Positions 1 to 26,771 of a stretch of 26,771 nucleotides of DNA are shown here, one piece after another (the first letter of the stretch is position 1; each line of letters starts with the position of its first letter). Origin of the DNA: a virus; the IMG/VR virus record IMGVR_UViG_3300048912_000063, positions 1 to 26,771 of that record, one strand, 5' to 3'. Under the pieces are notes generated by a model that searched no databases, had not been told where the DNA came from, and was given only the letters and a program-made list of their open reading frames with translations. The position numbers and the translations under genes were made by a program.

Positions 1-242
1 CCCGGCGGCGGCCGCCGCCGCCGCCACTGCTGCGGGTGCATCTTCCACAGCCGGTCTGGCGCCGTGAGGTTGAGAAGCGCGAGGCGGGCGTGCAGTTGCA
101 CGTAGGTATGGGCGGGAAAGGCGTTGCGGGCCCGCCAGTTGCTGACTGCCTGCGGACTGACGTGCAGGAGCCCCGCGGTCATCGAGGTACCGCCGAGGGC
201 GTCCACTATGTCGGACACCGAACCCATTGCGTAGGCTTTCAT
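1..242 (-). CDS. Helix-turn-helix DNA-binding protein (Cro/YdaS-like), C-terminus beyond window
   Basis: Reading frame opens at ATG 242 and stays open to the window edge, giving 80 visible residues. Residues about 16-43 look like a classic HTH: LGGTSMTAGLLHVSPQAVSN followed by W36-R-A-R-N, the recognition-helix pattern of Cro/YdaS-type repressors that bind DNA as dimers. The gene points away from the plus-strand operon that begins about 95 bp later, the usual arrangement for a phage repressor controlling a divergent promoter; that role is inference. The end of the visible part becomes Arg/Pro-rich because of a CGG/CCG run at bases 8-23, so the reading there deserves caution. The ribosome-binding site is weak, and Met6 is a possible alternative start. 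It could equally be a Cro-like or host-type regulator. Confidence 0.7.
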   Translation of the reverse strand, partial: MKAYAMGSVSDIVDALGGTSMTAGLLHVSPQAVSNWRARNAFPAHTYVQLHARLALLNLTAPDRLWKMHPQQWRRRRPPP

Positions 243-337
243 AATTGGTTTACCGCGTTATGTGGAACTTGTTTTGTTGCGGCTGAATTTGCCCTATCGC
301 TGGCTATTACAGCAATTGTGAAATAGGGTTCCGTGCC
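243..337. promoter_or_regulatory. Divergent control region between HTH gene and plus-strand operon
   Basis: This gap is AT-richer than its surroundings and lies between divergent genes. It contains an inverted repeat CCCTAT (292-297) / ATAGGG (323-328), inside it a shorter GCTG (299-302) / CAGC (310-313) repeat, and the palindrome CAATTG (313-318). These are reasonable operator candidates for the adjacent HTH protein. I see no strong sigma-70 promoter; TTGTTT at 269-274 is only a weak -35 candidate. Assignment rests on position and symmetry only. Confidence 0.35.
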
Positions 338-460
338 ATGATGCTTTCGCTGATCGAAGTGGTGGCGGCGATTGAGACGGTCGCCCTCGCCGTGCTGATC
401 TACGCCTGCCTGGAGGAGACGCTATGGACGACGTTGCGGCGGCGCCGCTGGACGAAATAA
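338..460 (+). CDS. Small single-span membrane protein, hypothetical
   Basis: A 40-residue ORF starting at a double ATG (338 and 341) and ending TAA at 458-460. It has one hydrophobic stretch, roughly residues 4-24 (LSLIEVVAAIETVALAVLIY), and a strongly basic tail RRRRWTK, so an inner-membrane protein with the C-terminus in the cytoplasm is likely. It overlaps the next gene by 37 bases in another frame and supplies that gene's good ribosome-binding site within its coding sequence. It is the first ORF after the divergent control region. Its own ribosome-binding site is poor (AGGG about 9 bases upstream). No family recognised; it could be a chance ORF. Confidence 0.4.
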   Translation: MMLSLIEVVAAIETVALAVLIYACLEETLWTTLRRRRWTK

Positions 461-633
461 GCGACGCCGAGGCCATCGCTACTAGCTTGCGCGTATCCAA
501 TGAAATATTCCGCCGGCTCAATGAAATGGCGCTCGATCCGCTTCTCCGGGGCGTGCTGCTGCGGCATATGTCGGAGTTGTCGATGATTGAGACGCGGGTG
601 CAGTTGCTCTTGAGCTTTCTGCTCACCCGCTAA
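424..633 (+). CDS. Hypothetical 69-residue helical protein
   Basis: ATG at 424 is preceded by GGAGGAG with a good 6-base spacing, which decides the start. The 69-residue product is acidic at the N-terminus (MDDVAAAPLDEISDAEA) and then mostly amphipathic helix with regular Leu/Ile/Met, ending SFLLTR. No signal peptide, membrane segment or metal motif is seen. It lies between a small membrane ORF (overlapping) and another small hypothetical gene 22 bases downstream, so it is probably co-transcribed with both. The helical, compact character suits a small regulatory or oligomerising phage protein, but I do not recognise the family. Confidence 0.6.
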   Translation: MDDVAAAPLDEISDAEAIATSLRVSNEIFRRLNEMALDPLLRGVLLRHMSELSMIETRVQLLLSFLLTR

Positions 634-655
634 GACGGCGAGAAGAGGTCCGGCC

Positions 656-964
656 ATGATGACCGATCAAGAGGTGGTAGCGCGCGTGCGTGACCTGATG
701 GCGGAAAGCCGTGTGCTGGAGGCTGGGTTTGTTTTGAGCATGCTATGTCACAAACCTACGGAAACAGACGCGGGCGCGGCCGATCTGGCCCGCGAGGCGT
801 TCTTCGCGGGCGCGCATTTCGTCTTGGACAGTATCGTGCGCCCGGTCATTACCGGCGATCTGGACGAGGTGACGGTATCCAGGCTGCTTGGAATGATGCT
901 GAAGGAAATTGCGCGCTGCGGCGTCGACCTGTGCGGCAGGCACCCGGACGGCTCGGTTCACTAG
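656..964 (+). CDS. Hypothetical 102-residue protein
   Basis: Begins at a double ATG (656/659) after AGAAGAGG and ends TAG just before the next gene. The product looks globular and helical: residues 1-30 DQEVVARVRDLMAESRVLEA, then LAREAFFAGAHFVLDSIVRP and a C-terminal helix containing LLGMMLKEIARCGVDL. Three cysteines are present (C31, C88, C93 approximately), without a metal-binding spacing. No transmembrane segment. It is flanked by small hypothetical genes on the same strand. Family not recognised; the good start, length and clean spacing support a real gene. Confidence 0.6.
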   Translation: MMTDQEVVARVRDLMAESRVLEAGFVLSMLCHKPTETDAGAADLAREAFFAGAHFVLDSIVRPVITGDLDEVTVSRLLGMMLKEIARCGVDLCGRHPDGSVH

Positions 965-994
965 GCACTGCACAACCCAGAAAGGCGACAAGCT

Positions 995-1624
995 ATGCAT
1001 AAGTTACTGTTAGCATCTGCGTTAATGTTGTTCTCGGCCCCGGCCTACGCCGATGTCATCCTCGACACGCATCTTTCCGGTACCGGCGATAATGTGATCT
1101 TCAACAGCCTTATCGGCTCGCTCGCCCTCGGCTCGTTCAATGGCCAGCACACCGGCGTCGTTGACTTCACCGACCTGTCCGGCAATCCGCTGTTCACGGC
1201 GGCGGCCAATGGCAACGACATTAAGATCACGGGCACCAATAACCTGCAAATTCAGGTGTTCAGCCTCGCGGGCGTGGTGATCCCGACCCTGACCGATGTA
1301 TTCAGTTTGAAAGGGACCGGCGACGTGACGGCGTTCGTGACTGCGAACGAGCCGGGCGGCGGCACTAAGCTGTTCACGTTCGACCTCGGGCTGCTCGATC
1401 CCAATGCGCAGAGCGGCTTCACTCTGAGTGCCATCAACGGCGAAACCATCAACAAGTTTGCGCTGGTCGACGTCGGCGGCAGCATCGTCGACTTCGAGCA
1501 TTACCGGATCGACGTCGCGCCTGCGGCGGTTCCGGCTCCTGCCCTGGGCGCCGGCTTGTCCGGTATTTTATCGGCTTGTATAGGGGTTTGGGCGCTGCAA
1601 CGGCGTCGCCGTTCGCGAGTTTAG
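995..1624 (+). CDS. Secreted protein with VPAP/PEP-CTERM-like sorting tail
   Basis: The 209-residue product has a clear signal peptide (KLLLASALMLFSAPAYA, predicted cleavage after residue 19) and a beta-rich central part with many N/G/T/D residues. Its C-terminus is tripartite: the motif VPAP followed by GAGLSG, a hydrophobic span, and RRRRSR. This layout matches the VPAP class of PEP-CTERM sorting signals, which in Gram-negative hosts are cut by a membrane exosortase/archaeosortase-family enzyme during export. The start is supported by AAAGG about 10 bases upstream. It is followed by a stem-loop at 1680-1711. In a phage setting it would be a cargo (moron) gene expressed from the control-region side rather than with virion genes. 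The surface-protein role is inferred from the terminal signals; the central domain is not recognised. Confidence 0.75.
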   Translation: MHKLLLASALMLFSAPAYADVILDTHLSGTGDNVIFNSLIGSLALGSFNGQHTGVVDFTDLSGNPLFTAAANGNDIKITGTNNLQIQVFSLAGVVIPTLTDVFSLKGTGDVTAFVTANEPGGGTKLFTFDLGLLDPNAQSGFTLSAINGETINKFALVDVGGSIVDFEHYRIDVAPAAVPAPALGAGLSGILSACIGVWALQRRRRSRV

Positions 1625-1679
1625 AACTTGTGAGTTGACCGGCGGCGCGTGCTGCCCACGCTATGCCGCCGGCCATAGG

Positions 1680-1711
1680 CGCGCCCGAGATGGACCCCTT
1701 TCTCGGGCGCG
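1680..1711. terminator. Stem-loop after the secreted-protein gene
   Basis: Perfect 11-bp inverted repeat, 1680-1690 and 1701-1711, with a 10-base loop, 55 bases after the stop codon of the VPAP-CTERM-like gene. No U-run follows on the plus strand, so it may be a weak or factor-dependent terminator, or an mRNA-stabilising hairpin. Confidence 0.4.
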
Positions 1712-1747
1712 TCGTCGCGTCCTGCAGCTTAGCATGGAAGCGTACGT

Positions 1748-1882
1748 ATGCTGCGGTTTTCGGTGCTTCTCGCCCTGGGCGCGGGATTTATCGCGGCTTG
1801 CGGTTATACCGGTGGCGCCGGTGCCGCCGCCCAGGGCGCGGCCGTCGTCGGATTGATGCTGTTCTGCTCGCGGCTCGAATAG
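1748..1882 (+). CDS. Small lipoprotein-like ORF
   Basis: A 44-residue ORF with start ATG 1748, preceded by GGAAG at 7-base spacing. The N-terminus has a short basic/hydrophobic signal (MLRFSVLLALGAGFIAACG) ending in a plausible lipobox, IAAC with Cys18 as the lipidated residue. The mature part is only about 27 residues, Gly/Ala-rich, with a second hydrophobic stretch (AAVVGLMLFC). A GC-rich hairpin begins 6 bases after the stop. Tiny lipoproteins near phage lysis genes can be outer-membrane spanin subunits (Rz1 type), but this one is on the opposite strand from the amidase, so entericidin-like or another small lipoprotein is equally possible. Chance ORF cannot be ruled out. Confidence 0.5.
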   Translation: MLRFSVLLALGAGFIAACGYTGGAGAAAQGAAVVGLMLFCSRLE

Positions 1883-1887
1883 CGAAA

Positions 1888-1920
1888 CGCCCCGGCCAGG
1901 GGGGTACCAGGGCCGGGGCG
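1888..1920. terminator. GC-rich hairpin between convergent operons
   Basis: Perfect 10-bp stem CGCCCCGGCC (1888-1897) and GGCCGGGGCG (1911-1920), loop of 13 bases. It sits between the end of the plus-strand small operon (1882) and the end of the minus-strand late operon (2011). On the minus strand the stem is followed by TTTCGCT, a short U-tract; the plus strand has none. Most likely it ends late transcription after the amidase gene and may work in both directions. Confidence 0.55.
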
Positions 1921-1933
1921 CACGCTGAACACA

Positions 1934-1953
1934 ACAGACACTACAGACACTAC
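1934..1953. repeat. Short 9-bp tandem repeat
   Basis: ACAGACACT occurs twice in tandem in the non-coding gap 1921-2010 between the hairpin and the amidase stop codon, so that ACAGACACTAC is repeated with 2-base overlap. No function apparent. I see no gene in this gap. Confidence 0.5.
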
Positions 1954-2010
1954 CAACGAACGCACCGTTACGCACGGCATTGGGAGCAAGCCGTGATTTG
2001 CGCAGCTATG

Positions 2011-3102
2011 TCAATCCTCGTCATCATCGAGATCGAACAGTATGGGTTCGCCGTTGATGCTGATCCCGACGTTGATGCCGGGCGTGGTCTCGATGTTGAC
2101 GTAGACGCGCGGCGGCAGCGGGCCCGGCCGCATCGGCGGCGGCGGCTGCTCAGTGAAGTCCTTGGGGAAAGGGAAGATCACCCGCACGATGTCGTCGGTC
2201 ACTATCCCGAGCCGGTGCATCAGTCCCGGGGAAATGTCGGCGACGCGGCCGGTGTCCATGTGCGGGCCCCAGTCCGCCGGATAGGCCCGGTAGCCGCGCC
2301 CGCCCGGGTATCCGACCCAGGCCATTTCCCGCAGCAGCATGTCCCGTGGCGTGCGCTCGTAGTCCCAGCGGCAGGCGACGTAGTCGACCGCCGGGTCGAG
2401 CCGGCGCGCGAGGCCGGTGGTGCCCACCGGCTGCGCTGGCAGGAACAAGGCCGGCTGGTCGCTTATTTCATCGATGAAGGCGAGGCCTTCGTCGGGTGCC
2501 ACGCCGGTGTCGAGCGGGCCGCCGAAGCTCGATACTTTGCCGGTGATGTCCAGCAAAGCTGCTGTCGCATTACTTTGGACGTTTGAGAGTATTCCGGCGA
2601 TGGCTTCGCAAATGGAGTCGAAATGCTCGGCGTAGAGATCGCAGTCGGCCTCGCTGTCGACGAAGCAGACCTCAATCAGAACCGCCGGCATTTCCGTGTT
2701 GTTCAGGAAAAACAGATCATTTCGCAGCTTCGGGCCACGATTGATCAGACCGCTGCTGCCGGCAATGGCTGCGGACAATCTGCCGGCCAAGTCGTTTTGC
2801 GTGACGTAGAGCACCTCGGTGCCGCGGGGGTCAGTCGTATGCTGGTCGCTGCAATTGAAATGGATGGAGACATCCAGATCGCGAGCTATGCTGTTGTGCC
2901 AGTCGACGATGGTATTCAAGTTCGTATTCTGGTCGCGTGACGTCATGTCGACGAACGAGTAACACTTGCAGCCTGGGCGCTGGTGGGTGAGCCGGGCGGC
3001 AATCATAGCCACCATCCGCCGATTTTCGGCAAATTCATCGAGGATGTCGGCGGCGCCGGGGCACTTGGCTGAGTGCCCGGCTGACAGGCAAATTACCGTC
3101 AT
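2011..3102 (-). CDS. Endolysin: N-acetylmuramoyl-L-alanine amidase (Amidase_3-like) with C-terminal DPBB-like domain
   Basis: The 363-residue product starts at ATG 3102, overlapping the upstream holin-like stop by ATGA. Residues 1-185 carry the zinc amidase pattern: H10 in SAGHSAKCPGA, E23 or E26 in DEFAEN, H81 in SIHFNCSDQH, and the catalytic-type E144 in LIEVCFVDSEAD. The enzyme would cut the MurNAc-L-alanine bond of peptidoglycan in the periplasm. Roughly residues 225-305 form a second domain with CRWDYERTP, PADWGPH and GRVADISPGLMHRLGI, resembling the double-psi beta-barrel of RlpA-like wall proteins. The C-terminus is acidic (DLDDDED). There is no signal peptide, so release depends on the small membrane proteins just upstream. 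It is the last gene of the late operon. Confidence 0.85.
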   Translation of the reverse strand: MTVICLSAGHSAKCPGAADILDEFAENRRMVAMIAARLTHQRPGCKCYSFVDMTSRDQNTNLNTIVDWHNSIARDLDVSIHFNCSDQHTTDPRGTEVLYVTQNDLAGRLSAAIAGSSGLINRGPKLRNDLFFLNNTEMPAVLIEVCFVDSEADCDLYAEHFDSICEAIAGILSNVQSNATAALLDITGKVSSFGGPLDTGVAPDEGLAFIDEISDQPALFLPAQPVGTTGLARRLDPAVDYVACRWDYERTPRDMLLREMAWVGYPGGRGYRAYPADWGPHMDTGRVADISPGLMHRLGIVTDDIVRVIFPFPKDFTEQPPPPMRPGPLPPRVYVNIETTPGINVGISINGEPILFDLDDDED

Positions 3103-3299
3103 CGCAATCTCGGCATTTGCAACGATCCCCCGCCGCCGACCTGCAGCAGGATGCTGATCAGGACAATGACGCAGACTACCACGAAGATGACGATCACCAG
3201 CTTGTCGATCGGCGGCGGCAGCGGGAACTGCTGCAAAATCCAATAGATCAGCGCGGCGACGATGACGAAGATCGCCAGATAGATAAGCAATTGGATCAT
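3099..3299 (-). CDS. Holin-like small membrane protein
   Basis: A 66-residue protein with two transmembrane helices, about residues 3-23 (IQLLIYLAIFVIVAALIYWI) and 33-53, separated by the short loop QQFPLPPPIDK; the tail ends GGGGSLQMPRLR. Start ATG 3299 forms an ATGA overlap with the preceding 59-residue gene and its own stop forms ATGA with the amidase, so the three genes are coupled. A two-helix protein immediately before an endolysin is the usual setting of a class II holin, which makes the inner-membrane hole that lets the amidase out. The same two-span, PLPPP-loop architecture is also seen in bacterial small membrane proteins of unknown role, so holin is inference from context. Confidence 0.7.
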   Translation of the reverse strand: MIQLLIYLAIFVIVAALIYWILQQFPLPPPIDKLVIVIFVVVCVIVLISILLQVGGGGSLQMPRLR

Positions 3300-3475
3300 G
3301 TGGTGCGCTCCAGGCAGGTTCGGATCAGCGCGTCGCGGCGCTCGATCGCGTTGGCTACGTAATACAAGGTCAGCGCCATGGAGACGATGACGAGCGCATT
3401 GAGGATGACGATCGCCAGCAGGAACGGCGTCCCCCGCAGCGCCTCGATCGCCTCCTTCACCCCGGCGACGGTCAT
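3296..3475 (-). CDS. Small single-span membrane protein, lysis cassette
   Basis: A 59-residue ORF, translated by hand from ATG 3475. It opens with an amphipathic segment (MTVAGVKEAIEALRGTP), then one transmembrane helix FLLAILVLNALVIVSMALTL-like in character at about residues 18-40 (the sequence reads LLAIVILNALVIVSMALTL), then a charged tail with ERRD and ERTT. ATGA overlaps link it to the tail-fibre gene upstream (3472-3475) and the holin-like gene downstream (3296-3299). The coupling at both ends and the position in the lysis block strongly support a real gene. It could be an antiholin, a second holin or an inner-membrane spanin component; the short periplasmic or cytoplasmic tail makes a full i-spanin unlikely. 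Confidence 0.65.
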   Translation of the reverse strand: MTVAGVKEAIEALRGTPFLLAIVILNALVIVSMALTLYYVANAIERRDALIRTCLERTT

Positions 3476-4467
3476 TGCCGCGACGACGGCTTGGCGGCGG
3501 TATTGCCCTCCAGCGCCGCAACCCGCGCCCGCAATGCTTTCAGTTCCTGCAGCAGTACCGGCACATACTTGGAGTAATCGATGCCGTACCAGTCCTGCTC
3601 GTCCATGTAGGTCACCGCCTCCGGGTAGACCTGCTGCGCCTGCTGCGCGCTGACGCCATAGGAGCGTTCACCGCTGCTCTTCCACTTGAATGACCACACC
3701 TCGGTGTCATCGACGATGCGGCCGGCATCGAAAGTTTCGAAGCCTTCCTTCAGCCGCTCATCCGAGCTGGTGTTGAAGGCCGTCCCTCCCGCACTGGTTG
3801 TGATCGAGCCGACGCCACTCCCGGCGGCATTGGCGAACAGGCACGGGTTGGAGTTGACGTCGGTGTCCGGCCGGAACGTGATGCCGTAAATCGACGAGCC
3901 CGGCGACGAATTGACGTTGATGCGTCCCGTCCACGGCCCGTAGGACGCGTTTCCAAGGTAGATATTGCCGTTGAACCCAACGGTGACGTTGTTCCGAAAT
4001 TGCGCATCGCCGTCGCCTCTGACGCTGAAATAGGTAGCGCTATTTGCTGCGTTAGTGACTTGAAAAGAAACGTCGCCGCTTCCGGTACCAGCCCGGACTT
4101 GTAGACCATAGCCGGGGGCGGTGAATATCGACCCATAGTCGCCCGCGGCATTGCCGCGATGCCAAACCTTGCCGGTAATGTCCGCGCCCAAGCTGGTAAC
4201 CTGGACGCCACTACCAACGGCAAGCGCGCCGTTGACAACCAGCGAGCCGGTCATGGTGTCGCCGGCCTTGGCGACGGCGCCGAGCGCCGTTACTGCGCCC
4301 GCTGGAGTGGTCGCCCCCGTGCCGCCGGCCACGATCGGCCGCGGCGTATTCAGATCGACTGCAACGTCGTCCACGTTGTTATTGTAGGCGGCGCTCAGAA
4401 TGGTCGTGTTCGGCGTGCCGTGCGTTCCCGCCGGCGTCGAATAGACGCCTGACCCATCTCTCGGCAT
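3472..4467 (-). CDS. Tail fibre/spike with C-terminal S74 intramolecular chaperone
   Basis: The 331-residue product begins after AAGGGG. The N-terminal part has the tail-fibre hinge pattern VAGGTGATTPAGAVTALGAV and GDTMTGSLVVNG. The middle is beta-rich with a repeated style such as FSVRGDGDAQFRNNVTVG and GNIYLGN, consistent with a trimeric beta-helix. The C-terminal 97 residues match peptidase S74: S235-D-E-R-L-K, the downstream SYGVSAQQAQQVYPEAV and the final coiled coil ELKALRARVAALEG. In this family the domain directs trimer folding and then cuts itself off just before the Ser. Start ATG 4467 lies 14 bases after the upstream stop. It is the last virion gene before the lysis cassette and probably sets receptor recognition. 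Confidence 0.85.
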   Translation of the reverse strand: MPRDGSGVYSTPAGTHGTPNTTILSAAYNNNVDDVAVDLNTPRPIVAGGTGATTPAGAVTALGAVAKAGDTMTGSLVVNGALAVGSGVQVTSLGADITGKVWHRGNAAGDYGSIFTAPGYGLQVRAGTGSGDVSFQVTNAANSATYFSVRGDGDAQFRNNVTVGFNGNIYLGNASYGPWTGRINVNSSPGSSIYGITFRPDTDVNSNPCLFANAAGSGVGSITTSAGGTAFNTSSDERLKEGFETFDAGRIVDDTEVWSFKWKSSGERSYGVSAQQAQQVYPEAVTYMDEQDWYGIDYSKYVPVLLQELKALRARVAALEGNTAAKPSSRQ

Positions 4468-4481
4468 GTGTGACCCCTTCT

Positions 4482-6416
4482 TTAGTAATTGGCCGGCTTA
4501 TCGATCGGGCGACTGACGACGCCGGCGCCGCCCGTCAGGATGCCGTTTTGCAGTAGTCCGTTGACGATCGCGGCGCGCCGGTCGCGGGTCGGCTGCGCGT
4601 TGAGCAGTTCGGGAATGATCGCGCGTAGCTGCTGCGGGTCAGTGGTCGCCATCACCCGCGCAATACGATCGCGGTTAGTAGCGGAGTTGCCTTCCAGGAG
4701 CGCGTTGCCGAGGTTCCTGACAATGCCTTTAACGTCGCCGTAGAGGGTTTCGCCGCCCGGAAGTTTCGCCGGCTCCTGCGCCTTGATCGCGGCCTGACGG
4801 TTCGCGGTCTGCGAGCCCTCGTTGACCTTGGTGTAGGTATTCCGAAAATTAGTTTCGTCGCGCAGCACGTTCATCAACCGCTCGGCGCGGTCGGGGCCAA
4901 AGGTGATCGCGAGCTTTTGTGCGTTCCAGTCCTGCGGCTGGCCGAGCACTTGATTGAGTGCGTTGAGGTCGAAACGGTTGGTGCCGACGATGCGCTCAAG
5001 CTCGGAGCGAACCGCGTTGCGGACTTGGAAGGCCTCGCCGGACGGCCCGACATTGAGGCCTTTCGGCACGGCGCCTTCGTTCATTGCGGTCTGGAACTGC
5101 TGCGGCCACGTCGCGCCCTCGCGTGAGGTGACGAACGCCCGGCTGCCGAGGCTGTCGCGCGCGAGCGCGTCGAACTGCGAGCCGAGTTCGGCGCGCTCGC
5201 TGTCGAGGCGCCGGATGCCGGGCACGTTGGCTTGCAGTTCCGCCGTCATCTGGTCTCTGGCCTGCCCCAGCACCCGTGACACGTTAGGATCGAGCCCCGG
5301 CGTTCCCAGGCGGCCGGTGACGTCGCTGCGCACGGCGCCGAGCCGGCGCGGGTGCGGGTCGAGCGTGCCGGGCACGCCCTGAATGTCCAATTCACGTCGC
5401 AGGCGCAGCAGCTCGTCGCGGGCGGCGCCGCTGTTGACGGTGGCTTGCGCCTCCAGCCAATTCGCCAGCGGCTGCGTATCGACCGCATGCGCGCGGGCGT
5501 AGGCGTCGTCGTAGCGCGGGCTCATGGCGGTGATCTGGCGCTGCACGGCGGCCTGCGCGATCTCCGGCGGCGCGGTCGGCCCGAACTGCTGCACCGCGGC
5601 GGTGACGCGCTGCCCCTGGCCGGCATTACGGTCGGCCAAGGCACGGACCAGCGCCGCCTGCCCGGGCCGCTCGGGGTTGAGCACGGCGCCCTGCGCCGTC
5701 CCGAGCATGGAGGGCCCGACATCCGGCAGCATGGTGAGCGGGCTCGCGCGTCCGGTCAGGATGTCCAGCAAGCCGTTCTGATCGGTCTGTGCAGCGCGGG
5801 CGAGGCTGCCGGGCACGCTGCCGCGCAGTCCCTGGTTGGCGAGCGCCTGATAGCCGGCGCCGGCCGCGGCGCCGATCACCGGCGTTGTGGCGCCCAGCGC
5901 GCCATTGAAGATGCCGCCAATGAGCGCGTTCTTGGCGTAGTCGTTCGGGTTGCCGCTGTAGGTGTTTCCCGCCCCCGTGGCGGCCCCGTAGGCGCCGCCT
6001 TCGATCAGCCCCGCGCCGATCCTGCCCAGCATATTTCCCGCACGGGGAACGATCGTCGCGCCCAGGCGGCTTAGTCCGGCGCCGGGGACGGCGGCGCCGA
6101 CCACCTCGGCCGCAGTGGATGCGACCGGGCTGCGGTTGCGGGCGTCCTCGTATTGCTTGGCCAGTTCGTCGACGGCGGCGGAATAGTCCGGCTGCGCGGT
6201 GGTGCCGAGCGCCCGGTTGACGACGGCGCCGACCCGCGGCGCCATGCCGAACAGATTGGTGCCGGCCATCATCGTGTCCGAGAGCGTCTGCCCGGCGCCT
6301 TCCGGGTCGTAACCCGGCGGTCGCAGCACTTTGCCTTCCGGCGGCTCGCGCAGCACGTATTCGCCGCCGCCGGGGCCGGGCGTGATGGGCGCCTCTTCTT
6401 TCCAGACGATGCCCAT
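4482..6416 (-). CDS. Large internal virion (ejection-type) protein
   Basis: 644 residues, start ATG 6416 sharing one base with the upstream TAA (TAATG). The N-terminus is Pro/Gly-rich (EEAPITPGPGGGEYVLREPP). Residues about 95-200 are small, hydrophobic and glycine-rich (VVGAAVPGAGLSRLGATIVP, GAGLIEGGAYGAATGAG, ALIGGIFNGALGATTPVIGA), a glycine-zipper stretch able to insert in membranes. The rest is Ala/Gln/Arg-rich helix (ELLRLRRELDIQG, LDSERAELGSQFDALARDSL). No enzyme motif is seen. Large helical proteins of this sort, grouped before the tail fibre in short-tailed phages, are usually ejected with the DNA to span the periplasm; that role is inference from position and composition. The C-terminus ends DKPANY. 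Confidence 0.65.
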   Translation of the reverse strand: MGIVWKEEAPITPGPGGGEYVLREPPEGKVLRPPGYDPEGAGQTLSDTMMAGTNLFGMAPRVGAVVNRALGTTAQPDYSAAVDELAKQYEDARNRSPVASTAAEVVGAAVPGAGLSRLGATIVPRAGNMLGRIGAGLIEGGAYGAATGAGNTYSGNPNDYAKNALIGGIFNGALGATTPVIGAAAGAGYQALANQGLRGSVPGSLARAAQTDQNGLLDILTGRASPLTMLPDVGPSMLGTAQGAVLNPERPGQAALVRALADRNAGQGQRVTAAVQQFGPTAPPEIAQAAVQRQITAMSPRYDDAYARAHAVDTQPLANWLEAQATVNSGAARDELLRLRRELDIQGVPGTLDPHPRRLGAVRSDVTGRLGTPGLDPNVSRVLGQARDQMTAELQANVPGIRRLDSERAELGSQFDALARDSLGSRAFVTSREGATWPQQFQTAMNEGAVPKGLNVGPSGEAFQVRNAVRSELERIVGTNRFDLNALNQVLGQPQDWNAQKLAITFGPDRAERLMNVLRDETNFRNTYTKVNEGSQTANRQAAIKAQEPAKLPGGETLYGDVKGIVRNLGNALLEGNSATNRDRIARVMATTDPQQLRAIIPELLNAQPTRDRRAAIVNGLLQNGILTGGAGVVSRPIDKPANY

Positions 6417-8146
6417 TACTGATACCCCGGAACGGTGGCGCGGGGCTGCAGCCGCGGCGGGATGAGGTTGACGCCGGTCTTGCCGTCCGGGCCGACGACG
6501 CGGCGGCCATGCGGCAGCGTGGCGATAATCGGATCATTGTCGCCGCTGACTGGCACCGGCGGCTTGGCCTGCTCGGCTCGGAAATTGTGCTGGTCGGTGC
6601 GGTCGAGGAAATTATCGAGGATGCGGCCGGCATTGCCGAGCGTGCCGCGGTTGAGTTCTTCCACGCCGCGGCGCGCCTCGGCCTTCTCGAGTATCTGCTG
6701 CGGGCCGTCGCCGGGTTTGGGGAAGAACCGCGAATAGTCTTTTACCAGTTCATCCGGGCTGATGGCGGCGCCGCTCTCCTTGCGGATGTTGGCGTTGACC
6801 CAGGCGCTGGCGGCGCGCGACTGTGATTTATATTCTTCGCTCTGCAAATAATTCGAGAGCGGCGCGTAGCCGCGGACTTGGTCATTAAGACCGGCCAGCG
6901 CCGTGAAGTTCGTGCCGGCGGCCTGCCGTGAGGCGATGATAGCCTTGCCGGCCAGATCGATTAGTTTGGTTTGGCCTGCATCCGGCGTGATGTTGCCGAC
7001 CGCGTTCATATCGAGCGTGCCGGGGATTGGCATGAACGGCGTGCCGGGGGCGGCGCCCTTCAGGCGATACAGCTTCTCATTATTGGGGCCGTCGACCGTG
7101 TCGAAGGCGTTTTCGTTCTGCGCGAGTTCTTGTCGTGACCTTAAGGTTGCGGCCTGGGATTGGGCGGCGCCGATGCGTGCGGCCTGTAGTTTGCCCGGCT
7201 CCAGGCGGGCCTGCTCTTCCTTCTTGTTCTGATCTTCGCGAGCGAAAGTAAAGTCCGCGTCGCTCTGGCGCTGCTGTTCCTGGCGATGATCCTCCCAGAC
7301 CTTGTAGCGGTCGGCCAGCGCCTTGCGGGTGTTGTCCGAGAGGTAGGGGCTGTGCAGGGCGTCGAGGATTTGGCGCTGCTCCGGCGCGAGCGGCACTTGC
7401 GGCGGCCGCACCGGCGCGGGGCCGACCTCGAGCGGTTTGGGCATCGGCGCGATTGGTTCGAGGGCGGGATCGGAGTAGCCGGCCTGCGCCTTGGGTATGT
7501 CGGTCACGACCGGCGGCGTGCCCGCGTCAGCCGGCGGTCTTGCCACCAGCCGTTCATTTCCAGGCGGCGCCATCAACGGCTGCGGCGGCTGGCCGCCAAT
7601 CGTATCGCGAGACAGTAAGCCTTGGTTAGTCAGCGCCGACGCTAGTTTGACCCGCGCATCATTGACCTCGCCCTGGGTGGCGCCGGCATCGATCGCCGAC
7701 TGTGACATCGGCGCGTCGCCCTGCGGCGTAATCGGCGCCGGCGCGATCGGCGGCAACGCCGCCGGCGTAGCCGGCGCAGCCGGCGCAGCCGGCTGCGGCG
7801 CGGCAGAGGGAGGCGGCGGTGCCGACGGCGCCGGCGCCGGTGCCGACGGCGCCGGCGCCGGCGCCGGCGCCGGCGCGCGGTCGCCCGGCAGCCCGCCGAG
7901 GCCCCTGATCAGGTCGGCTTCGTGGGCCGCGAACGCCTTCGACTGCCGGTCGAGCGCGATCATGTTCATGGCGTTGGCGAAGCTATCGCCCATCGAGGCG
8001 ATGCCCTCGCCGATGTTCGAGGCGTAAGGCCGTTTCTGCGCGGCAAGTTCAGCCGCGATCTTACGGCGCATCTGCAGCGCGTCGTAGCTCTGCGGCGAGC
8101 CCTCGGGGGCGTCGGCATAAAATGAGAATAGCGAAGGCTCGGCCAT
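6416..8146 (-). CDS. Probable internal virion protein, Pro/Ala-rich linker plus conserved C-terminal domain
   Basis: 576 residues, ATG 8146 two bases after the preceding stop. Residues 1-85 are helical (MRRKIAAELAAQKRPYASNI). Residues about 90-145 form an (AP)n/Pro-rich linker encoded by tandem GGCGCC repeats. A second linker runs to about 280, followed by a long charged helix (RYKVWEDHRQEQQRQSDADF). The C-terminal part has a pattern I associate with phage virion proteins, SAWVNANIRKESGAAIS followed by DYSRFFPKPGDGPQQILEKA. No catalytic motif is evident. It is set between two other large probable internal proteins and coupled to the next by a one-base overlap. It ends VPGYQ, similar to other proteins in this operon. 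Confidence 0.6.
   Translation of the reverse strand: MAEPSLFSFYADAPEGSPQSYDALQMRRKIAAELAAQKRPYASNIGEGIASMGDSFANAMNMIALDRQSKAFAAHEADLIRGLGGLPGDRAPAPAPAPAPSAPAPAPSAPPPPSAAPQPAAPAAPATPAALPPIAPAPITPQGDAPMSQSAIDAGATQGEVNDARVKLASALTNQGLLSRDTIGGQPPQPLMAPPGNERLVARPPADAGTPPVVTDIPKAQAGYSDPALEPIAPMPKPLEVGPAPVRPPQVPLAPEQRQILDALHSPYLSDNTRKALADRYKVWEDHRQEQQRQSDADFTFAREDQNKKEEQARLEPGKLQAARIGAAQSQAATLRSRQELAQNENAFDTVDGPNNEKLYRLKGAAPGTPFMPIPGTLDMNAVGNITPDAGQTKLIDLAGKAIIASRQAAGTNFTALAGLNDQVRGYAPLSNYLQSEEYKSQSRAASAWVNANIRKESGAAISPDELVKDYSRFFPKPGDGPQQILEKAEARRGVEELNRGTLGNAGRILDNFLDRTDQHNFRAEQAKPPVPVSGDNDPIIATLPHGRRVVGPDGKTGVNLIPPRLQPRATVPGYQ
7818..7878. repeat. Tandem GGCGCC-type repeat coding for an Ala-Pro linker
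   Basis: Two exact 21-bp copies (7818-7838 and 7839-7859), then further GGCGCC units to about 7878. It lies in frame within the 576-residue gene and codes for APAPAPSAPAPAP. A slippage-prone, self-complementary tract that could vary in length between relatives. Confidence 0.8.
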
Positions 8147-8147
8147 G

Positions 8148-9590
8148 TCACGCCGCTCTCAGTAGGCCGCCCATGCGGCGGTTATCGATGTATTTGGTGC
8201 CCTGCCGGTCGTGCAGGACGGCGTTGGGGTCGACCTTCTCGACATCCTGCGCCATCGGGCCGATATGCCGGGTCGAGGCTGGGTCGTCCTTGTACGAATA
8301 GCTGTAAACCGGCAGTTCGCTGGGCTCGGCGAGCTTCTGCGGGTCGGCCGCGAACACGCTGCCGACCTTGTGGATGTTCTCCTTCGAGCGCACGTCCGAC
8401 TTGGTGGCGCCGTAGGCGGCGGCGCCGCCGATGCTGCCGATCGCCGAGAACAGCCCGCCGACAATTTGGTTATAGTTGGTGCTCTGCTGTTTGTAGGCGT
8501 CGAGCGACTGACTGAAGTTATTGTTTATCAGTCCGGCGACATCGGTGGTCGGAATTTTGTTCTGCGCAACATTGGTCGCGGTCGGGTTCGATACCTGCGA
8601 CTGGCTCAGCAGCGCGGTAATCTCGTTGATCGGCTGATTGCGCAGTGAGTACTGCTCGGACAGCGCCTGGGCGCGGGCGGTCTGCTGCGCATTGAACAGC
8701 GTCGCGGCCTGGGACTGCCGCTGCACGGCGGCGGCGTTCCACAGTTGCGCCCGCGAGGCCGCCTGCTGAAAGGCGTTGGTCTGCGCGGTGTTGGCGTAGT
8801 TGCCGCGGCCGAGCGCCTGTTGATAGGCCTGCTGCTGGGCCGAGTTCTGGAAGTTGGCGCGCTGCGCCGCGAGGTCATCCTGTAGTTTCTGTTCTTGGCC
8901 GCCCTGGGCAGCGATGCCAAGGCGCTGGTCATTGATGCCGCGGTTGTAGTTGTCCATGGCGGCTTGGTAGGCGCCGCTGCCGTACTTGATGCCCTGATCG
9001 GACAATCTCGCCTCAAGATTGGCGCGGTCGCGATCGTTCTGCGGCTGCATGCGCTGGAACAGCGCATTCTCGACGTTGGCGCGCTGCTGCGTGCCCTGCG
9101 AGGTTTCATAGTCGCGGGTGAGGGCGCCGGCGTCGCCGAAGGTGCGTTGCTGCTGATAGTTCGGGTCCCAGTCGAGGAGATACGAAGATGGCTCGTTCTG
9201 CGAGCCGCTAGTGAGCAGGTTCGGGTCGCCGCCGGCCGGCAGGTTCGACAGATTGATGCCGCTGCCGAGCAGTTGCTGCAACTGCGCGCTCGACATGTTG
9301 CCAAGCGACGCGAGGTTTAGTTTCGCCTGATTGCTTTGGTCCAGCGTCTGCTGCCCGATCGGCGACAGCGACTGGGTGACCGTGAATTTTGGAATATCGA
9401 AGGTCTGCTGCGTCGTCGGGTCGGTGAAGTTGTAGTTCCCGGTCTGGTCGTAGGTTATGTTTCCCTGCGGCGTTACCTGATTGACGTTGCTCAAATTGGC
9501 GTTGGCGATCGCGGTCGAGACATTGGTCCCGGTGGCGGCGGCGGCCGTCGCGTATGGGTTCGGCGGGTCGGGGGCGGTCGGTTTGCCCAT
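8148..9590 (-). CDS. Virion protein with C-terminal S74 intramolecular chaperone domain
   Basis: 480 residues, ATG 9590 after a good AGGAG. Residues 1-70 (MGKPTAPDPPNPYATAAAAT, then NVNQVTPQGNITYDQTGNYN) and the later NDRDRANLEARLSDQGIKYG and RNQPINEITALLSQSQVSN patterns belong to a widespread phage virion family, long Gln/Ala-rich helices usually annotated only as tail fibre domain-containing. Residues 398-480 form an S74 domain: S398-D-V-R-S-K, YSYSYKDD, HIGPMAQDVEKVDPNAVL, KYIDNRRMGGLL. The Ser would be the self-cleavage site. The body is helical rather than beta-helical, so it may be an internal or head-tail-associated trimer rather than a receptor-binding fibre. It precedes two large probable ejection proteins. 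Confidence 0.8.
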   Translation of the reverse strand: MGKPTAPDPPNPYATAAAATGTNVSTAIANANLSNVNQVTPQGNITYDQTGNYNFTDPTTQQTFDIPKFTVTQSLSPIGQQTLDQSNQAKLNLASLGNMSSAQLQQLLGSGINLSNLPAGGDPNLLTSGSQNEPSSYLLDWDPNYQQQRTFGDAGALTRDYETSQGTQQRANVENALFQRMQPQNDRDRANLEARLSDQGIKYGSGAYQAAMDNYNRGINDQRLGIAAQGGQEQKLQDDLAAQRANFQNSAQQQAYQQALGRGNYANTAQTNAFQQAASRAQLWNAAAVQRQSQAATLFNAQQTARAQALSEQYSLRNQPINEITALLSQSQVSNPTATNVAQNKIPTTDVAGLINNNFSQSLDAYKQQSTNYNQIVGGLFSAIGSIGGAAAYGATKSDVRSKENIHKVGSVFAADPQKLAEPSELPVYSYSYKDDPASTRHIGPMAQDVEKVDPNAVLHDRQGTKYIDNRRMGGLLRAA

Positions 9591-9602
9591 GGAAATCTCC
9601 TA

Positions 9603-9902
9603 TCAGTACTGCGGTTGCCCAGGCATCGGCGGATTTGGCAACCGCGGCGGCCCCATCGGCGCCGGCAGGCCGGCGCCGCTCATTGGCCCGGCCTGCGGTG
9701 TCATGCCGCCTGTAGGCGGTACGCCGGCCATGCCCGGCATGCCGGGCGGCGGCGCTGCGGCGGCGGGCGGCGCGCCGAGCGCCGGCATAGCCGGCTGTGG
9801 CATTGCCGGCAGCGGCGGCGCCTGCGGCGGCGGCGAGGCAATCCGCATCAGTGCTTGCGTGATCGCGTCGCGTCCATTGCCGGGAGTGTTGCCGTACGCC
9901 AT
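9603..9902 (-). CDS. Pro/Met/Gly-rich small protein
   Basis: 99 residues. ATG 9902 shares its A with the upstream TGA (TGATG), so translation is coupled to the GNAT gene. Residues 1-24 are an ordered-looking head (MAYGNTPGNGRDAITQALMR); the remainder is disordered, with repeated PPPQAPP, MPQPAMPALGAPP, PPGMPGMAG and a final PMPGQPQY. No domain recognised. The head looks like a conserved anchoring helix and the Pro-rich tail like a flexible linker. It sits between the enzyme cassette and the S74 virion protein; structural or assembly role is a guess from neighbours. Confidence 0.6.
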   Translation of the reverse strand: MAYGNTPGNGRDAITQALMRIASPPPQAPPLPAMPQPAMPALGAPPAAAAPPPGMPGMAGVPPTGGMTPQAGPMSGAGLPAPMGPPRLPNPPMPGQPQY

Positions 9903-10363
9903 CAGGCTGCCTCTTGGTGTTGCATCAGGCCCACGCGCTGATGGATGCGCCGAGTTTTCCAGACGTCATCGGTGAGCGTCGCCACGACGCCGTCGCGGTC
10001 GCGGCCAAATAATCGTTCCACGGTGACGCGCTTGTACCCAAGCGCCTTTAGCTGACGTAACAGCCGCGCGTTGTCTGCCGACACGCGCATTACGACCATC
10101 TGGCATCGCGCATCAACGAACGGGTAAACGTGCATCAGCCGCAGCGTCGTGCGCGTGAGCCAGCGCGGATCGATGGCGGCGCCGGAAATCTCGATGGTCG
10201 CCGCCTCGGGGTCATAGTTGTGATACACCAGCCCGCCGATCAGCCGGCCGCCGTCGACCACACCTAGCGTCATAATCTTGGTGCCGAAGCCGCGCTCGCA
10301 GTGCGGGATGTGCGCCGCCACGAACCTCGCGACCACATCGTTATGCCCGATCAGGTAGCGCAT
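9902..10363 (-). CDS. GNAT-family acetyltransferase
   Basis: 153 residues from ATG 10363, which lies 13 bases inside the end of the upstream DUF6817-like gene; a longer upstream extension in frame has Arg-rich shadow composition and is rejected. The fold pattern is GNAT: GTKIMTLGVVDGGRLIGGLV (strands 2-3), then YDPEAATIEISGAAIDPRWL (strand 4), RTTLRLMHVYPF (helix 3), CQMVVMRVSADNARLLRQLK and ALGYKRVTVERLF (strand 6 and last helix). Acetyl-CoA would be the donor. The pyrophosphate-binding loop between strand 4 and helix 3 does not show a clear RxxGxG/A, so activity is not certain. It is the third gene of the 2OG oxygenase, DUF6817, GNAT set. Phage GNATs of this kind are common beside internal virion genes; substrate unknown. 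Confidence 0.8.
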   Translation of the reverse strand: MRYLIGHNDVVARFVAAHIPHCERGFGTKIMTLGVVDGGRLIGGLVYHNYDPEAATIEISGAAIDPRWLTRTTLRLMHVYPFVDARCQMVVMRVSADNARLLRQLKALGYKRVTVERLFGRDRDGVVATLTDDVWKTRRIHQRVGLMQHQEAA

Positions 10364-10815
10364 AGCGTCTGCTCCAGGCTCTCGCGCGCCCCTTTGCTGA
10401 CGCCGACCGCCGCCATGATCGGCAGCCAGCGCGAGCGCGAGTTCTGCTCGATCAGGTTCGCCATTTCGATTTCGCGAAGTGACCTCCAGATGGCGTTGTC
10501 TTTCCCTGGGTCCGCGGGGACGAATACCCGCGGCCGGTCGGACGTGCAGAAGCGGTAAACAAGCTCTTCCGACAGGATGCCGATCAGTCCGGCGATCGTG
10601 CCGCGGTCGTCCAGCGGCCAGCATTGCCGGCGGAATTTGTTAGTTCCGTAGATGCTATGGAACAGCCCGGCATTGCAGATCGTGTCGCTGTTACCCCAGA
10701 GCTTGAGCAGGGTGTGGGTACCGCGCAGGTGATCGTACAGCGAGCGTCCGCTGTGCTTGGCCCGGAGCGCGCCGGCGCGGTTGATCAGAAAGTCCTGGTG
10801 CTCCGGTCTGATCAT
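10351..10815 (-). CDS. DUF6817/HD-domain-like protein
   Basis: 154 residues. I chose ATG 10815, which forms an ATGA overlap with the oxygenase stop; a GTG at 10821 is an alternative. Visible pattern: H21-S-G-R-S-L-Y-D-H29-L-R-G-T-H34-T-L-L-K-L-W-G-N, then C47-N-A-G-L-F-H53-S-I-Y-G-T-N-K-F. This His-rich DHL..TH..LL..WG / AGLFHSIYGT arrangement is what I recall for DUF6817 proteins, which look like divergent HD metal-dependent phosphohydrolases. The canonical HD dipeptide is not obvious, so catalysis is unproven. The rest is helical, with a second conserved-looking part FRRQCWPLDDRGTIAGLIG. It is the middle gene of the enzyme cassette. Substrate and role unknown. Confidence 0.75.
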   Translation of the reverse strand: MIRPEHQDFLINRAGALRAKHSGRSLYDHLRGTHTLLKLWGNSDTICNAGLFHSIYGTNKFRRQCWPLDDRGTIAGLIGILSEELVYRFCTSDRPRVFVPADPGKDNAIWRSLREIEMANLIEQNSRSRWLPIMAAVGVSKGARESLEQTLCAT

Positions 10816-11468
10816 TCGCACTCTTCCTTGATAGTCTTAAAGGCGAGGGCAATGCGAAGCTCCGGGCACGATCGCGACACGCCGCGGGCAATGTGCGGCA
10901 TGCAGCCCGGGAATGACACCAGACGATTTGGTTTCGGATAGATCGAAGTAATAATATCGGTCTGGTCGTCGTTGAAGAGCACCGTCTCGCCGCCCCAGTC
11001 TGGCGACCAAGCCGCATGCGGGTAGTACACCGCGGTGCGGGCATTGGGCTTCTTGGAGTCGGTGTGGATCGCGCCCTCGCCGCCATAGGCGTGGGCGTTG
11101 GCGTAGGCGCGCATCAGGGTGTGGCCGCGGAACACGCTCTGCGAAAGGTTCAACCAAAGCTCGAACACCAGCGGCGCGTTCTTGAGTAGCTCATCGGCGC
11201 AGGCGTAGGGTTTCTCATCGCGGGAATTGCGGTGCCCGGCGAAATGCTTGTGCCAGAAGCTGAACAAATCGCGCTTGCGTGAACTCTTCCAGCCAAACTT
11301 CCAGCCCGGGGCCTGCAGGAACGCGAACAGCGCCGCGCGCTTGGGCTCGCGCAGCACGTTGTCGACCACGACCACGGCGCTCGAGGCCGGCGCCGCTTTC
11401 GCTGGCGGGTGCGGTGGCGGCCATAAATCAAGCTGTGGGTTGCTGCTGACGAGCGCGGGTTTATTCAT
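10812..11468 (-). CDS. 2OG-Fe(II) oxygenase (prolyl 4-hydroxylase-like)
   Basis: 218 residues from ATG 11468, which overlaps the end of the Gly-rich gene by 8 bases. The frame stays open much further upstream, but that extension is an Ala-rich shadow of the Gly-rich gene. The double-stranded beta-helix metal triad is visible: H135 and D137 in EGAIHTDSKK, H192 in GCMPHIARGVS, and R205 (ELRIALAF) for the 2-oxoglutarate carboxylate; GGETVLFND before the second His is typical of prolyl-hydroxylase-like enzymes. An N-terminal region (residues 32-60, VVVVDNVLREPKRAALFAFL) matches the start of such domains. The enzyme would use Fe(II), O2 and 2-oxoglutarate in the cytoplasm. Substrate unknown; the Pro/Gly-rich protein coded immediately upstream is an attractive but untested candidate. 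Confidence 0.85.
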   Translation of the reverse strand: MNKPALVSSNPQLDLWPPPHPPAKAAPASSAVVVVDNVLREPKRAALFAFLQAPGWKFGWKSSRKRDLFSFWHKHFAGHRNSRDEKPYACADELLKNAPLVFELWLNLSQSVFRGHTLMRAYANAHAYGGEGAIHTDSKKPNARTAVYYPHAAWSPDWGGETVLFNDDQTDIITSIYPKPNRLVSFPGCMPHIARGVSRSCPELRIALAFKTIKEECE

Positions 11469-12708
11469 CGTCGTCCCCGTCGTCATCGTCACCACCACCG
11501 CCGCCGTCGCCGCCACCCTCGCCGCCGCCACCGCCGTCGCCCTCGCCGCCGCCTGCACCCTCGCCGCCGCCTGCGCCCTCGCCGCCGCCCGCGCCCTCGC
11601 CGCCGCCGGCGCCCTCGCCTCCGCCTGCGCCTGCACCACTGCCGCCGCCTGCGCCCTCGCCGCCTTCACCGGCGCCGGCCCCCTCGCCGCCATAGCCGCC
11701 CTCGCCGCCGCCGGGGCCTTCCCCGCCATAGCCGCCTTCGCCATAGCCGCCTTCGCCATAGCCGCCGCCCGCGGGGGCGCTGTCACCGAAGCTGTCACCG
11801 AAGCTGCCGTAGCCGCCCTCGGGGGCGTCATCGAACGCGTAGCCGTAGCTCTGCCCCTCTAGGGACGCCGCCATTGCCGATAGCTGATCGTCGGTCAGCG
11901 AACTCTGCGGGCCGGGCGTGTCGGGCGCCGCGGTAGGCGCGGCCGGAACGTCCCCGGGAATGTCGGTCTCAATATCGCCAATGGTGACGGTGGCTTCTTC
12001 ACCCGGGCTGTGCCCGGAGCCCGGCGCGGCGCCATGGCCGCTGGATTGCCCACTGCTACTTGGGCCGCCGCCGCCGACGAAGCCGCCACCGCCGCCGCCG
12101 CCGAAGCCGCCCCCGCTAACCCCGCCACCGCTGCCGGCGCTGCCGCCAAGGCCTTCACCGCCGCCACCACCTGCCGCGCCGCCAGTGAGGTCAAGGCTCT
12201 GCGTCGGGAAGAACGGCGAATTGGGCGGCAGCGTCAGCGGGGGGTTCGGTATGTTCGGGAACGGCAAGGATGGGACAAAGTTACCGAACGTGGTCAAGCC
12301 GGGCAGTGGATTGTTGAAAGCCCGGTCGCCCAAGAACGACACCGGACTGACCGGCGGCAGATTGACCGCTTCGCGGTTCGCCTGCTCGGGGGTTTGGCCC
12401 CGGCTCGGAGCCGGCGCTGTCGGTGCGAGCGGCGGCTGAAACTCGGGTGGTACGTTCGGCGGCGCCGGAGGCGGCGGGCTCTGCAGGTTGTGAACGTCGC
12501 TTTTCGTCGTGTTGTTTGGCGCCTCGGGCGCCAGCGTCGGGTCGAGCACGACATCCTGGAAGCCGCCCATCGGCCCCAATGAAAAACCGTTGCCGGGGGC
12601 GCCGGCCGGCGCCGTGTCATCGGTCGGGCCGAACTGCGAGCCGGGGTCGCCGCCGTAGTACTGCCGCATCAATTCGCGGATGATATCCTCGCGGCTCTGC
12701 AACGACAT
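11461..12708 (-). CDS. Pro-rich then Gly-rich repeat protein with acidic tail
   Basis: 415 residues, ATG 12708 with GGAG 10 bases upstream. Residues 1-20 are an amphipathic helix (MSLQSREDIIRELMRQYYGG). Residues about 25-175 are Pro-rich (LQSPPPPAPPNVPPEFQPPL, NIPNPPLTLPPN). From 175 the chain is Gly-rich, interrupted near 245-310 by an acidic segment (TVTIGDIETDIPGD). After that come FGDS repeats, GYGEG repeats and at least five GGGEGA units, ending GGGDDDDGDDDE. No known domain. Its place after the nozzle gene suggests a tail or virion component, possibly a flexible connector, but disordered proteins of this kind cannot be assigned. The last 8 bases overlap the 2OG oxygenase gene. Confidence 0.7.
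   Translation of the reverse strand: MSLQSREDIIRELMRQYYGGDPGSQFGPTDDTAPAGAPGNGFSLGPMGGFQDVVLDPTLAPEAPNNTTKSDVHNLQSPPPPAPPNVPPEFQPPLAPTAPAPSRGQTPEQANREAVNLPPVSPVSFLGDRAFNNPLPGLTTFGNFVPSLPFPNIPNPPLTLPPNSPFFPTQSLDLTGGAAGGGGGEGLGGSAGSGGGVSGGGFGGGGGGGFVGGGGPSSSGQSSGHGAAPGSGHSPGEEATVTIGDIETDIPGDVPAAPTAAPDTPGPQSSLTDDQLSAMAASLEGQSYGYAFDDAPEGGYGSFGDSFGDSAPAGGGYGEGGYGEGGYGGEGPGGGEGGYGGEGAGAGEGGEGAGGGSGAGAGGGEGAGGGEGAGGGEGAGGGEGAGGGEGDGGGGGEGGGDGGGGGDDDDGDDDE
11538..11627. repeat. Five tandem 18-bp units coding GGGEGA
   Basis: Five adjacent 18-bp units with few substitutions (11538-11555, 11556-11573, 11574-11591, 11592-11609, 11610-11627), in frame in the Gly-rich gene. Copy number could change by slippage without shifting the frame. 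Confidence 0.85.
11731..11760. repeat. Two tandem 15-bp units coding GYGEG
   Basis: GCCGCCTTCGCCATA at 11731-11745 and exactly again at 11746-11760, with a partial unit before it. In frame within the Gly-rich gene, encoding the GYGEGGYGEG stretch. Confidence 0.85.
11779..11802. repeat. Two tandem 12-bp units coding FGDS
   Basis: GCTGTCACCGAA occurs exactly twice in tandem (11779-11790 and 11791-11802), coding for the FGDSFGDS segment of the Gly-rich protein. Confidence 0.85.
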
Positions 12709-12719
12709 GATGGCGGCTC

Positions 12720-14417
12720 CTATACGTTGATGCCGGCGCGCCCGAAGGTCGCGCCGATCGCGAGCAGTTCGACCTGCGGCAGTGATTGTTGCGCGATTGT
12801 TACTTGCGTGACCGGCGCGTGTGCGAAACCGGTCTTGCCGATCGATACCCAGTGCGTGTTGCGTACCGGCGCGCCGAACGGCGTCGGCTGGTCCCAGCGC
12901 CCAGCGTCCCAGAGCGTCTCGTCCCAGACCTCGCGAATACCCGGGTCGGGGCCGGCGGGGGGCGGCGGCGGCACCGTCACGACGTAGTCGATCGCGGCAT
13001 TCAACTGCGGAATGAACGGCTGCATCGCCTGCGCGCTGAAAATCGCGCGGCTTTGATGCCAGACGTTTTGCGCCGATGGCGCCTGGAACGTTTCCCAGCC
13101 GCCGACCAGGGTCGCCACGTATGGCAAACCGTTATCGGTGCCGCCGATCTCGCATTGGATGATGCGCCCGTCCGAGGTGCCGTAGAACAACTGGTCGCGC
13201 ATCTTGACGAAGCAGCGCGCGTCATAACCGACGAAGCGACACCATGCGGCGGTGGCGTTATTCATCACCGCGCAGTAACGATGCCCCTCTAAGCCTCCCG
13301 GCCAAGTAACGAAGATGGCGCCGTAGTCATCCCAGCGTTTCATCGTCCAGGGCAGGTTGGATTTCAGCGCCACTTCCTGCCGCCACATGGATCGTATCGG
13401 GTTGGTGATCAGCGCCAGATCGAGCGTGCCGGCGTCCTTGGTAATCGCCTGACCCAATGGCACGATGCCGTCCACCGTCATGATCAGGATATCGCCGCCG
13501 ATCGGCATATGCGCGTTCATGCCCATCGGCCGGCCGATCGAGTAGACGCCCTGCTGCTGCCAGCCGGTCGGGTCTGCGGGATTGTTACCGCTGAAGATTA
13601 TCAAATCGCCTTCTGTAGTAACAAACACGCACTTGTCGTCGGTGCCCGAGCCGGTGTCGCCGCTCCATGTCGCGCCGAACAGGAGGCTGCCGCCGCGGGG
13701 GGCGCTGCCGCCGAGCGGGATCAGTCCGAGCGCGCCCTGGTACGAGTCAATACCGAGGAAATAGGCATTCATGGTGCCGCCCTCGATGAAGAACAATCGA
13801 TTGCGGTACTTCCAGACGTAGGTGAGGTTGCGACCATGCGCGACGTCGCTGCCGGCGGGGCCGGTAATCTGATCGGCGTCGAACGCAGTCCAGGTTGCGC
13901 CATCGTAATGCAGCGGCGCGTCGCCGGCGTCGTTGACGGCAATGAGATGATTGCCGCTCATGTTTGTTAGTTGCGTCGCCGCGTAGTTGCCGCTGTTCTG
14001 GCCGCTCTTGGCGACGGTCGGCAGTTGCGCCGAGACGTTCCAGAGAATTGCCGGCTGGCCGGCGAACATCTGATGAATGTTATCGCCGGACACGTACTCG
14101 AAGGCCGACACGATTGGATACCGCAGCGGCGACGACATCGGCGGCACGGTGGCGTCCCAGTCGCTGATATCCCACTCGCCCTCGTCCCAGGCGTCGAGGC
14201 CGTGCAGGTCGCACCACACTTTGGTGCCACCGCGAAGTTTTACTCCCCGCAGCGTCGACACCCAGTTGTCCTGCACCAGCGCTCCGCCCGGCGTCATGAA
14301 GGCCTGGTTCTCGTTCTGCACCAGCCCGCGCGTCGGCGCCGGCAACGTCACCGTCTGTAAAACATTAGCGTAGCCCTGCTGGACCGGCTGGCGGCGGAAG
14401 GCGGCATAAGCGGTCAT
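12720..14417 (-). CDS. Tail nozzle / DNA-stabilisation protein (P22 gp10-like)
   Basis: 565 residues, ATG 14417 in an ATGA overlap with the adaptor gene. The N-terminus (LPAPTRGLVQNENQAFMTPG, then GALVQDNWVSTLRGVKLRGG) is the typical opening of podovirus gp10-like proteins, which form the hexameric nozzle under the adaptor. The middle shows propeller-type strand repeats (VFVTTEGDLIIFSGNNPADP, LFYGTSDGRIIQCEIG). Two unusual triple WDxxx motifs occur, at residues 77-88 (WDEGEWDISDWD) and 498-509 (WDETLWDAGRWD), the latter after a Pro-rich linker PPPPPAGPDP. The C-terminal region is beta-rich. The order adaptor then nozzle supports the call. Length is somewhat above P22 gp10, consistent with the extra C-terminal part. 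Confidence 0.75.
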   Translation of the reverse strand: MTAYAAFRRQPVQQGYANVLQTVTLPAPTRGLVQNENQAFMTPGGALVQDNWVSTLRGVKLRGGTKVWCDLHGLDAWDEGEWDISDWDATVPPMSSPLRYPIVSAFEYVSGDNIHQMFAGQPAILWNVSAQLPTVAKSGQNSGNYAATQLTNMSGNHLIAVNDAGDAPLHYDGATWTAFDADQITGPAGSDVAHGRNLTYVWKYRNRLFFIEGGTMNAYFLGIDSYQGALGLIPLGGSAPRGGSLLFGATWSGDTGSGTDDKCVFVTTEGDLIIFSGNNPADPTGWQQQGVYSIGRPMGMNAHMPIGGDILIMTVDGIVPLGQAITKDAGTLDLALITNPIRSMWRQEVALKSNLPWTMKRWDDYGAIFVTWPGGLEGHRYCAVMNNATAAWCRFVGYDARCFVKMRDQLFYGTSDGRIIQCEIGGTDNGLPYVATLVGGWETFQAPSAQNVWHQSRAIFSAQAMQPFIPQLNAAIDYVVTVPPPPPAGPDPGIREVWDETLWDAGRWDQPTPFGAPVRNTHWVSIGKTGFAHAPVTQVTIAQQSLPQVELLAIGATFGRAGINV

Positions 14418-15127
14418 GGCGTTGGCAGCGCCCAGGGATAGGCCGTCACCGGATAGGTGCTCGACGACGTCCGGCCGCCAATCAGGATCGGCGCCGGCTG
14501 GTCGCGGCCGGCGACCGACCAGAGCGCGTCGGAATAGGTCCCCATTGCTTCGGCATAAGGCGACCCTTTGCTCTCCTTCCAGACCCAGATCAGCATCAGC
14601 TTGAGCAGCCGCTCATCGAGCTTGCAGGTGTCGTCGTCGGCAGTGAATTGCGTATCCGTCAGGCCGGTGGCGGCGACGTTGATAATTTGGTTGGACAGGT
14701 ACGCGAACGTCGCGGTGGCGCCCGCCGCCAGGATCGGATTGATGTAGATGCGGCCGCCGATCAGGATGTAGGCGCCGCGGCTGTCCCAGAAGCCGGAGGC
14801 CTTGCGGCGCAGCCATTCATCGTAGCTGTTGATGTACACCAGCGGGATAAAGCTCGAGCGCGAGGTCCACACGTTACTGTCAAGCAGCAGCCGCAGGAAG
14901 TCGCTAGGCAAGGCGAAGCTCTCGGCGACGCCGTCGCCGGTCACAGTCGCGGTCTTGATCAGCGCCGACCAGTCGCGGGTGTCGCGCGCGAGCCGCTGCG
15001 CGCATTCGTTGGCGTGGGTCAGTAGCTCCTGCTGCGTGCGCTGGTTATTGATGTTGCCGAACACGGTGGTCACGCGCTCGACGCCGACCACCTGACAAAC
15101 ATCCTGCACGACGCTGAGGAGCGACAT
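14414..15127 (-). CDS. Head-to-tail adaptor (gp4-like)
   Basis: 237 residues, ATG 15127, three bases after the upstream stop. The pattern is that of podovirus adaptor proteins that bind the portal ring: an N-terminal helical part (LLSVVQDVCQVVGVERVTTV, ELLTHANECAQRLARDTRDW) followed by a beta insertion with SFALPSDFLRLLLDSNVW and GGRIYINPILAAGATATFAY, then LDERLLKLMLIWVWKESKGS and a final helix with YSDALWSVAGRD. I identify it from this layout and from its position between capsid-side genes and the nozzle gene, to which it is coupled by ATGA. No enzymatic motif; P22 gp4 has muramidase activity, but nothing here supports that. Confidence 0.75.
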   Translation of the reverse strand: MSLLSVVQDVCQVVGVERVTTVFGNINNQRTQQELLTHANECAQRLARDTRDWSALIKTATVTGDGVAESFALPSDFLRLLLDSNVWTSRSSFIPLVYINSYDEWLRRKASGFWDSRGAYILIGGRIYINPILAAGATATFAYLSNQIINVAATGLTDTQFTADDDTCKLDERLLKLMLIWVWKESKGSPYAEAMGTYSDALWSVAGRDQPAPILIGGRTSSSTYPVTAYPWALPTP

Positions 15128-15130
15128 TGA

Positions 15131-15859
15131 TCAGGCCGCCTCGGGTTGGTGCGCGGGTATTTCCTTCGCCATGCGCTGCAGTACTTTCAGCGACAGCGAC
15201 CCGTGCGGCGCGTGGCCGGAATGCGTCGTGATGTAATCGCGCAACTGCTCGATGCTCATGCTCTCGAAGTTGCCGTCCTTCGCCTCGGCCTGCGCCTTGC
15301 GCTGGAGCGCGGCGTTGTCCTCCTCGAGCGCCATGTTGCGCGCCCGCAGCGCGTCGAGCTCGGCTTGCGCCTCGATCGCCGGGGCGCCGCGCTTGGCGTT
15401 CTCCATGTATGCTTCGGCTTGGTTCTTGTACTCGCGGCCGTACGGCCCGAGGTTCTTCAGTTCCTGGCCGTCGATGTGCGCGAGCGCCTCGACGGTGTAG
15501 ATGTTAAAGCCGCGAAGCTCGACGCGCTTGGCCTCGGTGAGGAAAGGCACGTAATCCAGCGGCGTGCCGGTGCGGGTCTGGTCGGAGTGCGCCTTGAATT
15601 GCGCATACTGCCGCGAAAACCGCTCGGCGTAGGTGACCGAGCGTTCCTCGCCGGTGTAGGGGTCTCGTATCTTCTCCGTGCAAAGCTCGTGAGCGGGAAC
15701 GATTTTCACATCACGCGAGCCGGGCACGCGGATTTCGCAGATTTCGCGGTCGTCGTGAATTGGCCGGCCGGCCTTGGCGCTCTTGTCCTCATTGATCACC
15801 GTGCCGTTCTTGAACAGCGCGATCAAAACGTCGTCCGGGTTTCTGATTAGCTGCGGCAT
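15131..15859 (-). CDS. Capsid-adjacent phage protein with coiled coil
   Basis: 242 residues, ATG 15859 after GAGGA at 6-base spacing. Residues 1-60 are beta-like (VLIALFKNGTVINEDKSAKA). The middle has YVPFLTEAKRVELRGFNIYT and ALAHIDGQELKNLGPYGREY, which may hold a helix-hairpin-helix-like turn. Residues about 165-195 form a coiled coil (AELDALRARNMALEEDNAAL), and the C-terminus (SMSIEQLRDYITTHSGHAPH) resembles a short SAP/HeH-type helix pair. It is the first gene after the structured gap downstream of the capsid gene, and precedes the adaptor. I do not know its function; a head-completion or decoration role is suggested only by position. Confidence 0.65.
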   Translation of the reverse strand: MPQLIRNPDDVLIALFKNGTVINEDKSAKAGRPIHDDREICEIRVPGSRDVKIVPAHELCTEKIRDPYTGEERSVTYAERFSRQYAQFKAHSDQTRTGTPLDYVPFLTEAKRVELRGFNIYTVEALAHIDGQELKNLGPYGREYKNQAEAYMENAKRGAPAIEAQAELDALRARNMALEEDNAALQRKAQAEAKDGNFESMSIEQLRDYITTHSGHAPHGSLSLKVLQRMAKEIPAHQPEAA

Positions 15860-15887
15860 TATCGTCCTCGTTCTTTCGAGTTATCGA

Positions 15888-15946
15888 CCGGCGCGGTAGC
15901 CTCTCCCCAAGTAAAACAACCGCGCCGGCCGGCCGTGCCCGGCGCG
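15888..15946 (-). terminator. Overlapping alternative hairpins, probable post-capsid terminator
   Basis: On the minus strand, segment C (15939-15946) can pair with B (15921-15928; 8 bp) and is then followed by GTTGTTTTAC, a short U-rich tract, which makes a candidate intrinsic terminator. Segment B, extended to 15919-15928, can instead pair perfectly over 10 bp with A (15888-15897), enclosing 21 bases. The two structures exclude each other. Located between the capsid gene and the next gene, it probably sets how much of the late transcript continues. Confidence 0.5.
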
Positions 15947-15984
15947 TGTCTGGGACGCCAGGGTAGTTTAGTTGTTACTGCTTC

Positions 15985-16026
15985 GAGGTCGTTACCCGAG
16001 GCAGTGCGAAAGCGAGTAACGACCTC
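15985..16026. repeat. 11-bp inverted repeat after the capsid gene
   Basis: GAGGTCGTTAC (15985-15995) and GTAACGACCTC (16016-16026) are exact reverse complements around a 20-base spacer. A second palindrome, CGCGGCCGGCCGCG, lies at 16029-16042, right after the capsid stop. Could stabilise the capsid mRNA 3' end or bind a protein. No gene is seen in 15860-16056. Confidence 0.7.
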
Positions 16027-16056
16027 TCCGCGGCCGGCCGCGTAGGCGAATTGTTA

Positions 16057-17079
16057 TTACGCCGCCGGATTTGAGTCGTACAGGCGCCAGTTATAGAGCG
16101 GGTTGACCATTGTTAGTTCGCCGGCCCACCCTATGAATTGGGCGATCGCGTCTTTATCAATCGGCATCTGGCCGTCACCATCAAACAGTTTGTCGAAGTT
16201 TCTGTTCGGATGATAACGCAGTCGCAGGCTGTCGGTGTTAAGGCCGAACGTTGTGTTTGCAGGACAGTTCGAACCGATACCGCCATCAAGCACAATCTCA
16301 GCACGCTTGCCGCCGCCGATGTATTCCAGCGCCGAGAAGCCGAGCTTGCCCATGCTGGTTTCGTTGGTTTGGCGTTGTATCGCAACAGTCGCGGCGTCAT
16401 ACGCCGCGTAATGCTCCGGCGACATCAGCAACAAGTCAGCATAGTCACGTCCGCGGCTTTGTTTGGTCATGATGGCGTTGAGCAGCGGCCGGATCGTGGT
16501 CGAATTGACCTGCGTGCCGATCGCGGCGTTATAGCTGTTGGCATCGAAGGTCTGCGTTCGCCAGATCGTGGCGGTGGCGCGATCGATGCCGCCGTAGACG
16601 CCAGAGGTGTTGACGATCGGCACCGCGGTCGCCAGTCCAGTGATTTGTTTGCCGCCGTTTGCCGTGCCGTCGGAGTAAATGCCGGCGTCCATCGTATCTT
16701 CGAGGGCTCTCTCAGCGGCGTCGACGTACGCGTCCAGCACATCGATTAGCTGGCCTTCGCCCTGGTTATTCAGGATTTCCTGCATGCTGAGAACGATCGG
16801 CACGACGACGAACTTTGGTGAAAAGAACGCATCATTGAACAAATCGATCGCCGGGTTCAGTAGCTGATCGTATCCAGAATACCACTGTGCGGATTGTTTT
16901 CCTATCTGTAGCGTCTGCCGGATCATCGGCCCGTGATAGGTCTGCCACAGGCCTTTACGCCGTAGCACGGCGAGCAGCGCGTTATTGTTACTAACCAAGT
17001 CCTGATAGTCCTTCGACCGCTCCTCGAGCGTCATCGAGAGTATCTGCTGATAGGCAGCATTCGTAGTGATATTAGGCAT
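16057..17079 (-). CDS. Major capsid protein
   Basis: 340 residues, ATG 17079 with GGAG at 8-base spacing, 15 bases after the scaffold stop. Recognisable capsid features: an N-terminal arm (MPNITTNAAYQQILSMTLEE), AILVLRRKGLW-like segment LLAVLRRKGLWQTYHG, LNPAIDLFNDAFFSPKFVVV, the long helix LIDVLDAYVDAAERALEDTM, the marker motif YSDGTANGGKQITGL, and a C-terminal FIGWAGELTMVNPLYNWRLY. This family of capsid proteins occurs in podoviruses and adopts the HK97 fold; I recall that the Bordetella phage BPP-1 capsid protein has a similar motif style, but cannot test homology here. Base composition is visibly less GC-rich than neighbouring genes, as often seen in highly expressed genes. Stem-loops follow the gene. 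Confidence 0.88.
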   Translation of the reverse strand: MPNITTNAAYQQILSMTLEERSKDYQDLVSNNNALLAVLRRKGLWQTYHGPMIRQTLQIGKQSAQWYSGYDQLLNPAIDLFNDAFFSPKFVVVPIVLSMQEILNNQGEGQLIDVLDAYVDAAERALEDTMDAGIYSDGTANGGKQITGLATAVPIVNTSGVYGGIDRATATIWRTQTFDANSYNAAIGTQVNSTTIRPLLNAIMTKQSRGRDYADLLLMSPEHYAAYDAATVAIQRQTNETSMGKLGFSALEYIGGGKRAEIVLDGGIGSNCPANTTFGLNTDSLRLRYHPNRNFDKLFDGDGQMPIDKDAIAQFIGWAGELTMVNPLYNWRLYDSNPAA

Positions 17080-17094
17080 CGTCTCGCTCCAGAA

Positions 17095-18414
17095 TTACAG
17101 CGACCCGCTCGCCCGCCGTACGGCGTGAGCGATGATGTCGCGGCGTGAGGGTGGCGGCTGCCCGGCGCGGCGCGGCGTGCGGCCATCGAAAGTAGCCGGG
17201 GCGCCGGCTGGCGAACCGGAAATCGATCGGTCGGGGGCGCGGGTCTGAGCCGCTGGAGCGCGGGTCTGAGCCGCTGGATTGGTACGACCGGGAGGGCGCA
17301 GGAGGTTGGCGCGGGCGTAGGCGTGATCGAGTTGATGCCCCGCCTTTAGCTCCTGCACGACGATATCGCCGAACCCAGGCTCGTCTATCCGCGGGTGGGT
17401 GGCGGCGAACCGGTCGACCCCCCTTTTCATCTGACGATACTGGTTGCGATATTGCTGCCGGGCCTGCATGTGCTGCACGACGCCGGCGAGTTGGGATATC
17501 TGCTGCGTTAGCTGATTGATATGAGAGTTATGCGCGCTGGTCAGGTTCTGCGTCTGCATCTGCGCGTGCTGCTCGGGCGTGCGCGAGAGCACATATTGCG
17601 CGATATCAGCCAGCGTTATCTGCTGCCCGTCCGGCGTGCGCAGGTTCATGTTGCGAACGAGCACATCCAGCCCGCCGATCGGGTCGGCGCGCAGCTTGTT
17701 CTCCATGCTGACATAGTTGTTCAGCGCGCGATCGAGCGAGGTACCCTGCGACCGCGCTAGGTCGTAGTACGGCTGCAGCGGCTTGAACGCCTCGTGCAGT
17801 TGGCGCGCCTGCTGATGAAAATTACTAAACTCCCTATGCATGCGATGCACTTCGGCGCGGACATGGGCCGGCGCCGCGTGCCAGTTCGCCTTGGCGGCTT
17901 GGCTCATGCGCGCGAGCGGCTCGCGGTAAGGGTCGCTGGCCGGGAGTTGCTGCCCTTGCGGCGCCTGCTGCGCAGCCGGCTGCTGCGCGCGATCGGCGCG
18001 CGGGGCGAAGTGCCCGTGCTCGCCCCGCGCCGGTGGCAGCGCGGTATTGGCCGATGGCGGCCGGCGCAGGTCGATGCCGCCGGCCGGCGGCGGCGTCTTT
18101 TCTTTAGGTGACGCCGGCGCAGCCGTCGCGGCAAGCGGCTCGGGCGGGCGATTATGGCCGGGCTTGGCCTGCGCCTCGGGGAATGCTTTGCCCTCGCGCG
18201 ACTTGGTGAAGGACTTCTGGATCGCTTCCCGCCGGCTCTCGGCGCGCGCCTGGGGGCTCGGTGGCGCCTGCGAACCCACGGGGGCGGGAGGATTTGCCGG
18301 GTTCTGGTCGATCACCACCTCGTTCGCGATCCGCGGCGGCGGCGCAGGCGTGTGTGGTGCAGGCGCTGGTGGCGCCGAAGGCGCGGGGGCGGGCGCGATA
18401 CCTACGTCGCTCAT
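17095..18414 (-). CDS. Scaffolding protein
   Basis: 439 residues, ATG 18414 in an ATGA overlap with the upstream small gene and preceded by AGAGG. Residues 1-165 are disordered and Pro/Ala-rich (IAPAPAPSAPPAPAPHTPAP). Residues about 165-345 are helical and coiled-coil, rich in Gln, His and Met (MHREFSNFHQQARQLHEAF, LTQQISQLAGVVQHMQARQQ). The C-terminus is basic and includes a duplicated PAAQTRA block, ending RRDIIAHAVRRASGSL. A long, charged, helical protein immediately before the capsid gene is the usual form of a phage scaffold, which guides procapsid assembly and then leaves. The basic C-terminus would suit capsid binding. Function is inferred from position and composition, not from a motif. 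Confidence 0.75.
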   Translation of the reverse strand: MSDVGIAPAPAPSAPPAPAPHTPAPPPRIANEVVIDQNPANPPAPVGSQAPPSPQARAESRREAIQKSFTKSREGKAFPEAQAKPGHNRPPEPLAATAAPASPKEKTPPPAGGIDLRRPPSANTALPPARGEHGHFAPRADRAQQPAAQQAPQGQQLPASDPYREPLARMSQAAKANWHAAPAHVRAEVHRMHREFSNFHQQARQLHEAFKPLQPYYDLARSQGTSLDRALNNYVSMENKLRADPIGGLDVLVRNMNLRTPDGQQITLADIAQYVLSRTPEQHAQMQTQNLTSAHNSHINQLTQQISQLAGVVQHMQARQQYRNQYRQMKRGVDRFAATHPRIDEPGFGDIVVQELKAGHQLDHAYARANLLRPPGRTNPAAQTRAPAAQTRAPDRSISGSPAGAPATFDGRTPRRAGQPPPSRRDIIAHAVRRASGSL

Positions 18415-18749
18415 TGCGGTGCCTCTTGTATGATGGGCCGGCGGCCGGCGCGGTGCTGCGCGACCGCCTTGGCAATGGCGTCACGGCGCGCGCGCCTGAT
18501 CTCAGGCAAGTCCGAGACGTTGCTGGTTCTGGGCCTGGGTTTCTCGGTGCCGACCTCGGTCAATCCGAGGGCGCGGCCGACCGCGCGGAACGCGCTCTTG
18601 CTCTCGTAGAAATGCCCGTCGACCTGCTCGGTCGCCGGCATTGCGTCGGAAATGACATGCGGGCACGGCAGCGCCGAGCGCGCCGGCGGCGTCACACCGT
18701 GTGGTTTCGCCATGCGCCAGCGATTTGGCGCGACTTCCACCAAGCCCAT
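18411..18749 (-). CDS. Small conserved phage protein before scaffold
   Basis: 112 residues, ATG 18749 after AAGGGG. The core HVISDAMPATEQVDGHFYES, then KSAFRAVGRALGLTEVGTE, resembles a group of small phage proteins found just before scaffold or capsid genes, in which a target or tag sequence is followed by a YxSKxxFRxxxxxxGLxEVG pattern. The rest is a basic helix (LPEIRRARRDAIAKAVAQHR). One cysteine (C29), no metal site. The stop overlaps the scaffold start by 4 bases, so expression is coupled. Role unknown. Confidence 0.65.
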   Translation of the reverse strand: MGLVEVAPNRWRMAKPHGVTPPARSALPCPHVISDAMPATEQVDGHFYESKSAFRAVGRALGLTEVGTEKPRPRTSNVSDLPEIRRARRDAIAKAVAQHRAGRRPIIQEAPQ

Positions 18750-18768
18750 GTCGACCCCTTGCCGTCTG

Positions 18769-18801
18769 CCGATCGCCGGACGCTGCCCGCCCGGCGATCG
18801 G
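18769..18801. repeat. 11-bp inverted repeat between late genes
   Basis: CCGATCGCCGG (18769-18779) and CCGGCGATCGG (18791-18801) pair perfectly around an 11-base loop, in the 66-bp gap between two minus-strand genes. There is no U-run on the minus strand; a U-rich stretch (TTAGTGTTTAAT) follows on the plus strand, where no gene ends. May be an RNA-processing site, weak terminator or binding site. Confidence 0.6.
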
Positions 18802-18815
18802 TTAGTGTTTAATCC

Positions 18816-19352
18816 TTACCTTTGCTGCGCATGCGCCTTGTTCCGCTCGCGTGCCTCGTCCGCCACATGCTGATGCTGCCTCTGCGCTTCCGCCTCCGCT
18901 CCGACCGAGCCCCGCGGCTGCGGCTGCTCGACATCCGGCGGCTCGTTGATCGATACGGCGCCGTCGATGCCGACCGCGCGGTTGATCGAAGTAGCCGGCG
19001 CATAGGGCGTCACGCCGCGGTGCCCGGGATTGCCGGTAATATCCTCAAGGTCCAGCGTCGACTTATGTGCGGGGCGCTCGCCGGCCTTCACGTCCAGCAC
19101 GTTGCCCGGCATGTTATGAGGGTCAAGGCCGGGCTGTTCGATATTCTCGTAGCCGGCCCGTACCATAGCATCGATTTCGCCGCGGTCGATCCGGGTATTG
19201 GCGGCGCCCTGCGCCTTTTCGTTACGTTCGCGCTCGGCCTTGTGCTGGGCGTCCTGCTGCTCGTGGAATTTTCGCGCGGCATCGGCGGCAGAAGATGGCT
19301 GCGGCCGGCGCTGCTTATCGTCATGGTCATGCTCGGTGTGCTTGGTCGACAT
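18816..19352 (-). CDS. Hydrophilic charged protein, hypothetical
   Basis: 178 residues. ATG 19352 is chosen because AAAGGAG lies 8 bases upstream; an in-frame extension to 19514 has no such signal. The protein is extremely polar: HTEHDHDDKQRRPQ at the N-terminus, a charged helix (ARKFHEQQDAQHKAERERNE), a middle with MVRAGYENIEQPGLDPHNMP, and a C-terminal helix (EAEAQRQHQHVADEARERNK). It is likely partly disordered. No domain recognised. The preceding 74-bp gap holds only a small inverted repeat (19385-19390/19396-19401). Position close to the scaffold suggests a head-assembly or internal role, unproven. Confidence 0.65.
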   Translation of the reverse strand: MSTKHTEHDHDDKQRRPQPSSAADAARKFHEQQDAQHKAERERNEKAQGAANTRIDRGEIDAMVRAGYENIEQPGLDPHNMPGNVLDVKAGERPAHKSTLDLEDITGNPGHRGVTPYAPATSINRAVGIDGAVSINEPPDVEQPQPRGSVGAEAEAQRQHQHVADEARERNKAHAQQR

Positions 19353-19426
19353 GTCCTCGGCTCCTTTACCTTCGCGCTGCCCACGCGGTAACCAGTACCG
19401 CATTGGCAGTGTTCCACGCACGCGCG

Positions 19427-19801
19427 TTAAGCCGCGAGAAACTCGAACGGCAGCGGTGTCGAGGTCAGCGAGCCGTTGCGCACCTTGACCTCCACTACCA
19501 CCGGCGAAGCCCATAGCGACGGCTTGACGCCGGTCGAGAGCGTACCGTCGACATTGAGCGTAGACGGCTCGTCATGGCCAGCGAAGTGAATGACCGAGCC
19601 GGGGAAGAAGTTTGTGCCGTGAACGAACAGCGTGAAGTCGGCATCGCCGATCATGCAACTGCCCGGCTCCAGAAAATCCAGCATCGGTCGCACGTCGTCG
19701 ACATGCAGCGGCGGCGTCGGCTCGTTGATGGATTCGACATTACGCTGCGGCAGCGAAACATCTTCCGGCTCATTCAGCGACTTGAACGGATTGGTGGGCA
19801 T
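19427..19801 (-). CDS. Ig-like (IPT/TIG-type) small virion protein
   Basis: 124 residues, ATG 19801 after AAGGAG. Residues 1-40 are a polar N-terminal arm (NPFKSLNEPEDVSLPQRNVE). Residues about 45-122 look like one IPT/TIG immunoglobulin-like domain: SCMIGDADFTLFVHGTNFFP (the typical G.nF strand-turn), GSVIHFAGHDEPSTLNVDGT, and VVVEVKVRNGSLTSTPLPFE with the closing F. Such domains on phage particles decorate capsids or tails and can bind surface sugars. It is preceded by a zinc-ribbon gene and a second TIG-like protein. Decoration function is inference. Confidence 0.7.
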   Translation of the reverse strand: MPTNPFKSLNEPEDVSLPQRNVESINEPTPPLHVDDVRPMLDFLEPGSCMIGDADFTLFVHGTNFFPGSVIHFAGHDEPSTLNVDGTLSTGVKPSLWASPVVVEVKVRNGSLTSTPLPFEFLAA

Positions 19802-19814
19802 CGCCCGCGCTCCT

Positions 19815-20060
19815 TCATATCAGTATGCACTCAGTCGCCTCGTCCCAGCCGCAGTAATCACAGCGTTTCGGCGCCACAACGTCTGCGTCGGTATGCTCGT
19901 AAAAGAACGTCGGCATCCGGCACAACAGGCAATGCCAGATCACGAACGGGCTATAGCCGCGCACGTGATCCCAGCAGTCGTCGCACCAGCGCAGCGACCC
20001 GCAAGTCTTGCAGGACGTTTCGCGCTGCCGACCCGGCTCGCCGGTAAGCTCGAACCGCAT
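19815..20060 (-). CDS. Small zinc-ribbon protein with four CxxC pairs
   Basis: 81 residues, ATG 20060 three bases after the upstream stop. Four CxxC knuckles are visible: C17/C20 (SCKTCG), C26/C29 (CDDCWDH), C44/C47 (HCLLCRMP) and C67/C70 (RCDYCGWD), plus C78. Eight knuckle cysteines would bind two zinc ions in treble-clef or ribbon fashion. The protein may bind nucleic acid or protein. No family name recognised. It is unusual to find such a protein between two Ig-like virion proteins in a late operon; the spacing supports co-expression. Confidence 0.7.
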   Translation of the reverse strand: MRFELTGEPGRQRETSCKTCGSLRWCDDCWDHVRGYSPFVIWHCLLCRMPTFFYEHTDADVVAPKRCDYCGWDEATECILI

Positions 20061-20063
20061 CGC

Positions 20064-20675
20064 TCATGTCCACGTAAAGACCTGCGGCGCAGTCGTGACT
20101 ACACCGCCAGTGACGACCGTGACATTCCACGGCCCCGCCGAGGTCTTTTTCGGAATGGTTGCAGTGAGCGTTGTTGAGTTAACAAACACGGTCGGCGCCG
20201 CCACGCCGTTGGCGTAGACCACGCTTTGCTTGGTGAAGCCGGTTCCGGTCACCGCCGTGAGCGCGACGGTGCCGCTGGCGCCCGAGGCCGCCGTCGTCGG
20301 CGTGATCGATGTCAGCGTCGGATTGGTTGCCGGCGACAGGCTCGAGGCATGCGAGGCGTTCGGGCCGGCGGCGATCGTCGCCGCGGTCTGGACCGGGCCG
20401 GTGCTGACCGTGACCAGCGGCCCCGCCGGATTGTAGACGCTGGCGCTGTAGGTTTGCGTCACAGCAACCTCGGTGCCCTTGCCCTCGGCGTCGAGGCTCG
20501 GGAAGTTGGCGTTGTCGGCCGAGGCGAGCTTGGCGGCAAAAACAAGGCCGGAGGCCGCCGCGCCGTCGTCGACCGCGGCCTGCGAGGGCGAGGTCGGCGG
20601 CGTCGTGCCGAGGAAACTGAAATTTGTGGGAGGCGTCGGATTGGTCGGCGTAACCGTCAGCGGATTTTGCGCCAT
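20064..20675 (-). CDS. Virion protein with C-terminal IPT/TIG Ig-like domain
   Basis: 203 residues, ATG 20675 after AAGGGG. The N-terminus is Thr/Pro-rich (MAQNPLTVTPTNPTPPTNF). Residues about 45-95 look like a small beta domain (ASGLVFAAKLASADNANFPS). Residues 118-203 form a TIG domain: PTLTSITPTTAASGASGTVA, GTGFTKQSVVYANGVAAPTV, STTLTATIPKKTSAGPWNVT, ending FTWT. Thr and Ser are abundant, as in decoration proteins. It follows a large probable injected protein and precedes the zinc-ribbon gene. Surface decoration is inference. Confidence 0.75.
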   Translation of the reverse strand: MAQNPLTVTPTNPTPPTNFSFLGTTPPTSPSQAAVDDGAAASGLVFAAKLASADNANFPSLDAEGKGTEVAVTQTYSASVYNPAGPLVTVSTGPVQTAATIAAGPNASHASSLSPATNPTLTSITPTTAASGASGTVALTAVTGTGFTKQSVVYANGVAAPTVFVNSTTLTATIPKKTSAGPWNVTVVTGGVVTTAPQVFTWT

Positions 20676-20693
20676 GGTGTCGTTCCCCTTGCC

Positions 20694-22532
20694 TTACTGA
20701 TAAGCCGGCGGCTCGGCCAGACTGCCCATCTGCGGCGCCATCAACAGGGCGCCGGCTCCGGCGCCCCCGGTTAAGATCATATCACGCGCCGTCTCGGGCG
20801 ATACACCGAGCCGGCGCGACGCCTTCGCCATCTGGTCCGCCATCAACTCCAGTTTGGGGGCACCGACCGGCGTATCGACGCCGGTCGCGTGCGCAAACGT
20901 ATTCCACTGAAGCGGCTGCGTCTGCCCGGCGTACAGCCCGAGCGGCTTTGAGATTTTCTCCCGGTACCAGGGCAGATGCGTCATGTATTCCGACATCGAT
21001 AGCTCTTTACCGACGCTCTTGGGGCCGCCGGTACGTACGTCAGCGAAGCCGGTCGAGCGCGCGATATGACTGTCCTGCACCGGATAAGTCATCTGGTAGC
21101 CCGTCTCGGGCGTGCCGTGCGAGGGCAGATACGTTGTTACTTTCGGGCTCTCGCTCTCGTAGATGTTGCCCCGATCGCGGAACTTCTGCATGGGAAGCGC
21201 CTGCGATGTGGAATGATAGGCGTGCCCAGGGAAATACATCATATCCGGCGGGAAATCCGGCATGCCGGCGCGTTTACCTTCCGGAACGCCGCCGTACTTA
21301 ACAAAATCCTCGAAACGGTTCTGTTTAGCCAGCCAGTGCGCGCCGGTCCCGCGCGCGATCTCGGTCATGACATTGGCGGCCGGCGAGGCCATGCCGGTGT
21401 AGTTAATATAATCCCAGTACGCCCGCGGCGCCGCCTCGGCGCCGTGCAACTCGACCATCTTATGGTAGAGCGGGTCCATCATGTACCAGTTGATAGTCGT
21501 GCGCAGCTTGGGGTCTTGCAGCGCGAGGCCGAGCGTATCGGTCAGCCGCTGCGTATTCTGCGGCGTCATGACGTTGTTTGCCGCGTAGCTGTTATTCTTG
21601 GCGCCGGGCGGAATAATGTAGCCGGGCTGTAAGTCGCCGGCGCCGCGCGCCCTCGACATCTCGTAAAGATCATCACGAGTAACGCCAAAAAGCCGCTTAA
21701 GCCACGGGCTCTCGGGCGCCCAATTGGCGCGCGCCGCCGCCACGATCTCGCGCGGATTAGCGTAAATCCGCGGATACATCATGCGCTGCGGATCGGTCAC
21801 CGTCTGAATACGCGAATTAGCCGGCGCCTCGTAGCCGGCATTCACCGGGCTATCGATCGGCGCGTAGGGGCGCCGCCGAACTGGCGTCGCCAGCGCCCCA
21901 GCGATACCGGGCGCCTCGAAGGTCGGCTGCACCAGCCGGCCGCCGGTCGCGCCGAGCGCGCCCGCCGGCGCCCCGCCGCTGACGCCGCGGGCAATCATGC
22001 CCATGGCGGTCTCGGCCGCCCAGTCCGCGGCCTCGCTGTCCTGCTCGAAGGGATTGAACTCGCCGGAGATCGCCTTGCCCGGCAGCATCACGCGGTCAAT
22101 CACGCTCTTAACCGGCGCCCCGATGATCGTGCCGCCAATACGGGCTGCCAGCGAGCCCTGGCCGGGCGCCACGTAGGGCGGCGCCTGCATGCCGCCGGGC
22201 GTTACGTCAGGCGGCGGCTGCGTCGCGTAGAAACCCGGGTCGGCAAGCCTGCCCATCGCCGTCTCGGCGACGCGGCCGACGTTGCCCGGCGCCGCGGCGA
22301 GGCCACGGCCGAGCGACGTCACCGCCTGCAGCGGCCCCTCGGTGGCGCTCTCGGGCAGAACCACCCGGTCAACACCCGGGTATCTTGCCCGGACCCGCTC
22401 GGCCGCCGCCTCGAAGGCATCGGGCGGATAGTCGGGGCCGCCGACCGTAGTGCGCGCCCGCAGCGGCACCAGCAAGTCCGGCGGCAGGTTATCGACCGCC
22501 GCAAGCTCGCCCATCGCATCGGGGTCGGCCAT
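20694..22532 (-). CDS. Large polyvalent-type phage protein, probably injected; family not named
   Basis: 612 residues, ATG 22532 with AGGAG upstream inside the end of the ART-like gene. The N-terminus MADPDAMGELAA resembles that of the upstream ART-like protein. Residues 60-210 are Ala/Gly/Pro-rich with hydrophobic stretches. From about 215 to 600 there is a compact, conserved-looking domain: ANWAPESPWLKRLFGVTRDD, NNSYAANNVMTPQNTQRLTD, TTINWYMMDPLYHKMVELHG, YTGMASPAANVMTEIARGTG, MTYPVQDSHIARSTGFADVR, and EYMTHLPWYREKISKPLGLY. The WY...SP..N...DxHxAR order recalls polyvalent-protein domains carried by phages and plasmids, but I cannot name it or show catalysis. It ends MGSLAEPPAYQ. The pairing with an ART-like gene suggests both enter the host with DNA. 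Confidence 0.65.
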   Translation of the reverse strand: MADPDAMGELAAVDNLPPDLLVPLRARTTVGGPDYPPDAFEAAAERVRARYPGVDRVVLPESATEGPLQAVTSLGRGLAAAPGNVGRVAETAMGRLADPGFYATQPPPDVTPGGMQAPPYVAPGQGSLAARIGGTIIGAPVKSVIDRVMLPGKAISGEFNPFEQDSEAADWAAETAMGMIARGVSGGAPAGALGATGGRLVQPTFEAPGIAGALATPVRRRPYAPIDSPVNAGYEAPANSRIQTVTDPQRMMYPRIYANPREIVAAARANWAPESPWLKRLFGVTRDDLYEMSRARGAGDLQPGYIIPPGAKNNSYAANNVMTPQNTQRLTDTLGLALQDPKLRTTINWYMMDPLYHKMVELHGAEAAPRAYWDYINYTGMASPAANVMTEIARGTGAHWLAKQNRFEDFVKYGGVPEGKRAGMPDFPPDMMYFPGHAYHSTSQALPMQKFRDRGNIYESESPKVTTYLPSHGTPETGYQMTYPVQDSHIARSTGFADVRTGGPKSVGKELSMSEYMTHLPWYREKISKPLGLYAGQTQPLQWNTFAHATGVDTPVGAPKLELMADQMAKASRRLGVSPETARDMILTGGAGAGALLMAPQMGSLAEPPAYQ

Positions 22533-22535
22533 GGC

Positions 22536-23804
22536 CTATTGCTCCTGCCGCACTAATTCGCCCATCGCGCCGGCCGCGGCGGGCGCCGCGCCGACCACGC
22601 CGTACTTGCGCAGGATATCGATGCGATTGGGGTCAAAGATGACATAGTTGCTGCTCTCGGGCTGCAACTGTTTAACGATGTTATCCCAGTAGCGGAGATC
22701 GCCCGCGCTCGCGGACTTGAGACGCTTCTCTGCCACTGCACGCGCGGCTTCGCGGCTGCCCTGCGCCTCTACGATGCGCAGCGCGTCTGGGTTAGTAACG
22801 CGCGAGCCCTGGTCGAGGTAGCGAATGCCGGGAATGCCGGCGTCGCGAAGAGATTGTGACGATCTTGAACTACCACCAAATTTTTCGGCTAAGTAATTAA
22901 CAAGTGACTGGCCTCCGGTATCTTCAATACCCAGACCACCAAGAGTAGATTTTACATGACCGCTTTGTTCGTTTAATGACCTGTCATAGTCCAACAACTG
23001 ATCAGGATGCGCGTTGATGTTCACCTCGTAGGTGCGCGGGCCGACCGGCTTGCCGCTTTCAAGCAGTTGTAGCACCTCGCGGCGCTTGTCTATCAGCGCC
23101 GGATGCCAAGACCTCTGCTCCGCGCTCATCGTCGTAGCGGGATCGCCGGGGACATACCGCCCTACGCGCAGCGCCTTTTCCTCTCGCGCCAGTGACTGAC
23201 GCGCAAAATCAATAGCAGCATCCCTGTCAAAGTTCTTCAGCTTCAGTATATTTGCGGCGCTGCTCTCCGGCCCTCTAAATCTATTGGCAAACTGCTGCCA
23301 ATACTGCCCGCCCTGCCCCGACACCGCCGGGTTCTCAGCGAAGTACAGGCCGTGCCCGTAGACCTGCGCGCCCTCGCCGGTGCCGATCTTCGAGAGGTCG
23401 AACTTGTCGAAATCATACGGCGAGGAATGATAGGCGCGGATGCCTTGCGCCAATGCGCTCTCGGCTGCCGGCGCCTCCCGCGCGGCCCCACGCGCGAGGC
23501 TCCCCAGCAACGGCACTGCCGCCTTGGCGGCGCCGACCGCCGAGCCGCCCAGCGGCATGAAATTCTGCACCACATTGGTCAGATCGGCGAGGCCGCCGAG
23601 CACGCGCGGATCGGACTGCGGCACCTTGCCTTGTTCATTGGGAGCAATGCTCGGCGGCGGCAAATCCCGGTAGGTCGCCGGGTCGAACAGGTGAGAAACG
23701 CCGGCCCACTGGTAGAACCGCGGGTCAGGCCGGGCGTCCGGCGGCGGCAGGATCCGGTCCTGCGCCGCTATTTCGCCGAGGGCGTCAGGGTCAGGCTCGG
23801 CCAT
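22536..23804 (-). CDS. ADP-ribosyltransferase-like polyvalent protein (ART-PolyVal type)
   Basis: 422 residues, ATG 23804 after GGTAGG. Residues 1-120 are a Pro/Ala-rich leader with a hydrophobic segment (VGAAKAAVPLLGSLARGAA). The recognisable domain starts at residue 124: AYHSSPYDFDKFDLSKIGTG, then EGAQVYGHGLYFAENPAV. This is the NAD-binding half of the ART fold, with H126 and Y154 as motif 1 and 2 residues; E260 in RTYEVNI is one candidate for the later acidic residue. C-terminal markers LLDYDRSLNEQ, DAGIPGIRYLDQGSR and NYVIFDPNRIDIL complete the pattern known from phage polyvalent proteins. These are thought to be injected and to modify host targets with ADP-ribose from NAD+. Bases 22851-23000 are clearly AT-richer than the rest, hinting at transfer or recombination. 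Confidence 0.8.
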   Translation of the reverse strand: MAEPDPDALGEIAAQDRILPPPDARPDPRFYQWAGVSHLFDPATYRDLPPPSIAPNEQGKVPQSDPRVLGGLADLTNVVQNFMPLGGSAVGAAKAAVPLLGSLARGAAREAPAAESALAQGIRAYHSSPYDFDKFDLSKIGTGEGAQVYGHGLYFAENPAVSGQGGQYWQQFANRFRGPESSAANILKLKNFDRDAAIDFARQSLAREEKALRVGRYVPGDPATTMSAEQRSWHPALIDKRREVLQLLESGKPVGPRTYEVNINAHPDQLLDYDRSLNEQSGHVKSTLGGLGIEDTGGQSLVNYLAEKFGGSSRSSQSLRDAGIPGIRYLDQGSRVTNPDALRIVEAQGSREAARAVAEKRLKSASAGDLRYWDNIVKQLQPESSNYVIFDPNRIDILRKYGVVGAAPAAAGAMGELVRQEQ

Positions 23805-23810
23805 GGGAAC

Positions 23811-24233
23811 CTACCAGCGTCGCAAAAACACCCGCTGCCCGAACGTCAGCACGCCAGGAGGCGGCACGAACGGCGGCACCGGATGCGAAACGAAAAGGCC
23901 GATTTCCCCAGGCGTCAGCACGACCCCGAGCGGCGTCACGGCCGGCGTCAGACCGGCCGGCGCCGACGCCGTCAGCAGCCCAACATCCTGGCCAGTGACC
24001 GCAACCGCGGCCGGCGGCGCGATCGTAAGCCGCGCCGCCGCCCGTAACATAATATCCTGGCCGGTAACCGTTACGGCGGCGCCGGTAACGGTCAGCGTAA
24101 CATGAACCCGCAGCGCGACATTCCGGCCGGTAATTGATACGGCAGCCGGCGTGACGTTCAGCCCAAGCTGCCCGTCCCAGTGCGCTTGGTCCCACTGACC
24201 AACGTCCCATCGCTCTGGCGTCCAGGTGCTCAT
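23811..24233 (-). CDS. Beta-repeat protein with N-terminal (WDxxx)3 motif
   Basis: 140 residues, ATG 24233 in ATGA overlap with the upstream gene. Residues 9-20 read WDVGQWDQAHWD. Then follow three similar units of 22-23 residues beginning AAV (A30, A52, A75): AAVSITGRNVALRV, AAVTVTGQDIMLRA, AAVAVTGQDVGLLT, and a weaker fourth (LGVVLTPGEIGLFV). The C-terminal part is Pro-rich (PPFVPPPGVLTFGQRVFLRRW). The repeat suggests a small beta-prism or beta-solenoid. The WD motif also occurs twice in the nozzle protein. No family name; a virion decoration or tail-associated protein is likely from context. Confidence 0.65.
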   Translation of the reverse strand: MSTWTPERWDVGQWDQAHWDGQLGLNVTPAAVSITGRNVALRVHVTLTVTGAAVTVTGQDIMLRAAARLTIAPPAAVAVTGQDVGLLTASAPAGLTPAVTPLGVVLTPGEIGLFVSHPVPPFVPPPGVLTFGQRVFLRRW

Positions 24234-24658
24234 GCAATGGTGAGCGCCCCCGTGACCGGATCGAAATCGACGGTGAAGTCGCCCGCGGCGGGCAGCGTCA
24301 CGCCGCTGCCGTAGTCGACGAACCCGACCAGCTTGTTACCGGCGCTGGAATTGTAAACGACGACGTAGCGAAACGGCCCGATGCCGCCCGCCGTCGCGGT
24401 AAAGACGCTGTCGGCCAGCACCAGGGTAAATACGCCGCCCGAGGTCGCGGCGCTGGTGGTGGTGAGGGTGTTACCGCCGGCGGTGTAGCCGTTGGCGGCG
24501 GCCGGGGGCGGATAGGTGGTCGCGCTCCAGACCGTGTCCGCAACGCTCGGCGCCGTGTTGGTCAGCGCCGCCTTGAGCACCGCGGTCTGCAGGTTGTGGC
24601 CGCCACGTGATAGCTCGTCGATTAAGGCGTTGAACTTTGTAAGGGGGGCGGTTGGCAT
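24230..24658 (-). CDS. Small phage virion protein, hypothetical
   Basis: 142 residues from ATG 24658, whose A is the last base of the upstream TGA (TGATG); a TTG three bases earlier (24661) is a possible but less likely start. The N-terminus is helical (LTKFNALIDELSRGGHNLQT), then NTAPSVADTVWSATTYPPPA and beta-rich GGVFTLVLADSVFTATAGGI, GPFRYVVVYNSSAGNKLVGF, FTVDFDPVTGALTIA. The build (short helix, then a jelly-roll-like beta domain) is common in small phage virion proteins coded near portal and capsid genes. No named family from sight; a decoration or fibre-attachment protein is possible. Confidence 0.65.
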   Translation of the reverse strand: MPTAPLTKFNALIDELSRGGHNLQTAVLKAALTNTAPSVADTVWSATTYPPPAAANGYTAGGNTLTTTSAATSGGVFTLVLADSVFTATAGGIGPFRYVVVYNSSAGNKLVGFVDYGSGVTLPAAGDFTVDFDPVTGALTIA

Positions 24659-25404
24659 CAAGTGCCCCAGTTGCCAAAGCCGGACGGCACTGAATTGGTG
24701 TAGGCAGTGGCCCCAAAGTTTGCGGTGAAAGCGTCGTTTGCCACCGTTCCGGCCGCGCCGAACGTAACTACCGGGGCGTAACTTATAGCCGCCGTCAGTG
24801 TGACGCCGTTCGCGCCTGTCGCCGGATTAGCCGCCACGTCGCCGTTCCAATTGGTTGCGTCCCTGCGTACCCAAAGCAACCGCGCATCCAAATCAACGGC
24901 AAACCCGACGAATGACCCAGCTACTACCGCGCCTATGTTCTTACCCGAGGCGGCGGCGCCCACCACAACAGACCCAGTGTTCCGGTAGACACCGGCATAG
25001 GGACCGGCAGCCCCACTCGTCACGTTGGCATAAGTCCCCGTGCTGGACATAATGCCCATAAAATCACCATTTCCATGGGAGGCATTTATTCGCACCTCGA
25101 AGTAATATTTTCGCGTTGCGCGAAGTGATGTACTGCGAGCGCCCGCTCCGGTGTTGGTGTTGGTGTGTGTCGCAATCAAATTGCCGCCGGACAACGTAAC
25201 GTCCTGTGCAACGCCATCGAACGTCGCATAGACAACAGGCGCCGCCACCCCGATCGTCTCGTACACCACCGGCATGCCGGGCCTGCCGACGACCTTGGTA
25301 ACCGGCATCCCGAAGCCATTGGCAGCCTCGGTCACGGGCGTGCCGAGCAGCGTCTCGACCACCGCCATGCCACCGCTCGCTACCGATACGACCGGGCGGC
25401 CCAT
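24658..25404 (-). CDS. SPRY/B30.2-like virion protein
   Basis: 248 residues, ATG 25404 coupled to the portal stop by TGATG. Residues 1-60 have repeated GMPV-type turns (GFGMPVTKVVGRPGMPVVYE). Residues about 65-248 show a concanavalin-like SPRY pattern: KYYFEVRINASHGNGDFMGI, VVVGAAASGKNIGAVVAGSF, FAVDLDARLLWVRRDATNWN and APVVTFGAAGTVANDAFTAN, the FxVDLDxRxLW motif being the clearest sign. SPRY domains are protein- or sugar-binding modules, found in phage structural proteins. The base composition is slightly less GC-rich than its neighbours. A decoration or adhesion role is inferred. Confidence 0.72.
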   Translation of the reverse strand: MGRPVVSVASGGMAVVETLLGTPVTEAANGFGMPVTKVVGRPGMPVVYETIGVAAPVVYATFDGVAQDVTLSGGNLIATHTNTNTGAGARSTSLRATRKYYFEVRINASHGNGDFMGIMSSTGTYANVTSGAAGPYAGVYRNTGSVVVGAAASGKNIGAVVAGSFVGFAVDLDARLLWVRRDATNWNGDVAANPATGANGVTLTAAISYAPVVTFGAAGTVANDAFTANFGATAYTNSVPSGFGNWGT

Positions 25405-26771
25405 CAGAACGGCCTTCCCTGTGGTGCGGGCGGTTGCGCCGCCTTGACCATGTGCGCCTGCGTGCGCGCGAATAATTCGCGCTGCTTGAGCGCATTGGTC
25501 TGCTCGTCGGCGCGCGCCTTGGCGATCGTCGACAGTAAGTCCGCTTGGTGCGCCTGCCCCTCAGCCATCGCCTTCTGGTTGGTCTGCTGCGCCTTGGCTT
25601 CGTCGGCGGCGTTACGGCCGCGCAACTCCAGCAGCTTGAGTTGCTCGTTACTCTGAATTTTCATCTTCTCGTGCTGGTCGCGCATCTGCAGTTCCTGCGC
25701 CTTTAATTGCGTATCGGCCTGATCCTTCTGCGCCTGCCGCTGGTTCTTCATCTGCTCGATCTGCAACTGCGTCTTGGTCGCCGCCGTCGCCGGATCATCA
25801 CCCTGCGGCTGATCGGCCTTCTGTTTCATCAGTTCGGCAAACTCGTCGATCGCGCCGTCCAATTCGCGGCCGCCGCGGAACGCCGAGCAGGAGAATTTGA
25901 GCACCGAGGCGGCGAACCCCGAGGCCTGCGGCGTCGTCGTCACCATTTGCGCAAGCTGCGGCAGCAACTGCCCGAGCATCGAGACAAACTCGGTATGGCG
26001 CTGCTTCTCGGCGTTCTCGTCGACAATGATCGTACTGTCAGTTTCGATGTCGAGCGTAAACGCCCGCGCCCGGCAACTGCTGAGAAACTCCAGCACCTGC
26101 TCGAGCGTCGCGGTTTCGTTAAGCTGCGCGATAGCGTTATTGCCGGATGCGCTCATCTGCTGCTGTTGCTGCTGCAACTGCGCGGCCTTGTCCGGATCCT
26201 GCTGCAATGCCTGCTGCGCCTGCGGCAGTTGCGACAGCATCCCGATCGCCTTCTGCTGCGCCGCCATCTGCTGCTGGATTTGCTTAATCTGGTCCTGCTG
26301 CATCTTCTGCGTCGGCAACTGCGTCTGCGACATCTCGATAATGGTCACCGGATCAAATTTCTCGGTGATGATGTCGGCGGTAATCGCCACTAGATCGCGG
26401 GCAATGCGCTTGAGTTCGTTCTGCTTGTCCTCAACGCGCGTCGAACCGAACTGAGTCTTAAGCTGCTGGGCGCCGAGCGTTTCTTTCGGATCGGTGGCGC
26501 CGCGCATGATGTCGCTGAGACCCATGATCTGATAGACATCCTCGATCATCTGCTTGCGCAGGTCGACCAGGGTCGTCACCACTTGCGCGATCATATCGAT
26601 CGGCAGCCATATCACTACGTCCTTGCTGCCGCCAAAGGCGCTCCAATTCGAAATTGGCACCATCACCGTCGACGGCGTCTTGACGCTGACGGCGCGGTTG
26701 ATGGCGTCGCCGATCTCGCCGCCGGCCGGATAGAAACCCTTGCATTCGATCACGTCACTCAGCGCGTGTAT
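25404..26771 (-). CDS. Portal protein, C-terminal part (N-terminus beyond window)
   Basis: The frame is open through the window edge; 455 residues are visible. A GTG at 26753 is an internal Val, not the start, because the reading frame continues upstream (IHALSDVIECKGFYP). Portal features: the segment VVIWLPIDMIAQVVTTLVDL, then QMIEDVYQIMGLSDIMRGAT, PKETLGAQQLKTQFGSTRVE and RIARDLVAITADIITEKFDP, which match the crown/stem side of podovirus portal rings through which DNA enters and leaves. The C-terminal half is Gln-rich coiled coil (QDQIKQIQQQMAAQQKAIGM; a poly-Gln run; MKIQSNEQLKLLELRGRNAA), like a barrel. It is the first gene here; the terminase genes are probably just upstream, outside the window. 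Confidence 0.82.
   Translation of the reverse strand: MHALSDVIECKGFYPAGGEIGDAINRAVSVKTPSTVMVPISNWSAFGGSKDVVIWLPIDMIAQVVTTLVDLRKQMIEDVYQIMGLSDIMRGATDPKETLGAQQLKTQFGSTRVEDKQNELKRIARDLVAITADIITEKFDPVTIIEMSQTQLPTQKMQQDQIKQIQQQMAAQQKAIGMLSQLPQAQQALQQDPDKAAQLQQQQQQMSASGNNAIAQLNETATLEQVLEFLSSCRARAFTLDIETDSTIIVDENAEKQRHTEFVSMLGQLLPQLAQMVTTTPQASGFAASVLKFSCSAFRGGRELDGAIDEFAELMKQKADQPQGDDPATAATKTQLQIEQMKNQRQAQKDQADTQLKAQELQMRDQHEKMKIQSNEQLKLLELRGRNAADEAKAQQTNQKAMAEGQAHQADLLSTIAKARADEQTNALKQRELFARTQAHMVKAAQPPAPQGRPF

Follow-up and report, generated by a model that had tools for sequence, protein, structure and literature searches.

In the PhnY-PhnZ and TmpA-TmpB systems, phosphonates are oxidised in two steps, the first catalysed by a 2OG hydroxylase and the second by an HD-fold diiron oxygenase. 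The locus described here, which lies in a 26.8-kb window of virus DNA (the whole stretch that was analysed), likewise combines a 2OG-Fe(II) enzyme with an HD-fold protein, a member of DUF6817, and both TmpB and PhnZ are among the structural neighbours of the latter. However, the phage-type pair differs from the phosphonate systems in having natural fusions, a peptide-like context and a lost HD doublet; the structural similarity of DUF6817 to TmpB and PhnZ is low (TM 0.34-0.47 by query length), and no evidence for a phosphonate was found with the 2OG-DUF6817 pair. Another point of comparison is provided by the clusters for RiPPs and bacteriocins. Bacterial homologs of the pair sit with a double-glycine (GG)-leader precursor and a C39-peptidase ABC exporter, whereas the substrate proposed for the phage is a 415-aa virion-operon protein without a GG leader, and no transporter was seen among the window ORFs examined. 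The literature searched contained no description of a 2OG-DUF6817 pair among RiPP or bacteriocin tailoring enzymes, no mention of DUF6817, and nothing on point about a 2OG/HD enzyme pair in RiPPs or about hydroxylation of phage virions. Finally, the phage 2OG domain resembles the HIF and collagen prolyl hydroxylases (PHD2, P4H) in fold and facial triad, but its candidate segment is of Gly/Asp rather than Pro, and it has a constant HD-like partner.

Organization of the virion operon

The minus strand of the window carries a podovirus-like virion operon, which includes a portal gene, a scaffold-like gene, the major head protein gene (phrog_9953), two tail genes, the Gly-rich P0004, three enzyme-like genes reported in an earlier note on this DNA, the Pro-rich P0005 and large internal virion-like genes. 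The three reported genes, all on the minus strand as are their neighbours below, encode the 2OG-Fe(II) oxygenase P0001 (218 aa, 10812..11468; PF13640) and the DUF6817 HD-fold protein P0002 (154 aa from its ATG, 10351..10815; PF20680), which are the two halves of the pair considered here, and the GNAT-like P0003 (153 aa, 9902..10363; PHROG 4470), a virion-operon protein outside the pair. Upstream of this cassette, a tail-tube-B-like (gp12-like) gene (12720..14417) serves as a context marker; it was recognised from a homolog named tubular tail B in phiGT1 and from profile matches in relatives. Between the two lies the gene for the Gly/Pro-rich P0004 (415 aa, 11461..12708), the proposed substrate, which has the C-terminus ...GGGDGGGGGDDDDGDDDE; its C-terminal ∼26 codons (11461..11540) encode an acidic Gly/Asp/Glu tail, the proposed modified segment. 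The small Pro-rich protein P0005 (9603..9902) provides context only.

ORF and profile analysis confirmed the three ORFs together with the family assignments and the overlaps of 4 bp (ATGA; 2OG/DUF6817) and 13 bp (DUF6817/GNAT), as described in the earlier note. Its coupling of the cassette to Gly/Pro-rich and Pro-rich neighbours is also real: the 3' end of P0004 and the start of the 2OG gene share 8 bp, and the GNAT stop and the P0005 gene have one base in common. DUF6817 has an alternative GTG start at 10821, and its residues are numbered here from the ATG at 10815. Purifying selection was found on the three reported ORFs (dN/dS 0.14-0.32), and likewise when these two neighbours were included (0.12-0.32). 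It should be noted that the overlaps by themselves say little about whether the genes act together, because the entire operon is equally tightly packed; for example, the tail genes at 15127-14414 and 14417-12720 likewise overlap, by 4 bp.

An N-terminal motif, R[DE]xIxx(A/E)LM, is common to P0004 (REDIIRELM) and P0005 (RDAITQALM), with 0.005 matches expected per shuffled set, and motifs of this type may be docking or packaging signals. None of the remaining window translations showed the motif; a similar one, RDAIAxAMM/SIM, is C-terminal in the N-tailed homologs of P0004 in genomes G006, G008, G010 and G012. Elsewhere in the window, P0009 (22536-23804), the product of a polyvalent-protein-like gene of the virion operon, gave a weak ADP-ribosyltransferase (ART-PolyVal) match, and P0019 (995-1624, plus strand) has a signal-peptide-like start and a sorting/anchor-like C-terminus (VPAPALGAGLSGILSACIGVWALQRRRRSRV), with no Pfam match.

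The oxygenase, DUF6817 and the GNAT-like gene

P0001 matched PF13640 with 33.5 bits (cut-off 27). The metal and 2OG residues, whose loss in close homologs the earlier note had named as counter-evidence, are intact: the iron triad H135, D137 and H192 is kept in 96/96 homologs and the 2OG-binding R205 in 94/96. The fold was judged from an AlphaFold model of a fused homolog (L139; pLDDT 93.8), for which Foldseek returned HIF prolyl hydroxylase 2 (PHD2) as the best match, with PolD also high. Because PHD2 is the nearest fold of this fused model, the 2OG half looks peptide-acting, and P0001 is predicted to be a peptidyl-hydroxylase-like 2OG-Fe(II) oxygenase. The closest named NCBIfam model is that of the FlmC family (NF052475; E=9e-18, residues 31-212), but membership of this family was rejected, as P0001 reached 65 bits and the curated cut-off is 240. 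The label 'DNA endonuclease V' (phrog_274) for the 2OG family was judged to be wrong because the cyanophage members carry HxD...H...R and align with P0001; this RefSeq/PHROG naming was seen on 2OG proteins in L019, L028 and other cyanophage records, and is probably a propagated mis-annotation. A role in anti-phage defence was also considered and set aside, PADLOC having returned just a generic 2OG match.

The match of P0002 to PF20680 (DUF6817) was strong (89.7 bits, cut-off 25.2). In its high-confidence AF2 model (pLDDT 93.5), Foldseek recognised an HD fold, with small alarmone hydrolases (MESH1/Rel) at the top (prob about 1.0, TM 0.58-0.65) and TmpB and PhnZ lower, although all of these matches were weak, none having an E below 0.001. 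H21, H53, S54, Y56 and E83 are kept in 161/161 DUF6817 sequences and H29 in all but one (99%). Profile comparison placed the DUF6817 segment AGLFHS opposite the HD motif AGLLHD (E=0.0026), and the second metal ligand is therefore replaced by serine. The family thus departs from the canonical H...HD...D ligand set: the doublet is H-S in 161/161 sequences, and the final Asp of the motif is Asn in 15/15 bacterial and 70/71 viral pair members, with one gap. In the group of bacteria having DUF6817 only, position 120 was Asp rather than Asn in 28/65. Three invariant or near-invariant His residues and Glu83 are available in the sequence as candidate ligands, versus the six-ligand diiron set, and PhnZ-like diiron chemistry is, as judged from the sequences, not supported by the known ligands.

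The 2OG oxygenase and DUF6817 are a true recurring enzyme pair. Among 85 non-redundant loci, viral and cellular, that were sampled and contained both genes, the two were always on one strand and at most 1.2 kb apart; the distance was at most 150 bp in 71 loci when either order was counted and in 65 with the 2OG gene first. Fourteen ORFs were natural fusions, including 11 of the 2OG::DUF6817 type and 3 of the DUF6817::2OG type, and the pair recurs in podoviruses, T4-like cyanophages, a 324-kb phage contig and bacteria. In bacteria having DUF6817 only, TauD, a different 2OG enzyme, was the commonest neighbour family (6/62 neighbour proteins scanned), and NRPS parts were neighbours as well; loci with DUF6817 but no phage-type 2OG gene often have TauD-type enzymes or NRPS parts nearby, as in the group that includes L061, L074, L075, L081 and others. 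Another phage group (L182-L184) has the gene order DUF6817 then 2OG, with the pair one gene downstream of a very Gly-rich (35%) tail-fibre-like protein.

By contrast with these two, the GNAT-like gene does not belong to the unit. P0003 matches the PHROG 4470 acyl-CoA N-acyltransferase (E=3e-35), but it is below every Pfam GNAT cut-off (best Acetyltransf_8, 14.4 versus 27 bits), and a clear (Q/R)xxGx(G/A) CoA loop was not seen by eye. Its homologs in Sulfitobacter, Rhizobium, EBPR and Microcystis phages lie between the tail-tube-B gene and an S74/internal virion gene, where neither oxygenase nor DUF6817 was found alongside, and one record labels such a homolog head assembly protein. T7 gene 13 has the same operon position, after the gene 12-like gene and before the internal virion genes, but homology was rejected, there being no PF11090 match and an hhalign probability of 0.7% with T7 gp13 as a single sequence. 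In 80 loci sampled via GNAT homology, so that presence of the pair did not steer the choice, the pair was beside GNAT in 12 and absent in 68, and in nine near-complete genomes with the pair located elsewhere GNAT still adjoins tail-tube-B. The trio is therefore not a unit, and GNAT is a fixed podovirus virion-operon gene that happens to adjoin the pair. The earlier note had suggested that the three genes act together, perhaps on virion proteins or a host target, and had proposed a search for their co-occurrence. The suggestion of coupled enzymes that modify a neighbouring protein holds for 2OG and DUF6817, and is strengthened by their fusions and by the candidate substrate found with them. For GNAT it fails, since related phages carrying only part of the trio, the observation that the note itself would have counted against it, are the majority of the GNAT loci.

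Acidic Gly/Asp tails in phages and Gly/Asp-rich segments in bacteria

P0004, encoded directly upstream of the 2OG gene, ends ...GGGEGGGDGGGGGDDDDGDDDE. When podoviruses were clustered by tail-tube-B at 80% identity and the protein between tail-tube-B and GNAT was scored, an acidic Gly/Asp tail was present in 11/11 clusters with the pair versus 2/37 without it (p=3.5e-9, a value that, like the next one, ignores kinship and overstates independence because the clusters share descent). Considering that contigs without the pair are often fragments, the comparison was also made for near-complete contigs of at least 35 kb, where the tail was found in 15/15 with the pair versus 1/14 without (p=2.1e-7). 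The tail also tracks the pair in nine genomes in which the two are about 7-30 kb apart, being C-terminal in G001, G002, G003, G004 and G011 and N-terminal in G006, G008, G010 and G012; in a phage-like region of a Burkholderiaceae genome (L315), it belongs to another protein, whose gene immediately precedes a fused pair. The adjacent protein did not differ in Pro content between viruses with the pair and those lacking it (0.111 versus 0.108, p=0.97), which argues against proline as the discriminating substrate feature, whereas terminal Asp/Glu differed (p=1.5e-6). Thus, hydroxyproline, for which the earlier note had proposed to examine particles, is not the favoured product.

There are exceptions to this association. 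Five contigs without the pair (L209, L218, L221, L222 and L257) have GGW-ending Gly/Asp or Gly/Glu tails; in the tailed 51-kb contig L218 neither enzyme was found, and when the tailed, pair-less contigs were scanned for a stray 2OG gene, without a positive control, there was no match. High-GC coding, which may favour Gly/Asp codons, also counts against the link between tail and pair. In addition, a Gly/Asp tail was not seen near the pair in many viruses outside the podovirus group (cyanomyoviruses and marine T4-like contigs), so that in the T4-like contigs either the substrate differs or the tail hypothesis is incomplete.

Gly/Asp-rich segments also accompany the pair in bacteria. In Burkholderia, Rhodoferax, Sphingomonas and Caulobacter relatives, it lies beside C39-peptidase exporters and GG-leader proteins with Gly/Asp-rich mature parts, as in the precursor MRELTLEELELVAGG followed by DDTGDIVVTGDRGGGDWGDFGDFGDFGDYGDYGD. 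In the family survey, Gly/Asp-rich ORFs occurred at 7/15 pair loci versus 0/18 loci with DUF6817 only (p=0.0015), the other 8/15 having no such ORF at the threshold used; C39-ABC or membrane-fusion genes likewise occurred at 7/15 versus 0/18, and GG leaders were found at five of these seven loci and at L030. ORF calls in these high-GC loci were heuristic, and for the Gly/Asp segments the frame used was the one continuing from a conserved upstream part. Locus L030, from Burkholderia territorii, starts with a Gly/Asp-rich small peptide (weak microcin-V Pfam match), a TraB-like protein and a C39-peptidase ABC exporter, and continues in this order with 2OG, DUF6817, a membrane-fusion protein and an outer-membrane protein. 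The Sphingomonas and Caulobacter clusters encode several proteins that start with MRELTLEELELVAGG or near variants, continue with Gly/Asp/aromatic repeats (GDFGDYGDTGGGDGGGG) and end in differing C-terminal domains, one of which is a weak SLT transglycosylase match. In Rhodoferax and Xanthomonas the GG-leader proteins are shorter, and their mature part begins GDGDG or DGDG; another pair, at L055, has SagB-like peptide maturation dehydrogenases on its flanks. Gene sets of this kind are characteristic of the maturation and export of RiPPs or bacteriocins.

GG-leader families with Gly/Asp/aromatic linkers and differing C-terminal domains, one of them SLT-like, were noted in L331 (2692-4859, with a Sphingomonas precursor at 2692-3456, and 14427-14978), L330 (241-1754) and L326 (15303-17901), where they adjoin C39-ABC exporters and a DUF6817::2OG fusion; these proteins look like exported antibacterial effectors or bacteriocins. 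Three Burkholderiaceae pair loci (L310, L313 and L305) adjoin pilin-like genes and have neighbour proteins with C-termini in DGG, GDG or long GGD repeats.

Possible targets and a proposed two-step modification

On balance, we lean towards the view that the 2OG enzyme and DUF6817 are a two-component oxidative system acting on the tail of P0004, with P0004, not GNAT, as the third member; the pair probably alters the acidic Gly/Asp tail on the neighbouring phage protein. The 2OG enzyme would hydroxylate residues of the acidic Gly/Asp/Glu tail, most likely Asp and possibly Gly, Asp being preferred over Gly or Pro because, besides glycine, it is common to the phage tails and the bacterial cores. 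DUF6817 would then act on, or present, the same segment by means of an altered HD site of three histidines and a glutamate; this order of steps is modelled on PhnY-PhnZ and TmpA-TmpB, in which the HD-fold oxygenase follows the 2OG hydroxylase. Any role of the altered tail in the virion would be a further inference. Bacteria, in turn, would apply the pair to Gly/Asp-rich segments of GG-leader proteins exported by C39-peptidase ABC transporters, from which it would follow that the phage pair is a RiPP-like maturation module for a virion-operon protein. A more tentative, though quite possible, generalisation is that the pair is an undescribed two-step peptide modifier of Gly/Asp segments, both in bacterial GG-leader toxins or bacteriocins and in phage virion-operon proteins; the modification would then be a new oxidative one, for example on Asp.

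The pair might instead be a two-step or two-component oxidase for some other target, such as a virion or host protein, a cofactor or a small molecule, the tails being merely linked to lineage. The T4-like and cyanophage contigs that have no obvious Gly/Asp tail near the pair fit such an explanation, as does the location of DUF6817 near TauD and NRPS parts in bacteria having DUF6817 only, which points to small-molecule or amino-acid chemistry. We nevertheless regard it as rather unlikely, since the tails accompany the pair even at unlinked positions, at either end of the protein, on other carriers and in bacterial secretion clusters. Collagen- or HIF-like prolyl hydroxylation of the Pro-rich P0004 and P0005 would agree with the fold, for which PHD2 is closest, and with the Pro-rich neighbours; it becomes improbable in view of the unchanged Pro content of the adjacent protein, and it is Gly/Asp, not Pro, that the bacterial precursors share.

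Two other explanations separate or regroup the enzymes. DUF6817 could be a MESH1/SpoT-like hydrolase of nucleotides or alarmones that interferes with host signalling, with the 2OG enzyme separate, as might be expected from its closest solved folds; given the H-S doublet in place of an intact HD catalytic motif, the Asn in place of the conserved Asp and the 14 fusions with a 2OG domain, this seems very improbable. As for a three-enzyme cassette that combines hydroxylation with acetylation, GNAT does adjoin and overlap the pair in the window and close relatives, and a GNAT-like ORF is also seen by eye downstream of the pair in a Polaromonas locus (L031). However, the scarcity of the pair at GNAT loci, the adherence of GNAT to tail-tube-B when the pair is elsewhere, the sub-threshold Pfam scores of P0003 and its unclear CoA loop leave this explanation hardly any credence.

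The preferred reading, in which the pair acts on Gly/Asp segments, has several implications. The third member of the cassette had been misassigned when judged from gene packing alone. If the reading is true, the pair would serve genome miners as a marker of a new class of secreted proteins that are rich in Gly/Asp and modified. DUF6817, a domain of unknown function, can now be linked to a partner that is concrete and testable and to a motif as candidate substrate, both in phages and in bacteria of several phyla, and phages, if the same holds, would tailor their own virion-operon protein with a type of enzyme that bacteria use on secreted peptides.
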